Shown: positions 1 to 64,000 of the stretch, piece by piece | Layout of the letters: each line of letters begins with the position of its first letter | How positions within the stretch are numbered: the first letter of the stretch is position 1 | DNA from: Caulobacter sp. 602-1 | Lineage (GTDB): Bacteria > Pseudomonadota > Alphaproteobacteria > Caulobacterales > Caulobacteraceae | Length of the DNA: 64,000 bases | NCBI RefSeq assembly: GCF_003931565.1 | Contig: NZ_RRYI01000003.1 | Location: 310,001-374,000 of the forward strand | Reading direction: 5' to 3' | Position numbers and translations under genes: made by a program | Notes under the pieces: model-generated | Database searches by the model: none | Seen by the model: only the letters and a program-made list of their open reading frames with translations | Told to the model about the DNA's origin: nothing

Positions 1-425
1 ACGATGGCGTCCAGCAGGCCCAGGAACGTCTGCAGGCCATTGGGGCACAGGCTGGGCTGACGCTCGGCCTGGGCGGCGAACACCGAGAACGCCTTGGGCT
101 CGACATAGCGAATGGTGATCAGGCGCGCGCCGGCCAGCACGAAGGTGACGGGGGCGGCGGTCGGCAGGTCGCCATCGGCATTGATCAGGACGGTGGCGGT
201 CATGAACGTGCCGCCATCCTCCTGGTAGAGGCGCGAGGAGGCCTCGATCTCGGCCATCTCCTCGCGGGTGGGCAACAGGAGGCCGATCGACTGCTCGACG
301 GCGACTTCCTCGGTCCGGGTGGGGTCGACCAGTTCGATCCAGACGGCGTCGGACGGCACCCGCCAGTCGGGCGACAGACCGCCGGATTCGAAGCCCGGAG
401 CGCCGTGACGGAGGATTCTAAGCAT
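1..425 (-). CDS. CorA-family divalent metal transporter, N-terminal part (cut by window edge)
   Basis: The reading frame starts with ATG at 425 and runs off the window, giving 141 residues. Reverse translation begins MLRILRHGAPGF and contains the stretch LLLPTREEMAEIEASSRLYQ, then a block like VTFVLAGARLITIRYVEPKAF. These are typical of the cytoplasmic funnel domain of CorA/ZntB-like Mg2+/Co2+ or Zn2+ channels. The membrane helices and the GMN selectivity loop would lie outside the window, so the ion cannot be judged. A GGGGGA Shine-Dalgarno-like run sits just upstream of the start, directly beside a 22-bp perfect palindrome (439-460). The family call is firm; the substrate is not. Confidence 0.85.
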   Translation of the reverse strand, partial: MLRILRHGAPGFESGGLSPDWRVPSDAVWIELVDPTRTEEVAVEQSIGLLLPTREEMAEIEASSRLYQEDGGTFMTATVLINADGDLPTAAPVTFVLAGARLITIRYVEPKAFSVFAAQAERQPSLCPNGLQTFLGLLDAI

Positions 426-438
426 GGGCGCGTCCCCC

Positions 439-460
439 AAGCCTGCCCATGGGCAGGCTT
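439..460. repeat. 22-bp perfect palindrome in front of the corA-like gene
   Basis: The 11-base arm AAGCCTGCCCA is followed immediately by its exact reverse complement, so the site is a gapless palindrome. It lies 14 bases upstream of the corA-like start and abuts the GGGGGA ribosome-binding run. It could be an operator or, with a small loop, an RNA hairpin that affects translation. There is no T-run next to it, so it is not a clear terminator. Confidence 0.7.
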
Positions 461-518
461 GCCCTATCAGACGCGCGTTTTAACGGCGAAAACCGAGTAC
501 GCCTTCGCCTAACGCGCT

Positions 519-543
519 GCGGGCCGGGTGTGCCCCGGCCCGC
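519..543 (-). terminator. GC-rich hairpin after the CHAP gene
   Basis: Ten-base arms GCGGGCCGGG and CCCGGCCCGC enclose a five-base loop, about 25 bases beyond the CHAP-protein stop. There is no U-tract on the minus strand, so this is a possible stabilising or weak terminator structure rather than a classical intrinsic terminator. Confidence 0.4.
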
Positions 544-566
544 GCTCTAGGTCAACGTGCTCACGA

Positions 567-1268
567 TCAGCGGGGCGCGTTCTGCTTGTTGCTCGTGTCG
601 CTCGACGAACCGCCGCCAGCGGCGGCCTCGATCAGGGCGGCGATACGATCGGTCGAGTCCGCGGCCTGGCCGATGATGTCCAGCGGCGAAGAACGAACCG
701 AGTTGGCGACCTGGTTGGCGGCCTGCTTGGCGGCCGAGACCACCGCGTTCTGAGCCATGGCGATCTTGCTGGTGGCCATGGCGATCTTCGTCGCCTGGGC
801 GTCCTGATAGATGAAGCCGTTGGTCGGATAGACGCTGGAGCCGAGGTCACGGATCGGGTCGTACCAGACCTTCACCTGGGTCCAGTCGCCATTGGGCGAG
901 ACGTCGACGACGGTGACGTCCTTTTCGATCTGGCCGCGATCGCCCTCGATGATCGACCAGTTGGCGTGGGTGACCTGGATCACCCGGTCGGTGAGCACCT
1001 GGCTGACGAAGGCCACGTGGCCGAGGTTCATGCGGGCGGTAGGCTTGAAGGAGAGAACCGAGCCGATCTTCGGGACCGAGCCCGTGTCGTACTTGCCGGC
1101 GGCTTGCGACCACCACGTGCGGGCGTCGCCGAAAATCTGGATACCCGACATCAGACGGGCGAACGGCACGCATTGCCAATAACCGTCAGCATTGGCCGCT
1201 ACCGGCGCAAAGCTGATCATGGCGGCAGCGAGCAGGGAACCCAGAAGGGCCCTGGTCCGTTTCGTCAT
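567..1268 (-). CDS. Secreted CHAP-domain protein (putative cell-wall amidase/peptidase)
   Basis: The product is 233 residues from the ATG at 1268. I prefer this start to an upstream in-frame ATG at 1292 because it has a GGGGGAG ribosome-binding site ten bases ahead and gives a compact signal peptide (MTKRTRALLG... ending near ANA-DG). After the signal comes WQCVPFAR, whose Cys would be the nucleophile, and later GHVAFVSQV, with the catalytic His. This is the CHAP (NlpC/P60-like) Cys-His arrangement of peptidoglycan amidases and endopeptidases. The C-terminal 90 residues are Ala/Ser rich and look like a linker or disordered tail, with no binding domain that I recognise. Periplasmic or outer-surface action on murein is inferred. 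The corA-like gene lies downstream on the same strand after a GC-rich hairpin. Confidence 0.8.
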   Translation of the reverse strand: MTKRTRALLGSLLAAAMISFAPVAANADGYWQCVPFARLMSGIQIFGDARTWWSQAAGKYDTGSVPKIGSVLSFKPTARMNLGHVAFVSQVLTDRVIQVTHANWSIIEGDRGQIEKDVTVVDVSPNGDWTQVKVWYDPIRDLGSSVYPTNGFIYQDAQATKIAMATSKIAMAQNAVVSAAKQAANQVANSVRSSPLDIIGQAADSTDRIAALIEAAAGGGSSSDTSNKQNAPR

Positions 1269-1335
1269 GCTGTGGGTACTCCCCCGCGTCACTGGGCTAA
1301 GGGATAACCCTGCCAGAGACTGGTGAAAAGAGTGT

Positions 1336-2433
1336 TTATGCCGCGCCCGCGAGCGCCAAGCGGCGCTGTTTGCGACTCGCGGCCAGAGACTTCATCCACT
1401 CCCGACACGGGCTCTCTATGAAATGGTAGGAGATCGCCGACAGCGGGATCAGCGCGCCGACAATCAAGATCCAGACCAGGGGCGGCAGCTTGTCGCCACC
1501 GATATTGAACAGCTTGGTCGCTACATTGATCGCCAGGATTTTCCACGGGATGCAGATCATGTATGTCGAGTAGCTGATCTCGCCAAGATAGACGAAGACT
1601 GACTGTCCAGCAAACTCGAAACCACCCTTCGCGAGGGTCGCGAGCATGAAAATAAGCCCGCCCAGAAGCATGACGATCACCGGATCGGGTGCGGAAAACT
1701 GGATCGCCGCAAGCGCAGCCATGCCCAATAAAGCGGCGCCGTAGCCGCCGAGTCGGGTCGGGAATCGGTCCGAACGCCACAGGGCGTGCAGGGCGCAGCC
1801 GAAGGCGAAGCAGGGCACGATGCGCAGAGCGCCCCATTCGATGGTGGCGTCGGTCAGCGAAAAGCCGGCCAGGGCCTGGAAGGTCGGATAGAGCCCGGCG
1901 ATCACCGCCAGGGCGCCCAGCACCGCGACCACGGGCCGCTCGCGCAGCTTCCACGCCGCGAAGGCGAAGGCCGGGAAGCTCAGATAGGCGAACCACTCGG
2001 CCGAGATCGACCACGAGGCGTGGTTCCAGCCGGCCACCGGCGCGAAGCCCCAGGCATGGACCAGCAGCAGGTTCGCCGGCAGTGATTTCCAGGACAGGAT
2101 GTTTGGATCGACGTTCAGGCCCGCCATGGTCCCGGCGAACGCCATGGCCCCGACGCCGACCAGGGTGGCCAGGTGCAGCGGATAGACCCGCGCCAGCCGG
2201 TTCCACAGGAAGTCGCCATAGCGGAACCGCCCCTCGCCGAAACCGCGCAGATAGACGTGGCAGAGAATGAAGCCCGACAGGATGAAGAACGCCTCGACCC
2301 CCAGATAGCCCTTCTGGGCGATCGCGGGTGTGAAGGCGACGTCCAGCTTGGGCCAATAGTGGTACAGCACCACCCAGAAGGCGGCGAAGAACCGCAGCGC
2401 GGTCAGGGGCTTGATGTGGGCGGCGTCCTGCAT
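1336..2433 (-). CDS. Acyltransferase 3 (OafA/YrhL-type) membrane protein
   Basis: The 365-residue protein opens with IKPLTALRFFAAFWVVLYHY, the hallmark first helix of acyltransferase family 3, including the conserved His in VLYHYWP and the following GYLGVEAFFILSGF motif. About ten hydrophobic segments follow. These inner-membrane enzymes move acyl groups (often acetyl) onto exported sugars, O-antigen, peptidoglycan or antibiotics. The acceptor here is unknown, and no polysaccharide gene cluster flanks it. It is convergent in orientation with nothing, lying between the CHAP gene (same strand, 67 bases downstream) and the divergent terC-like gene. The start ATG at 2433 gives the canonical N-terminus. 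The C-terminus ends in a basic tail. Confidence 0.88.
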   Translation of the reverse strand: MQDAAHIKPLTALRFFAAFWVVLYHYWPKLDVAFTPAIAQKGYLGVEAFFILSGFILCHVYLRGFGEGRFRYGDFLWNRLARVYPLHLATLVGVGAMAFAGTMAGLNVDPNILSWKSLPANLLLVHAWGFAPVAGWNHASWSISAEWFAYLSFPAFAFAAWKLRERPVVAVLGALAVIAGLYPTFQALAGFSLTDATIEWGALRIVPCFAFGCALHALWRSDRFPTRLGGYGAALLGMAALAAIQFSAPDPVIVMLLGGLIFMLATLAKGGFEFAGQSVFVYLGEISYSTYMICIPWKILAINVATKLFNIGGDKLPPLVWILIVGALIPLSAISYHFIESPCREWMKSLAASRKQRRLALAGAA

Positions 2434-2563
2434 CCACAGCGATCCTTAAGGGCCCATCCTTCCGCCCCCACGGTGGAAAGATCAGCGTTACCCGCCCATC
2501 TCGCTGTGTTACATGTATGCGTACGCGAAACGACGGCCTGGCCGATAACCTTAGAGAGGACCA

Positions 2564-3352
2564 ATGAACGAACTCCTTAACCTGGTCGCCGACCCGGCCG
2601 CCTGGGCCGCTCTGGTGACCCTTGTGGTCATGGAAGTGGTTCTGGGGATCGACAACCTGGTCTTCATTTCGATCCTGTCAAACAAGCTGCCGCCCGAGCA
2701 CCGCACGCGGGTGCGCCGCATCGGCATCTCGCTGGCGCTGATCATGCGCCTCGTCCTGCTGTCGACCATCGCCTTCATCGTCGGCCTGACCGCGCCGGTC
2801 TTCGACCTGGGGATCACTGGCCCCGTCGGCTCGCACGGCGAGCCCGGCTTCGAGACCGCCTTCTCGTGGCGCGACCTGATCCTGATCGCCGGCGGCGCCT
2901 TCCTGATCTGGAAGGCGACCAAGGAGATCCACCACAGCGTCGATCCGGACAAGAGCGACGATGTGCTGGAGAAGGACAAGGTCACCGTCGTGATCTCCAA
3001 CGTCGGCGCGGCGATCTTCCAGATCATCCTGCTGGACCTGGTGTTCTCGATCGACTCGATCCTGACCGCCGTCGGCATGACCGATCACCTGCCGATCATG
3101 GTCACCGCCGTGATCATCGCCGTGGCCGCCATGCTGCTGGCCGCCGACCCGCTGGGCAACTTCATCAACAACAACCCGACCGTGGTCATGCTGGCCCTGG
3201 GCTTCCTGCTGATGATCGGCACCGTGCTGATCGCTGAAGGCTTCGGCGCCCACGTGCCGAAGGGCTACATCTATACCGCCATGGCCTTCTCGGCCGGGGT
3301 CGAGGGCCTGAACATGCTGGCCCGAAAGCGTGGGTCGAAGAAGGACCACTAG
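2564..3352 (+). CDS. TerC-family integral membrane protein
   Basis: The 262-residue protein matches the TerC/YgaP-YoaE-like family. It contains [13 protein letters not shown] near the start and [12 protein letters not shown] around residue 165; in this family both Asp-containing membrane motifs are thought to bind metal. Seven or so helices are predicted by eye. The ribosome-binding site AGAGAGGA precedes the ATG. Members are linked to tellurite resistance and to manganese export or metal loading of exported proteins. The exact ion is not evident here. The gene is divergent from the acyltransferase gene and is followed after 74 bases by an MFS exporter on the same strand. Confidence 0.88.
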
Positions 3353-3426
3353 GTCCCCTCCCCCTACATCCGCGCCCTGGGGCGTGATAGGTCGGCCACC
3401 CGGCTTATCACGCTCCCAAGGCCCCG

Positions 3427-5028
3427 ATGACCTCGCAGACCTTCACCCCCCAGGCTTTCTCCGGCGCCGAGCGCCGCCTGACCCTGGCGGCGCTGATGAT
3501 CGTGTTCCTGCTGAGCGCGCTGGACCAGACCATCGTCTCCACGGCCATGCCGCGGATCATCTCCGAGCTGAACGGCCTCAATCTCTATTCGTGGGTGACG
3601 ACGGCCTACCTGCTGACCTCGACGGTGATGGTGCCGATCTGGGGCAAGCTGGGCGACATCTTCGGCCGCAAGCCCGTGCTGATCACCGGCATCTCGATCT
3701 TCCTGGCCGGCTCATGGCTGTCGGGCCTGGCGGGTGAGTTCGGGACCATCCTGGGCATGCCGGGCATGGTGCAGCTGATCGTGTTCCGCGCCCTGCAGGG
3801 CATTGGTGGCGGGGCCCTCTTCACCACCGCCTTCGCCATCATCGCCGACCTCTATCCGCCGCGCGAGCGGGGCAAGTTCGCGGGCGTCTTCGGCTCGGTG
3901 TTCGGCCTGGCCAGCGTGCTGGGGCCGATCATCGGCGGCTACTTCACCGACCATGGCACGGTGCAGGTCGGAACCCACACCGTCGCCGGCTGGCGCTGGG
4001 TGTTCTACGTCAACCTGCCGCTGAGCCTGCTCTCGCTGTTCATGGTCATCGTGAAGATGCCGCCGCTGGAGCATCGCCGGGCCGGCAAGATCGACTTCCT
4101 GGGCGCGGCCCTGCTGATCGCCGCCTTCGTGCCGCTGCTGCTGGCGCTCAGCCTGGGCGGCCACAACTTCGCCTGGCGCTCGCCCCAGAGCCTCTCCCTG
4201 TTCGCCCTGGCCGTCGCGTCGCTGGCCGCCTTCGTGGTGGCCGAAACCAAAGTCTCCAACCCGATCCTGCCGATGCACCTGTTCCAGAACAAGGTGTTCA
4301 CCACGGCCAACCTGGCCGGCTTCCTGATCTCCATGGCGTTCATGGGCGTGGTGATGTTCTTGCCGCTGTTCCTGCAGCTGGGCCGGGGCGTGCCGGCCAC
4401 GGTCAGCGGCATGACCATGCTGCCGCTGATGGCCGGCCTGATCATCGGCAGCACCGTCGCGGGCCAACTGGTCTCCAAGACCGGCCAGTACAAGCCCTAC
4501 ATGCTAGGCGGCGCGGTCATCCTTCTGGTCGCGGTGTTCCTGCTGCATGACCTGTCGAAGATCCACAGCCTGCCGCTGCTTTGCGGGCTGCTGGCCTTCG
4601 TCGGCCTGGGCTTGGGTCCCGGCCAGAGCCTGTTCAACATCGCCACCCAGAACGCCGTCGCCCCGCGCGACATCGGCGTGGCCACCAGCTCCAACCAGTT
4701 CTTCAGGCAGATCGGCTCGACGGTCGGCGCGGCCCTGGCCGGGACCATGCTGACCGCGCGCCTGGCCAACCTGCCCGGCGGGGGCCTGGATCTGGGCAAG
4801 CTGGAAGGCATGGCGGTGAAGGCCGCCGCCAGCGGTCAGGCCGCCCACGCCGATCCAGTGCTGCAAGGCGCGCTGATCAACGCCGTCAGCGGCGTGATGG
4901 TCGCGGCCCTGTTCGTGATCCTGGCGGGCCTGGTGACGATCCTGTTCATCCCCGCCCTGCCCCTGCGCTCGCACCAGCCGGCGTCTGGCGCGCCGACGCT
5001 GGATAAAGCCGAGCCGACGAACAGCTAG
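3427..5028 (+). CDS. EmrB/QacA-type MFS drug exporter (DHA2, 14 helices)
   Basis: The 533-residue product has the length and motifs of 14-helix drug:proton antiporters. LDQTIVSTAMPRI in helix 1 is the DHA2 signature, and GKLGDIFGRKPVL is MFS motif A. FRALQGIGGGALF and GSVFGLASVLGPIIGGYFTD match the helix 4 and 5 motifs. A hydrophilic C-terminal tail follows the last helix. No membrane-fusion partner of the EmrA type is adjacent, so it may work alone at the inner membrane. The start ATG follows shortly after the terC-like gene. Substrates cannot be read from the sequence. Confidence 0.9.
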   Translation: MTSQTFTPQAFSGAERRLTLAALMIVFLLSALDQTIVSTAMPRIISELNGLNLYSWVTTAYLLTSTVMVPIWGKLGDIFGRKPVLITGISIFLAGSWLSGLAGEFGTILGMPGMVQLIVFRALQGIGGGALFTTAFAIIADLYPPRERGKFAGVFGSVFGLASVLGPIIGGYFTDHGTVQVGTHTVAGWRWVFYVNLPLSLLSLFMVIVKMPPLEHRRAGKIDFLGAALLIAAFVPLLLALSLGGHNFAWRSPQSLSLFALAVASLAAFVVAETKVSNPILPMHLFQNKVFTTANLAGFLISMAFMGVVMFLPLFLQLGRGVPATVSGMTMLPLMAGLIIGSTVAGQLVSKTGQYKPYMLGGAVILLVAVFLLHDLSKIHSLPLLCGLLAFVGLGLGPGQSLFNIATQNAVAPRDIGVATSSNQFFRQIGSTVGAALAGTMLTARLANLPGGGLDLGKLEGMAVKAAASGQAAHADPVLQGALINAVSGVMVAALFVILAGLVTILFIPALPLRSHQPASGAPTLDKAEPTNS

Positions 5029-5038
5029 AGAAAGCCGC

Positions 5039-7198
<2,160 letters not shown>

Positions 7199-7323
7199 GA
7201 CGGCATGCTTTTGCCGCCAAACCGTCCCCAGGTCGAGAGCAGCCGACGAGGTCGTCATCAAGCGGACATTAACCGTCTTGCCCGCTTCATCTGGAGGGAG
7301 TGCTTTTTACCGTGGGGACGACG

Positions 7324-8001
7324 ATGAGCGACGCGACGAACGCCAGCAGGAAACCGGTCGACGCCGAGAGCGTGCGCGACTTCCTGCGCGTCCAGCCGGA
7401 ATTCCTGCGCCACGACGAAGACCTGCTGGGCGAGCTGGGCCTGCGGGTGGACGCGGCCAATGTCGTCGACTTCGGTCCGCGCGCCCTGGCCCGGGCCGCC
7501 GCCGCCCACAGGCGGGAGGCCAGCGTCCGCCAGGCGATCGAGGCAAACGCCCGCGCCAACTACTCGGCCCAGGCCCAGACCCACGCGGCGGTCATCGACC
7601 TGCTGGACGCCCGCAACCATTCCGATCTCGCCCGCCGCGTCGACGAGATGACCCAGCTGCGCTTCGGTCTGGCCGCCGGGACCATCGCCCTGGAAGGCCC
7701 GCACCGCGTGCCGGCCGGCTGGCATGTCCTGGCCGAGGGTCAGGTCGACATGATCCTGGGCGAGGCGCCGATCGCCCGCATGGGCTTCTTCGCTCCGGCC
7801 CTGCCGCTGTTCGGCGACAAGGCCGAGACCATCCGCAGCATGGCCCTGGTCCGCATGGCGATCTGGGAGCCGCGCCGCGAGGCCCTGGTGGCCTTCGGCT
7901 CGACCGACCCGGAAGGTTTCACCCCCGACATGGGCACGGAGCTGGTCAACTTCCTGGCCCGCGTGGTCGAGCGCACCGCCGAACGCTGGCCGGTGTTGTG
8001 A
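7324..8001 (+). CDS. DUF484 family protein (GAF-like)
   Basis: The start ATG at 7324 gives 225 residues beginning MSDATNASRKP. The block VRDFLRVQPEFLRHDEDLLGEL is the conserved N-terminus of DUF484 proteins (YigA-like), and the remainder has the GAF-like pattern that ends with FLARVVER. The function of the family is not established. It commonly lies immediately upstream of xerC, as here: its TGA overlaps the GTG of xerC by four bases (GTGA), so the two are translationally coupled. An earlier in-frame start at 7300 lacks support. Confidence 0.85.
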   Translation: MSDATNASRKPVDAESVRDFLRVQPEFLRHDEDLLGELGLRVDAANVVDFGPRALARAAAAHRREASVRQAIEANARANYSAQAQTHAAVIDLLDARNHSDLARRVDEMTQLRFGLAAGTIALEGPHRVPAGWHVLAEGQVDMILGEAPIARMGFFAPALPLFGDKAETIRSMALVRMAIWEPRREALVAFGSTDPEGFTPDMGTELVNFLARVVERTAERWPVL

Positions 8002-8942
8002 CCTCGGGCGTCGGGAGCGCTCGCCAGGCCTACGCCGCCTGGCTGGACTACCTGACGCTGGAGCGCCGGGCCTCGCCGCGCACGGTGCGGGCCTATGGCG
8101 ACAACGTCCTGGCCTATCTGAACTTCCTGGAACGCCATCGGGGCGAGGCGGTGAGCCTGTCGGCCATGGGCGAGATCTCGGCCGCCGACCTGCGCGGCTA
8201 TCTCGCCTTCCGCCGCCAGGGACAGGGGGAATTGGGTGAAGACGCCCTGGCCCCCCGCTCGATCAGCCAGGCCCTGTCGTCGATCCGCGCCTTCCACCGC
8301 TATCTGGACCAGCGCCACGGCGTGGCCAACGCCGCCGTCGAGCTGGTGCGCGGCCCGCGCCTGAAGATCGGCCTGCCCCGGCCCGTCTCCGAGGACCAGG
8401 CCCGCGACCTGATCACGCAGGCCGCCGAAGACACCGAGCGCGAGCCCTGGGAGACCGCTCGCGACGAAGCGGTGCTGACCCTGCTGTGGGGCTGCGGCCT
8501 GCGGATCAGCGAGGCGCTCTCCCTGACTTTCGCCCAGGCCCCGCTAGGGCAGGCCATCCGCATCACCGGCAAGGGCGGCAAGACCCGCATCGTGCCGGTG
8601 CTGGACGCCGTCCGCGCCGCCGTCGACGTCTATCTGGATGAGCTGCCGTTCGTGCTGACCGCGGACGAGCCCCTTTTCCGGGCCAAGCGCGGCGGGCCTT
8701 TGTCGCCGCGCCACGTCCAGGCCCTTGTTCAGACCCTGCGCGGACGTCTCGGCCTCTCCGATAGAGTGACGCCGCACGCCTTCCGCCACGCCTTCGCCAC
8801 CCATCTGCTGGGCGCGGGCGCGGACCTGCGGGCCATCCAGGATCTGCTGGGCCACGCCTCGCTATCGACGACGCAGCGCTACACCCAGGTCGACGCGGCT
8901 GGCCTGCTGGCCGCCTACGCGGCGGCCCATCCGAAGGCCTGA
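7998..8942 (+). CDS. xerC: Tyrosine recombinase XerC
   Basis: XerC acts with XerD at the dif site to resolve chromosome dimers. The 314-residue product starts at a GTG that overlaps the stop of the DUF484 gene. All catalytic residues are present: R169 in CGLRISEAL, K192 in GKGGK, H260 and R263 in HAFRHAFATHL, H286 in LGHASLS, and nucleophile Y295 in QRYTQVD. The N-terminal SAM-like core-binding domain covers roughly residues 10-110. Length and spacing match chromosomal XerC rather than a phage or integron integrase, and no attachment site or mobile cargo is nearby. Confidence 0.95.
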   Translation: MTSGVGSARQAYAAWLDYLTLERRASPRTVRAYGDNVLAYLNFLERHRGEAVSLSAMGEISAADLRGYLAFRRQGQGELGEDALAPRSISQALSSIRAFHRYLDQRHGVANAAVELVRGPRLKIGLPRPVSEDQARDLITQAAEDTEREPWETARDEAVLTLLWGCGLRISEALSLTFAQAPLGQAIRITGKGGKTRIVPVLDAVRAAVDVYLDELPFVLTADEPLFRAKRGGPLSPRHVQALVQTLRGRLGLSDRVTPHAFRHAFATHLLGAGADLRAIQDLLGHASLSTTQRYTQVDAAGLLAAYAAAHPKA

Positions 8943-9086
8943 ACCTCGCGCGCGACCGCTGCGGCGGAAAGTCGCGAAACTCGATTTAAGCTGGGCATTA
9001 ACCCCGATTTTACGCGGGTACGGTCTTCTAGACGTGAAAACACGCGCTCCCCCTGGGTGCAAGAAGCGCGCCGCCATGAGGCTCCG

Positions 9087-11072
9087 ATGAAGTTCGATGA
9101 TCTGAAGATCTCCACGAAGGTGGCCCTGCCCGCTGTCATCCTGACTCTGATCGCCGTGGTGATCGTCGGGCTCGGCGCTCTGCAGGCGCGCAAGGTCGAG
9201 GTCAACACCAAGATCCTGGTCGAACAGCGCGCGCCCGCCGAACTGAATATCGCCCGGTTCAGCCGCCGCGTCGCGACGATCGGCTACTCGGCCTACCGCA
9301 CGATCGCCTATGATGGCGGCTCGACCGAGAGCAACACCGCCAGCGCGGATCTGGACAGGGCCTACAAGCAAGCCACCGAACTGCTGGCCGGCGTGAAGCA
9401 GGCCGAGCCCAGCGCGACCAAGACCGTTGACGGCTACAAGGCGCGCCTCGACAAAATCTACGCCAGCGCCCGCAGCGGCGCGGACCTCGGCCAGCAGGAC
9501 ATGGACGACGCGGCCAAGATGGTGATGGTCGAGATCGACCCCCAGATCACCAAGCTGACCGCGGACGTCAACACCTACACCAACGCCCACACCGCCGAGA
9601 CCAAGAAGATGGTCGAAAAGGCTTCCAAGGAAGCCGCCGCCGGCACCGTGTTCTCGATCCTGTTCGGCCTGATCGCGGCCGGCGCCGCCTTGGTGCTGGC
9701 CCTGTGGATCGGCGCCAAGAAGATCGCCGCCCCGCTGGCCGCCACAGCCAAGACCATGGAAGTCCTGGCCCAGGGCAGCGTCGACGTCGACGTCAAGGGC
9801 GCCGAGCGCAAGGACGAGGTCGGCGCCATGGCCCGCTCGGTCCAGGTGTTCAAGGACAACGCCCTGGCCCTGCGCACCGCAGAGGCCGCCCAACAGCGCG
9901 CCAACGCCGAGACGGAAGCCGAGCGTCGACGCAACCAGGAGATCGCCGAGGCCGCCGCCAAGGAGCAGGCCTTCGTCATGGAAGCCATCGCAACGGGTCT
10001 GAACCGCCTGTCGGACGGCGACCTGACCTACCGCGTCGACCAGGAGTTCCCCGAGGCCTACAAGCGCCTGCAGAACGACTTCAACGGCGCCATCGCGCAG
10101 CTGGAAGAGGCGATGGGCACCATCGTCCACGCCGCCAACAGCATCGGCGCGGGGTCGGACGAGATCGCCTCGGCCGCCGACGACCTGTCGCGCCGCAGCG
10201 AGCAGCAGGCCGCCAGCCTGGAGGAAACCGCCGCCGCCCTTGACGAGATCACCGCCACGGTGAAGCGTTCGTCGGCCGGCGCCCTGGAAGCCGCCAAGGT
10301 CGTGGGCTCGACCCGCACCGACGCCGAACGCTCCAGCGTCGTGGTCCGCAACGCCGTCGACGCCATGAACGAGATCGAAAAGTCGTCTCAGTCGATCAGC
10401 CAGATCATCGGCGTCATCGACGAGATCGCCTTCCAGACCAACCTCCTGGCCTTGAACGCCGGCGTCGAAGCCGCTCGCGCGGGCGAGGCCGGCCGCGGCT
10501 TCGCGGTCGTCGCTCAGGAAGTGCGGGCCCTGGCCCAGCGCTCGGCCGACGCGGCCAAGGAGATCAAGACCCTGATCTCGACCTCCAGCCAGCAGGTGAA
10601 CCAAGGCGTGAGCATGGTCGGCCAGACCGGCGAAGCCCTGGAAGCCATCGTCGGCAAGGTCGGCGAGATCGACGCCCTGGTCGGCGAGATCGCGGCCTCG
10701 GGCCAGGAGCAGGCCACCGGCCTCAACCAGGTCAACGCCGCCGTCAACCAGATGGACCAAACCGTCCAGCAGAACGCCGCCATGGTCGAGCAATCGACCG
10801 CGGCCAGCCACTCGCTGAAGGGCGAGGCCGGCAACCTGATGCAGATGATCAGCCGCTTCCGCGTCGGCGGCGCGGCGACGCACGCCATCAAGAGCTCAAC
10901 GCGCCCGACGCACCGCCCGGCCGCCCCCGCGCCCCGTCCCGCGGCTCCGGCCCCGAGCCGTGGTCCGGCCGTCGCCACAGCCACCAGCCGTCCGGGCGTC
11001 AACCCCGTCGCCGCCGCCCAGGCCAAGCTGGCCAAGGCCGTCGGCGCCAGCGACGACTGGGAAGAGTTCTGA
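9087..11072 (+). CDS. Methyl-accepting chemotaxis protein
   Basis: The product is 661 residues from the ATG at 9087. Transmembrane helix 1 is about residues 12-33, followed by a periplasmic helical sensor of about 150 residues and helix 2 at 186-208. A HAMP domain follows (about 209-262), then a second HAMP-like segment ([10 protein letters not shown]) and the signalling hairpin with its tip [29 protein letters not shown], here cited as two overlapping halves around the E-A-A-R-A-G-E core. The C-terminus ends DDWEEF after an Ala/Pro linker, resembling the NWETF-type pentapeptide that tethers CheR or CheB. The ligand is unknown. No che genes are adjacent, so it must signal to a remote array. 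A strong terminator follows. Confidence 0.95.
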
Positions 11073-11152
11073 GACCGGCCCAACGGCCAACAAGCTTAGT
11101 AAGCGTACCCGCCCGCTCCCCTCGCGGGCGTTCCTCCCCTCGAAAAGCGTAC

Positions 11153-11182
11153 AGCCCCGCCGGTCCGCCGGCGGGGCTTTTT
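11153..11182 (+). terminator. Intrinsic terminator of the chemoreceptor gene
   Basis: Eleven-base arms AGCCCCGCCGG and CCGGCGGGGCT enclose the loop TCCG and run into TTTTT. It lies 81 bases after the stop codon. Confidence 0.92.
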
Positions 11183-11194
11183 CATTCGGGGCGA

Positions 11195-11572
11195 TCAGCG
11201 TCCGACGTTGAAGCGGACGGTCGAGGAGACGGGGCAGCCGTCCTCCGTGCGCAGTACGGTCAGCGTATGGTTGGCCATCGGCAAATCGCCCAATCGCGTG
11301 GCCTTCACCGCCTGCCGGCGGGCCAGCGCCTTGGGCGAAGCGAAGGCCTCGTCCGGCGCGCCCTGGGCGTTCTGAAGACCGTTGGCGCCGCAGTGGGCGA
11401 TGCGATTTAGACGAGCCTTCCAGGCCTCGACTTGCCTATCGCTCAGCAAGGTCTCGGGCGGCGCATGGTGCGGCCGCGCCTTGATCGGCGGCTTGGCCAG
11501 CGGCGTGGCCGGAAACTCGGCGGACGGCATGGACTGCAAAGCAGCGGCGAGGGTCAACGCGGACAAAAGCAT
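11195..11572 (-). CDS. Small secreted protein of unknown function
   Basis: The 125-residue product starts at 11572, where GGGAG precedes the ATG by seven bases. An in-frame start nine codons upstream lacks such a site. The N-terminus MLLSALTLAAALQS is a signal-like hydrophobic segment, followed by a Pro/Lys/His-rich stretch. Two cysteines (IAHCGANG and EDGCPVS) could form a disulfide in the periplasm. I do not recognise the family. It is convergent with the chemoreceptor gene and upstream of nothing on its own strand within 100 bases, so it is probably transcribed alone. Confidence 0.65.
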   Translation of the reverse strand: MLLSALTLAAALQSMPSAEFPATPLAKPPIKARPHHAPPETLLSDRQVEAWKARLNRIAHCGANGLQNAQGAPDEAFASPKALARRQAVKATRLGDLPMANHTLTVLRTEDGCPVSSTVRFNVGR

Positions 11573-11646
11573 GGCGGGGCTCCCAAGGAACCCCGCCACT
11601 CTACGTCCGATTGATGAACGTGGGTATCAACTATCGTAAGGGCGCG

Positions 11647-13047
11647 TTACGCCTGCATCGTCCAGCCTTCGACGCCCATGGCCGCCTGGCGGATCGCCTC
11701 CGAGCGGGTCGGGTGCGGGTGGCAGGTGCGGGCGATGTCTTCCGAGGCGCCGCCGAACTCCATGGCCACGCAGACCTCGGCGATCATGTCGCCGACGTTC
11801 GGGCCGACGGCGTGGGCGCCCAGGATACGGTCGGTCTTGGCGTCCGCCAGGATCTTCACGAAGCCGTCGGTCTCGTGGTTGATCTTGGCGCGGCTGTTGG
11901 CCAGGAACGGGAACTTGCCGACCTTGTAGGCCACACCCGCGGCCTTCAGGTCCTCCTCGGTCTTGCCGACCGTGGCGACTTCGGGGCTGGTGTAGATGAC
12001 GCCCGGGATGATGTCGTAGTTCACGTGGCCGGCCTTGCCCGCGATCAGCTCGATGCAGGCCACGCCCTCGTCCTCGGCCTTGTGGGCCAGCATCGGACCC
12101 GAGGTCACGTCGCCGACCACCCAGATCCCGCCGACGCCGGTCTTGAAGTGGTCGTTAGCGATCATGCCGCGCTTGTCCGGCGTGATGCCGACCGTCTCCA
12201 GGCCCAGGCCCTGGGTGAACGGACGGCGGCCGATGGCGACCAGCACATAGTCGGCCTCGATCGTCGCGGCCGCGCCGCCGGCGACCGGCTCATGGGTCAG
12301 CTTGACGCCCTTGGCCGAAGCCTCGGCGCCGGTCACCTTGGCGCCCAGCGAGAACTTGAAGCCCTGCTTGGTCAGGATCTTCTGGAAGGCGTTGGCGACC
12401 TCGGTGTCGGTGCCGGGCAGGATGCGGTCCAGATACTCGACGACGGTGACTTCCGCGCCCAGGCGCTTCCAAACCGAACCCAGCTCCAGGCCGATGACGC
12501 CGGCGCCGACGACGATCAGGCTCTTGGGCACTTCCGGCAGCGACAGGGCGCCGGTGGAGTCGACGATGCGCTTGTTGTCGATCGTCACGCCCGGCAGCGG
12601 CGTCGGCTCCGAGCCGGTGGCGATCACGATGTTCTTGGTCTCGAGCACGGTTTCCGAACCGTCCTCGGCCTTCACGACCACCTTGCCAACACCGTCGATG
12701 CGGCCCCAGCCCTTCACGTAGTCGACCTTATTCTTCTTCATCAGGAACTCGACGCCCTTGGTCAGGGCTTCGACGCTCTCGGCCTTCTGGGCCATCATCT
12801 GCGGCAGGTTCAGCTTCGGCTTGACCTCGATGCCCAGCTTGGCGAACTCGGGACCGGTCGCGGCCGCGTACATCTCCGAGGCGTGCAGCAGGGCCTTGGA
12901 CGGCATGCAGCCGACGTTCAGGCAGGTGCCGCCCAGCTTGCCGCGTGACTCGACGATCGCGGTTTTCAGGCCCAACTGACCCGCGCGGATCGCGGCGTTG
13001 TAGCCGCCGGGACCGCCACCGATGATGACGACGTCGTACTGAGCCAT
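11647..13047 (-). CDS. lpdA: Dihydrolipoyl dehydrogenase (E3)
   Basis: This FAD enzyme reoxidises the lipoyl group of the E2 subunit and makes NADH. The 466-residue protein has the FAD motif [10 protein letters not shown], the redox disulfide C42/C47 in [13 protein letters not shown], the NAD-binding [13 protein letters not shown] and the catalytic pair H445/E450 in [11 protein letters not shown]. It lies in the same strand and region as sucB and sucA, so it is most likely the E3 of the 2-oxoglutarate dehydrogenase complex, although it may also serve pyruvate dehydrogenase. It is separated from sucB by the DUF3088 gene (same strand) and the convergent VirJ-like gene. It has its own promoter-like sequence at 13091-13120. 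Confidence 0.96.
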
Positions 13048-13090
13048 GGGTCTACCGCCTCAAGGACGCGCCGGAAGCGGCGCCGGACAA

Positions 13091-13120
13091 AATATAGGGC
13101 CTCGCCGGCCATATTGTCAG
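13091..13120 (-). promoter_or_regulatory. Predicted sigma-70 promoter of lpdA
   Basis: On the minus strand, CTGACA (13120-13115) and TATATT (13096-13091) are separated by 18 bases. Transcription would begin about 37 bases before the lpdA ATG. This is a motif match only. Confidence 0.5.
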
Positions 13121-13311
13121 ACCTCTGGAGGCGCGTGTTCCTTAGAGGCATGCGGCCCAAAACGGAACCCGCTTTCGACGCGCGCGGCCTTGAAAACCAA
13201 GGAGAATGGTCGGTTCGTCCAAACCCGCCGCGACACCTCGCCGCGGGGACCGCCACAAGCTTGACATCAGCGCGCCCGGAGAACGCCACGGGTCGGTGGC
13301 GTCATAGCAGC

Positions 13312-13998
13312 ATGACCCCACGCGCCCGCCTCATCGCCGCCCTCGCCGCCATCTTGCTCGGCGCCACGGCGCCCCTCGCCGCCTCGGCGTCTGGCTTGGA
13401 CCAGATCCCGGTCGCCAGCGGCAAGGCCGGCGACACGCTGGCGGTGTTCTATTCGGGCGACGGCGGCTGGGCGGCCCTGGATCAGGGCGTGACCCAATAT
13501 CTGGCCGACAACGGCGTGCCGACGCTGGGCGTCAATTCGCTGAGCTATTTCACCACCAAGCGCTCGCCCGCCGGCGCCGCCGCGGACCTGGCCCAGGCCC
13601 TGCGGTCGTACGAGCGCCTTTGGGGCCGCTCGAAGGTGACGTTGATCGGCTACTCGTTCGGGGCCGACGCCCTGCCGGCGATCATCCCGCAACTGCCCGC
13701 CGACGTCCGCGGCCAGATCGGCCGCCTGGTGCTGATCGGCGCGGGCCCCAACGGCGACCTGCAGTTCCATCCGACCAGCTGGCTCAACATCGCCACGCCG
13801 GACTCCTATCCCGTCCGCCCCGCCATCGCGGCGTTGAACGGCCTGAAAATCACGTGCGTCTACGGCGACCAGGAAAAGGCCGACATCTGCGCCAGCCTGC
13901 CCGACAGCGAGGTCGCCAAGGTCCGTCTGCCCGGCGACCACCACTTCAACCGCGACTACGCGGCCTTGGGCGCGGCGGTGCTGAAGGCCAGCCGCTAG
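13312..13998 (+). CDS. VirJ/AcvB-type alpha/beta hydrolase, exported
   Basis: The ATG at 13312 gives 228 residues with a signal peptide (hydrophobic ALAAILLGATAPLAA, cleavage near ASASG). The body matches the VirJ/AcvB family: FYSGDGGWAALDQG near residue 47, the nucleophile S115 in GYSFGADALP, and a late PGDHHFNRDY with the catalytic His. AcvB/AtvA proteins of related bacteria hydrolyse lysyl-phosphatidylglycerol in the periplasm and often lie beside lpiA. No lpiA gene is adjacent, so this substrate is only a possibility. The long in-frame extension upstream of 13312 would remove the signal peptide from the N-terminus. The stop TAG overlaps the stop of the convergent DUF3088 gene. Confidence 0.85.
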   Translation: MTPRARLIAALAAILLGATAPLAASASGLDQIPVASGKAGDTLAVFYSGDGGWAALDQGVTQYLADNGVPTLGVNSLSYFTTKRSPAGAAADLAQALRSYERLWGRSKVTLIGYSFGADALPAIIPQLPADVRGQIGRLVLIGAGPNGDLQFHPTSWLNIATPDSYPVRPAIAALNGLKITCVYGDQEKADICASLPDSEVAKVRLPGDHHFNRDYAALGAAVLKASR

Positions 13999-14339
13999 AG
14001 CGGGGCCGGCAGGTCGTATTTCGCCGCCAGCCAGCGCGTGATCGGTCGCGCGTCGCTCAGGAACGACAGGCCGTTGGCCGACTGAATCTCGCCGTACGGG
14101 CCGGCGTCCGGCGCGGCGTCGCTGAGGATCAGGGTCGGGGCGTTCTGATGCGCTTCGCCCAGGCGCTCGACCAGGGCCGGACGCGGCCGGACGTAGTCGA
14201 CGCGAACGATGTCTAGGACGTCGCGCAGTCGCGGATAGGCGGCCAGGTAGCCTTCCATCATCGCGCAGTCGGGACAGAAGCGTTGCTGGCCCTCTTTGTC
14301 GAAGCCCATCGGCAGCAGATAGAGGGTGTCCTTGGCCAT
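13995..14339 (-). CDS. DUF3088 family protein
   Basis: The ATG at 14339 follows GGGAGG by five bases and gives 114 residues starting MAKDTLYLLPMGF. The protein contains RFCPDCAMMEGYLAAYP, a CxxC in a thioredoxin-like context, and later VDYVRPRPALVERLGEAHQNAPTLIL, the conserved core of DUF3088. The biochemical role of the family is unknown; a redox function is suggested by the CPDC motif. It lies between sucB and lpdA on the same strand and could be co-transcribed with either. Its stop codon shares bases with the VirJ-like stop in a CTAG palindrome. Confidence 0.8.
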   Translation of the reverse strand: MAKDTLYLLPMGFDKEGQQRFCPDCAMMEGYLAAYPRLRDVLDIVRVDYVRPRPALVERLGEAHQNAPTLILSDAAPDAGPYGEIQSANGLSFLSDARPITRWLAAKYDLPAPL

Positions 14340-14450
14340 GGCGGCCTCCCGCAAAGCAAACGGCCCCGGCGCGGAACGCCAGGGCCTCTTTGAGCAGCGC
14401 GCACCGGGCGGCGAAACCGCACACACTTTCGCCTGGCGCGCTTGAAGCGA

Positions 14451-14478
14451 AGAAGCCCGCCGGTAAGGGCGGGCTTCT
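14451..14478 (-). terminator. Hairpin terminator after sucB
   Basis: Arms AGAAGCCCGCC and GGCGGGCTTCT enclose a six-base loop just downstream of the sucB stop. On the minus strand the stem is followed by a pyrimidine-rich TTCGCTTC run rather than pure U. Confidence 0.65.
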
Positions 14479-14487
14479 CAAAGTCTC

Positions 14488-15720
<1,233 letters not shown>

Positions 15721-15777
15721 GGGGCTTTCCAGGTCTCTCTTGTTTGGTCCGGCGAAATTAAAGACGAAGTCCGACGC

Positions 15778-18741
15778 TTAAGCGAAGGCCTCGTTGAGGA
15801 ACGTCTCGAGTTCTTTCAGGTGGCGGCTCATCAGGCCCGCGGCGGTGGACGCCGAGGCCGGACGACCCACATAGCGGGCGCGCTTGGCCTTGATGTCCAG
15901 CTTGTCGAGCGTCAGCTCCAGCCACGGATCGACGAAGGTCCAGCCGCCCATGTTCTTCGGCTCTTCCTGGCACCAGACCAGGTCGGCGTTCTTGAACCGA
16001 CCGAGCACGTTCATCAGCGACTTCATCGGCCACGGATAGAACTGCTCCAGACGCAGCAGATAGACGTCGTCGCGGCCCGTCTTGGCGCGATGGTCCACGA
16101 GGTCGAAATAGACCTTACCCGAGCAGAGGACGACGCGCTTGATCTGGTCGTCGCTCTTCAGCGTGATCCCGCCGACGTCGCAGCCGGCCTCGGCGCCGTC
16201 CACCATCACGCGGTGGAAGCCCGAACCCTCGGCGAAGTCGTCCAGGTTCGAGACGGCGCGCTTGTGGCGCAGCAGGCTCTTGGGGGCCATCACGATCAGC
16301 GGCTTGCGGAACTCGCGGTGCATCTGCCGGCGCAGGGCGTGGAAGTAGTTGGCCGGCGTGGTGCAGTTCAGCACCTGCATGTTGTCTTCCGCGCACGACT
16401 GCAGGAAGCGCTCCAGGCGAGCCGAGCTGTGCTCGGGGCCCTGGCCTTCGTAGCCGTGCGGCAGCAGCATGACGAGGCCGCTCATCCGCAGCCACTTGCG
16501 CTCGCCCGAGCTGATGAACTGGTCGATGACCACCTGGGCGCCGTTCACGAAGTCGCCGAACTGGCCTTCCCACAGGGTCAGGGTGTTCGGGTCGGCCAGC
16601 GAGAAGCCGTATTCGAAGCCCAGCACCGCCTCTTCCGACAGGGCCGAGTCGATCACTTCATAGTGGGCCTGGCCGGCGCGGATGTTGTTCAGCGGCGTGT
16701 AGTGCTCTTCGGTCTTCTGGTCGATGACGTCCGAGTGGCGCTGGGTGAACGTGCCGCGCACCGAGTCCTGGCCCGACAGGCGGACCGGATAGCCCTCGTC
16801 GAGCAGGGTGGCGAAGGCCAGGTGCTCGGCGGTGCCCCAGTCGATGCCCTCGCCCTTTTCGATCGCCTCGCGGCGGTTGTCGATGGCGCGCTTGACGGTC
16901 TTGTGAGCGTCGATGCGGTCCGGGATCGTCGTGATCTGCCGGCCGATCTCCAGCAGGCGGGTCTTCGGGAAGGCCGTCTTGCCGCGGCGATCCTCGTCGC
17001 CCGGCAGGGTCAGGCCGGCCCACTTGCCGTCCAGCCAGTCGGCCTTGTTGGCCTTGTAGGTCTTGCCGGCGTCGAACTCGGCGTCGAGGAACTTCTCGAA
17101 GTCGCTGACCCAGCCGTCCGACTCTTCCTGGCTGATCACGCCCTCGCCGATCAGGCGGTTGGCGTAGAGCTCACGCGTCGGCGGGTGGCCCTTGATCTTG
17201 GCGTACATGATCGGCGACGTCATGGTCGGATCGTCGCCTTCGTTGTGCCCGAAGCGACGGTAGCAGACCATGTCGATGACCACGTCCTTGCCGAACTTCT
17301 GGCGGTACTCGGTCGACACCTTGGCGGCGAAGACGACGGCTTCCGGATCGTCGCCGTTCACGTGGAAGATCGGGGCCTCAACCATCAGCGCCATGTCGCT
17401 GGGATACGGCGAGCTACGCGAGTAGCGCGGGCTGGTGGTGAAGCCGATCTGGTTGTTGACGATGAAGTGGATCGTGCCGCCCGTGCGGTAGCCCTTCAGG
17501 CCCGACAGGGTGAAGCACTCGGCCACCACGCCCTGGCCGGCGAAGGCGGCGTCGCCGTGCAGCAGCAGCGGCAGCACATGGCCGCGGCCCGCGTCCGGGG
17601 TCTCGCGCAGCAGGAAGGCCTGCTTGGCGCGGGCCTTGCCGATCACGACCGGGTTGACGATTTCCAGGTGCGACGGGTTGGCCGTCAGCGACAGGTGGAC
17701 CTTGTTGTCGTCGAACTCACGGTCCGACGAGGCGCCCATGTGATACTTCACGTCGCCCGAGCCCTCGACGTCCGAAGGCACCGACGAGCCGCCTTGGAAC
17801 TCGTGGAAGATGACGTGGTAGGGCTTGCCCATCACGGCGGCCAGCACGTTCAGGCGACCGCGGTGCGGCATGCCCAGGACAATGTCCTTCACGCCCAGCG
17901 CGCCGCCGCGCTTGATGATCTGCTCCATGGCCGGGACCATGGCCTCGCCGCCGTCCAGGCCGAAGCGCTTGGTGCCGGGGAAGCGCTTGTGCAGGAACTT
18001 CTCGAAACCCTCGGCCTCGATCAGCTTCTTCAGGATGGCGACCTTGCCCTCCTTGGAGAAGGTGATTTCCTTGTCGCGGCCCTCGATGCGCTCCTGCAGC
18101 CAGGCCTTCTCGGCCGGGTCGGAGATGTGCATGTACTGCACGCCGACATTGCCGCAGTAGGTGCGACGCAGGATCGACAGGATCTCGCGGATCGTGGCGG
18201 TCTCCAGACCCAGCACGAAGTCGAGGAAGATCGGGCGGTCGTAGTCGGCCTCGGAGAAGCCGTAGGTGGCCGGGTCCAGCTCGCTGGCGTCCTTCGGCGG
18301 ATCCAGGCCCAGCGGGTCGAGATTGGCGGCCAGGTGACCGCGCATCCGGTAGGCGCGGATCATCATGATGGCGCGCAGGCTGTCCAGCGTGGCGGCGCGG
18401 ACGGCTTCGGCGGACGAGCCGGGAGCCTTGCCCTCGATCGCCTTGGCGACCTTGGCTTCGACGGCGGGGGCGACGCTGGCCCACTGGCCGTCCAGGGCCG
18501 ACAGCCAGTCCGGACGGACGGTCGCCACCTTCTTGGGCGTCCAGGCCGGGTCCTGCGCGGCGCGCTTAACCTGGTCGGCCTGCTCGGCGAGGCTGGCGAA
18601 GAAGGCGTTCCACGAGGGTTCGACCGATCCGGGGTTCTCCGCCCATTGGGCGTAGAGGTCTTCCACGAACGCCGCGTTGGCGCCGTAGAGGAAGCTGGTC
18701 TCGGTCAAGACCTGGTTGATGATGCCTGCGTCGTCCGCCAT
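15778..18741 (-). CDS. sucA: 2-oxoglutarate dehydrogenase E1
   Basis: This thiamine-diphosphate enzyme decarboxylates 2-oxoglutarate and passes the succinyl group to SucB. The 987-residue length is typical. The N-terminal peripheral segment (SFLYGANAAFVEDLYAQW) binds E2/E3 in this family. The active-site region contains GMPHRGRLNVLA, the diphosphate-binding LLHGDAAFAGQGVV, and YRRFGHNEGDDP. The start ATG at 18741 gives MADDAGIINQVLT. It precedes sucB and follows sucD after a 173-base spacer that holds alternative hairpins and a TATATT -10-like sequence on the minus strand, so it may have its own promoter. Confidence 0.97.
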   Translation of the reverse strand: MADDAGIINQVLTETSFLYGANAAFVEDLYAQWAENPGSVEPSWNAFFASLAEQADQVKRAAQDPAWTPKKVATVRPDWLSALDGQWASVAPAVEAKVAKAIEGKAPGSSAEAVRAATLDSLRAIMMIRAYRMRGHLAANLDPLGLDPPKDASELDPATYGFSEADYDRPIFLDFVLGLETATIREILSILRRTYCGNVGVQYMHISDPAEKAWLQERIEGRDKEITFSKEGKVAILKKLIEAEGFEKFLHKRFPGTKRFGLDGGEAMVPAMEQIIKRGGALGVKDIVLGMPHRGRLNVLAAVMGKPYHVIFHEFQGGSSVPSDVEGSGDVKYHMGASSDREFDDNKVHLSLTANPSHLEIVNPVVIGKARAKQAFLLRETPDAGRGHVLPLLLHGDAAFAGQGVVAECFTLSGLKGYRTGGTIHFIVNNQIGFTTSPRYSRSSPYPSDMALMVEAPIFHVNGDDPEAVVFAAKVSTEYRQKFGKDVVIDMVCYRRFGHNEGDDPTMTSPIMYAKIKGHPPTRELYANRLIGEGVISQEESDGWVSDFEKFLDAEFDAGKTYKANKADWLDGKWAGLTLPGDEDRRGKTAFPKTRLLEIGRQITTIPDRIDAHKTVKRAIDNRREAIEKGEGIDWGTAEHLAFATLLDEGYPVRLSGQDSVRGTFTQRHSDVIDQKTEEHYTPLNNIRAGQAHYEVIDSALSEEAVLGFEYGFSLADPNTLTLWEGQFGDFVNGAQVVIDQFISSGERKWLRMSGLVMLLPHGYEGQGPEHSSARLERFLQSCAEDNMQVLNCTTPANYFHALRRQMHREFRKPLIVMAPKSLLRHKRAVSNLDDFAEGSGFHRVMVDGAEAGCDVGGITLKSDDQIKRVVLCSGKVYFDLVDHRAKTGRDDVYLLRLEQFYPWPMKSLMNVLGRFKNADLVWCQEEPKNMGGWTFVDPWLELTLDKLDIKAKRARYVGRPASASTAAGLMSRHLKELETFLNEAFA

Positions 18742-18829
18742 CGTTGTCGCCTTAGATCCGCTTGCTTACGGGAGCGCTATCGCAAGCCCGTAAATATAGT
18801 CTCTCAATCGCCCGGGCGCCCGTCGAACG

Positions 18830-18901
18830 GCGGGGCCCAGGTGATTTTTTCGGATCGTCGACTGGCGGTCGCAAAAAACCTGGGCCCCGCGCGAGGCGGG
18901 G
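18830..18901 (-). promoter_or_regulatory. Alternative hairpins between sucD and sucA (attenuator-like)
   Basis: Read on the minus strand, three segments occur. Segment 1 is CCCCGC (18901-18896), segment 2 is GCGGGGCCCAGG (18890-18879) followed by TTTTTT (18878-18873), and segment 3 is CCTGGGCCCCGC (18841-18830), preceded by AAAAAA (18850-18845). Segment 2 can pair with 1 in a short hairpin ahead of the U-run, or with 3 in a 12-bp stem that, with the U and A tracts, also hides the U-run. The two folds exclude each other. Whether this works as a sucCD terminator or an attenuator is inference. Confidence 0.55.
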
Positions 18902-18914
18902 TTTCGGTGTCTAG

Positions 18915-19799
18915 TTAGCCCTTCAGGACTTCCAGCAGGGTCTCGCCCAGCTTGGCCGGCGACGGCGAGACACGGATGCCCGCCTCTTCCATCGCCGCGA
19001 TCTTGTCCTCGGCGCCGCCCTTGCCGCCCGAAACGATGGCGCCGGCGTGGCCCATGTGACGGCCGGGAGGGGCCGTGCGGCCGGCGATGAAGCCGACCAT
19101 GGGCTTCTTGCGGCCGCGCTTGGCTTCGTCCTTCAGGAACTGCGCCGCTTCTTCTTCGGCCGCGCCGCCGATTTCACCGATCATGACGATCGACTTGGTG
19201 GCTTCGTCGGCCAGGAACAGTTCCAGCACGTCGATGAACTCGGTGCCCTTGACCGGGTCGCCGCCGATGCCGACGGCCGTGGTCTGGCCCAGGCCCGCAT
19301 TGGTGGTCTGGAACACGGCTTCGTAGGTCAGGGTGCCCGAACGCGACACGACGCCGACCGAACCGGCCGAGAAGATCGAGCCCGGCATGATGCCGATCTT
19401 GCACTGGTTGGGCGTCAGGACGCCCGGGCAGTTCGGGCCGATCAGGCGCGAACGCGAGCCTTGCAGCGCCTTCTTGACCTTGACCATGTCCAGCACCGGG
19501 ATGCCTTCGGTGATGCAGATGATCAGCGGGATCTCGGCTTCGATGGCTTCCAGGATCGAGTCGGCCGCGAAGGGCGGCGGGACATAGATCACCGAGGCGT
19601 CGGCGCCGGTGGCTTCCTTGGCTTCGCCGACCGTGTCGAACACCGGCAGGCCGATGTGGGTCTGGCCGCCCTTGCCGGGCGTGACGCCGCCGACCATCTT
19701 GGTGCCATAGGCGATGGCCTGTTCGGAGTGGAACGTGCCCTGGGCGCCGGTGATGCCCTGGCAGATGACCTTGGTTTCAGAACCGATGAGGATCGACAT
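18915..19799 (-). CDS. sucD: Succinyl-CoA synthetase alpha subunit
   Basis: The 294-residue protein carries out the substrate-level phosphorylation step with SucC. The N-terminal CoA-binding Rossmann domain starts with [19 protein letters not shown] and includes the PPPFAADSI block. The phosphorylated histidine is H251 in [13 protein letters not shown]. The start ATG lies one base from the end of sucC (the stop TAA of sucC at 19802-19800 is directly followed by ATG), so the subunits are translationally coupled. The length equals the usual bacterial form. Confidence 0.97.
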
Positions 19800-20999
19800 T
19801 TAGCGAGCACCCTTCACGGCCGCGACGATCTTTTCGGCGCCGTCAGACAGGTCGTTGGCGGCGATGACGTTCAGGCCGCTTTCCGAGATGATTTTCTTAC
19901 CGAGTTCGACGTTGGTGCCTTCCAGGCGGACAACGAGCGGAACCTGCAGGCCGACTTCCTTCACGGCGGCGATGACGCCTTCCGCGATGATGTCGCAGCG
20001 CATGATGCCGCCGAAGATGTTGACCAGGATGCCCTTCACGGCCGGATCGGCGGTGATGATCTTGAAGGCCGCGGTGACCTTCTCCTTGCTGGCGCCGCCG
20101 CCGACATCCAGGAAGTTGGCCGGCTCGGCGCCGTACAGCTTGATGATGTCCATGGTGGCCATGGCCAGGCCCGCGCCGTTGACCATGCAACCGATTTCGC
20201 CGTCCAGGGCGATATAGGCCAGGTCGTACTTGCTGGCTTCGATTTCCTTGGGGTCTTCTTCGCTCTCGTCGCGCAGCGCCTTGATGTCCGGGTGACGGAA
20301 CAGGCTGTTGCCGTCGAACGACAGCTTGGCGTCCAGGACGCGCAGGTGATCATCCGCCGTCACGATCAGCGGGTTGATCTCCAGCATGGCCATGTCCTTG
20401 GCCATGAACGCCGTATAGAGCTGGGTCAGCAGCGCGGCGGCTTCCTTGGCCAGGCCGCCGGTCAGGCCCAGGGCCTTGGCCAGCGCGCGCTGGTGGGTCG
20501 GCCACACGCCCGTCGCCGGGTCGATGGTGAAGGTGTGGATCTTCTCGGGCGTCGAGTGAGCGACGTCCTCGATGTCCATGCCGCCTTCGGTCGAGGCGAC
20601 CACCGAGACCTTGCTCGAGGCGCGGTCGACGAGAAGCGACAGGTAGAATTCCTTGGCGATCGCCGCGCCTTCTTCGATGTAGAGGCGGTTGACCTGCTTG
20701 CCCTTGGGGCCCGTCTGGTGGGTCACCAGCACGCGGCCGAGCATTTCCTCGGCGTTCGTACGGACGTCTTCGACCGACTTGACGACGCGAACGCCGCCCT
20801 TGGCGTCGGGGCCCAGGCCCTCGAACTTGCCCTTGCCGCGGCCACCGGCGTGGATCTGGCTCTTCACGACGAAGACCGGCGTGCCGAGCTTTTCGGCGGC
20901 GGCGGCGGCTTCATCCGGGGTGAAGGCGGCGAAGCCGCGCGGCACGGGGGCGCCGAACTCGGCGAGTACGGCTTTGGCTTGATGTTCGTGGATGTTCAT
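19800..20999 (-). CDS. sucC: Succinyl-CoA synthetase beta subunit
   Basis: The 399-residue protein has the N-terminal ATP-grasp fold ([32 protein letters not shown]) and the C-terminal ligase domain with [17 protein letters not shown]. It forms the nucleotide and succinate sites and pairs with SucD, with which it is coupled. A promoter-like sequence lies 41-70 bases upstream. No mdh gene precedes it in this window: the upstream neighbour on the same strand is a secreted protein of unknown function 278 bases away. Confidence 0.97.
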
Positions 21000-21040
21000 G
21001 AGGGCCCGGTCTCGACGACGGCTTTCTGAAATGTGGCCGG

Positions 21041-21069
21041 GTTATAGGAGCGCTATTTCGCAGGCGCAA
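21041..21069 (-). promoter_or_regulatory. Predicted sigma-70 promoter of sucCD
   Basis: On the minus strand TTGCGC (21069-21064) and TATAAC (21046-21041) are spaced by 17 bases. The predicted leader to the sucC ATG is about 35 bases. The remaining spacer to 21277 shows no further gene or repeat that I can support. Confidence 0.55.
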
Positions 21070-21277
21070 CCGCGTGAGGGCGATAAGGTGAAGGCTTGCG
21101 TGCTTATCTTGTCCGACGAGACACCCGGACCGGGCATCTGCACGCTCAAGGCACGGGAAACCTTTGACAGCGCGCAACTGTTACCGGTCACAAATTCTCA
21201 CGCCTGAACAGCTGTCTACCGGTGTCAGAGATTGGCGATACCGTTGACGCCTCGATCATCGTCAGCTCAGCCCGAGA

Positions 21278-21964
21278 TCAACGCTGGCGGCCGGGGTCCT
21301 TAAAGAAGATCAGGATCAGCGCCAGCACCGCGACCGCGTCTCGATCCTTCGAGCCCTTGGGCGGCAGGTAGGCGGTCGGCTGCATGGCGGCCAGGTCCAC
21401 CCCGCCGATGTCGATCCCGTCGCGGCTGAACACGTAGCCGATCGTCGCGCCCCCGCCGACCGGCAGGCCGCCGACCTGTTCCGTGCGCGCCCGGATGTTG
21501 AGGCCGCCGAAGCGCAGCTCGGCGGCGCGCTGGGGCTGCTGCAGGGTCTTCAGCAGGCCGCCGCCCTTGGCGCTGGCCAGGGCGAAGCTCGCGTCGGCCC
21601 CCGCGCCGGGGCCCGAGAGCGTGCAGAAGAACTGCAGCTTGTCGCGGTCGAAGGTGATCCAGCCCAGGCCCAGCCGGCTCTGGCCGCCGCCGCAGGCCAC
21701 CTCGACCGGGCCCAGGCCCGGGCCGTTGACCGTCATCTCGACGCTGGCCTTGCCGCCCTCGAAGACGCCGGTGACCGAGCTCTTGCTGCTCTTGACCGTG
21801 GCGTCGCCGTCGTACTCGCCCAGCTGGAAACCGGGCCGGAACAGGCTGGGCCCCTTCTTGCCCGACAGCTTGACCTTCTCGGTCCCAGCCGGCGGCGCGG
21901 CCTGGGCCGGGGCGGTCGCGACCAGGGCCACGGCGAACGAAAGGGCGATAGCGAAAGACTTCAT
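21278..21964 (-). CDS. Secreted protein of unknown function with hydrophobic C-terminus
   Basis: The 228-residue product has a clear signal peptide (MKSFAIALSFAVALVATAPAQA) cited here as its h-region AIALSFAVALVATA, with cleavage at AQA-AP. The mature part is rich in Gly and short beta-like segments (VTGVFEGGKASVEMTVNG). It has two cysteines (VACGGGQ and FFCTLSG) that could pair in the periplasm. It ends with a short hydrophobic run, AVAVLALILIFF, followed by a charged KDPGRQR tail, which could be a small membrane or outer-membrane insertion segment. I do not recognise the family. It stands alone between sucC and the esterase gene, all on the minus strand. Confidence 0.7.
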   Translation of the reverse strand: MKSFAIALSFAVALVATAPAQAAPPAGTEKVKLSGKKGPSLFRPGFQLGEYDGDATVKSSKSSVTGVFEGGKASVEMTVNGPGLGPVEVACGGGQSRLGLGWITFDRDKLQFFCTLSGPGAGADASFALASAKGGGLLKTLQQPQRAAELRFGGLNIRARTEQVGGLPVGGGATIGYVFSRDGIDIGGVDLAAMQPTAYLPPKGSKDRDAVAVLALILIFFKDPGRQR

Positions 21965-22025
21965 GGCAAGCTCCCCGAGCGTCGGCTAGGCGCCACGGCG
22001 GAGCTTGCCACAGATCGGCGTTATC

Positions 22026-23636
22026 TCAATCTCTGGGCGCGGTGGGAATCGGCGCGGGCGGCTTCGCGCCCGGCCGGGCGACGGCGTACATCTCCCAGGC
22101 GATCTGCTTCATCAGGGCCTGGCGGTCGTCGCCGACCTGGTAGAGGTCGCCGTGCGTCTTGTCCTTCAGGTAGCGGAAGTCGGTCTTGGCCCCGAGACTC
22201 TTCATCACCGCCTCCAGCTTCCGGGCCGAACCGTCCAGATAGAAGGTGTCGGCCGTGCCGACGATCAGGCGGACCTTGCCGTCCAGGTCGGGCTTCAGCG
22301 CCGGCCAGCTTCGCTTGAGCCGGGCGGCGATGTCGTAGTGCTGGCTCCAGTAGGCGACGACGGCGGGATCGACCGCCCCGGTCGCCCGGTCGAACATCGG
22401 CACGGGCCGGCCGGCCGGACCGCGCGGCGAGAACACCCAGTCGAACGAGCCGAACTGGCCGCCGTACTCGCCTAGAACCTCTTCCAGCGCGACCATGTCC
22501 TTCAGGGTCGCCAGCACCTTGTCGTGGTCGCGGGCGATCGGACGCAAGGAGCCGTCCGGCTTGTAGTAGACGTTGGCGTTGGGAGCGTAGAGGTCGACGC
22601 CCGTGAAGTCGTGGAAGTCGCTGGGGTCGGGCGAGGTCGACCAGGTTCCGCCGAACACCTTCGGATAGCGGGTCTGCAGCCACAGGGTCGCCCAGCCGCC
22701 CGAGGAGTGGCCGTTCAGGAAGCGACCGCCGACCTTGGCGTCCATGCGCCAGCGCTTTTCCAGGTCCGGGATCAGTTCCTCGGTCAGGGCCTTGCCCCAC
22801 GGGCCGTTGTTGAGGCTGTCGGCGAACTCGTGCGTGCCGGTGGCGCTGCTTTCGTCCAGATAGACCCAGATCATCGGCGGGGCCTCGCCCTTGGCCATCA
22901 GGTCGTACATCCGGGTCGCCTGGCTGACCAGGTAGTCGTTCGAGCCGCCAAAGCCGTGGGTGTAGTAGGCCGTCGGATAGCGATCCTTGCCGGTCTCGTA
23001 GCCGGGCGGGGTCAGGACCCAGCCCTTCATGGCGATCGGCCGGCCGAAGAAGCCGCTGAGCGCGGGGCTGACGAAGTTCACCGGCGCGATATGCGGCTTG
23101 GCCGCCGCCAGGCGATCGACGGCCGCCTTGGGCGCCTCGGCCGGCAGCTTGAAGGGGTCGTAGGCCGGCTCGACCTTGTCCAGGATGAGCTTGGTCCCGG
23201 CGGCCAGCGGCAGGGTCACCGTCGTCACCGGACTGACCAGGTCGCCGCCGCCCCGGCCGCCGTAGTTGTAGCTGTGGTTCTGATCGAGCACGGCCTGGAC
23301 CGCGTACTCGCCCGGCGGCAACTTGGAGAACACCTGGGGGGCGGCGACGCCATCCAGGTCGATCTCGACCGTGGCGCCGGCCTGGACCGTGCCGACCTCG
23401 CGCGCGGCGACCTGGCCCTGGCCCTCGAACGGATTGGCCTCGACGCTCTCGATCACCCCGTCCTTGGCGCCCGCCTTGGCCGCGGCCAGGGGCTGGGCGA
23501 AGACCAGCAGTCGGCCCGAGACCGGCCCCGCGATCTGCGAGCCCAACTGGACCTGCAGGATCGGATGGCCGTCGGCCGCCCAGGCCGAAGGTCCGCCTAC
23601 CGCCAGCAGCATGGCCGCCGTGATCATCGCCCGCAT
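22026..23636 (-). CDS. Secreted esterase (esterase D / enterochelin-esterase-like)
   Basis: The ATG at 23636 has GGGGGAG five bases upstream and gives 536 residues with a signal peptide (MITAAMLLAVGGPSAWA). Longer in-frame reading upstream is not supported. The N-terminal 200 residues form a beta-rich region, and the C-terminal part is an alpha/beta hydrolase of the PF00756 type. It contains AYYTHGFGG (oxyanion region), the nucleophile in LNGHSSGGWATLW and a late His in DKTHGDLYQVG. These enzymes split esters of sugars, siderophores or feruloylated polysaccharides; the substrate here is not evident. It follows the large polysaccharide synthase/deacetylase gene by 73 bases on the same strand, so a role in trimming or decorating the same polymer is possible. 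Confidence 0.82.
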   Translation of the reverse strand: MRAMITAAMLLAVGGPSAWAADGHPILQVQLGSQIAGPVSGRLLVFAQPLAAAKAGAKDGVIESVEANPFEGQGQVAAREVGTVQAGATVEIDLDGVAAPQVFSKLPPGEYAVQAVLDQNHSYNYGGRGGGDLVSPVTTVTLPLAAGTKLILDKVEPAYDPFKLPAEAPKAAVDRLAAAKPHIAPVNFVSPALSGFFGRPIAMKGWVLTPPGYETGKDRYPTAYYTHGFGGSNDYLVSQATRMYDLMAKGEAPPMIWVYLDESSATGTHEFADSLNNGPWGKALTEELIPDLEKRWRMDAKVGGRFLNGHSSGGWATLWLQTRYPKVFGGTWSTSPDPSDFHDFTGVDLYAPNANVYYKPDGSLRPIARDHDKVLATLKDMVALEEVLGEYGGQFGSFDWVFSPRGPAGRPVPMFDRATGAVDPAVVAYWSQHYDIAARLKRSWPALKPDLDGKVRLIVGTADTFYLDGSARKLEAVMKSLGAKTDFRYLKDKTHGDLYQVGDDRQALMKQIAWEMYAVARPGAKPPAPIPTAPRD

Positions 23637-23709
23637 GGTCGCTCCCCCAAAAAACTTGGCCGGGAATTGGCCATGCCGACGCGAGGCTGGCAAGCAGTTC
23701 AGGCGGTCA

Positions 23710-26700
23710 TCAGCCGCCCTTGCCGACCAAGGCCGAGCCGCGCCGCTCCAGCTTGCCCCAGCCGACCCGACCGCCGCGAACGGCCATGACCACCGACTTG
23801 ACCACGACATAGTACATCAGTTGGCGATAGCCGAACCGCTGCACCGGCAGGAACGGCAGGTCGGCCCAAGGCGCGCGCTTCTCCAGGGCCATGCCCAGGG
23901 CGCCGGCCGAAAGGTCGACGGCGATGAACACCGCCCAGTAGGCCAGGCCCAGCAGCATGTCGTCGGGCCGCCACTCCACCGGGTGGGCCACCGCCCCGTA
24001 GAGACCGGCGATCAGGCTCCAGACCACCGCCAGGTCGACCAGCGGCGCGGCCACCGCCAGGATGATCTGGAACAGCCAGATCTGCGGCAGGGCCACGAAG
24101 CCCAGCACCGGTGTCTTGGTGTTGAACATCGCCTTGCGGTGCTTCCACACGCATTGCAGCGTGCCGAACGACCAGCGGAAGCGCTGCTTCAGCAGGCCGC
24201 CGACCGTGTCCGGGGCCTCGGTATAGGCCCGCGCCTCGGGGTCGAAGGCGACCTTCCAGCCGGCGCGCTGGCAGGCGATGGTCAGGTCCTGGTCCTCGGC
24301 CAGGGTGTCCGACGGATAGCCGCCCAGCGCGTCGAGCACGCTCTTGCGCCACGCCCCGACGGCGCCCGGCACCACGGTGACCGCGCCCAGGGCCGACAGC
24401 GCCCGGCGCTCCAGGTTCTGGGCCGTGACATATTCCAGCGCCTGCCAGCGGGTGACGATATTGACCCGGTTGCCGACGATGGCGTTGCCGGCCACCGCGC
24501 CGATGTCCGGATCCTGGAACCAGCGGGCCAGGCGGCCGATGGTCTCGGGCGGGAACAGGGTGTCGGCGTCCAGGGCCACGACATATTCACCCTTGGCCAC
24601 GGCCAGGCCGCGATTGACCGCCCGCGCCTTGCCGCCGTTCTCGAACGACAGCAGCGTCACGCGCGGATCATTGGCGAAGTGGTCGCGGACCTCCTGGGCC
24701 GTGCGGTCCTTGGAGCCGTCGTCGAGAACCAGCACTTCGAGGTTCTTCCAGTCGCTCTCCAGGATCCGCGCCACCGAGGCGGCGATCACCTTCTCCTCGT
24801 TGAAGCAGGGGATCAGCACCGAGACCAGCGGGCCGTTCTCGCTATCGAGATCGGCGGGCTCCTCATGCGTCCAGAAGCGGTGGACCAGGGCGAGGCTGGC
24901 CAGGAACACCAGCCGCGCGACGCCCAGGAAGATCGCCGTGATGAACAGCCAGGTCATCGTGGCCTGGGCCCAGCGGAAGAAGTCGAAGCCCAGGCGGTCC
25001 AGGAACAGATCGGCCGCCGTGCGCGAGGTCGGCGGCATCACCTGTTGCGCGGTCATGCCGGCCAGTTCGCCGATGGTGACCAGGCGGTAGCCGCGGGCCC
25101 GGATCTGGTCGATCAGCCCTGGCAGGGCCGCGACGGTGCGGCTGCGGTCGCCGCCGGCGTCGTGCAGCAGCACCACCTGACCCGGACGATCGCCCGGGTT
25201 GTCGAGGCGCTCCAGCGTGCGGTCGATGATCGTCTGCGGGCTGGGCTTCTGCCAGTCGTCCGGGTCGATGCGCAGGCCCACGGTCATGTAGCCCAGGGTC
25301 TGGGCGATCACGAGCGGGGCCACTTCGTGCGGGGTCGAGGGCTCGGCGTCGCCGAAGAACGGCGGGCGGAAGAGACGCATCGAGCGGCCGGTCAGCACCT
25401 CGAACAGGCGCTGGGTGGCGTTCAGCTCGACCTGCACCTGCGGCAGCGGCGTCTCGGCGATGTTGGGGTGGGTCCAGCTGTGGCCGCCGACATTGTGTCC
25501 CTCGGCCACCTCGCGCTCCACCAGGTCGGGGCGGCGCTGCATGTTCTGGCCGATCACGAAGAAGGTCGCGGGCGCGTTCTTCTGCTTGAGGATGTCCAGG
25601 ATCTTCGGCGTCCAGCGGCCATCGGGGCCGTCGTCGAAGGTCAGGGCCACCAGACCCTTCTTCTCGCCATAGCGCTCGATCACATAGCTGCTGGGAATGA
25701 CGTCGTAGCTCTCGCCCGAAACCAGGCCGGTGTCGGGATCGAACTCCAGGCTGCGCTTGCCGGGCGTGGGCAGCTGGGCCACGCGCAGCACCTCGCCGCC
25801 GCCGTCGAAGTCGACGCCCTGGCCGTTGGCCAGGGTGGTGAGGCCGCTGGTCGAGGCCTGGCCGTAGGGCTTGCCCAGCAGCGACCAGACGCCCGGATCC
25901 TCCATGCCCATCCGCCACAGGCCATAGCCGCGCGGCTTCCAGGCGTCGGAGACCTTGATCTGGTTGAACAGGGTGACCGCGTCCAGGAACCAGACGACGT
26001 GCTCGTCGCCGCTGTCGTCGGTGTACTGATAGGTCGGATTCAGGGCGTTGTCGTCCATGCGGATCGTCGCCCCGGCGTCCTGGGCGTTGCGCATGGCCTC
26101 GTGGAAGGTGGCCGGCGCGCCGGACGCGCGCGAGCCGTCCTTGTTCAGCGTCCAGTCGTAGCCGTAGGCGCCGAGGGCCAGCACCACGCGGTTCGGATCG
26201 AGATGGGCGAAGCGCTTCTCCAGCTCGGTCTCGTACCAGTCCTGGCCTGCGTTGGGGCCGGGATCGCCCAGGGCGTAGTGCTCGTCATAGGCCATCAGCA
26301 CCAGGGTGTCGGAGGCTTGCTCCAGGCGCTTGAGCGGCCAGCCTTCCCCGTCGAACGGGGCGGTGACCCAGACCTCGCGGCCGGTCGCCGCCAGGGCGGC
26401 GCGGGCCTCGTTCAGGAACAGCGGATAGGCGGCCAGGCCCTTGGCCGAAAGGGCCTCGAAGTCGAAGACATAGCCGCCGTAACCGTGCTGGTCGGCCAGA
26501 ACCTTCAGGTTGTCGATCAGCTTGGCGCGGGCGGCAGGGTTGGTCAGCAGCGCGTCGGCCAGCGGTCCGTTGAAGGCGGCGTTGGCCGAGTTGTGGACCA
26601 GCGGCAGGACGGCCGGCTTGTTCGGGGCGTTGGCGATGCGGGCCACGCCCTCGGCGTCGTCGACCAGGCTGATGTCGCCCTTGGCGCCGTTGATCGCCAC

Positions 26701-27084
26701 CCACTGCGGCGAGACCACGTCCAGCTTGTCGATGTTGCGGCGCAGAGACTCGCGGCTGTCCTCGTCCCAGGCGACGTAGAAGCCGACCGATAGCGGATGG
26801 GCGGCGGCGTTGGGCGCGGCCTGGCCTTTTGCGGTGGGGGGCCGGGGCACGCGGCGCCACGACTTCACGATCTTGGTCTTGCGCGGCGTCTCCTGGTGCA
26901 GCGAGGTCAGGACGTGAGGGTCCTTCAGCGGCGCGTCGGGCAGGCGCGGGGCGAAGGCCAGGGTGGCGACGAAGCCCGCCACGATCGCCGCAATCAGCGA
27001 GATGATCACGCCGAGCACCAGCTTGGCCCGGCGCTCGCGCTTGCCGGTGGGGTCGTGAAAGATGTGGCGGTCTTCGGGGGTCAT
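23710..27084 (-). CDS. Three-domain protein: GH18-like hydrolase, polysaccharide deacetylase, family 2 glycosyltransferase
   Basis: The single 1124-residue chain has a cytoplasmic N-terminus and a membrane helix at about 22-45. A GH18-like barrel (100-405) follows, in which the DxE end of the catalytic motif is D208-x-E210. A NodB deacetylase (about 470-675) has TFDDGPD (D484, D485), the metal ligands H535 and H539, and FRPPFF. A second membrane segment (708-735) leads to a processive GT2 domain (750-1000) with VLDDGS, D839-x-D841, E930-D931 and QRFRW (967-971), then several C-terminal helices. This combines the parts of PgaB (deacetylase and hydrolase) and PgaC (synthase), so synthesis and partial deacetylation of a beta-linked amino-sugar polymer is inferred. 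The hydrolase/deacetylase part would face the periplasm and the GT2 the cytoplasm. The frame is continuous. Confidence 0.88.
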   Translation of the reverse strand: MTPEDRHIFHDPTGKRERRAKLVLGVIISLIAAIVAGFVATLAFAPRLPDAPLKDPHVLTSLHQETPRKTKIVKSWRRVPRPPTAKGQAAPNAAAHPLSVGFYVAWDEDSRESLRRNIDKLDVVSPQWVAINGAKGDISLVDDAEGVARIANAPNKPAVLPLVHNSANAAFNGPLADALLTNPAARAKLIDNLKVLADQHGYGGYVFDFEALSAKGLAAYPLFLNEARAALAATGREVWVTAPFDGEGWPLKRLEQASDTLVLMAYDEHYALGDPGPNAGQDWYETELEKRFAHLDPNRVVLALGAYGYDWTLNKDGSRASGAPATFHEAMRNAQDAGATIRMDDNALNPTYQYTDDSGDEHVVWFLDAVTLFNQIKVSDAWKPRGYGLWRMGMEDPGVWSLLGKPYGQASTSGLTTLANGQGVDFDGGGEVLRVAQLPTPGKRSLEFDPDTGLVSGESYDVIPSSYVIERYGEKKGLVALTFDDGPDGRWTPKILDILKQKNAPATFFVIGQNMQRRPDLVEREVAEGHNVGGHSWTHPNIAETPLPQVQVELNATQRLFEVLTGRSMRLFRPPFFGDAEPSTPHEVAPLVIAQTLGYMTVGLRIDPDDWQKPSPQTIIDRTLERLDNPGDRPGQVVLLHDAGGDRSRTVAALPGLIDQIRARGYRLVTIGELAGMTAQQVMPPTSRTAADLFLDRLGFDFFRWAQATMTWLFITAIFLGVARLVFLASLALVHRFWTHEEPADLDSENGPLVSVLIPCFNEEKVIAASVARILESDWKNLEVLVLDDGSKDRTAQEVRDHFANDPRVTLLSFENGGKARAVNRGLAVAKGEYVVALDADTLFPPETIGRLARWFQDPDIGAVAGNAIVGNRVNIVTRWQALEYVTAQNLERRALSALGAVTVVPGAVGAWRKSVLDALGGYPSDTLAEDQDLTIACQRAGWKVAFDPEARAYTEAPDTVGGLLKQRFRWSFGTLQCVWKHRKAMFNTKTPVLGFVALPQIWLFQIILAVAAPLVDLAVVWSLIAGLYGAVAHPVEWRPDDMLLGLAYWAVFIAVDLSAGALGMALEKRAPWADLPFLPVQRFGYRQLMYYVVVKSVVMAVRGGRVGWGKLERRGSALVGKGG

Positions 27085-27181
27085 TCTGGCGCTCTGGTTT
27101 AGCGCCCTTTGATACCCGAAATTGACCGAACAGTGGCGCTATGCCTGCGTGTGTTTGGGGGATGCGGCTAGTCGCCGCGCC

Positions 27182-28507
27182 CTACTCCACCCAATCCTGG
27201 TCGAGACGGCGCGAGGCCAGGAAGAACAGCAGGGCCGCCAGCAAATAGAAGCCCATGCCGGTATAGATCGCCCACCGCAGAGATTCCGCCCCGAAGGTCG
27301 GCTTCAGGAGGTCGGACATCGCACCGAAATAATAGACTCCGACGGCGATGCCCAAAAGGTTATTGATCAGCAGGAACAGGGCCGAGGCCGTGGTCCGCAT
27401 GGGCGCGGGCGCCAGGTGCTGCACGGCGGCGGTGACCGGGCCCAGCCAGGCCAGGTTCAGGCCCGTGGGGACCAGGAAGATCACGAAGGCCAGGGCCAGG
27501 GACGCGGTCCCGCCCAGGCCGCCCACCAGCGATCCGCTGTTCATGGCCAGCAGGAAGCAGGGCACCGAGATCAGGAAGGCCACGGCCGGGGTCAGCGGAT
27601 AGCCGGCCTTGGACTTGGCGCCCAGGCGGTCGGCCATCACGCCGCCCATCCAGATGCCGACCACCCCGCCCAGGAAGGCGATGCCCGAATAGTACCAGGC
27701 GGTCTGGGCCAGGGTCAGGCCCAGGCTGCGCATGAAGAACGACGGCAGCCAGGCCGCGACGCCATAGCCGCAGACCGACGAAGAGGCCGCGCCCAGGGCG
27801 AGCAGCCAGAAGCTGGGCTTGGCCGCCAGCAGGCGGGCCACCTCGCCCAGCGGCGCGGCCGGAGCCGGCGCGACCGGCGGCGCGTTCGGCGCGCGATCGG
27901 CGCCGCCGCGCGGCGGGTCGCGGACGACGAGGCGGAAGATCGGGGCCAGGACGACGCCCAGAGCGCCGACGACGATGAAGGCCGTCCGCCAGCCGTAGTG
28001 AACGGCCAGCAGCCCCCCCACCAAGGTGCCGGCCGCCGTGCCCAGCGGGATGCCGAACGCGTAGGCCGCAAGGGCCCGGGCGCGCTGATGCTTGGGGAAA
28101 TAGTCCGAGATCAGCGAATAGGCCGGGGCCACGCCGCCCGCCTCGCCGATGCCCACGCCCATGCGGGCCAGGAACAGATGCGAGAAGCTGCCGACCACGC
28201 CGCACAGGGCGGTGAAGCCGCTCCACAGGGTCAGGGCCGCCGTCATGATCCAGACGCGGCTGAAGCGGTCGGCCAGCCAGGCGATCGGGATGGCCAGGGT
28301 CGTGTAGAGCAGGGCGAAGGCCAGGCCGCCCATCAGGCCGAACTGGGCGTCGGTCAGGCCGAACTCGTCCTTGATCGGCTTGGCCAGGATGCCGAGAATC
28401 TGCCGGTCCAGGAAGTTGAAGGTGTAGGCGAGGATCAGCATCGCCAGGACCAGGTAGCGATAACCCGACCCTTGCGTCTTCGCTTCCGCCTGCTGCTGCT
28501 CGCTCAT
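27182..28507 (-). CDS. Spinster-type MFS transporter
   Basis: The 441-residue, 12-helix protein opens helix 1 with LAYTFNFLDRQILGILA, typical of the spinster/GlpT-related MFS branch common beside TonB receptors in Caulobacter and sphingomonads. Motif A is ADRFSRVWIM, and GEAGGVAPAYSLISDYFP lies in helices 4-5. It would move a small organic molecule across the inner membrane. It lies 90 bases downstream of the TonB-dependent receptor gene, but a strong terminator sits between them, so it probably needs its own promoter or readthrough. The substrate may be the same compound as the receptor's, by position only. Confidence 0.87.
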   Translation of the reverse strand: MSEQQQAEAKTQGSGYRYLVLAMLILAYTFNFLDRQILGILAKPIKDEFGLTDAQFGLMGGLAFALLYTTLAIPIAWLADRFSRVWIMTAALTLWSGFTALCGVVGSFSHLFLARMGVGIGEAGGVAPAYSLISDYFPKHQRARALAAYAFGIPLGTAAGTLVGGLLAVHYGWRTAFIVVGALGVVLAPIFRLVVRDPPRGGADRAPNAPPVAPAPAAPLGEVARLLAAKPSFWLLALGAASSSVCGYGVAAWLPSFFMRSLGLTLAQTAWYYSGIAFLGGVVGIWMGGVMADRLGAKSKAGYPLTPAVAFLISVPCFLLAMNSGSLVGGLGGTASLALAFVIFLVPTGLNLAWLGPVTAAVQHLAPAPMRTTASALFLLINNLLGIAVGVYYFGAMSDLLKPTFGAESLRWAIYTGMGFYLLAALLFFLASRRLDQDWVE

Positions 28508-28540
28508 GCTCGCCCCCTACGCCACTGCCTCTGTCTACAT

Positions 28541-28577
28541 AAAGAAAGGGCGGGACTTGTTGCAGCAAGTCCCGCCC
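28541..28577 (-). terminator. Intrinsic terminator of the TonB receptor gene
   Basis: On the minus strand a 12-bp stem (arms GGGCGGGACTTG and CAAGTCCCGCCC, 28548-28559 with 28566-28577) with a six-base loop runs into TTTCTTT. It lies 20 bases after the receptor stop and before the MFS start. Confidence 0.88.
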
Positions 28578-28597
28578 GAGCTAGGTCGCCTAGATAA

Positions 28598-30838
28598 TTA
28601 GAACGCCACCTCGATCGAGCCGGCGAAGGTGCGCGGCGGACCGTAGAAGCCGATCACCGAGTTGTTGTAGGTCGGCGCCCCGAAGTTGTAGCCGCCCGTG
28701 CGGTACTTCTCGTTGGTCAGGTTCTTGCCGGTGAAGGCCAGCTTGTACTTGCCGCCCGGCGCGGTCCAGATCGCCGTCAGGTCGACCAGGGTGAAGGCCT
28801 TCTGGTCGAGGGCCGGCAGCGGCTGTTCGAACTGCTGGTACTTGTCGCGGTAGCTGACCATCGGGGTGATGGCGATGTCGCCGCCGGCCAGATCCGCGCG
28901 CCAGGTCAGGCTGACATTGCCCGTCCATTGCGGCGTGTTCTGGAAGCCGTAGAGGTCGGCGACGTTGACCACCTGGCCGGTGGCCAGGGTCGTCGACGGG
29001 TTCAGCGGGTTCGGCGCGCCAGCCGGCACAAAGCGGCTGAAGGTGTCGTACTTGGCGTGGATATAGCCGAGCGCGACATTGCCGGTCAGGTGCTGGCTAA
29101 ACTTGGCGGTGGCTTCGAACTCGGCCCCGTACAGGGTCGAGGCGCCGGCGTTGTCGACCGAGCTGGCGATGCCCGAGGGCACCACGACCTGGGTCGTGAC
29201 CTGCTGATTGGTATATTTCGACAGGAAGATCGCCGACGAGAACGACACGTGGCGGTCCAGGGCGTAGCCCTTCAGGCCGGCCTCGTAGGTCTTCACGATT
29301 TCCGGCAGGTAGCCCTGGGTCGTCTGCGGGGTGATGAACGCGTCGCCGCGCATGTCCCAGCCGCCCGACTTGTAGCCCTTCGAGAACGAGGCGTAGGTGT
29401 TCAGGTCGTCGCTGAGCTCGTACGAGACCGAGATGCGCGGCGTGAACTGCTCGAAGGTGCGAGCCGCGTCATAGTTGGTCCGCACCTGCAGGATCGGACG
29501 GTTGGCGCCGCCCTGATACGGCGACGGCGTGGCGCCGAGATAGAAGAAGCGGAACACGTTGGCGCGCTTGTGGTCGCGGGTGGCGCGGGCGCCCAGCGAG
29601 ACCTTCAGGCGATCGGTCAGATTGGCGCTGAAGTCGAAGAACGCCGCGAAGCTCTGGGTGTTGACCTTGCCGCCGTCGGCGATCGAGACGCCCAGGTTGC
29701 CGGCGATGGTGTCGAACTCGCCCGAGGCCTGGCTGTTCATGTAGTACAGGCCGAAGACGCCCTGGACGTTCTCATCCGAATAGACCGCCTGCAGCTCCTG
29801 CGAGAACGAGCGGTCGTCATAGGTGGCCGGCACGTCCAGCGTCGGCAGCGGGGTGCCGTCGAAGTCGATCAGGGTCTGGGTGTGACCCTTGCGGTTGGCG
29901 GTAATCGACTTGAAGGTCAGGTTCTGGGTGGCGTCCCACTGGCCGGTCAGCGACAGGCCTTCGGTCTGGACACGGTTCTTGTCGCCCAGGCCGGCTTGCG
30001 TGTCGTAGATGTCGAGGATCGGATAATTGCCGACGGTCGGCAGGGTCTCGCGGTGACCGTGACGCGGGTTCGACTTGTCCACGACCTTGTCATAGGCCAG
30101 GCGGAAGAACAGATCCTGCGTGGGCTTGTACTCGGCGCTCAGGCGATAGGCCTGGACGTCCTTATCGTACTGGTCGGCGCCCGTGGTCAGGTTCTTGCCA
30201 TAGCCGTCGCGCTTGTAGAGGGCGTAGGCGCCGCCGACCGACAGGCCGCCGCCGACCGGCGTCTGGCCGGAGACCATCAGGTCGGTCTGGTTGTAGCTGC
30301 CATAGGTCGCGCGGACCTTGGCGCCGGCCTCGTCGCCCAGGCGCCTGGTCACGTACTTGATGGCGCCGCCGATGGTGTTGCGGCCATACAGCGTGCCCTG
30401 CGGGCCGCGCAGCACTTCGATGCGCTCGATGTCGAAGATGTCCAGCACCGCGCCCTGCGGACGGTAGATGTAGACGTCGTCGACATAGAGGCCGACGCCG
30501 GGCTCGTAGCCCCACAGCGGATCCTGCTGGCCGACGCCGCGGATGTAGCTGATCAGGGTCGAGTTCGAGCCACGGGCGGTCTGCACCGTGATGTTCGGGG
30601 TCGTCTGCGAGAGCACGGTGATGTCCGTGCCGCCCGAGCGTTCCAGCTTCTCGGCCGAGAAGGCCGAGACGGCCACCGGCACGTCCTTGAGATTTTCCTC
30701 GCGACGACGGGCGGTGACGACCACCTCGTCGACCGAGACATCATTGCTCGCCGCCGGAGCCTCTTGCGCCGACGCGACGCCCGCGATCGTGCTCCACGCC
30801 GCGCCAGCCAACAGCGCAGCCTTCCACATCGAAGTCAT
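28598..30838 (-). CDS. TonB-dependent outer-membrane receptor
   Basis: The 746-residue protein has a signal peptide ending near VASAQ, a TonB-box-like VDEVVVTARR, and the plug domain with GTLYGRNTIGGAIKYVTRR. The 22-strand barrel follows, ending with SIEVAF (terminal Phe). The ribosome-binding site GGGAGG lies about eight bases before the ATG at 30838. There are no siderophore-specific neighbours. The gene lies between a TetR regulator upstream and a spinster MFS downstream, close to a Tat-exported carotenoid/stilbene oxygenase, so uptake of a hydrophobic aromatic or apocarotenoid compound is a reasonable guess. A 24-bp palindrome 131 bases upstream is a likely regulator site. Confidence 0.93.
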   Translation of the reverse strand: MTSMWKAALLAGAAWSTIAGVASAQEAPAASNDVSVDEVVVTARRREENLKDVPVAVSAFSAEKLERSGGTDITVLSQTTPNITVQTARGSNSTLISYIRGVGQQDPLWGYEPGVGLYVDDVYIYRPQGAVLDIFDIERIEVLRGPQGTLYGRNTIGGAIKYVTRRLGDEAGAKVRATYGSYNQTDLMVSGQTPVGGGLSVGGAYALYKRDGYGKNLTTGADQYDKDVQAYRLSAEYKPTQDLFFRLAYDKVVDKSNPRHGHRETLPTVGNYPILDIYDTQAGLGDKNRVQTEGLSLTGQWDATQNLTFKSITANRKGHTQTLIDFDGTPLPTLDVPATYDDRSFSQELQAVYSDENVQGVFGLYYMNSQASGEFDTIAGNLGVSIADGGKVNTQSFAAFFDFSANLTDRLKVSLGARATRDHKRANVFRFFYLGATPSPYQGGANRPILQVRTNYDAARTFEQFTPRISVSYELSDDLNTYASFSKGYKSGGWDMRGDAFITPQTTQGYLPEIVKTYEAGLKGYALDRHVSFSSAIFLSKYTNQQVTTQVVVPSGIASSVDNAGASTLYGAEFEATAKFSQHLTGNVALGYIHAKYDTFSRFVPAGAPNPLNPSTTLATGQVVNVADLYGFQNTPQWTGNVSLTWRADLAGGDIAITPMVSYRDKYQQFEQPLPALDQKAFTLVDLTAIWTAPGGKYKLAFTGKNLTNEKYRTGGYNFGAPTYNNSVIGFYGPPRTFAGSIEVAF

Positions 30839-30968
30839 GGGGTTCCCTCCCTTGCGTTCCGCCCGTCCGAGCCGGATCCGTCTTGTGCGGACGCGTGCTC
30901 GGGGTTCGCCATTTCATCGAACAGCGAATTGAAGGCACCATCACCCGAACCGGCGCCGGACGCCAGCA

Positions 30969-30992
30969 CTTTTTCATCAGGTGATGAAAAAG
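30969..30992. promoter_or_regulatory. Perfect palindromic operator upstream of the TonB receptor gene
   Basis: Two exact 11-base arms, CTTTTTCATCA and TGATGAAAAAG, are separated by GG. The site lies between the tetR stop and the receptor start, in AT-richer DNA than its surroundings. Its size and symmetry fit a TetR-family operator. As an RNA hairpin it would lack a GC-rich stem and a following T-run, so a terminator is less likely. Confidence 0.75.
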
Positions 30993-31036
30993 GATCGGGG
31001 ACGGATGACGCCTCCCCGCACGCGGGGAGGATCTTG

Positions 31037-31744
31037 CTATAGGGCCTTGGCGATCACCGCTTCGAAGCCAGCCGCGCAGTATGAGAACAGGCGCCGGCGC
31101 ACCGCCTCCAGGTCGCTGGAGCGGCACTCGCCTTCCGACAGCGAGTCGATCCGCCCGGTCTCGGACAGCGACAGCATCATCGACCCGGTCAGGAACTGGT
31201 AGCACCAGTAGAGGTCGCGGTACTCGGCCTGGGGACGGACGATCTTCAGGGTCTCGACCAGCTGATGGACCACCGGATCGAAGAACCGGGCCATGGTCTC
31301 GCCGCCCCAGGCCGGGGTGTTGTTCACCTGGGCGACCAGGGCGAAGTAGCTCTTCCAGCCGGGCCCGCCGTCCTGGGAGATGCGCAGCAGCGGATCGATG
31401 AAGGCCTCGATCACGCCCTCGACGGTCATGGTGGACGCGTCATGCGCCGCCACGTAGGCGTTCATCGACGCCTCGCGCACCTGGTTCAGGATCTGCGCCC
31501 TACGCACGAACACCGCGTCGAACAGCTCCCGCTTGGCGCCGAAATAGTAGTGGATCAGCGCCGTGTCGACGCCGGCCTCGGCCGCCACCTGCCGCGTCGT
31601 CACGCCATGGAAACCGTGACGAGCGAACAGCCCCTCCGCGGCGTCGAGGATGGTTTCCTTCAGGTCCAGGCCCTTGGCCTTCGACGGTCGGCCCCGCCCG
31701 CTGGCGCGGACCCCGTTACGGGATGGGGGCTTGGCTGCGGTCAT
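31037..31744 (-). CDS. TetR-family transcriptional regulator
   Basis: The product is 235 residues from the ATG at 31744; an in-frame ATG 16 codons upstream has no better ribosome-binding site. The helix-turn-helix is typical: ILDAAEGLFARHGFHGVTTRQ into VAAEAGVDTALIHYYFGAKRELF. The basic N-terminal extension (RNGVRASGRGRPSKAKG) is common in this family. The C-terminal ligand domain contains WGGETMARFFDPVV. It sits between the oxygenase and the receptor genes, all on one strand, with the palindrome immediately downstream of its stop, so it most likely controls the receptor and perhaps its own region. Confidence 0.9.
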   Translation of the reverse strand: MTAAKPPSRNGVRASGRGRPSKAKGLDLKETILDAAEGLFARHGFHGVTTRQVAAEAGVDTALIHYYFGAKRELFDAVFVRRAQILNQVREASMNAYVAAHDASTMTVEGVIEAFIDPLLRISQDGGPGWKSYFALVAQVNNTPAWGGETMARFFDPVVHQLVETLKIVRPQAEYRDLYWCYQFLTGSMMLSLSETGRIDSLSEGECRSSDLEAVRRRLFSYCAAGFEAVIAKAL

Positions 31745-31823
31745 GGAGTGGGAGGTCCGCCGTGGTTGCGCTCCGTCCTCGGATAGGCGCATCCCGGCGG
31801 ACCTGGCAAGGGACCGGCGTTAT

Positions 31824-33287
31824 CTAGGCCTGGGCGAACACGCCGTGGAAGGTCACCGGCAGAGCCACGGGCGCCCGCCAGGAGACCACCGGGCCTTGCC
31901 GCACAAGGCGCGCGTCGAAGACGTGCAGCTCTGTGGCCTTGGCGTCGAGATTGACCGTCGTGCCGACCAGCCAGCCGTCCAGTTCCTCGGAAGATCTTGG
32001 GCGCGGAACGAACACCATCTCCTCGACGAGGTGGCGCGGACCGAAGTCGAACACCTGGTCGCTGTCCTTCTTCCAGTCGCGGACGGCCACGCTCTGGAAC
32101 AGCGGACGGTCGGGCCGCTCGTTGGTGACGTGAACGGAGTAGCGACGCGCCAGGCCGGCGAAGCGCGGGTCCGAACGGGGGAATTCGGCGCTCACCGTCT
32201 CGCGGGCCAGCTCGGCCCGGCCGTCGGCGCGCAGGGTGATCAGGGCCCGGCTCGGCGGCGCGGCGCGGATGGCCTTGCCCCGCAGAAGCGCCCCGGCGTT
32301 GGCGGCCGTGCCGAAGGGGTTCTCGTCCAGGCAGGCGTCGAAGCGGAGGGTCCCGTCGGCGTCCTCCCAGGCGTCGCCCAGGTGGAAGAAGAAGAACGGC
32401 GGCAGCTCGAACACCCGGCGCCGGCTCAGGTCGTCCTTGTCCAGCACCAGCACCTGGGTCCCGAGCTCCGGCTTCCAGGCCATGGACGCGTTGAACGGCA
32501 TGGCGAACCGCTCCCGCACCCAGGGCTGCAGCACCAGGATCAGGTGGCGCGCGGTGGCGGTGAAGTCGTGCATGTAGCTGGCGCGCGGCAAGGCGATCAT
32601 CTCGGCCTTCTGGAGCGCGCCGTCCGGCGCGAGCTTCCAGACCACCGCGTCCTTGCCGCCCAGGCCGATGTTCCAGATCGTCCCGTCCGGCTGGACGCGC
32701 GGATGCGCCAGGAACGGCATGCCCTTCAGATCCTGCCGCAGCGTCTTGACGCCCCGGGTCTCCAGGGTCGCCGGGTCCAGGGCGATCGGCGAGCCGCCTT
32801 CCCACAGGGCCCACAGCTCGCCGCCAGCCATCAGCACCGAGGTGTTGGCGGCGTTGGCGTCGTCGGGTCCGGTGATCACCGAACCCTTGCCGGGCGCAGT
32901 GCCGTAGCCGGGCGTGATCACGGCGTTCGCGGCCGTGTCGTTGCGGCGTTTCACCGTGTCGACGAAGCGGGCGCTCATCCGAGCCTGGCCGCCGCCGATC
33001 TGGAACTTGCGGACCATGTCGTCGCCGTCGAACCAGTGCCCGACATCGCCGCCCGGGCGGTGGAACTTGGCCGGCCCGTTGCGGAAGAGGGTTCCGGAGA
33101 GCTCGGCCGGCGCCTTGCCATGCAGGCGGGTCAGGCCGGTCGGCGCGACGTCGGCTTCGACATCGGCCAGGCCCAGGATCCAGTCCCCGGCCTTGGCGTT
33201 GGCCGCCGCCGCCCAGACAGCCTCGGGGGTCAGGAGAGAAGCGCCGCCCAGCAGGGCCGCGCCACGCAGGATGTCGCGTCGATTCAT
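31824..33287 (-). CDS. Tat-exported carotenoid/stilbene cleavage oxygenase
   Basis: The 487-residue protein belongs to the carotenoid oxygenase (RPE65/lignostilbene dioxygenase) family. Its four Fe(II) ligands can be placed at H194 (FLAHPRVQPDG), H239 (SYMHDFTAT), H301 (FFFFHLGDAWE) and H481 (TFHGVF near the C-terminus). The N-terminus MNRRDILRGAALLGGASLL carries a twin-arginine motif and hydrophobic region, with cleavage near WAAA, so a folded, metal-loaded enzyme would act in the periplasm. Family members cleave C=C bonds of carotenoids, apocarotenoids or stilbenes such as lignin fragments; which applies here cannot be decided. It follows the DUF2141 gene by 12 bases in what looks like an operon with DUF2306. 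Confidence 0.9.
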   Translation of the reverse strand: MNRRDILRGAALLGGASLLTPEAVWAAAANAKAGDWILGLADVEADVAPTGLTRLHGKAPAELSGTLFRNGPAKFHRPGGDVGHWFDGDDMVRKFQIGGGQARMSARFVDTVKRRNDTAANAVITPGYGTAPGKGSVITGPDDANAANTSVLMAGGELWALWEGGSPIALDPATLETRGVKTLRQDLKGMPFLAHPRVQPDGTIWNIGLGGKDAVVWKLAPDGALQKAEMIALPRASYMHDFTATARHLILVLQPWVRERFAMPFNASMAWKPELGTQVLVLDKDDLSRRRVFELPPFFFFHLGDAWEDADGTLRFDACLDENPFGTAANAGALLRGKAIRAAPPSRALITLRADGRAELARETVSAEFPRSDPRFAGLARRYSVHVTNERPDRPLFQSVAVRDWKKDSDQVFDFGPRHLVEEMVFVPRPRSSEELDGWLVGTTVNLDAKATELHVFDARLVRQGPVVSWRAPVALPVTFHGVFAQA

Positions 33288-33299
33288 CGCTTCGGCTCT

Positions 33300-33746
33300 C
33301 TAGCGCAGATGGAGGACTTGGGTGGTCGCGTCGGCCTTCACCGCGAAGGCGGCGGCGTCGAAGCTGGGCGGGCCCATGTTCGGCTGGGCGTCATTGGAGA
33401 AGCCATATGGCTCGACCGGCATGCCGAAGGGGTTGGTCCCCATCTTGCCGTCGCCGTCGACGTCCTGGAACGCGCGGACGGCATAGGTCCCGGGCGGCAG
33501 GGCGACGATCTTGGCGGCGGGTTCGGCGTCCGAAGCCGAGGCCTGGGCGACGCGGGCCGGCTTGCCGGAGCTCCAGCCCTGGGCGCTGTCATAGACGGCG
33601 ATCATCACCTTGCCGGACTTCGAGGCCAGGGCGGGGAAGGTCAGGGTCAGGTCAGCAAAGCCCGCTTGGGGGGTGGCGTCCTGGGCGTGGGCGGCCGGAG
33701 CGATCAGCGCCGCGGCGGCGAGAGCGATAGTCAGGGTCTTGAACAT
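33300..33746 (-). CDS. DUF2141 secreted protein
   Basis: The 148-residue protein has a signal peptide (LTIALAAAALIAPAAHAQ). The mature domain has the DUF2141 pattern: GKVMIAVYDS, LPPGTYAVRAFQDVDGDGKM, then NPFGMPVEPYGFSND and GPPSFDAAAF. The DVDGDGKM loop looks like a calcium-binding loop. Function is unknown. It lies between the DUF2306 membrane protein and the periplasmic oxygenase, 12 bases before the latter, so it probably works in the same periplasmic pathway. Confidence 0.88.
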   Translation of the reverse strand: MFKTLTIALAAAALIAPAAHAQDATPQAGFADLTLTFPALASKSGKVMIAVYDSAQGWSSGKPARVAQASASDAEPAAKIVALPPGTYAVRAFQDVDGDGKMGTNPFGMPVEPYGFSNDAQPNMGPPSFDAAAFAVKADATTQVLHLR

Positions 33747-33779
33747 GGCGAGGTCCTTTTTCGATGAAGTGTGAGCGGG

Positions 33780-34340
33780 TCAGCCCAGGAACACGGTCCA
33801 GAGCAGGCGGCCGGGGATGAGGGCGAAGAGGCCGGCGATCAGCAGACCGCCGACGAACATGGCGGTCATGGCCCTGCGGTGGCCGCGGACATTGCCGCGC
33901 TTGATCGCGTAAACGGCGCCGGGCAGACCGACGATCGCCCAGCCCGACAGCAGGTGGATGAAGCTGAAGTGGCCGTGGTTCAGCTGGCGGATGAACAGCG
34001 AGCTGACGGCCGTCACGCCCATGGCCGCCACCCAGGTCCAGCCCAGCACCTTGTGCAGGTTCGTGCCCTTGACCCGCGCCATCAGCGCAATCCCGATGAT
34101 CAGGGACGTGACGGCGGCCGTCAGGTGGATCCGCACGGCCGGCGGCGCGGCGGCGATCAGGGCCAGGTTCGGCGCATGGGGGTGGACGCCGCGCTCCGCC
34201 AGAAAACCGGCCATGCCGGTGAACATGCCAGGAGCCGCGACGCCGACCACGCCGACTGCCAGCGCGACGCCCACGGCGGCGTTTCTCAGGGTGTCGTTGC
34301 GAAGCGCCGCCAGCGCGATTGACTTGCCGTTCGCATCCAT
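33780..34340 (-). CDS. DUF2306 membrane protein
   Basis: The 186-residue protein has about five hydrophobic segments and the DUF2306-like features: RIHLTAAVTSLIIGIALMAR, the HKVLGWTWVAAMGVTAVSS helix, HGHFSFIHLLSG and GNVRGHRRAMTAMF. Conserved histidines in these segments might bind haem or metal, which is inference. It is the first gene of the minus-strand set that continues with DUF2141 and the oxygenase, and it diverges from the LytTR gene 146 bases away. Confidence 0.8.
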   Translation of the reverse strand: MDANGKSIALAALRNDTLRNAAVGVALAVGVVGVAAPGMFTGMAGFLAERGVHPHAPNLALIAAAPPAVRIHLTAAVTSLIIGIALMARVKGTNLHKVLGWTWVAAMGVTAVSSLFIRQLNHGHFSFIHLLSGWAIVGLPGAVYAIKRGNVRGHRRAMTAMFVGGLLIAGLFALIPGRLLWTVFLG

Positions 34341-34486
34341 CTTCCTTCACTCCCGGTTCGGTCCGGCGGGTTCGTCTCGCCGTCGAAAGCCTTGTTGGAG
34401 TGGGCCTTCTCTTGTCTCAATCGCCGTTGCGCCAATCGCCGCCGTCCCTTCGTGAGCGGTTGGGGGACGCCGTTCACGCTTCGCGA

Positions 34487-35227
34487 ATGGCGCTGACCTC
34501 GCGCGAGGCGGTGCGCGGTTATCTGGTGTCCGGCGGAGCCGGCGTGTTCCTGGCGCTGATCGGCGCCCTGGGCTCGGGCCAGGCGCCGCTGTTCACGCGG
34601 CTGGCCTACTGGGTGGGACTGTGCGTCGCCGGCGCGGTCGTGGGCACGGGCGTCACCCAGGTGATCGGCCGCGACGGCCGCGCCGACGGCAACCCCTGGC
34701 TCTACGGCGCCCTGACGGTCATCGCCATCACCCTGCCGTTCACGGCCTTCGTGTGGTTCGTCAGCGAGAGCGTGTTCCAGCGCGGGATCCGGATGGAGAC
34801 CCTGCCCCGCTACCTGGCGCCGGTGTTCGTCGTCACGGTGGGCATGACGGCCCTGAACTTCCTGGTCCAGCGCGAACCCGCCCAGACCCATTCGGCCCCG
34901 ACCGGCGCCCCGGCCCCGCGCTTCCTGGATCGCCTGCCGGCCAAGCTGCGCGGCGCCGAGCTCTTCGCCGTCGAGGCCGACGACCATTATCTGCGCCTGC
35001 ACACCTCGCGCGGCCAGGACCTGATCCTGATGCGCCTGTCCGACGCCGTGGCCGAACTGGAGGGCATCGAGGGCGCCCAGACCCATCGCTCGTGGTGGGT
35101 GGCCAAGGCGGCGGTCGAGGGCGCCCGGCGCGGCGACGGCCGGGCGACCCTGCGGCTGAAGGGCGATGTCGAGGCACCCGTCAGCCGCGCCTACGCCAAG
35201 GCGTTGCGCGAGAGCGGCTGGTTCTGA
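34487..35227 (+). CDS. LytTR-domain regulator with N-terminal membrane helices
   Basis: From the ATG at 34487 the product is 246 residues. Four hydrophobic segments (for example GYLVSGGAGVFLALIG and WLYGALTVIAITLPFTAFV) precede a LytTR DNA-binding domain at about 150-246 with AELFAVEADDHYLRLHTSRG and AQTHRSWWVAKAAVEG. There is no response-regulator receiver domain, so this is a membrane-bound one-component type of regulator. The open frame extends upstream to 34319, overlapping the divergent DUF2306 start, and the true start is uncertain because no strong ribosome-binding site is visible. Its position suggests that it controls the DUF2306-DUF2141-oxygenase genes. The C-terminus ends 15 bases from the convergent RsaA-like gene. 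Confidence 0.85.
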   Translation: MALTSREAVRGYLVSGGAGVFLALIGALGSGQAPLFTRLAYWVGLCVAGAVVGTGVTQVIGRDGRADGNPWLYGALTVIAITLPFTAFVWFVSESVFQRGIRMETLPRYLAPVFVVTVGMTALNFLVQREPAQTHSAPTGAPAPRFLDRLPAKLRGAELFAVEADDHYLRLHTSRGQDLILMRLSDAVAELEGIEGAQTHRSWWVAKAAVEGARRGDGRATLRLKGDVEAPVSRAYAKALRESGWF

Positions 35228-35242
35228 TCAGCCGCCATTCGC

Positions 35243-37408
35243 TCAGCCGAAGTGGATGTCGGCGCTGGCCGCGCCAGTCCCGACGGTCAGGCCGACGACG
35301 CCGACCAGCTTGATCAGACCGTCGCCGACATTGACCCCCACCGTGGCGTCCTGGTGGTAGATGTAGGTGTCGCCGTTCCACTCGAAGACCGCCGTGGCGT
35401 TGGCCGACACCTGGCTGGAGGCGTTGATCAGCGCCTGTTCCAGCGTGGTGGCGGAGCCGGCGCTGATGCCGGTGGTCACCGCCGAGATCACCGTCCCCAG
35501 GTCGACGTGGTCGACGCCCTTCTCGAAGTCGGTGAGGGTGGCGAAGGCGGTCACCTTGTTGTTCTCGACGCCGAGGTTCGAGAAGCGCGGCGCGGAGACG
35601 CCGTTCTCGTACAGCTTGAAGACGTCCGAGCCCGCGCCCAGGGTGAAGGTCGACACGGACGCCCCAAGCAGGTCGGCGGCCACGCTGTCATTGTAGGCCG
35701 ACAGCACGACGGTGTTCGGGACGCCGCCGGAGCCGCCGATCCCGAGGACGTCGATCCCCGCCGAGCTGGAGGCGTCCAGGTTGTGGGTCGTGAGGTTGTA
35801 GCCGCCCTCGCTGCCGATGAAGTTGGCGGTCAGGTGGCCGGTCCCGACAACGACGACCTTGCCGCTGGAGTAAGGTCCGTTGACGGTCTGCGAGTTGATG
35901 AGGGCCAGCGTGCTGTCGCTCTGGACGTGCACGACCAGCGCCCCGTCATTGCCGGTGACCACCAGCTGGGTCGGCGTGGCGTTGCTGCTGGTGACGTTGT
36001 TCAGATAGGCGTTCACGACAGGGGCCCCGACCTGCGTCGAGGACATGCCGGTGATCACCAGGTCGACGTGGTAGTTGACCTTCAGCGTGCCGCCGGTGAC
36101 CCCGTCCATCTTCAGCGCCACGTTCTGGGCGAGGTTGTCGATCCGCGTCGAGATCGACGACTTCAGGGTGACGTCCTGCAGGCCAGTGTAGTTCGTGGCC
36201 ACCAGCGGCATGACCGTGGTCGTGCCCAGGGTCGGCGAGGTGAATGACAGCTTGAAGTTCTCGAGCACCAGGTGCTCGACATTGGTGATCTGGGTCTTGT
36301 CGAACAGGTCGGTGTCGGCGCCCATCACCAGGGTGTCGTCGCCGGCGCCGCCGTCGACGATGGCGCCGTTGATCATCTTGCCGACCGTGATCAGGTCGTT
36401 GCCGGCGCCGCCGCTGATCTTGCCGTTCGGCGCGCCGCCCAGCACGTCCACCGCTGCGTTCAGCTGACCGACGGTGATCGTGTCGTTGCCGTCGCCGCCG
36501 TCGATATAGCCGCCGACCGCGCCCGAGAAGGTGACGGAGTCGTGGCCGCCGCTGACGAGGATCGCGCCGCTGTTGGTCGTTCCCGTGACCGTGTCGTTGT
36601 TGGTCGTCGAACGCAGGGCCGCGTTGGTCGCGTCGGGCGAGACGCTCTGGGTGTCGGTCACCGCGATGGTCGCGCCGGCGGCGAAGGTCGGCTGTTCGCC
36701 ATAGGTCCCGACCAGGCTGGTGTTGAAGCTCGCCTGGCCATCGTTGGCGAGGTCGGCGAGGAAGGCGTCATTGGCCTTGGCGTAGACGCCGATGTGCTCG
36801 TTCGCGGCCACGGCCAGCAGGAAGCCGACCATGGCGCCCTTGGTCCCCAGGCCGTTCGCGCCGTCGCCGCCGTAATAGGCGAAGTACTCGGCGCGGGTGA
36901 AGGTCCCGCCCAGGCCGTTGGGCACCTGGGCGGTCAGGATGGTGTCGATCAGGCCCGCCGCCGGCGCGAAGCCGAAGATCTCGCCATAGGCCTTGGTCGC
37001 CGCGGCGGCCAGGTCCAGCGACCCGTAAGCGGCGGTGAAAGCGTCCTTGCCCGCGCCGTTCTTGCCCAGATTGACCGCGAAATTGATGAAGCGGTTCTCG
37101 GCCGAGAACGACTGGTAATAGGCCGAGTTCAGGTTGTTGGGGTTCCCGCCGTTCGGCGAGATCAGATAGTCCAGGCCGAACGCCGTCGGTGTCGCCCCGG
37201 TGAAGAAGTTGTACGAGAGGTTGGCCACCGTGGTGGACGCGGTCACCAGCTTGGCGATCTCGATGCGCGCGTCGGTCAGACTCAGGGTCGCGGCGTCAAC
37301 GCGCCCGGCCAGGGTCTGCAGCGCGGTCAGATCCGCCGCCGGGATGTTGGCGAACGGGAGACGCGAGACGTCGCTATAGGCGGATTGCAGAACTTGAAGC
37401 GTAGCCAT
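35243..37408 (-). CDS. RsaA-like RTX surface protein, predicted type I secretion substrate
   Basis: The 721-residue protein has no signal peptide. Its N-terminal region resembles the anchor end of the Caulobacter S-layer protein RsaA: YNFFTGATPTAFGLDYL (66-82), SAYYQSFSAENRFINFAVNL (95-114) and AAATKAYGEIFG. Residues 287-362 contain RTX nonapeptide-like repeats (GGDGNDTI, GGAGNDLI, GGAGDDTL) that bind calcium. The last 80 residues, with a VFEWNGDTYIYHQD block and a hydrophobic end, resemble the RsaA C-terminal secretion signal. It is shorter than RsaA (about 1026 residues). I compare with RsaA from memory, without an alignment. A type I transporter is not adjacent. An S-layer accessory, a second surface-layer protein or an adhesin are the main options. 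Confidence 0.85.
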   Translation of the reverse strand: MATLQVLQSAYSDVSRLPFANIPAADLTALQTLAGRVDAATLSLTDARIEIAKLVTASTTVANLSYNFFTGATPTAFGLDYLISPNGGNPNNLNSAYYQSFSAENRFINFAVNLGKNGAGKDAFTAAYGSLDLAAAATKAYGEIFGFAPAAGLIDTILTAQVPNGLGGTFTRAEYFAYYGGDGANGLGTKGAMVGFLLAVAANEHIGVYAKANDAFLADLANDGQASFNTSLVGTYGEQPTFAAGATIAVTDTQSVSPDATNAALRSTTNNDTVTGTTNSGAILVSGGHDSVTFSGAVGGYIDGGDGNDTITVGQLNAAVDVLGGAPNGKISGGAGNDLITVGKMINGAIVDGGAGDDTLVMGADTDLFDKTQITNVEHLVLENFKLSFTSPTLGTTTVMPLVATNYTGLQDVTLKSSISTRIDNLAQNVALKMDGVTGGTLKVNYHVDLVITGMSSTQVGAPVVNAYLNNVTSSNATPTQLVVTGNDGALVVHVQSDSTLALINSQTVNGPYSSGKVVVVGTGHLTANFIGSEGGYNLTTHNLDASSSAGIDVLGIGGSGGVPNTVVLSAYNDSVAADLLGASVSTFTLGAGSDVFKLYENGVSAPRFSNLGVENNKVTAFATLTDFEKGVDHVDLGTVISAVTTGISAGSATTLEQALINASSQVSANATAVFEWNGDTYIYHQDATVGVNVGDGLIKLVGVVGLTVGTGAASADIHFG

Positions 37409-37475
37409 AACTCAACCTCCGGCACATGTTGCGTCGTTGGTATTGAGTTTGCTGTACAGATGCAAGCGGCGCCGT

Positions 37476-37515
37476 GAAAATAGTTCGCCCCGGCCGTCGA
37501 ACGACCGGGGCGAAC
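37476..37515 (-). terminator. Terminator of the RND efflux operon
   Basis: Downstream of the outer-membrane factor stop, arms GTTCGCCCCGG (37483-37493) and CCGGGGCGAAC (37505-37515) form a stem with an 11-base loop, followed on the minus strand by TATTTTC. Confidence 0.82.
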
Positions 37516-37523
37516 CTTTGGTT

Positions 37524-38933
37524 TCAGGCTTTCCAGCCGCCGCCGAGCGCCTTGTAGATGGCCACGACGTCGGTGTTGACGCCGGTCTCGGCGACGCTGA
37601 GGGCGTCTTCCGCGGCCAGCAGGGTGCGTTCGGCGTCGAGCAGCACCAGGAAGTCGATGCCGCCCTCCTTGTACTGGATGCGGGCCAGTTCGGCCGCGCG
37701 GCGCGAGGCCGCCGCCTGGGCGGTCAGGCTGGTCAGCTGAGCCTGCTGTTGGCGATAGGAGACCAGGGCGTTCTCCAGGTCCTCCAGAGCCCGCAGCACG
37801 GTCTGATCGTAGTTGGCCAGGGCCGCGTCGTCGCGGGCTCGGGCCGCGCGCAGGCGGGCATGGGCGCTGCCCAGGTCGAGCGCCGGCCAGCTGACGCTGG
37901 GGGCCACCGACCAGGCCTTGCTTGCGCCGTTGCCGAAGCCGGCCGAGGTTCCCGACAGGAAGCCGATGAAGCCCGTCACCGAGACGCGCGGGAAGAGGTC
38001 GGCCGTGGCCACCCCCACCTGCGCGGTCTGAGCGGCCAGGCGACGCTCGGCCGCCTGCACATCCGGACGACGGCGCAGCAGGTCGCCGGCGTCGCCGATC
38101 GGCAGGGCGGTGACCAGCGGCCGCGTGTCGACATCGCGCGGGACCAGCAGGGCGTCCAGCGCGCCGGGGCGCTGCCCCGTCAGGACCGCCAGGCGGTAGT
38201 TGGCGCGCTTCTCGGCCGTGATCAGGCCCGGGATCGCCGCCTCCGTGGCGTTCAGGCGCGCCTGGGCCGAGGCCACGTCGATCGGGCTGCCGGCTCCGGC
38301 GTCGAACCGCACCTTGGTCAGGCGCAGGGTCTCGCGCTGGGTCTCCAGATTGCGATTGGCGACCTTCAGGCGAGCCTGAGCGCCGCGCAGTTCGAGATAG
38401 TTCCGAGCCACCTCGGCCGCGACCGTGACCTGGGCGTCGCGCAGGTCGGCCTGGGCCGCGCCGGCCTCCGCCCCCGCCGCCTCGACGCCCCGACGCACGC
38501 GGCCGAACAGGTCGATCTCCCAGCCGGCGTCGAAGCCGGCCTGGTAGGTCTGGCTCTCGACGCGCTGGCCGTTCGAGCCGGGCTGCTGCTGGTCGCTCTT
38601 CACATAGGTCCCGTCGGCGGTGACGTGCGGCAGCAGGTCCAGCTTCTGTTCGGTGAACAGGGCCCGGGCCTCCGCCACGCGGGCCACGGCGATCCTCAAG
38701 TCGAGATTGGCCGAGAAGGCCTGGCCGACCAGTTGGTCCAGCACCGGATCGCCGAACGCCTTCCACCATTCGGCTTCCGGATTGGCGGCGGTGAAGACGG
38801 CCGGGTCGGCGTTCTGGAAGGCCGCCGGCGGGGTGGCCGGCGCCTTGTAGTTCGGGCCCACCGCGCAGGCGGCGGCCGTTAGGGAGACGCCGGCGATCAG
38901 CGCGGCGCGCAGGGTGTTGGCGAAAACGGACAT
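37524..38933 (-). CDS. NodT/OprM-family outer-membrane efflux lipoprotein
   Basis: The 469-residue protein begins MSVFANTLRAAL, with an LTAAAC lipobox-like end to the signal and CAVGPNYKAP after it, typical of the NodT/OprM family. Two repeats of the TolC-like fold are visible (helices starting EARALFTEQKLDLLPHV and ARARDDAALANYDQTV). It forms the outer-membrane channel of the tripartite pump. Its ATG overlaps the TGA of the RND gene by one base (TGATG), so it is translationally coupled. Frames that extend further upstream are not real. A terminator follows, and then the start region of the RsaA-like gene. Confidence 0.94.
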   Translation of the reverse strand: MSVFANTLRAALIAGVSLTAAACAVGPNYKAPATPPAAFQNADPAVFTAANPEAEWWKAFGDPVLDQLVGQAFSANLDLRIAVARVAEARALFTEQKLDLLPHVTADGTYVKSDQQQPGSNGQRVESQTYQAGFDAGWEIDLFGRVRRGVEAAGAEAGAAQADLRDAQVTVAAEVARNYLELRGAQARLKVANRNLETQRETLRLTKVRFDAGAGSPIDVASAQARLNATEAAIPGLITAEKRANYRLAVLTGQRPGALDALLVPRDVDTRPLVTALPIGDAGDLLRRRPDVQAAERRLAAQTAQVGVATADLFPRVSVTGFIGFLSGTSAGFGNGASKAWSVAPSVSWPALDLGSAHARLRAARARDDAALANYDQTVLRALEDLENALVSYRQQQAQLTSLTAQAAASRRAAELARIQYKEGGIDFLVLLDAERTLLAAEDALSVAETGVNTDVVAIYKALGGGWKA

Positions 38934-41900
38934 CAGTGAGCCTCCACGGCCGGGGCCGTCGGATTCACCGCCTTGCTTGCGGCCCGGCGGGCCGTGTTGC
39001 GGCGGATGACGTAGTAGAAGATCGGCGTCAGGATCAGACCGAAGACGGTCACGCCCAGCATGCCGGAGAACACCGCCACGCCCATGGCGCGGCGCATCTC
39101 CGCCCCGGCCCCGTGCGACACCACCAGGGGGTAGACCCCCATGATGAAGGCGATCGAGGTCATCAGGATCGGACGCAGGCGCAGGCGGCAGGCCTCCAGG
39201 ACCGCCTGGAGCGGGCTGTCGCCGTGCTCCTCGCGTTCCTTGGCGAACTCCACGATCAGGATGGCGTTCTTGCAGGCCAACCCCACCAGCACGATCAGGC
39301 CGATCTGGGTGAAGATGTTGTTGTCGCCCTTGCTGATCCACACGCCGGCCAGGGCCGACAGCAGGGTCATCGGAACGATCAGGATGACGACCAGCGGCAG
39401 GCTCCAGCTTTCGTACTGGGCGACCAGCACCAGGAAGGCCAGCAGCACGCAGAGCGGGAAGATGAAGATCGCCGTGTTGCCCGCCAGGATCTGCTGGTAG
39501 GTCAGCTCGGTCCACTCATAGCCCATGCCGTTGGGCAGCTCCTTCTTGGCGAGGTCCTCCAGCGCCTTCTGAGCCTGGCCGGTCGAGAAGCCCGGGGCCG
39601 GGCCGCCGTTGATCTCGGCGGTCAGCATGCCGTTGTAGTGGCTCTCGCGGTCGGGACCGGTGGTCTCGTGGAAGTTCACGAAGGCGCCCAGCGGGATCAT
39701 CTGGCCCTGAGCATTGCGGGTCTGCAGGCGCAGCATCTGCTCGGGCTGCAGGCGGAAGCGCTGGTCGGCCTGCACGTTGACCTCGTAGGTCCGCCCAAAG
39801 CGGTTGAAGTCGTTGACGTACAGCGAGCCCAGATAGACCTGCATCGTCTCGAACAGGTCGGTCAGGGACACGCCCTGGGCCCGGGCCTTCTCACGGTCGA
39901 TGTCGGCCTGGATCTTCGGAACGCTGACCTGATAGCTGGAGAAGATGCCGGCCAGGGCGGGGTCCTGCCGCGCCTTGTCCATCAGGTTCTGGGTGGCCTT
40001 GTTCAGCTCGTCGGGGCCAAGGCCGGCCTTGTCGACGATCTGCATACGGAAGCCGCCGATGGTGCCCAGGCCCTGGACGGACGGGGGCGGGAAGACGGCG
40101 ATCTGGGCGTCGGGGATGGCGCCGAACTTCTGGTTCAGAGCCGCCACGATGGCGCCGGCCTGCTTGTCCTTGTCGCGACGGTCCTTGAAGTCGGTGAGGG
40201 TGTAGAACACCGCGCCGGAGTTGGGGCTGTTGATCAGGCCGTTCACCGACAGGCCGGGGAAGGCCACCGAGCTCTTGACGCCAGGCACGCCCTTGGAAAT
40301 CTCGCCCATCTGGCGGATCACCGCCTCCGTGCGGTCCAGCGAGGCGGCGTCGGGCAGCTGCACGACGGCGACCACATAGGCCTTGTCCTGCTGCGGCACG
40401 AAGCCGGTCGGGGTCTTGGAGAAGGCGAACACCGTCAGGACCAGCAGGACGCCGTAGACGACCAGGCCCGCGGCCGAGCGGCCCAGGGTCCTGGCCACGG
40501 TGGCGACATAGCCGTGCGAGGCCTTGGCGAAGAAGCGGTTGAAGGGGTTGAACAGCCAGCCCAGGGCCGCGTCGATCAGCTTCTGGAAGCGGTCCTTCGG
40601 CGCGTCGTGGCTGCGCAGCAGGACGGCGGCCAGGGCCGGCGACAGGGTCAGGGAGTTGATCGCCGAGATCACCGTCGAGATGGCGATGGTCAGGGCGAAC
40701 TGCCGGTAGAACTGGCCCGACAGGCCGCTGATGAAGGCGGTGGGGATGAACACCGCGCACAGCACCAGGGCCGTGGAGATGATCGGTCCGGTCACTTCGC
40801 TCATGGCCTTGCGGGTGGCGTCGGCCGGGGCGAGGCCCAGGGATATGTTCCGCTCGACGTTCTCGACCACGACGATGGCGTCGTCGACGACGATCCCGAT
40901 GGCCAGCACCAGGCCGAACAGGGTCAGGGCGTTGAGGCCGAAGCCCAGCATCAGCATCACGGCGAAGGTGCCGATCAGACTGACGGGCACGGCGATCAGC
41001 GGAATCACCGAGGCGCGCCAGCCCTGCAGGAAGACCACCACCACGATGACGACCAGGATGATGGCCTCGATCAGGGTGTGGACCACCGAGTCGATGCTTT
41101 CCTGAACGAAGGCCGTGGTGTCGTAGATGATCTCGTAGTCGACCCCTTCGGGGAACTCCTTCTTGAGTTCCTTCATGGTCTTCTTGACGTTGGCGGCCAT
41201 CTCCAGGGCGTTCGAACCCGGACGCTGGAAGATCGGCATGGCCACGGCGGACTTGTTGTCCAGCAAGGAGCGCAGGGCGTAGTTGTTGGCGCCCAGCTCC
41301 ACGCGAGCCACGTCGCCCAGGCGGGTGATCTGGCCGTCGTCGCCCGAACGGATGATCACGTCGCGGAACTGCTCCTCGTCGGTCAGACGGCCGGGAGCGT
41401 TGATCGACAGCTGGAAGTCGGCGCCCGAACCGGCGTTGGGCGGCGCGCCCAGCTGACCGGCGGCCACCTGGACGTTCTGTTCGCGCAGGGCGCGGACGAC
41501 GTCGCCGGCGGTCATCGACAGGGCCGCCAGCTTCTCGGGATCCAGCCAGACGCGCATCGAGTAAGACCCGGCGCCGAAGATCTGCACGTCGCCGACGCCG
41601 TCGATGCGCTTCAGCCGATCACGCACGTTCAGCTGCGCGTAGTTGCTGAGGTACAGCATGTCGTAGCGGTTGTTCGGCGAGATCATGTGCACGACCAGGG
41701 TCAGGTCGGGCGAGGCCTTGTCCGTCGTCACGCCGATGCGCTGCACCTCCTGGGGCAGCTTGGGCAGGGCCTGGGCGACGCGGTTCTGGACCTGCACCTG
41801 GGCCTTATCCAGGTCGGTGCCGAGCGCGAAGGTGACGGTCAGCACCATCGCCCCGTCGGCGGCCGACTGCGACGACTGGTAGATCATGCCCTCGACGCCG

Positions 41901-42115
41901 TTGATCGCCTGCTCCAGCGGAGCGGCGACGGTCTGGCCGATGACGGACGGGTTGGCGCCCGGATAGGCGGCGCGCACGACCACGGTCGGCGGCACCACTT
42001 CGGGATATTCACTGATCGGCAGCTGGGGCAGGGACACCAGGCCGGCGATGAAGATGATGATCGAGAGCACCGCCGCGAAACGCGGTCGGTTCACGAAGAA
42101 CTTTGAGAAGGACAT
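38933..42115 (-). CDS. HAE1-family RND efflux transporter
   Basis: The 1060-residue inner-membrane pump starts MSFSKFFVNRPRFAAVLSI and has the expected twelve helices and two large periplasmic loops. Helix 4 carries the proton-relay acidic pair in LAIGIVVDDAIVVVENVERN. The periplasmic sequence PISEYPEVVPPTVVVRAAYPG is characteristic of the AcrB/MexB group that exports hydrophobic drugs rather than metals. It works with the adjacent membrane-fusion lipoprotein and outer-membrane factor. There is a 162-base gap to the upstream fusion-protein gene, with a strong terminator-like hairpin in it. Confidence 0.96.
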   Translation of the reverse strand: MSFSKFFVNRPRFAAVLSIIIFIAGLVSLPQLPISEYPEVVPPTVVVRAAYPGANPSVIGQTVAAPLEQAINGVEGMIYQSSQSAADGAMVLTVTFALGTDLDKAQVQVQNRVAQALPKLPQEVQRIGVTTDKASPDLTLVVHMISPNNRYDMLYLSNYAQLNVRDRLKRIDGVGDVQIFGAGSYSMRVWLDPEKLAALSMTAGDVVRALREQNVQVAAGQLGAPPNAGSGADFQLSINAPGRLTDEEQFRDVIIRSGDDGQITRLGDVARVELGANNYALRSLLDNKSAVAMPIFQRPGSNALEMAANVKKTMKELKKEFPEGVDYEIIYDTTAFVQESIDSVVHTLIEAIILVVIVVVVFLQGWRASVIPLIAVPVSLIGTFAVMLMLGFGLNALTLFGLVLAIGIVVDDAIVVVENVERNISLGLAPADATRKAMSEVTGPIISTALVLCAVFIPTAFISGLSGQFYRQFALTIAISTVISAINSLTLSPALAAVLLRSHDAPKDRFQKLIDAALGWLFNPFNRFFAKASHGYVATVARTLGRSAAGLVVYGVLLVLTVFAFSKTPTGFVPQQDKAYVVAVVQLPDAASLDRTEAVIRQMGEISKGVPGVKSSVAFPGLSVNGLINSPNSGAVFYTLTDFKDRRDKDKQAGAIVAALNQKFGAIPDAQIAVFPPPSVQGLGTIGGFRMQIVDKAGLGPDELNKATQNLMDKARQDPALAGIFSSYQVSVPKIQADIDREKARAQGVSLTDLFETMQVYLGSLYVNDFNRFGRTYEVNVQADQRFRLQPEQMLRLQTRNAQGQMIPLGAFVNFHETTGPDRESHYNGMLTAEINGGPAPGFSTGQAQKALEDLAKKELPNGMGYEWTELTYQQILAGNTAIFIFPLCVLLAFLVLVAQYESWSLPLVVILIVPMTLLSALAGVWISKGDNNIFTQIGLIVLVGLACKNAILIVEFAKEREEHGDSPLQAVLEACRLRLRPILMTSIAFIMGVYPLVVSHGAGAEMRRAMGVAVFSGMLGVTVFGLILTPIFYYVIRRNTARRAASKAVNPTAPAVEAH

Positions 42116-42223
42116 GGTTGTCGTTCCAGAGGGCGTTCCGGGGAGGAGCCGTTGGGGTAAGCGTCGGGCATGCAGGGCCCCTCCCCGCCATCCGGCGGGC
42201 GAAAGAAGCCGCGAAAACCCTCG

Positions 42224-42259
42224 AAAAAGACGCCCGGCTCAGTCACGCGAGCCGGGCGT
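42224..42259 (-). terminator. Terminator-like hairpin inside the RND operon
   Basis: Just after the fusion-protein stop, arms ACGCCCGGCTC and GAGCCGGGCGT (42230-42240 with 42249-42259) enclose an eight-base loop and run into C-TTTTT on the minus strand. This is a good intrinsic terminator upstream of the pump gene. A second small hairpin (CCCGCC/GGCGGG, 42184-42199) lies nearer the pump start. Confidence 0.85.
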
Positions 42260-42277
42260 TACGCTTCAGGTACGAAC

Positions 42278-43456
42278 CTAGTTCTGGCCGGCGGAGCGAC
42301 CGACCGCGATCTGGCGGCCGCCGACTTCCAGCTGCGAGAGGTCGGCGAGGTCGGTCTTGACCTTGACCGGCGCCACGGTGTCGCCCGGCTTGACCTTCTG
42401 CAGGCCGCCGACGATCACCCGGTCGCCGGGCTTCAGGCCCGAGCGGATGATGCGCAGGTTGCCGGCCAATGGGCCGATCTCGACCGGGCGGTACTCGGCC
42501 TTGTTGTTCCCGTTGACCACCACGACGAAGCGCTTGCCCAGGTCCGTGCCGATGGCGCGGTCGGGCGCCAGCGCCACGGTTTGGCTCTCGGCGCTGACCA
42601 GGCGGATGCGGGCGAACAGACCGGGGGTGAAGCGGCCATCGGCATTGGCGAAGATCGCCCGGCCGTTGATGGTGCCGCTCTTGGCGTCCAGAGCGTTGTC
42701 GATGAACGACAGCTTGCCCTCGTGCGGATAACCGTCCTCGGTGATCAGACCCATATAGACCGGGCTGCCCTTGCCGCGTTCGGCCGAGGCGTATTTGAGG
42801 AAGGTCTGCTCGTCGGCGTTGAACTCGGCGTAGATCGGGGTGTCGGACACCACGGTCGTCATCAGCGAGGACTGGGTGACCAGGTTGCCGCGGGTGATGA
42901 TGGTCTTGGAGATCCGGCCATCGATCGGCGAGGTCACCTTGGTCCATTCCAGGTTCAGGCGGGCGGTCTGGTAGGCCGCCTGGGCCGCCGAGACATTGGC
43001 CTGGGCCGCGCGCTCTTCCGAGGCGAGGCGGTCGAATTCGCTCTGGGCCAGGGCGTTCTGCTCGATCAGGCGACGGCCGCGTTCGCGGTTGATGGTCGCC
43101 AGGTCCAGCTGGGCCTTGGCGCGCGACACCTCGGCGGCGGCGCGGTCAGCCTCGGCCTTGTAGGGGCGCGGGTCGATCTGGAAGAGCACCTGGCCCTTGC
43201 GGACGCGAGCGCCTTCGGAGAACTGCGCGCCGTCGACATAGCCGCTGACGCGCGGACGGATCTCGACGGTGTCGATCGGCTCGAGGCGGCCGGTGAAGTC
43301 GTCCCACTGGCGGAGCGACTTGAAGGCGACGTCGGCGACGGTGACCTGCACGGGCGGCGGGGCGGCGGCTTCCTGCTTGGCCTGGGCCGAGCAGGCGGCC
43401 AGCACGGCCACGGCGGCGAGGCCGGCGAAGGACGTGATGACGGGTTGAATACGCAT
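42278..43456 (-). CDS. RND membrane-fusion lipoprotein (AcrA/MexA type)
   Basis: The ATG at 43456 gives 392 residues with a lipoprotein signal ending VAVLAAC-SAQ. The mature protein has a lipoyl/barrel-sandwich half (VEIRPRVSGYVDGAQFSEGARVRKGQVLFQID), cited here in part as RVSGYVDGAQFSEGARV, a long helical hairpin rich in Ala/Arg, the second half with WTKVTSPIDGRISKTIITRG, and a C-terminal membrane-proximal domain. It would link the inner-membrane pump to the outer-membrane factor. Earlier in-frame codons are untypical and are rejected. A promoter-like sequence and a small ORF lie upstream. Confidence 0.93.
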   Translation of the reverse strand: MRIQPVITSFAGLAAVAVLAACSAQAKQEAAAPPPVQVTVADVAFKSLRQWDDFTGRLEPIDTVEIRPRVSGYVDGAQFSEGARVRKGQVLFQIDPRPYKAEADRAAAEVSRAKAQLDLATINRERGRRLIEQNALAQSEFDRLASEERAAQANVSAAQAAYQTARLNLEWTKVTSPIDGRISKTIITRGNLVTQSSLMTTVVSDTPIYAEFNADEQTFLKYASAERGKGSPVYMGLITEDGYPHEGKLSFIDNALDAKSGTINGRAIFANADGRFTPGLFARIRLVSAESQTVALAPDRAIGTDLGKRFVVVVNGNNKAEYRPVEIGPLAGNLRIIRSGLKPGDRVIVGGLQKVKPGDTVAPVKVKTDLADLSQLEVGGRQIAVGRSAGQN

Positions 43457-43512
43457 GGGGGAGGACCCTGTCGGGAGGTGAAGCGGGGAGGAGGAAGAGG
43501 AGGTTCTTGTTG

Positions 43513-43710
43513 TCATTCCCAGACGGGCCGCCGGGCGGAGCGTCGGGTGTTCGAGGACCAGGTGTCGCCCAAGGAGCGCACCGTTGGCCCATGGGGGGAT
43601 TGTCCGATCCATCGCCGGTTGGGACCGGCCTGAGATTTAAATAGACCCAGCAAACCCTTAGCCGGCTTGGCCTGGGGCGCGTCGACGTAAACGTTTGTTT
43701 GCGGGGGCAT
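43513..43710 (-). CDS. Possible small leader protein upstream of the RND operon
   Basis: This 65-residue reading frame has an excellent ribosome-binding site (AAAGGAG, nine bases before ATG). The N-terminus MPPQTNVYVDAPQAKPAKG is followed by GLLGLFKS; the remainder is Arg/Trp rich and resembles translated non-coding DNA. It sits in the 421-base spacer between the fusion-protein gene and the divergent tetR, which otherwise holds only promoter-like sequence. It may be a genuine short protein whose last half is unconstrained, a leader peptide, or chance. I do not recognise it. Confidence 0.35.
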   Translation of the reverse strand: MPPQTNVYVDAPQAKPAKGLLGLFKSQAGPNRRWIGQSPHGPTVRSLGDTWSSNTRRSARRPVWE

Positions 43711-43832
43711 TGGCGCGCGCTCCTTTTTTGGGGTTTAAGGGAGGAAATGTCGCAGGGACTGTTACTTGACCCGAGCGACTGGAAGGACGATTTAGGATGT
43801 GACGAGACCGTTCGGTATCATCGACAAGCCGA

Positions 43833-43861
43833 GAGATACTGACCGGTAACTCGCACGTCAA
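43833..43861 (-). promoter_or_regulatory. Predicted promoter of the RND operon
   Basis: On the minus strand TTGACG (43861-43856) and TATCTC (43838-43833) are 17 bases apart. It overlaps the ribosome-binding region of the divergent tetR gene, so a TetR dimer bound here could control both directions. I did not find a perfect palindrome in the spacer. Confidence 0.42.
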
Positions 43862-43877
43862 GGAGAGGTCTGCCAAA

Positions 43878-44519
43878 ATGGCGACGAGAAATTCTGGGGA
43901 CGTTGTCGGGGGCGACACGGAAACGGCGGGGGTTAACCCTAGCGCGCCGCTATCCAAGCGCCCCGCGCGGGACCGGATCTTCGAGACCGCCCGCGAGCTG
44001 TTCTATCAGCACGGCATCCGCGCGGTCGGCGTCGAGACCATCGCGTCCGAGGCCGACGCCACCAAGATGACGCTGTATCGCAACTTCCCGTCCAAGGACG
44101 AACTGGTCGCCGAGGTGCTGCGCGAGCAGGAGCGCGACTATTGGGCCTGGTGGGAAGAGGTGACGTCGTGCTGCTGCACCGAACCCCGCGCCCAGCTGGA
44201 GGCGATCTTCGACGCCTTCGAGACCAAGGCCTGCAACGCCGATATCCATGGCTGCCCGCTGTCGAACGCCGCCATCGAACTGCACGAGGAGAACCACCCC
44301 GCCCAGGTGGTCTCGGTCAACTACAAGAAAGAGCTGTACCGCCGGATCAACGCCCTGACCCGGGCCGCGGGAGCCAAGGACGACGACCTCGCGGACTCTC
44401 TGATGCTGCTGATGGAAGGCGCCTCGGGGGCGCGCGTGACGCTCGGCGCCGGCGGTCCGGTAAAGGCCGTGGCGCGCTCGGCCAAGGCGCTGATCAAGTT
44501 CCATCTCGACGGTCGCTGA
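43878..44519 (+). CDS. TetR-family regulator of the RND operon, cysteine-rich
   Basis: The 213-residue protein has an N-terminal tail, then a helix-turn-helix with RIFETARELFYQHGIRAVGV and EADATKMTLYRNFPSKDEL. The ligand domain has an unusual cluster: C98-C99-C100 in EVTSCCCTEP, plus C119 and C126 in KACNADIHGCPLSN. Divergence from the efflux operon suggests that it is the local repressor. The cysteines suggest sensing of oxidants, electrophiles or a metal, which is inference. An AAGGAGAGG ribosome-binding site precedes the ATG. Confidence 0.9.
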   Translation: MATRNSGDVVGGDTETAGVNPSAPLSKRPARDRIFETARELFYQHGIRAVGVETIASEADATKMTLYRNFPSKDELVAEVLREQERDYWAWWEEVTSCCCTEPRAQLEAIFDAFETKACNADIHGCPLSNAAIELHEENHPAQVVSVNYKKELYRRINALTRAAGAKDDDLADSLMLLMEGASGARVTLGAGGPVKAVARSAKALIKFHLDGR

Positions 44520-44576
44520 GCGCAAGGCGCGTCCGATTTCGGTCGCCTGGAGCGCGGCGGCCAAGCCGCGCGCCGT

Positions 44577-45251
44577 CTATGATCGCGCGCGCAGCAGGAT
44601 CTTCGAGCGTGCTTCCAGCCCCAGCAGGGTGAACAGCACCAGGAAGGCGAAGGCCAGCAGCATCAGCGACAGCTGGTGCGCCCTCCCCCACTCCATGCCC
44701 TCGACCAGGCGATAGATCTCGGTCGAGAGCACCGCGGTCTCACCCGGGATATTGCCGCCCAGCATCATCACCACGCCGAACTCACCCACCGTATGGGCGA
44801 AGACCAGGATGGCGGCGGCGACATAGCCGGGGATCGACAGCGGCAAGGCCACCCGCCAGAAGCGCTGCCAAGGCGAGGCGCCGAGGGTGGCGGCGGCCTC
44901 CAGCGGCTCGTCGCCGATCGCCAGGAACGCGTTGCGCAGCGGCTGCACCGCGAACGGCAGCGAATAGATCAGCGAGCCGATCACCAGCCCTTCGAAGGTG
45001 AAGGCCAGGGTGCGGACTCCGAACGGCTGGAACAGCGCCATCAACGGGCTTTTCGGGCCCAGGGCGATCAGCAGATAGAAACCCAGCACGGTCGGCGGCA
45101 GCACGATCGGCAGGGCGACCAGCGCCGTCACGGGCGCGCGCAGGGCCGAGCGGCCGCGCGCCAGCCACCAGGACAGGGGCGTGGCCAAGGCCAGCAGCAG
45201 GACCGTGGTGATCCCCGCCAGCTTGCCCGTCAGCCACAGGACCTCCGTCAC
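44577..45251 (-). CDS. modB: Molybdate ABC transporter permease
   Basis: The 224-residue protein has five or six helices and the permease EAA loop, [23 protein letters not shown], cited in part as [35 protein letters not shown] is typical of ModB. It starts three bases after modA ends, so the two are co-transcribed. Just 57 bases separate its stop from the convergent tetR gene, so no modC ATPase gene follows. The transporter must use an ATPase encoded elsewhere. Confidence 0.93.
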
Positions 45252-45253
45252 GA

Positions 45254-46024
45254 TCAGCGGACCTCGTAGCCGTAGCGCTTGATGATCGCCCTGGCCTCGC
45301 CGCCCTTCAGGAACTTCAGGAAGGCCTTGGCCGCCTCGCTGTTCGCGCCGGTCTTCAGCAGCACGGCCTGCTGGTCGATCGGCGCATGGTCGGCGGCCGG
45401 CACGACCCAGCGCGAGCCGCCCGGCTCGGCGATCACCTGTGAGAGGGCCACGAAGCCCAGCTCGGCCGCGCCGGTCTGGACGTACTGGAAGGCCTGGGTG
45501 ATCGAGGCCCCCTGCACGATCCTCGGCTTCAGCGCGTCGTAGAGCTTCAGCCTGGTCAGGGTCTCGACCGCCGCCTGACCGTAGGGCGCGGCCTTGGGAT
45601 CGGCGATCGACAGCTTCTCGAACTTGCCGGTCTTGAGCACGGCCCCGCCCTTGGCATTTGGGCCGTCCACCAGGCCGGGCGTCTTGCTGTAGAGCACCAG
45701 ACGGCCGGTGGCGTAGGTGAAGCGCGATCCCGGAACGGCGAGCCCCTCGGCCTCGGCCTTCCCCGGCCGCTCGGCGTCGGCCGACAGGAACACCTCGTAC
45801 GGCGCGCCATTGGCGATCTGGGTGTAGAACTGGCCCGAGGAGCCGAAGCTCAAGATCGCGTCATGGCCGGTCCTGACCTTGAACCTGGCGGCGATCTCTC
45901 GGGCGGCCTCGGTGAAGTTGGCGGCCACGGCGACCTTGGTCTCGCCCGCGAAGGCCGCCCCGCCCAGAACCAGCGACAGAGCCCCGGACAGGGCGGCGAT
46001 CAGCATCGGACGGCGCGCGATCAT
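45254..46024 (-). CDS. modA: Molybdate-binding periplasmic protein
   Basis: The 256-residue protein has a signal peptide ([19 protein letters not shown]) and the ModA sequence [31 protein letters not shown] (oxyanion-binding Ser), and [16 protein letters not shown]. It captures molybdate or tungstate in the periplasm and passes it to ModB. It lies 69 bases from the divergent modE start, with a ModE box between them. Confidence 0.93.
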
Positions 46025-46058
46025 CTGTTAGTCCTACCCTCTCAACGGTATCGGGCTG

Positions 46059-46085
46059 CGGTTATGTAGCTCCTGTACATAACGG
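46059..46085. promoter_or_regulatory. ModE-box-like inverted repeat between modA and modE
   Basis: Half-sites GTTATGTA (46061-46068) and TACATAAC (46076-46083) are exact inverted copies seven bases apart, with C/G flanks (CG before, GG after). The arrangement resembles molybdenum boxes built on C-G-N-TATNTA half-sites. Location between the ModE gene and modAB supports the assignment. Confidence 0.78.
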
Positions 46086-46092
46086 TGAAACA

Positions 46093-46875
46093 GTGGCTCG
46101 CGAAGACGATTTCAGCGCCTCCCTGATCCTGAAGCGCGGCGGCCTGACCCGCGTGGGGCTGGAACGCATCGCCCTGCTGGAGGCCGTCGCCGGTCTGGGT
46201 TCGATCAGCGCCGCCGCCAAGCACGTGGGGCTCTCTTACAAGGGCGCCTGGGACGGAATCCAGGCGCTGAACAACCTCTTCGACGCGCCCCTGGTCAGCG
46301 CGGCGCCCGGCGGCAGAAGCGGCGGGACGACCGAGGTCACGCCGCGCGGGCAAGCGGTGATCCGCGCCTTCCGCGCCGCCGAGCGCGAGGTCGGCGCGGC
46401 CTTCGCGCGGCTGGAGGCGGATCTGTCGGGCGACGCCGAACCGCTGTGGAGCCTGGGTCTGCGCACCAGCGCCCGCAACGCGCTGCGCGGCGTGGTGACG
46501 GCGATCGAGGGCGACGGCGTCACGGCGGTCGTGACCCTGGCGCTGACCGACAGCCTGTCGCTGCGCGCCTCGATCACCCAGCGCAGCGTCGACGACCTGA
46601 ACCTCGCGCCCGGCCGGGCGGCGATCGCCCTGATCAAGTCCAGCTTCGTACGGATCGGCGCCGATCCCCTCGGGGGCGACGGCGACAACCGCCTGCCCGG
46701 CGAGATCGTCGACCGCGAGGCCGGCGACGCGTCGGCCGAGGTGACGATCGCGCTCTCGGCGGGAAAGAGCCTGACGGCGACCTTGAAGCCAGGCGACACG
46801 GCCTGGGGCCTGGCGGTCGGCGCCAAGGTCCAGGCGCACATCGCGGCGTCGGACGTGATCCTGGCGGTGGATTAG
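46093..46875 (+). CDS. modE: Molybdate-responsive regulator ModE
   Basis: The 260-residue protein starts at GTG. The LysR-like winged helix at the N-terminus has LLEAVAGLGSISAAAKHVGLSYKGAWDGI, cited in part as GSISAAAKHVGLSYKGAWD. Two Mop (molybdate-binding) domains follow: SARNALRGVVTAIEGDGV, and a second starting about residue 197 with LPGEIVDREAGDASAEV. It represses modAB when molybdate is bound, and the intervening box supports this. An ATG alternative was not evident near the ribosome-binding region. Confidence 0.92.
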   Translation: MAREDDFSASLILKRGGLTRVGLERIALLEAVAGLGSISAAAKHVGLSYKGAWDGIQALNNLFDAPLVSAAPGGRSGGTTEVTPRGQAVIRAFRAAEREVGAAFARLEADLSGDAEPLWSLGLRTSARNALRGVVTAIEGDGVTAVVTLALTDSLSLRASITQRSVDDLNLAPGRAAIALIKSSFVRIGADPLGGDGDNRLPGEIVDREAGDASAEVTIALSAGKSLTATLKPGDTAWGLAVGAKVQAHIAASDVILAVD

Positions 46876-46939
46876 GTCGGCCCGTGGGCGTCATGCTGGC
46901 GATGCGGAGCGCGCCGGACGCGTTTCTCGGCCAGAACGG

Positions 46940-47485
46940 CTAGCGGCTACGCATCCGCCACTGATCGACCGTCTGCCCCCAGAGCTCGACCTTGCTGGCG
47001 TCGTGCGGCGGCGGCAACCTGCCCGGCCCGCGATTGACCGCGCCAAGGCGCCGGGCGACGTTCTGGGACGGGATGTTCTCCGGATCGATGCAGTGGATGA
47101 TGTCGGTCCAGCCCAGGTGATCGAAGGCCCAGTCCATCGTCGCCGTCGCCGCTTCGACCGCATAACCCCGCCCTTGCGCCGACGGCAGCAGGCCCCAGCC
47201 AACCTCATCGCCGGGCCAGCCGTCCGGCCGCCAGGGACCGATGCGGCCGATCCAGGCCCCGCTGGCCTTCTCGATCACCGAAAACATGCCAAAGCCGTGC
47301 AAGGCCCAGGATCCGGCCATCGCGGCCATACCGCGCCAGACCAAGGCGCGCGGCTGGACGCCGCCGATGAAACGGGCGGCCTGCGGGTCCGCCATCAGCA
47401 TCGCCCAGCCGTCGAGATCGGCATCGGCCGGCGGCCGTAGAATCAGGCGTTCGGTCTCGAGCGTGGGTCCAGGCGCGACGGGCAT
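46940..47485 (-). CDS. GNAT acetyltransferase (RimJ-like)
   Basis: The product is 181 residues from the ATG at 47485, chosen because TAGGAGGAAAC precedes it. It has the features of the RimJ/RimL class: LETERLILRPPADADLDGW at the N-terminus, the acetyl-CoA-binding GWGLLPSAQGRGYAVEA, and ENIPSQNVARRLGA. The substrate may be a protein N-terminus or a small amine. It overlaps almost with mtgA (8 bases after its stop), so the two are co-transcribed. Confidence 0.88.
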   Translation of the reverse strand: MPVAPGPTLETERLILRPPADADLDGWAMLMADPQAARFIGGVQPRALVWRGMAAMAGSWALHGFGMFSVIEKASGAWIGRIGPWRPDGWPGDEVGWGLLPSAQGRGYAVEAATATMDWAFDHLGWTDIIHCIDPENIPSQNVARRLGAVNRGPGRLPPPHDASKVELWGQTVDQWRMRSR

Positions 47486-47493
47486 GTTTCCTC

Positions 47494-48171
47494 CTAGCCC
47501 AAGCAATCAGCCAGGCCGTCGCGGCGCACCGCGCCCGAGGCCTTGCCGATCTTCTGGGTCCGCTTGGCCACGTACTTGCCCGGCTTGATCACCCGCCACT
47601 TCAGCGGGCTGGGCAGGATGGCCGCCAGCCGCGAGGCCTGGGCCTGGGTCAGCTTGTCGGCGTCGACGCCGAAATAGCGCTGCGAGGCGGCCTGAGCGCC
47701 GTAGATGCCCGAGCCGAACTCGATGGAGTTGAGATAGACCTCCATGATCCGCGGCTTGCCCCACAGCAGCTCGATCAGCACCGTGAACCAGGCCTCCAGG
47801 CCCTTGCGGACATAGGAGCGCCCCGGCCACAGGAAGACGTTCTTGGCCGTCTGCTGGCTGATGGTCGAACCGCCGCGGATCTTCTTGCCGGCCTCGTTGT
47901 TAGCGTAGGCCTTCTGCAGGGCGTCGAAGTCGAAGCCGTGGTGCTCGCAGAACCGGGCGTCCTCGGCGGCGATCAGGGCGCGCGGCAGCGCCGGCGCGAC
48001 CTTGTCCAGGGGCCTCCAGCGATGGTCCAGCCCCCGGCCCTCGACGGCGCGAATGACCATCAGCGGGGTCACCGGCGGCGGGATGAAGCGATAGAGAATC
48101 ACCGTCACCACCGGTCCGGCCACCAGCACGATGAACAGAGCCAGCGCGATATTCCGCAACAGCCGCCGCAC
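47494..48171 (-). CDS. mtgA: Monofunctional peptidoglycan glycosyltransferase
   Basis: The 225-residue enzyme has an N-terminal membrane helix ([17 protein letters not shown]) and a family 51 glycosyltransferase domain. The catalytic E70 lies in [14 protein letters not shown], followed by [16 protein letters not shown] and the [20 protein letters not shown] block. No transpeptidase domain follows. It polymerises lipid II into glycan strands in the periplasm. The GNAT gene downstream is coupled. Confidence 0.95.
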
Positions 48172-48290
48172 GAAACGCCCCCAAGAAACGTAACCGAGAA
48201 GTCCACTTGTCTTGACCTTGCGGACGGATGCTAACCAGACGCATCGCCGCTGTCGCGCGACATAGATACACGGGTTTCAGGGAGCCTTCG

Positions 48291-48953
48291 ATGGACGTGA
48301 TCGACGCCGTCAACCGCCGCATGTCGGTGCGCGCCTTCAAGCCCGATCCCGTGGATGGGGCCCTGGTCCGCGAACTGTTGGAAGCGGCCGCCCGCGCGCC
48401 GTCCGGCGGCAACCTTCAGCCCTGGCGCGTCCAGGCCATCGCCGGCGAGCCGCTGGAGACGCTTAAGGCGACCATGCTGGCCCGCGTGGCCGCGCCCGAC
48501 CCGACCGAATACGACGTCTATCCGGCCAATCTGTGGGAGCCGCTGCGTACGCGCCGCTTCCAGGTCGGCGAGGACATGTACGGCGCGCTGGGCATCCCGC
48601 GCGAGGACAAGATCCAGCGCCTGCAGTGGTTCTCGACCAACGGCCAGGGCTTCGGCGCGCCGGTGCAGTTGTTCTTCTCGATCGACCGCCGCTGCGGCCC
48701 GCCGCAGTGGAGCGACGTCGGCATGCTGATGCAGACCTTCATGCTGCTGGCGGTCGAGCGGGGCCTGGACACCTGCCCGCAGGAGTTCTGGTCGCACTAC
48801 AACAGGATCGTCGACGACCATGTCGGCCTGCCGGAAGGCCATATGCTGTTCTCCGGCATGGCCCTGGGCTACCGCGACGAGGCCGCGCCGGTGAACAACT
48901 TCCGCTCGCGGCGCGCCCCGTTCGAGGAGTGGGGAGAGCTGAAGGGGTTCTAA
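48291..48953 (+). CDS. Nitroreductase family protein
   Basis: The product is 220 residues from the ATG at 48291, chosen because of AGGGAG six bases ahead. The FMN-binding start DVIDAVNRRMSVRAFKPDP and AARAPSGGNLQPWRVQAI are standard for NAD(P)H-dependent nitroreductases. CPQEFWSHYN and GMALGYRDEAAPVNNF are near the C-terminus. The physiological substrate is unknown. It diverges from mtgA and meets the WD40-like gene tail to tail. Confidence 0.9.
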   Translation: MDVIDAVNRRMSVRAFKPDPVDGALVRELLEAAARAPSGGNLQPWRVQAIAGEPLETLKATMLARVAAPDPTEYDVYPANLWEPLRTRRFQVGEDMYGALGIPREDKIQRLQWFSTNGQGFGAPVQLFFSIDRRCGPPQWSDVGMLMQTFMLLAVERGLDTCPQEFWSHYNRIVDDHVGLPEGHMLFSGMALGYRDEAAPVNNFRSRRAPFEEWGELKGF

Positions 48954-48963
48954 CCCGCGAGCT

Positions 48964-49995
48964 CTAGCCGGCGAACTGGCGCGGCCCGGAAAGGTCTGGA
49001 ATCTCCAGCACGCCCGCCTCGCCGCTCTCGTCGCCCCAGGCGAAGAACCGGCCGTCGGCGCTGGTCGAGAGGGCGCTGATCGGGGCGCCCTTTTCGGCCT
49101 TCAGGGTCTCGATGCGGCCGTTGCGCATGTGCGCGGCCCAGATCTTGCCGTTGTCCTGGGCGGCCAGGCAGACCGGCTGGGCGTCGATCCCCGCCACCCG
49201 GACGACCATCGAATCGCGGGAGAAGCCGATCTCGGCGGCTTCCTTGCCCATCGGGCCGTTGGCGCCGGCGAACGGCCAGATGACCGCGCCCGAGGCGCCG
49301 GCCGTGGCCAGCAGGTTGCCCTTGTCGAAGAAGGCCACGCTCTTGATCTTCGAGGGGTAGCCGCCCATCCGCATGTCCTTGCCGTCGGACAGGCGCCAGC
49401 CGTGCAGCTGGTTCTCCTGCATCGACGAAATCAGGAACTTCCCGTCCGGGCTGAACGCCACGGCGATATGGCTGCCGGCCCACTTCAACACGGTCGGCTT
49501 CTGGTCGGCGATGCGAGCGTACCACAGCTGGGCTCCGCCGTAGGTGGCGCTGGCCAGGCGACGGCCCTTGGGCTCGAAGGCCAGGCCCGACACCGTCTTC
49601 TCGTGCGTGAACGTCCGGGCGAAGGCCGGGTCGGCGGCGTCGCGGACGTGGACCTCCTTGCCGGCCGTAAAGGCGATCAGGCCCGAGGCGGCGCTGGTCG
49701 CCACGTGCTCGATCCACTTGTTCTTCACCTCGGCGATCAAGGTGGCGACCACCTCGCCCCCCTCGATTCGGCTCCAGACCACCTTGCCATCGTCGCCGCC
49801 GGTGACGACGCCGACGCCGCTGGGATGGACGGCCGCGGCCAGGACGGCCCCGCCCATCGGACCGCCATGGGCCTCGACCGTGACGAATCCGTCCTCGGTC
49901 TGAAGGCGGACGGTGCCGTCGCCCAGGGCGAACACGGCGCGGCCGGAGCGATCGAACAGGGCGTCGGTGACGAAGGCGTCAAAAGAAAAGATCAT
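48964..49995 (-). CDS. WD40-like beta-propeller protein
   Basis: The 343-residue protein has several repeats of the WD40/YncE kind (LAAAVHPSGVGVVTGGDDGKV, VSGLAFEPKGRRLASAT, IAVAFSPDGKFLISSM, ISALSTSADGRFFAWGD). There is no signal peptide, so it may be a cytoplasmic scaffold. The number and order of repeats are consistent with a seven-bladed propeller. Function is unknown. It diverges from the exbD-like gene, with a 263-base spacer between them. Confidence 0.85.
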   Translation of the reverse strand: MIFSFDAFVTDALFDRSGRAVFALGDGTVRLQTEDGFVTVEAHGGPMGGAVLAAAVHPSGVGVVTGGDDGKVVWSRIEGGEVVATLIAEVKNKWIEHVATSAASGLIAFTAGKEVHVRDAADPAFARTFTHEKTVSGLAFEPKGRRLASATYGGAQLWYARIADQKPTVLKWAGSHIAVAFSPDGKFLISSMQENQLHGWRLSDGKDMRMGGYPSKIKSVAFFDKGNLLATAGASGAVIWPFAGANGPMGKEAAEIGFSRDSMVVRVAGIDAQPVCLAAQDNGKIWAAHMRNGRIETLKAEKGAPISALSTSADGRFFAWGDESGEAGVLEIPDLSGPRQFAG

Positions 49996-50258
49996 GCGCG
50001 CGAGATAAGGCGCCGGGCCGCCGACGACCAGACTCTTTCAGAAAGCCCGCCCGCGAGGCGCAATTCGCGCCTCGGGCGAAGCCGTACCCACGAAGCTGCA
50101 CGTTCGAACGGCGTTCGGTCAAAAAGAGTCGAAAAGGGGGTTGCCATTGCGCTGCGTCGTCGGGCTTTACTTCCGCGCCCGTCTACGCCAGACGTGGCGA
50201 GGTAACGACATTTCAGGCGCGCCCGTGTCGGCGCGGCCTTCTGGGAGACAGTCAGGCT
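49996..50258. other. Spacer between the WD40-like and exbD-like genes
   Basis: These 263 bases hold no reading frame that I can support. TTGCCA at about 50143 with an AT-rich stretch near 50165 could be a weak exbD promoter. No repeat or RNA structure stands out. Confidence 0.4.
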
Positions 50259-50708
50259 ATGGCGGCTAAACTTGCTGGCGGCGGCGGTGGCCGTTATTCG
50301 CTGGGCCAGAATTCCGAAATCAACGTCACGCCCTTCGTGGACATCCTGCTGGTGCTGCTGATCATCTTCATGGTCGCCGTGCCGATGGCCGTGACCTCGA
50401 TCAAGATCGACCTGCCACCGGCGGTTCCGCCGCCCCCGAACGCTCCGAAGCCGAAGGAGCCGGTCTTCATCTCGATCCAGAAGTCGGGCGCGATCTTCAT
50501 CGCCGAGAAGCAGACCAGCCTCGACGGCCTGGAAGCCGATCTGAACGCCAAGTTCGCCGCGACCGGCCAAACCGGCCCGAAGGACGAGCAGCGCGTCATG
50601 ATCCGCGCCGACGCCGACGTGCTGTACGCCGACTTCATGGGCGTCCTGAACCAACTCCAGACCTCGGGCTGGTTCAAGGTCGGCCTGATCAACGAAGACC
50701 TGCACTAA
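50259..50708 (+). CDS. ExbD/TolR-family biopolymer transport protein
   Basis: The 149-residue protein has one membrane helix with the conserved proton-pathway Asp, NVTPFVDILLVLLIIFMVAV, then a periplasmic domain (FISIQKSGAIFIAEKQ). A Gly-rich N-terminus is cytoplasmic. It normally works with ExbB or TolQ to energise TonB or TolA, but no such gene is adjacent in this window, so its partner must be remote. A strong terminator follows. Confidence 0.9.
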   Translation: MAAKLAGGGGGRYSLGQNSEINVTPFVDILLVLLIIFMVAVPMAVTSIKIDLPPAVPPPPNAPKPKEPVFISIQKSGAIFIAEKQTSLDGLEADLNAKFAATGQTGPKDEQRVMIRADADVLYADFMGVLNQLQTSGWFKVGLINEDLH

Positions 50709-50733
50709 GCAGCTTCGGCGATCGCCAAACACG

Positions 50734-50765
50734 AAAGCCCCGGAGCTCAGGCTCCGGGGCTTTTT
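50734..50765 (+). terminator. Intrinsic terminator after the exbD-like gene
   Basis: Thirteen-base arms AAAGCCCCGGAGC and GCTCCGGGGCTTT with loop TCAG are followed by TT, for a T-run of five from 50761. Confidence 0.93.
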
Positions 50766-50839
50766 GTTTGCCCCAAGCTCTACCTTGGCGCGATCCTTGC
50801 TTGTCCTTTCGCCATCCCTTAACGGCGGAGCCCAGACAG

Positions 50840-51595
50840 ATGACGACGATCGGCGGCGGCGCGCTCACCCAGCAGCTGTATCAGAAGCTTTTCGACCGGC
50901 TGGACACCGACACCGACCAGGGCCTGAGCCTCGACGAACTGAAGGCGGGGGATTCGACCCGGTCCAGCGACGCCTTCGCCACGATGATGAAGGGCCTGGA
51001 CGCCGACCAGGACGGCAAGATCAGCCGGGCGGAAATGGCCGCCGCCCCGTCGATGGGCGGCAATCCGCCGTCGGGCTCCGCCTCGGAGGCGGTGGCCAGC
51101 CTGTTCGCCCGCGCCGATATCGATGGCGACGGCAAGCTGTCCGACGATGAAATGGAGGCCGAGAAGGCGCTGCGCCGGGCCGACACCCTGGACAACGGCT
51201 TCCTGTCCGGCCCCGTGTTCCTGGGACGCGACGCCGACGGCGACGGTTTGCGCTCGCAGGACGAGATGGCCGCGGCGATGCCGCTGAGACTGTCGGCGAG
51301 CGCGCTGCGGGTCGATGTCGAGCCCGCGCAATGGAGCCAGATCCGCTCCGGCCCCGACGACGAGACCGTGGCGTCGCCCCCGGTCCGCACGGACGAGGAC
51401 CGGCAGAGGCTCCGTGAGCAGTTCGCCGCCGACCAAGCCGAGCGCGAGTCGGGCCCGGCCGGGACGATCAAGTACCTGACGCGCGAGATCGGCGGTCTGC
51501 GCGACAAGGCGGCGGCGGATTTCGCCGCCTCGCCGATGACGCAGACCCTGTCGAGCCGCCTCTTGGCCCAGATCCTGGGCGGTCTGGCCGCCTAG
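50840..51595 (+). CDS. EF-hand calcium-binding protein
   Basis: The product is 251 residues from the ATG at 50840 ([15 protein letters not shown]). Four EF-hand loops can be placed at 22-33 ([12 protein letters not shown]), 54-65 ([12 protein letters not shown]), 93-104 ([12 protein letters not shown]) and 131-142 ([12 protein letters not shown]). In the fourth the residue at position 8 is Arg, not hydrophobic. There is no signal peptide or helix, so it is cytoplasmic or exported by a signal-less route. The C-terminal 100 residues are charged and helical. An upstream in-frame TTG at 50768 is unlikely to be used. Its stop codon overlaps the convergent COG0523 stop. Confidence 0.87.
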
Positions 51596-52722
51596 GCCGC
51601 CGTCGCCTCGAAGCCCTTGCGCAGTTCGGCCTCGTCCAGGTCGCGGCCGATGAACACCATGCGGCTGTAGCGCTTGTCCTTGTCGGTCCATTCGCGCTGG
51701 AAGTCGCCTTCCAGGATCATGTGGACGGCCTGGAACACGAGACGCTTGTTCTCGCCCTTCACGTCGATGATGCCCTTGGCGCGCAGGATGTCCGGGCCGC
51801 GCTTGGCCAGCAGGTCGTTCAGCCAGGCGGTGATCTTCTGGCCGTCCACGGGCTTGTCCAGGGTCAGGGAGACGCCCTTGACGCCATCGTCGTGGATGGC
51901 GCTGGCGTGGCCGTGGTCATGGCCATGGTGGTGATCATGACCGCAGTGTTCGTCATGGACATGCCCATGGTCGTGCCCGTGGTCATGATGGTGGTGATCA
52001 TGGCCGCAGTGCTCGTCGTGCACGTGGCCGGCCTCGCCGTGGGCCGGGTTCAGGAACGACGGCTCCAGCTCGGTGATCCGCTCCAGGTCGAAGCTGTGCT
52101 TGCCCAGGATGGCGTCCAGCGGAACGTTCGAGCGCTGGGCGCGGTGGATCGGGGCCAGCGGGTTGATCCGGCGGATACGGGCCTCGACGTGGCGCAGATC
52201 GTCCTCCGACACCAGGTCGGTCTTGTTCAGCACGATCTGGTCGGCGAAGGCGATCTGCTCGACGGCCTCCTTGCTGTCGGAGAGGCGCAGCATGATGTGC
52301 TTGGCGTCGACCACGGCGGTGACCGAATCGAGCGCCGTGCGGGCCTTGACGTCGTCGTCGACGAAGAAGGTCTGGGCCACCGGGCCCGGATCGGCCAGGC
52401 CGGTCGTCTCGACGATGATGGCGTCGAAGCCGCCCTTCCTCTTCATCAGGCCCTGGAGGACGCGGATCAGGTCGCCGCGCACCGTGCAGCAGACGCAGCC
52501 GTTGTTCATCTCGAACACTTCCTCGTCGGCCCCGACCACCAGGTCGTTGTCGATGCCGACCTCGCCGAACTCGTTGACGATCACGGCGTAGCGCTTGCCG
52601 TGCTCCTCGGTGAGGATGCGGTTGAGCAGCGTGGTCTTGCCGGCGCCGAGATAGCCGGTCAGCACGGTGACGGGGATCTTGCCACTTCCAGCAAGAGGAG
52701 GGGGAGCGGGAGCTTGGGTCAT
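51592..52722 (-). CDS. COG0523 metal-chaperone GTPase with His-rich insert
   Basis: The 376-residue protein has [10 protein letters not shown] (Walker A, residues 23-32), the family's CxCC metal motif C76-V-C78-C79, NKTDL (G4) and the C-terminal CobW domain. Residues 228-277 are a His-rich insert with two near-identical copies of [13 protein letters not shown] 21 residues apart. Members in the ZigA/ZagA/ZNG class deliver zinc under zinc starvation. The upstream gene on the same strand is a small membrane protein with a Zur-like box in front of its start, supporting a zinc role. A 16-bp palindrome lies in the spacer between the two genes. Confidence 0.93.
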
Positions 52723-52734
52723 GGCCGCTATTTA

Positions 52735-52750
52735 GGAGCCTCGAGGCTCC
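52735..52750. repeat. 16-bp palindrome in the COG0523 gene leader
   Basis: GGAGCCTC is followed directly by GAGGCTCC, 13 bases upstream of the COG0523 ATG. It could fold in the mRNA near the start codon or be an operator. No T-run accompanies it. Confidence 0.5.
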
Positions 52751-52780
52751 AGCGAAAGCGGCTTGCGGCTTGAAGCCCGT

Positions 52781-53410
52781 TTAGGTCTTGAAGAATGCGA
52801 CCGCGAAGCCGACCAGCACCAGGGCCACCCCCAGGATGGTTTCCTCGTAGCGCTCGACCCATTGCAGGCCCAGGCGCTTGAAGCCGGCCAGCGACAGGCT
52901 GGTGAAGATCAGCATCCCGGCCGAGGTGGCGGCCAGCAGCACCGCGCTCAGCACCAGGAAGGCCTGCCATCCGTGCTGCATCCCGGCCAGGTAATAGGGC
53001 AGGAACGCCTCGCAGGGCGACAAGGTCAGCAGGGTGACCAGGGCGATGATCGCGGCGCGGTCGGAGGCGTAGCTGCGCCGGCCCGCCTCGGGCAGGGCGT
53101 GGTTGTGGCGCCCTCGCGCTATATAGAAGAGGCCCACGGCGACCATCAGCCCGCCGACCACCCAGTGGAACAGGCCGCCCAGCCTGGGTTCAAGCGCCAG
53201 GCCCGCGACCACCAGGCCCAGGCCGAGCGCGATCGTCAGGCCCACATGGCCGAGGCCCGCCAGCAGGGTCACGCCCAGGGTGCGGCCGGTGGACCACTTC
53301 TGGGCGCGGCCGACCAAGACGAACGGCAGCCAGTGCGTGGGCAGCGCCGCGTGCAGGAAAGCCACGGCGAAACCGGTCACGGCGATGGAGGTAAAGAAGG
53401 TTGAGTTCAC
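52781..53410 (-). CDS. Small polytopic membrane protein, candidate metal transporter
   Basis: The 209-residue protein starts at GTG and has about six hydrophobic segments. Motifs include VAFLHAALPTHWLPF near the N-terminus and TLLTLSPCEAFLPYYLAGMQ around residue 130, and a short His/Arg loop (ARGRHNHALPEAGRR). His, Cys and Glu in membrane segments would suit metal transport; the layout resembles NicO/RcnA- or TauE-like small transporters, but I cannot assign a family with certainty. No Shine-Dalgarno is visible; a TATATG -10-like sequence is close to the GTG, so the message may be leaderless. The COG0523 gene follows by 58 bases. Confidence 0.75.
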   Translation of the reverse strand: MNSTFFTSIAVTGFAVAFLHAALPTHWLPFVLVGRAQKWSTGRTLGVTLLAGLGHVGLTIALGLGLVVAGLALEPRLGGLFHWVVGGLMVAVGLFYIARGRHNHALPEAGRRSYASDRAAIIALVTLLTLSPCEAFLPYYLAGMQHGWQAFLVLSAVLLAATSAGMLIFTSLSLAGFKRLGLQWVERYEETILGVALVLVGFAVAFFKT

Positions 53411-53427
53411 GTCACGGCATATAGCGC

Positions 53428-53440
53428 GTTATAAAATAAC
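53428..53440. promoter_or_regulatory. Zur-box-like element upstream of the membrane protein/COG0523 pair
   Basis: GTTATAAAATAAC matches 12 of 13 positions of the core Zur box GTTATANTATAAC, as I recall it from enterobacterial and alphaproteobacterial Zur sites. It lies 18 bases upstream of the GTG start, where it would overlap the promoter spacer, a repressing position. Confidence 0.62.
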
Positions 53441-53507
53441 ATCCCAGGGGTCGCATCCGCCTAATCGAACTTAAGCGCCGTGGTCGTCGGATTCCGGCCC
53501 AACGGCG

Positions 53508-53535
53508 TTGACTCCCGGCCTTCTGGCTGTATAAG
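53508..53535 (+). promoter_or_regulatory. Predicted sigma-70 promoter of rplU-rpmA
   Basis: TTGACT (53508-53513) and TATAAG (53530-53535) are spaced by 16 bases. GACTC at 53510-53514 is a GANTC (CcrM-type) methylation site overlapping the -35 element. The predicted leader to the rplU ATG is about 70 bases. Confidence 0.65.
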
Positions 53536-53547
53536 TCGCGCCCTCTT

Positions 53548-53572
53548 CGCCCGCCGGGTTTCCGAGCGGGCG
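53548..53572 (+). promoter_or_regulatory. Hairpin in the rplU leader
   Basis: Arms CGCCCGC (53548-53554) and GCGGGCG (53566-53572) enclose an 11-base loop in the rplU 5' leader and are followed by TTCCCTATTTT. This could be a weak attenuator or a binding site for a ribosomal protein. No such function is proven. Confidence 0.45.
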
Positions 53573-53612
53573 TTCCCTATTTTGCGAACGCACGTTTTTA
53601 AGGCGCTAACCT

Positions 53613-54182
53613 ATGTACGCGGTGATCAAAACCGGCGGCAAGCAGTACCGGGTTCAAGCCGGCGACCTGCTGGTTGTCGAAAAGCTCGAAGGTGAACCCG
53701 GCGCTGCCGTGGCCTTCGGTGAAGTCCTGATGCTTGGCGAAGGCGAGGCCGTGACGGTCGGCGCCCCCACCGTGGACGGCGCTGTCGTCTCCGGCACCCT
53801 GCTCGAAACCCGCAAGGGCGAGAAGGTGAAGATCTTCAAGAAGATCCGTCGCCAGGGCTACCGCCGCACCCGCGGCCACCGCCAACTCGAGTCCGTCGTG
53901 CGCGTCACGTCGGTCGTCGGCGCTGGCCTGGAAGCCAAGTGGGACGGCGCGATCGACCTGACCCCGAAGGTCATCCTGAACGCCCGCGCCCGCGGCCTCG
54001 GCGACGCCGCCGTTCCGGCGACGATCCCGACCGCTTCGGAAGCCGCTCCGGCCGCCCCGAAGAAGGCCGCCAAGGCTCCGAAGGCTGCTGACGCCGCCGT
54101 CGAGCCGGCCGCCGAAGCCGCCCCGAAGAAGAAGGCCGCCCCTAAGAAGGCCGCCGCCACCACGGAGGAAGGCGAAGCCTAA
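53613..54182 (+). CDS. rplU: Ribosomal protein bL21 with long Ala/Lys tail
   Basis: The 189-residue protein has the normal L21 start MYAVIKTGGKQYRVQAGD and the RQGYRRTRGHRQ 23S-rRNA-binding block. The usual length of about 103 residues is exceeded by a tail of about 60 residues rich in Ala, Lys and Pro (EAAPAAPKKAAKAPKAA). Such tails are common in alphaproteobacteria. It is followed by rpmA after 31 bases in an operon. Confidence 0.97.
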   Translation: MYAVIKTGGKQYRVQAGDLLVVEKLEGEPGAAVAFGEVLMLGEGEAVTVGAPTVDGAVVSGTLLETRKGEKVKIFKKIRRQGYRRTRGHRQLESVVRVTSVVGAGLEAKWDGAIDLTPKVILNARARGLGDAAVPATIPTASEAAPAAPKKAAKAPKAADAAVEPAAEAAPKKKAAPKKAAATTEEGEA

Positions 54183-54213
54183 GGGCGACGCCTTCTAAAG
54201 GTAGGAGAGCAAG

Positions 54214-54483
54214 ATGGCTCACAAGAAATCAGGCGGCTCGTCCAGCAACGGTCGCGACTCAGAGTCGAAGCGCCTTGGCGTGAAGAAGTTCGGCGGCGAG
54301 AAGGTTCTCGCCGGCAACATCCTCGTGCGTCAACGCGGCACGAAGTTCTATCCGGGCACGAATGTCGGCATCGGCAAGGACCACACCCTGTTTGCGCTCG
54401 TGCAAGGCGCCGTGGGCTTCGTGACCAAGAAGCATAACCGTACGTACGTGACGGTGACTCCGGCCGCTCAACCGGCCGAGTAA
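54214..54483 (+). CDS. rpmA: Ribosomal protein bL27
   Basis: The 89-residue protein begins [20 protein letters not shown] and contains [34 protein letters not shown]. There is no N-terminal leader that would need cleavage, unlike in Firmicutes. It lies with rplU and is followed by a strong terminator, ahead of a GNAT gene. Confidence 0.98.
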
Positions 54484-54548
54484 GCACGAACCAGAGTTTC
54501 TTCGGATCGTGCTTCTCACTCAGAAGACGATCCGGACAGACGATCTCT

Positions 54549-54587
54549 AGCGGGGAGTCCGGAACGCCGGGCTCCCCGCTTTTGTTT
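54549..54587 (+). terminator. Intrinsic terminator of rplU-rpmA
   Basis: Stem AGCGGGGAG(T)CCGG with CCGG(G)CTCCCCGCT and loop AACG, followed by TTTGTTTTG. The central T-G pair is the only imperfect one. Confidence 0.92.
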
Positions 54588-54674
54588 TGTCTTGCCGCCA
54601 TGAAAATCGAAAGCTTCGCCATGGCGGCGTCACGGTTCCCAAGCAAGAGGAGCCGGAAACTCTGGGAGGCGCCG

Positions 54675-55208
54675 ATGTGCGTCATCGAAGAAAGACCCGT
54701 CATCGAGACCCAGCGGCTGACGCTGCGCGCGCCGGCCAAGGCCGATGTCGACCGCGTGGCGGCCTTCTGCGTCGATCATGACGTCGCGCGCATGACCACC
54801 CGCATGCCGGCGCCCTATACCCGCGGCCACGCCGAGGACTTCGTGGCCCGTTGCGGAACCCAGGATCGCGCGCGCGACAACACCTTCGCCATCGAACTGG
54901 CCGACGAGGGCCTGATCGGCGTCATCGGCCTGTTCACCACGCCGGAGGACCGGGTCGAGTTGGGCTACTGGATCGGCCGGCCCTATTGGGGTCGCGGCTA
55001 CGCCACCGAGGCGACCCGGAGCGCGCTGGAGTGGGCCCGCTCGGCCTGGCGGAAGCGCTATGTCGTGGCCGGCCACTTCGCCGACAACGAGGCCTCGGGC
55101 CGCGTGCTGGTCAAGGCCGGCTTCCTCTATACCGGCGTCGTCGAGCACAAGCCCTCGATCGCGCGCGGCGAGCCGGCGGCGACGCGGATGATGGTGTGGC
55201 TAGCCTAA
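54675..55208 (+). CDS. GNAT acetyltransferase (RimJ-like)
   Basis: The product is 177 residues from the ATG at 54675, with GGGAGG six bases ahead; upstream in-frame starts run into the terminator. It has VIETQRLTLRAPAKADVDRV, RVELGYWIGRPYWGRGYATEA (acetyl-CoA loop) and EASGRVLVKAGF. The substrate is unknown. It sits alone after the ribosomal protein operon. A second GNAT protein of the same general class is encoded at 46940-47485. Confidence 0.9.
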   Translation: MCVIEERPVIETQRLTLRAPAKADVDRVAAFCVDHDVARMTTRMPAPYTRGHAEDFVARCGTQDRARDNTFAIELADEGLIGVIGLFTTPEDRVELGYWIGRPYWGRGYATEATRSALEWARSAWRKRYVVAGHFADNEASGRVLVKAGFLYTGVVEHKPSIARGEPAATRMMVWLA

Positions 55209-55212
55209 GCTC

Positions 55213-56172
55213 CTAAGCCGCCCGGTGCGTGTGGATCACCTTCTGCGGACCTTCGCGGAAACGCTTTTCGGCGGTGGTGATCCGCTCGCACAAGGCGTCC
55301 AGGTCCGACAGCAGCGAGTAGGTCGCGTAGATGGGGATCTCCATCAGCGCCACCTGCGCGCGCGGCATGAACTCGGTGTACTTCTTCCACGAGACATGGG
55401 CGTCGCGCGCGCTCGTCGCGCGCTGGCCCAGCGGATTCCACAGGTCCAGGTCCATCAGCTCGTCGCGGCACTGCTTCATGACCGGCAGGGCGATGTAGAG
55501 GAACAGGAAGGTCGGGGTGGCGGCGCGGCCGAACTGCGGCTGCACCTGCAGGTGCCAGATGCGGTAGGCCTCGAAGAAGCCGGCCTTGCGGACCGGATCC
55601 GGCGGCAGCCAGGTGGCCTGCTCGTTGATCAGCTCGTTGGCGGTGCTGGACCGCTTGACCAGCTCGTCGGCGGACGTGCCGGCCGGCATGGCTTTGGACA
55701 GGGCCGAGACCGGGATGGCCAGCTTGCGGGCCACATCGGTGAAGGCCACCGGCCTGCCGCCCAGGGGCGTGAATTGGCCGAAGGACGGCGCGCCGGGCAT
55801 GCTGGCGCGCTTGGTGGCGGCGGTCTTGTGCATCAGCAGCTGTTCTTCACGCTGCTGTTCCGCCCGCAGGCGGTCGAATTCGATCTCGTGGGCGGCCTGC
55901 TCCTCGGCGGTCATCCACTTGGCGCGGCCGGGACCATAGGTGCGCTCGTAGCGATTCAGCAGAACGAGGCTGTGCTCCGGCGACGGCCTGAGGCCCACCT
56001 CGGACAGGAACGTCTTGAACTCGCGCCACTGCGGCGCGACGCCGGTGCCGCGGGCGATCAAGATGTTGCGGTGGACCGACGCTTCGGCGCTATACTTGCG
56101 GTGAAGATCCTGCGTCGACAAATCGCGCAGATCCCCCGCCAGTATGCCGTTGCTGTCTTCTGCCGTAGCCAA
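55213..56172 (-). CDS. Conserved-looking protein of unknown function
   Basis: I take the TTG at 56172 as start because GGGAGG lies six bases ahead; a GTG at 56223 extends the frame by 17 codons without a ribosome-binding site. The 319-residue product is mainly helical, with charged stretches (RLRAEQQREEQLLMHKTAATK) in the middle and no signal or membrane helix. I cannot place it in a family. Codon usage is like that of the neighbours. It diverges from obgE and is convergent with the GNAT gene. Confidence 0.75.
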   Translation of the reverse strand: MATAEDSNGILAGDLRDLSTQDLHRKYSAEASVHRNILIARGTGVAPQWREFKTFLSEVGLRPSPEHSLVLLNRYERTYGPGRAKWMTAEEQAAHEIEFDRLRAEQQREEQLLMHKTAATKRASMPGAPSFGQFTPLGGRPVAFTDVARKLAIPVSALSKAMPAGTSADELVKRSSTANELINEQATWLPPDPVRKAGFFEAYRIWHLQVQPQFGRAATPTFLFLYIALPVMKQCRDELMDLDLWNPLGQRATSARDAHVSWKKYTEFMPRAQVALMEIPIYATYSLLSDLDALCERITTAEKRFREGPQKVIHTHRAA

Positions 56173-56245
56173 GGTCAGCCTCCCACTCCGTCGAGAGAAA
56201 CGACGGTTACGCTGCCAAGACACTTTGTCGCATTCTGTGGTTTAA

Positions 56246-58581
<2,336 letters not shown>

Positions 58582-58602
58582 ATCGCACGCACGAGTATCC
58601 CC

Positions 58603-60138
58603 ATGGCCTACCGATCCCTCCGCGAATTCATCGACGTCCTGGAGGCCAAGGGCGAGCTGGTGCGCGTCTCCGAACCGGTCTCCAGCGTACTGGAGATGAC
58701 CGAGATCCAGACCCGGCTGCTGGCGACCGGCGGCCCGGCGGTGCTGTTCGAGCACGTGCTGCTGCCCGACGGCTCGCGCTCGTCGATGCCCGCTCTCGCC
58801 AACCTGTTCGGTACGGTCAAGCGCGTGGCCATGGGCGTGACCCTGGGCGGCGAGCCTCGTGAAACGGCGGGCGAGCTGCGCGAGGTCGGCGAACTGCTGG
58901 CCTTCCTGCGCCAGCCCGCGCCGCCCAAGGGGCTGAAGGACGCCCTGGACATGCTGCCCCTGGCCAAGACCGTGATGGCCATGCGGCCCGGGACGGTGAA
59001 GAAGGCGCCGGTGCAGGAGGTCGTCCTGACCGGCGACCAGATCGACCTGACCCGGCTGCCGGTCCAGACCTGCTGGCCGGGCGAGCCGGCGCCGCTGATC
59101 ACCTGGCCGCTGGTCGTCACCAAGGGTCCGGGCAAGGATCGCGAGGATGACTTCAACCTCGGCATCTATCGCATGCAGGTGCTAGGCAAGGACCGCTGCA
59201 TCATGCGCTGGCTGGCCCATCGCGGCGGTGCCCAGCACTACGCCCGCCACAAGAAGGCGGGCAACAAGGAGCCCCTGCCCGCCTGCGCCGTCCTGGGCGC
59301 GGACCCTGGCACCATCCTGGCTGCCGTGACCCCGGTGCCCGACACCCTGTCGGAGTACCAGTTCGCCGGCCTGCTGCGCGGGGCCAAGGTCGACCTCGTC
59401 CCCGCCAAGACCGTGCCGCTGATGGTTCCGGCCCACGCCGAGATCGTCATCGAGGGCCACGTCCTGCTCGACGACTACGAGGATGAAGGCCCCTACGGCG
59501 ACCACACCGGCTACTACAACAGCGTCGAGAAGTTCCCGGTCTTCCAGGTGAGCGCGATCACCATGAGGAAGGACCCGATCTACCTGACCACCTTCACCGG
59601 CCGGCCGCCGGACGAGCCCTCGGTGCTGGGCGAGGCGCTGAACGAGGTGTTCATCCCACTGATCCGCCAGCAGTTTCCCGAGATCGTCGACTTCTGGCTG
59701 CCGCCCGAGGGCTGCAGCTACCGCATCGCCGTGGTGTCGATGAAGAAGGCCTATCCCGGCCACGCCAAGCGCGTGATGCTGGGCGTCTGGAGCTATCTGC
59801 GCCAGTTCATGTACACCAAGTGGGTGATCGTCGTGGACCACGACATCGACGCCCGCGACTGGAAGGACGTGATGTGGGCGATCAGCACCAAGATGGACCC
59901 GGCGCGGGACATCACGGTGATCGAGCACACCCCGATCGACTATCTGGACTTCGCGTCGCCCGAGAGCGGCCTGGGCTCCAAGATCGGCCTCGACGCCACC
60001 GACAAGTGGCCGCCCGAGACCAAGCGCGAATGGGGCCAGGAAATCCGCATGGATCAGAGCGTGGTCGACGCGGTCACCGAGAAATGGTCGCGGTTGGGCC
60101 TGCCGGGCGGCGGCGCGCCGATCTGGAAGAAGCCCTGA
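58603..60138 (+). CDS. ubiD: UbiD-family 4-hydroxy-3-polyprenylbenzoate decarboxylase
   Basis: The 511-residue protein has the length and blocks of Ubi[16 protein letters not shown] around residue 288, [13 protein letters not shown], and the N-terminal [20 protein letters not shown]. It would remove the carboxyl group from the ubiquinone precursor with prenylated FMN supplied by UbiX. No ubiX gene is adjacent. It follows proB after 21 bases, so a common transcript is possible. A role on another aromatic acid cannot be excluded. Confidence 0.92.
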
Positions 60139-60192
60139 GCATCAAAAGCCTCCCCGGCGGCGCCGGTCGTCGCCCTGACAGCGAGTACGAGC

Positions 60193-61974
60193 ATGGCCCA
60201 AGAACGTAAGGCGACGGCGAAAGCCCCGTGGGACGAAGCCTTCCTGCCGCCGGCCCCGCATTGGCAGGGCGCCAGCCAGGGGCTGATCCGCGACAAGTCC
60301 GATCCTTGGGTGACGGCGTTCGAGGCCGACGCCGAGCACGACTTCTCGCCCAACTATGTCGACACCCGCGCCTGGTTCGATCGCCTGGACACGGCGTCCG
60401 AGCTGGTCCGGGTCGAGGACTTCGGCGTGTCGCCGCAGGGCCGCGCGATCTTCGCCGTGATCGCCAGCAAGGACGGCGAGACGCTGGACCCCAGGAAGCC
60501 GCTGCTGCTGGTCCAGTGCGGCATCCACCCCGGCGAGATCGACGGCAAGGACGCCGGCATGATGCTGCTCCGGGACATGGCCTTTCACGGCAAGGACGCG
60601 CTTCTGGACAAGGTCAACCTCGTCCTGATCCCGATCCTCTCGGTTGACGGCCATGAGCGGGCCAGCGCCTATTCGCGCCCCAACCAGCGCGGGCCGCGCA
60701 TCCAGGGCTGGCGCAACACCGCGACCAACCAGAACCTGAACCGCGACTTCATGAAGCTGGACCAGCCGGAGATGCGGGCGCTGAAGCGTCTGCAGGCCAA
60801 GTACAAGGCCGATCTCTATGTCGACGTCCACGTCACCGACGGCCTGGACTACCAGTACGACGTCACCTACGGCTTCAACGGCGAGAACGGCGTCTGGAGC
60901 CGCTCGCCGGCCATCGCCCAGTGGCTGGACGACGTGCTCAAGCCGACCATGAACGCCAGCCTGGAGGCCGAGGGCCACATCCCGGGCGAGCTGGTGTTCG
61001 GCGTAGACGACCAGAACCCCAAGGCCGGCTTCAACGACGGCGGCCTGGGCGAGCGGTTCTCGAACGGCTGGGGCGCGGCGGCCCACGTCCCGACCATCCT
61101 GATCGAGAACCACAGCCTCAAGCCCCACGCCCAGCGCGTGCTGGGAACCTATGTCTTCATCGAGACGGCTCTGAAGCTGCTGGCCGAAAAGGGGGGCGAG
61201 TTGCGCGCAGCCATCGCCGCCGACAGCGCCCTGCGCCCGGCCGAGGTCCTGGCCAACTTCGTGTCGGACGACAAGCCGAGCTACACGCGCCACTTCAAGG
61301 GCATCAAGTACGAGACCTATGACAGCCCCGCCTCGGGCCGGAAGGAGATCCGCTGGCTGGGCGAGCCCGATCCGGAGATCTGGCCGGCCCCGTTCTACGG
61401 CTCGCACCCGACCCTGAGCCTGAAGCGTCCGCTCGCCTACTACGTGCCCAGCTACCGCGCCGATATCATCGAGCGGCTGGAACTGCATGGCGTGACACTG
61501 GAGACCCTGCCGGCCGACAAGGTCGTGACCGTCGAGATGATCCGTCTCGTCGACCCCAAGCTCGCCGACCGCGCCAATGAGGGTCACGTCCAGATCAGCG
61601 TCGACACGGTGACGACCGAGACCCGCGACTGGACCTTCCCCAAGGGCTCGGTCCGCGTCCCCACCGACCAGCCGCTGGGCGATCTGGTCGTGCTGCTGCT
61701 GGAACCGCAGTCCAGCGAAAGCGTCTTCGCCTGGGGCATGGTCCCCGAGGTGCTGAGCCGGGTCGAGTACATCGAGTCCTACGCCATCGCGCCCCTGGCC
61801 GAGAAGATGATGGCCGCCGATCCGGCGCTGAAGGCCGCGTTCGAAGCCAAGCTGGCCGCAGAGCCCGAGTTCGCCGCCGATCCGGACGCGCGCCTGGCCT
61901 GGTTCTACGAACGCACGCCCTTCTACGACGATCACTACCTGCTCTATCCGATCGCCCGCGAAATCGCGCGATAG
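60193..61974 (+). CDS. M14-type zinc carboxypeptidase-like protein
   Basis: The 593-residue protein has the M14 zinc motif H112-P-G-E115 in CGIHPGEIDGKD and a later His in LYVDVHVTDGLDY. NLNRDFMKLDQPEM matches the substrate-binding NRDF region. No signal peptide is seen, so a cytoplasmic role such as removing C-terminal residues from peptides is inferred. The C-terminal 250 residues are not recognised. It lies downstream of ubiD. Confidence 0.88.
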   Translation: MAQERKATAKAPWDEAFLPPAPHWQGASQGLIRDKSDPWVTAFEADAEHDFSPNYVDTRAWFDRLDTASELVRVEDFGVSPQGRAIFAVIASKDGETLDPRKPLLLVQCGIHPGEIDGKDAGMMLLRDMAFHGKDALLDKVNLVLIPILSVDGHERASAYSRPNQRGPRIQGWRNTATNQNLNRDFMKLDQPEMRALKRLQAKYKADLYVDVHVTDGLDYQYDVTYGFNGENGVWSRSPAIAQWLDDVLKPTMNASLEAEGHIPGELVFGVDDQNPKAGFNDGGLGERFSNGWGAAAHVPTILIENHSLKPHAQRVLGTYVFIETALKLLAEKGGELRAAIAADSALRPAEVLANFVSDDKPSYTRHFKGIKYETYDSPASGRKEIRWLGEPDPEIWPAPFYGSHPTLSLKRPLAYYVPSYRADIIERLELHGVTLETLPADKVVTVEMIRLVDPKLADRANEGHVQISVDTVTTETRDWTFPKGSVRVPTDQPLGDLVVLLLEPQSSESVFAWGMVPEVLSRVEYIESYAIAPLAEKMMAADPALKAAFEAKLAAEPEFAADPDARLAWFYERTPFYDDHYLLYPIAREIAR

Positions 61975-62056
61975 GGAGGTCTGCTTGCCGAGCCCGGGCG
62001 GAAGGCCTCATATGGCCCGCCGCTCGGGGGGAGCGTAAATACTAGGGTTCGACGTT

Positions 62057-62458
62057 ATGGACACTCTCGCTTCCGGCCACGCCGCCGCGCTTTGGGCCGG
62101 CCTGCACCTTTTCCTGCTGCTGATCCTGTCGCTGCTGGTCGTGCGCCTGCGCCAGAAGCACAAGGTGGCCCTGGGCGACGAGGGCATCCCGGAGCTGGCT
62201 CGCGCCATCCGCGCCTTCGGTAACGCCACCGAATATGTGCCGACCGGCGTCGCGGCCCTGGCCGTGCTGGCCGTGGCCGGCGCCTCGCCGCTGGCCATCC
62301 ACGTGGTCGGCGTCATCCTGTTCGCCGGCCGCGTGGTCCATGCGGTCGGCCTTTACAACAGCGGCGGCGCCTCGGTCCCTCGCGCCCTCGGCATGGTGGC
62401 GACCTGGCTGGCCTACATCTTCGCGGGCGTGGCCCTGCTGCTGTCGGCGATCGGGTAG
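62057..62458 (+). CDS. MAPEG family membrane protein
   Basis: The 133-residue protein has four hydrophobic helices and the MAPEG pattern VRLRQKHKVALGDEG, ELARAIRAFGNATEYVP, ILFAGRVVHAVGLY. MAPEG proteins include microsomal glutathione transferases. The function here is not known. It lies between the M14 peptidase and pmbA genes, same strand. Confidence 0.88.
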   Translation: MDTLASGHAAALWAGLHLFLLLILSLLVVRLRQKHKVALGDEGIPELARAIRAFGNATEYVPTGVAALAVLAVAGASPLAIHVVGVILFAGRVVHAVGLYNSGGASVPRALGMVATWLAYIFAGVALLLSAIG

Positions 62459-62516
62459 CGGACCCGAACCCGCCTCCCCCGTTGCACGGGGGCGGCGATA
62501 AAGTCCATAAGACCGC

Positions 62517-63848
62517 ATGGACGATAATCTGCTGTATGACGTGGTCGCCGCCGCGCGCAAGGCCGGGGCGGACGCCGCCGAAGCCGTCTTCGCCGAGCGC
62601 CAGTCGCTCTCCGTCTCGGTGCGCCTGGGCGAGCTGGAAGAGGTCGAGCGCGAAGAGGCCCGCGACCTGGGCCTGCGCGTCTTCATCGGCAGCCGCAGCG
62701 CCACCGTCTCCGGCTCAGACATCTCGGCCGAGGCCCGCGCCAAACTGGTCGAGCGCGCCGTCGCCATGGCCCGACTGGCTCCGGAAGATCCCTATGCCAG
62801 CCTGGCGCCGCACGATCGCCTGGCCAAGGGTCCGTTCCCCGAGCTTGACCTGGTCGACCCCTACGAGCCCACCGCCGAGACCCTGGAGACCCAGGCGCGT
62901 ATCGCCGAGGCGCACGCCCGCGAAGTCAAGGGCGTGACCAATTCCGACGGCGGCTCGGCCACCTGGTCGTCGTCCCGCTGGGCGCTGGTCACCACCGCCG
63001 GCTTCCACGGGACCCACGCGGCCACCGGCCACTCGATCTCGGCCTCGGCCATCGCCGGCGAGGGCGCGGGCATGGAGCGCGGCGGCGAGGGCCGATCGGC
63101 CCGCCACTTCGGCGATCTGCCGCCCGCCGGCGACATCGGCATGGAGGCGGGCCGCCAGGCCGTGGCGCGCCTCAACCCGCGCAAGATCGCCTCGGCGGTC
63201 GCGCCGGTGATCTTCGAAAACCGACTGGCGATGAGCCTGATCGGCCCGCTGCTGGGCGCGATCTCCGGCCCCTCGGTCGCGCGGGGCGCTTCGTTCCTGA
63301 AGGACAAGCTGGGCCAGCGGATCTTCGCCCAGGGCGTCAACCTGCTGGAAGACCCGCACCGCGTGCGCGGCCTGGGCTCGGCCCCGTTCGACGACGAGGG
63401 CGTGGCCACGCAGGCCCGCGCCCTGATCGACGACGGCGTGCTGACCACCTGGCTGCTCAACACCAGCTCGGCCAAGCAACTGGGCCTCGTCACCACCGGC
63501 CACGCCTCGCGCGGCCTCGCGGGCCCCTCCAGCGTCTCGACCCACAACCTGACGCTCCAGCCCGGCGCGCGGGATCTGGAGGGTCTGATGAAGGACGCCG
63601 GGACGGGCCTCCTGGTCACCTCGATGTTCGGCCCCTCGCTGAACGGCAACACCGGCGACTGGTCGGTGGGCTGCTCGGGCGTCTGGTTCGAGAACGGCGA
63701 GAGCACCGGCCCGGTCACCGAAATCACCGTGGCCGGCAACCTGATCGACATCTACGGCCGCCTCGTGCCTGGCTCGGACCTGCAGTTCCGCGGCGCCAGC
63801 AACAGTCCGTCGCTCCTGGTCGACGCGCTGGCGATCGCGGGCAAATGA
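62517..63848 (+). CDS. pmbA: TldE/PmbA metalloprotease subunit
   Basis: The 443-residue protein is the PmbA/TldE half of the TldD-TldE protease. It has SVSVRLGELEEVEREEARDLGLRVFIGSR, cited here in part as EVEREEARDLGLRVFIGSR, and the C-terminal GNTGDWSVGCSGVWFENGE and TVAGNLIDI. It degrades unfolded or RiPP-like peptides; TldD holds the zinc and is not in the window. The TGA overlaps the ATG of the next gene (ATGA). Confidence 0.95.
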   Translation: MDDNLLYDVVAAARKAGADAAEAVFAERQSLSVSVRLGELEEVEREEARDLGLRVFIGSRSATVSGSDISAEARAKLVERAVAMARLAPEDPYASLAPHDRLAKGPFPELDLVDPYEPTAETLETQARIAEAHAREVKGVTNSDGGSATWSSSRWALVTTAGFHGTHAATGHSISASAIAGEGAGMERGGEGRSARHFGDLPPAGDIGMEAGRQAVARLNPRKIASAVAPVIFENRLAMSLIGPLLGAISGPSVARGASFLKDKLGQRIFAQGVNLLEDPHRVRGLGSAPFDDEGVATQARALIDDGVLTTWLLNTSSAKQLGLVTTGHASRGLAGPSSVSTHNLTLQPGARDLEGLMKDAGTGLLVTSMFGPSLNGNTGDWSVGCSGVWFENGESTGPVTEITVAGNLIDIYGRLVPGSDLQFRGASNSPSLLVDALAIAGK

Positions 63849-64000
63849 ACGACCTGGACCTGATCCTCCAGGCCGCCAGGGAGGCCGGCGAGCTGGCGCT
63901 CGCCGCGCGCGAGGGCGGCCTGAAGATCTGGTCCAAGGAGGGCGGCTCGCCGGTCACCGACGCCGACCTCGCCGTCGACACCCTTCTGAAGACCGAGCTT
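63845..64000 (+). CDS. Inositol-monophosphatase family protein, N-terminal part (cut by window edge)
   Basis: The 52 visible residues, starting MNDLDLILQAAREAGELAL, have GGSPVTDADLAVDTLL with the family's first metal-binding region. This suits 3'(2'),5'-bisphosphate nucleotidase (CysQ) or an inositol monophosphatase. Coupled to pmbA by an ATGA overlap. The rest of the gene is outside the window. Confidence 0.8.
   Translation, partial: MNDLDLILQAAREAGELALAAREGGLKIWSKEGGSPVTDADLAVDTLLKTEL

Follow-up and report, generated by a model that had tools for sequence, protein, structure and literature searches.

The carotenoid-oxygenase-family gene of Caulobacter sp. 602-1 raises the question of what its product cleaves and which of its neighbours work with it. 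We analysed a 64-kb window, the whole stretch of DNA under study, in which a sequence-only reading had described one uptake locus for lignin stilbenes or apocarotenoids. All seven genes were confirmed where that reading had placed them, as six minus-strand genes head to tail and a divergent LytTR gene, and 7/7 had a Pfam match over cut-off. The features are as follows:

27182..28507, minus strand: MFS transporter (PF07690, 166.1 bits, cut-off 33.4)
28548..28577, minus strand: intrinsic terminator with a 12-bp stem and a T-rich tail, between the receptor and MFS genes
28598..30838, minus strand: TonB-dependent receptor (PF00593 and PF07715 over cut-off)
30969..30992, no strand: perfect palindrome CTTTTTCATCA-CC-TGATGAAAAAG, candidate TetR operator, ~150 bp before the receptor gene
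31037..31792, minus strand: TetR-family regulator (TetR_C_30; best NCBIfam match PsrA, below cut-off)
31824..33287, minus strand: twin-arginine carotenoid-oxygenase-family enzyme (PF03055, 325.5 bits, cut-off 27)
33300..33746, minus strand: DUF2141 protein, core partner (PF09912, 104.5 bits, cut-off 24.4)
33780..34340, minus strand: DUF2306 membrane protein, accessory (PF10067, 34.9 bits, cut-off 31.6)
34319..35227, plus strand: LytTR regulator, start uncertain (PF04397, 55.6 bits, cut-off 22.6)

Gene order was compared in 63 Caulobacteraceae loci (62 distinct, as L003 and L035 are one contig), 16 loci from elsewhere and 23 control loci. Sixty of the Caulobacteraceae loci were fetched from 59 genomes (two from G099), hand-picked across genera; the source set was 105 genomes with listed orthologs at 50% identity or more, and the second G099 locus (L088, about 39% identity) was included. 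Twenty controls were hand-picked Caulobacteraceae paralogs with ~3.4 kb on each side (some less), a span wide enough to test for DUF2141 and LytTR but too short to test for receptor and MFS; three more, L118 and L119 (whose N-termini both carry RR) and L120, brought the total to 23. Neighbour counts were redone by profile search, because the gene caller missed or merged some short genes.

This comparison, which the sequence-only reading had proposed as a check, revealed a neighbourhood conserved around a DUF2141-oxygenase core. The DUF2141 gene was directly upstream of the oxygenase gene on the same strand in 62/63 Caulobacteraceae loci (L078 has the oxygenase without it) and upstream in 15/16 loci outside the family, the sole miss (L108) being a locus whose contig ends immediately before the oxygenase gene; DUF2141 was upstream of none of the other oxygenases in the 23 control loci. 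The constant partner of the oxygenase is therefore DUF2141 and not the receptor, a point absent from the earlier description. The gap between the two genes was 5 to 82 nt (60 loci measured, with hand-chosen starts), and they are very likely co-transcribed. All of the aligned DUF2141 relatives (30/30) matched the PF09912 model. In a quick tree search without bootstrap (60 sequences, of which 28 came from the 63 Caulobacteraceae loci and 13 from the 20 paralogs; the branches of L120, L122, L088 and L111 were flagged as long), the DUF2141-linked oxygenases formed one clade with one change of linkage.

A LytTR gene was usually nearby: at a distance of up to 3.2 kb from the oxygenase gene, it was present in 43/63 Caulobacteraceae loci, 12/16 other loci and 0/23 controls. 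The regulator has about four membrane segments predicted from hydropathy. Translation of its gene probably begins somewhere from 34400 to 34493, since the start called by the program (TTG at 34319) overlaps the DUF2306 gene and homology in distant relatives starts only at about codon 31-34. The frequency of LytTR beside the pair, together with importer genes in 0/16 loci outside the family, favours an alternative in which the core has mainly a signalling or housekeeping role: it would make or destroy an apocarotenoid-like signal, or clear damaged envelope polyenes, with LytTR as the responder and uptake genes as later additions. We consider this unlikely, as no such signal is known and LytTR was not found in 20/63 Caulobacteraceae and 4/16 other loci (one of these four cut by a contig end).

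The remaining genes form a more variable layer. Outside Caulobacteraceae, TetR, receptor, MFS and DUF2306 were found in 0/16 loci; within the family, the first three occurred in about half of the loci. TetR lay within 4 kb of the oxygenase in 36/63 Caulobacteraceae loci, and a TetR match was also present in 10/23 control loci. DUF2306, present in 19/63, has five hydrophobic segments and five His invariant in 12 aligned relatives. The receptor and MFS were thus beside the oxygenase in none of the 16 loci outside Caulobacteraceae, which goes against importer genes being integral to the pathway. The "three-way regulation" described previously comes down to two regulators, TetR and LytTR.

The layout also argues against the single operon that had been read from it. 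TetR and receptor genes are separated by 198 bp, and the 90-bp gap between receptor and MFS genes holds a strong terminator, so these gaps speak for at least three predicted transcription units among the six minus-strand genes. Behind the receptor gene, the best T-tailed hairpin was more stable than that of each of 20 same-stretch shuffles in 21/21 loci tested (2/23 loci with a gap over 400 bp were excluded); in a separate folding run, 16 of 17 named loci were folded. The palindrome before the receptor gene is the sole genomic site at up to 3 mismatches (the reversed-pattern control gave 0), and it was conserved in 20 aligned loci (19 distinct, given the shared contig), with a mean column conservation of 0.88 vs. 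0.49 and 0.55 in the flanks. It was absent from 9 loci with a divergent TetR (9 mismatches at best), and 8/9 of these have a different sequence in common. This candidate operator probably lets the adjacent TetR control the receptor gene. A sigma-70-like promoter was not found in the region. Given the gap, the conserved terminator before the MFS gene and the operator-like palindrome before the receptor gene, a single six-gene operon appears unlikely.

The oxygenase has the RR motif (MNRRDIL) of a twin-arginine signal, as had been noticed from the sequence, and the two positions were R in 77/79 and 76/79 aligned oxygenase rows, the remainder being gaps (62 of the 63 Caulobacteraceae loci were aligned; L044 had no usable start). 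By its predicted Tat export, the enzyme would act in the periplasm. All four Fe-binding His were kept in 79/79 rows; with the ATG at 33287 as codon 1, they are H195, H240, H302 and H481, so that the first three had previously been numbered one too low (H194, H239 and H301). Trp162 occupies the site of the stilbene-binding Lys in the alignment, and this site was Trp in 76/79 rows, including 62/62 Caulobacteraceae rows; the apocarotenoid oxygenase ACO has the same residue. In the available part of PMC8191317, Lys-134 of lignostilbene dioxygenase holds the 4-hydroxyl of phenolic stilbenes and Tyr-101 also has a role.

These residues bear on the substrate first proposed, a lignin-derived stilbene or phenylpropene cleaved by an exported periplasmic enzyme. 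The best PDB sequence matches of the oxygenase were NOV1-type enzymes, its Y128 aligns with NOV1 Tyr101, and its highest NCBIfam score came from the lignostilbene model NF053778; moreover, the family member Cso2 of Caulobacter segnis is reported to cleave isoeugenol and 4-vinylguaiacol (PMC6700365, available part). Against this, the phenol-holding Lys is replaced by Trp, the Tyr position is Phe in 64/79 rows, and the lignostilbene score is far below the family cut-off (162.1 bits, cut-off 800), as is that of NF052295, 8'-apo-carotenoid 13,14-cleaving dioxygenase (149.6 bits, cut-off 675). A stilbene or phenylpropene substrate is in our judgement quite improbable. The Lys is nevertheless a poor sorter of substrates, because the Lys-bearing stilbene enzyme PbLSD is reported to have weak activity on carotenoids (PMC6097328, available part). 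The idea of one stilbene or apocarotenoid uptake locus stands for the exported-type oxygenase, its iron site and the conserved neighbourhood, but not for lignin stilbenes, a single operon or integral importers.

ACO has four His, and neither a Tat signal nor a partner of the DUF2141 or LytTR kind is known for it. It (PDB 2biw) belongs to the same enzyme family as the window oxygenase, with an ALWEGG..P motif and Trp at the stilbene-Lys position, but it is distant (E 1.7e-35), and only this Trp/Glu motif is common to the window oxygenase and apocarotenoid oxygenases. NOV1/LSD4, unlike the window oxygenase, are not known to carry a Tat signal or to have these gene neighbours. They (PDB 5j53; PMC8191317) have the iron site and the Tyr position in common with it, while their Lys-134 is Trp here. 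Cso2 matches in enzyme family and genus, and relatives of it at 50-70% occur in Agrobacterium, Kaistia and Rhodococcus (PMC6700365, available part). Window-type oxygenases reach at most about 44% outside Caulobacteraceae (a partial match; full-length ones 42%) among the matches found. Judged by the published description of Cso2, the host paralog L120, which lacks a Tat motif and reaches up to 54% in Cupriavidus plasmids, would be the likelier Cso2-type gene of the host.

Next, we considered where a carotenoid substrate could come from. A search of the host genome for CrtI and CrtY gave neither over cut-off, and any carotenoid substrate would have to be taken from the surroundings; the host's own carotenoids are not supported as substrate, and scavenging of apocarotenoids or carotenoids fits. 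Presence of crt genes did not track the ortholog over the family: crtI or crtY was present in 38/105 genomes with the ortholog vs. 38/144 without (Fisher p 0.13, kinship ignored). In the host's genus, the ortholog was even rarer alongside crt genes (15/28 vs. 23/28, p 0.044, kinship ignored). The rhodopsin family, examined for a link to retinal, had no match in any control genome. Two independent links of DUF2141 to carotenoids support the reading that we prefer below. It adjoins the carotenoid hydroxylase gene crtG in Sphingomonadales (PMC5989583 and PMC9241875, available parts); a term search of the main text of PMC5989583 returned no "carotenoid oxygenase", "LytTR" or "TonB". DUF2141 also adjoins a crt cluster in genome G173; this genome aside, it was within 100 kb of crtY in none of 14 crt-bearing genomes examined.

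The 67/105 ortholog-bearing genomes in which neither crtI nor crtY exceeded cut-off, and the DUF2141 genes at loci without crt genes, are also what would be expected if the substrate were another hydrophobic alkene (an isoprenoid quinone tail, a terpene or an unsaturated lipid) and the link of DUF2141 to crt genes were coincidental. To our knowledge, however, all characterised members of the family act on carotenoids, apocarotenoids, retinoids, stilbenes or phenylpropenes, and we regard another alkene as distinctly unlikely.

The reading we prefer, to which we give about an even chance, has the oxygenase cleave a carotenoid-like polyene in the periplasm, partnered by DUF2141, in a locus of two layers. 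The core, as conserved gene order shows, comprises DUF2141 and the Tat-signal oxygenase, usually with an opposite-strand membrane LytTR. Both proteins of the pair would be periplasmic; the Fe(II) enzyme would split a double bond of a non-phenolic polyene, DUF2141 may bind or present the hydrophobic substrate or product, and LytTR would sense the membrane or the compound and set expression. In the Caulobacteraceae layer, the TonB receptor, probably under the neighbouring TetR, would bring the compound in from outside and the separately transcribed MFS would move the product; any carotenoid cleaved in this host, where neither CrtI nor CrtY exceeded cut-off, would be of foreign origin. More speculatively, DUF2141 could be a periplasmic polyene carrier or presenter that forms, with the Tat oxygenase and LytTR, a widespread proteobacterial envelope system for sensing and cleaving polyenes, through which carotenoid-less Caulobacter use foreign carotenoids; we hold this wider reading only tentatively.

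The near-constant adjacency to the oxygenase makes the role of DUF2141 testable, and a domain family without known function thereby gains a specific partner and chemistry. It was listed among correlated DUFs, with no function given, in the available part of a marine metagenome study (PMC3597751), and no description of its pairing with an oxygenase was found in the freely accessible literature searched. The analysis also defines a Tat-signal branch of carotenoid oxygenases, acting outside the cytoplasm if exported, and leads us to suggest that carotenoids of other organisms may be processed by bacteria that have no carotenoid genes themselves.

DUF2141 and DUF2306 profiles gave best E values of 0.94 and 0.57 against PDB sequences, and Foldseek with their models, which were poor (mean pLDDT 59 and 58), gave no match under E 0.001. 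The DUF2141 protein has a hydrophobic, signal-like N-terminal segment, a Ca-loop-like motif (DVDGDGKM) and the motif NPFG.P.EP..FSN, and its model appears to resemble a beta-sandwich, with weak CnaB-type matches and nothing firm.

All seven genes claimed in the sequence-only reading are present in the window, as judged from its sequence and from profile matches. The host genome is Caulobacter-like, and the nearest named relative found was Caulobacter sp. Root343, whose oxygenase is 85% identical. Gene order was compared in 63 Caulobacteraceae loci (60 loci of at most 19.5 kb, the window, L003 and L004; L003 and L035, both in this set, are one and the same contig), with family membership of the fetched genomes assigned via named relatives. 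The outside-family set held 16 loci (14 same-class genomes and two plasmids, from Variovorax sp. PDNC026 and Alisedimentitalea scapharcae), and 23 loci of other carotenoid oxygenases served as controls. Neighbours were counted with profiles built in this analysis.

The constant unit was a DUF2141 gene upstream of the oxygenase gene on the same strand, present in 62/63 Caulobacteraceae loci, 15/16 outside-family loci and none of the 23 controls. In one exception (L078) no DUF2141 was seen in the stretch upstream of the oxygenase; in the other (L108) the contig end cuts the region where it would be. The gap between the two genes is 5 to 82 nt (60 loci measured, start codons picked by the analyst). 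A LytTR gene was often nearby, within 3.2 kb of the oxygenase in 43/63, 12/16 and 0/23 loci respectively; where present, it was divergent and upstream in 32/43 Caulobacteraceae and 11/12 outside-family loci, and all the others have it downstream. The distributed annotation of the Alisedimentitalea plasmid likewise gives a DUF2141 protein, a carotenoid oxygenase and, further down, a LytTR protein. A quick tree built from 60 sequences without bootstrap unites the DUF2141-linked enzymes in one clade (SH-aLRT 99; 44 rows including the cut L108), and a single change suffices to explain the linkage. Given this clade, the conserved upstream position and the single change, DUF2141 linkage is the mark of an oxygenase subfamily rather than chance adjacency. 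This subfamily, a DUF2141 and Tat-oxygenase pair with a LytTR neighbour, is the find worth keeping. The N-terminus of the DUF2141 protein is hydrophobic and signal-like, and simple hydropathy gives LytTR about four membrane segments. Regulation and the role of DUF2141 are inferred. L048, L093 and L094 each have a second DUF2141 copy next to their LytTR gene.

The remaining genes form a Caulobacteraceae layer. TetR (36/63), the TonB receptor (33/63), MFS (31/63) and DUF2306 (19/63) were found near the pair within the family, and none of the four in the 16 outside-family loci by profile search. The presence of TetR nearby says little by itself, because TetR matches also lie near 10/23 control oxygenases. 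Tandem loci carry the palindrome TTCAYCA-NN-TGRTGAA, with an A-rich end, approximately 150-190 bp before the receptor gene. It was found at up to five mismatches in 22/63 loci, and its conservation was 0.88 vs. 0.49 and 0.55 in the flanks (20 aligned rows). At up to three mismatches the host genome contains only one such palindrome, and none of the reversed control pattern. This candidate operator would be bound by TetR. In L065-L072 and L093, a probably Brevundimonas-like group, the TetR and LytTR genes are both downstream, on the opposite strand, with TetR divergent from the receptor gene. The divergent TetR/receptor gaps (L065-L072) carry a different sequence, AAAATCATTGAACGCTGAATAA, identical in 8/9, which is possibly the operator there.

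A hairpin with a T-rich tail follows the receptor gene and was more stable than each of 20 shuffles in 21/21 loci tested; such a site was also located in the window. With this terminator-like hairpin behind the receptor and the palindrome before it, a single operon for the six head-to-tail genes is unlikely. Three putative units (DUF2306-DUF2141-oxygenase-TetR, the receptor, and MFS) would be the better view. The sequence-only reading was right in what it observed and half right in its interpretation.

The oxygenase N-terminus, MNRRDIL, contains the twin-arginine motif reported earlier, and the enzyme would be exported to the periplasm. All four Fe-ligand histidines are kept, as H195, H240, H302 and H481 counted from the ATG (the first three had been numbered one too low). 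In lignostilbene dioxygenases the substrate 4-hydroxyl is held by Tyr-101 and Lys-134, according to the part of PMC8191317 consulted. Aligned to the lignostilbene dioxygenase NOV1, these correspond to Y128 and W162 of the window oxygenase, so that the latter has Trp where lignostilbene dioxygenases have Lys. Trp occupies this site in 62/62 Caulobacteraceae rows and 76/79 rows of a wider alignment, the other three (L118, L119 and L120) all lacking DUF2141 linkage; the Tyr-101 position is Phe in 64/79. The apocarotenoid oxygenase ACO shares both the Trp and an ALWEGG motif at the Lys-134 site. These features speak for a non-phenolic substrate class without naming which. Weak activity on carotenoids is reported for PbLSD, a stilbene enzyme in which the Lys is present (PMC6097328, in the part consulted). 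The NCBIfam lignostilbene and apocarotenoid models both match the window oxygenase far below cut-off.

Orthologs at ≥50% identity were listed in 105/249 genomes of the family. CrtI or CrtY exceeded the profile's own cut-off in 38 of the 105 genomes with the ortholog (the other 67 have neither) vs. 38/144 lacking it (Fisher p 0.13). Within the host's genus the figures were 15/28 vs. 23/28 (p 0.044, uncorrected for kinship), and here the ortholog is less frequent where crt genes are present. In the host, profile search found neither CrtI nor CrtY over cut-off (for CrtY the match was a fragment of 21 bits, for CrtI E 1.8e-26 at best). A carotenoid substrate, if that is it, would therefore come from outside, which would suit the TonB receptor.

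DUF2141, of unknown function, adjoins crtG in many Sphingomonadales, as stated in the consulted part of PMC5989583 and again for Qipengyuania in that of PMC9241875. In the same-genus genome G173 (L123, 7215-12493), a DUF2141 gene and a glycosyltransferase gene converge where a crt cluster borders on them. The cluster has genes for a polyprenyl synthetase, an FA_hydroxylase/CrtZ-like protein and a phytoene synthase, with CrtI and CrtY located by profile search. Of 14 other crt-bearing genomes, one lacks DUF2141 and 13 have it, none within 100 kb of crtY; DUF2141 is also present at loci without crt genes, and both observations count against a DUF2141-carotenoid link. A DxDGDGK-like loop, kept in most DUF2141 relatives, suggests possible Ca binding.

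The DUF2306 protein was studied by alignment of invariant histidines and with a low-confidence model.

Window 33780-34340, minus strand: DUF2306 protein

Five histidines (H55, H72, H96, H129 and H154) are invariant in 12 relatives, all 12 of which give a weak DUF420 match, and in the model four of the five sit close to where the last four long helices begin. As a guess, H72/H129 and H96/H154 might thus be two pairs on opposite membrane sides, as in b561-type di-haem proteins. A second pairing of DUF2141 and DUF2306 was seen in genome G139 (L131, 6693-7801), where a DUF2141 gene lies beside a DUF2306-like gene (28.3 bits, below the cut-off of 31.6) and no oxygenase was found.

Two further genes flank the locus.

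Window 23710-27084, minus strand: 1124-residue protein that combines a GH18-like domain, a polysaccharide deacetylase domain and a family 2 glycosyltransferase domain in one chain
Window 35243-37408, minus strand: protein carrying a domain of S-layer type (RsaA N-terminal), its gene convergent with that for LytTR

Homologs of the first follow the MFS gene in 14/63 loci, the window and one duplicate counted, and the second has a homolog in one other locus (L037) among the 63.
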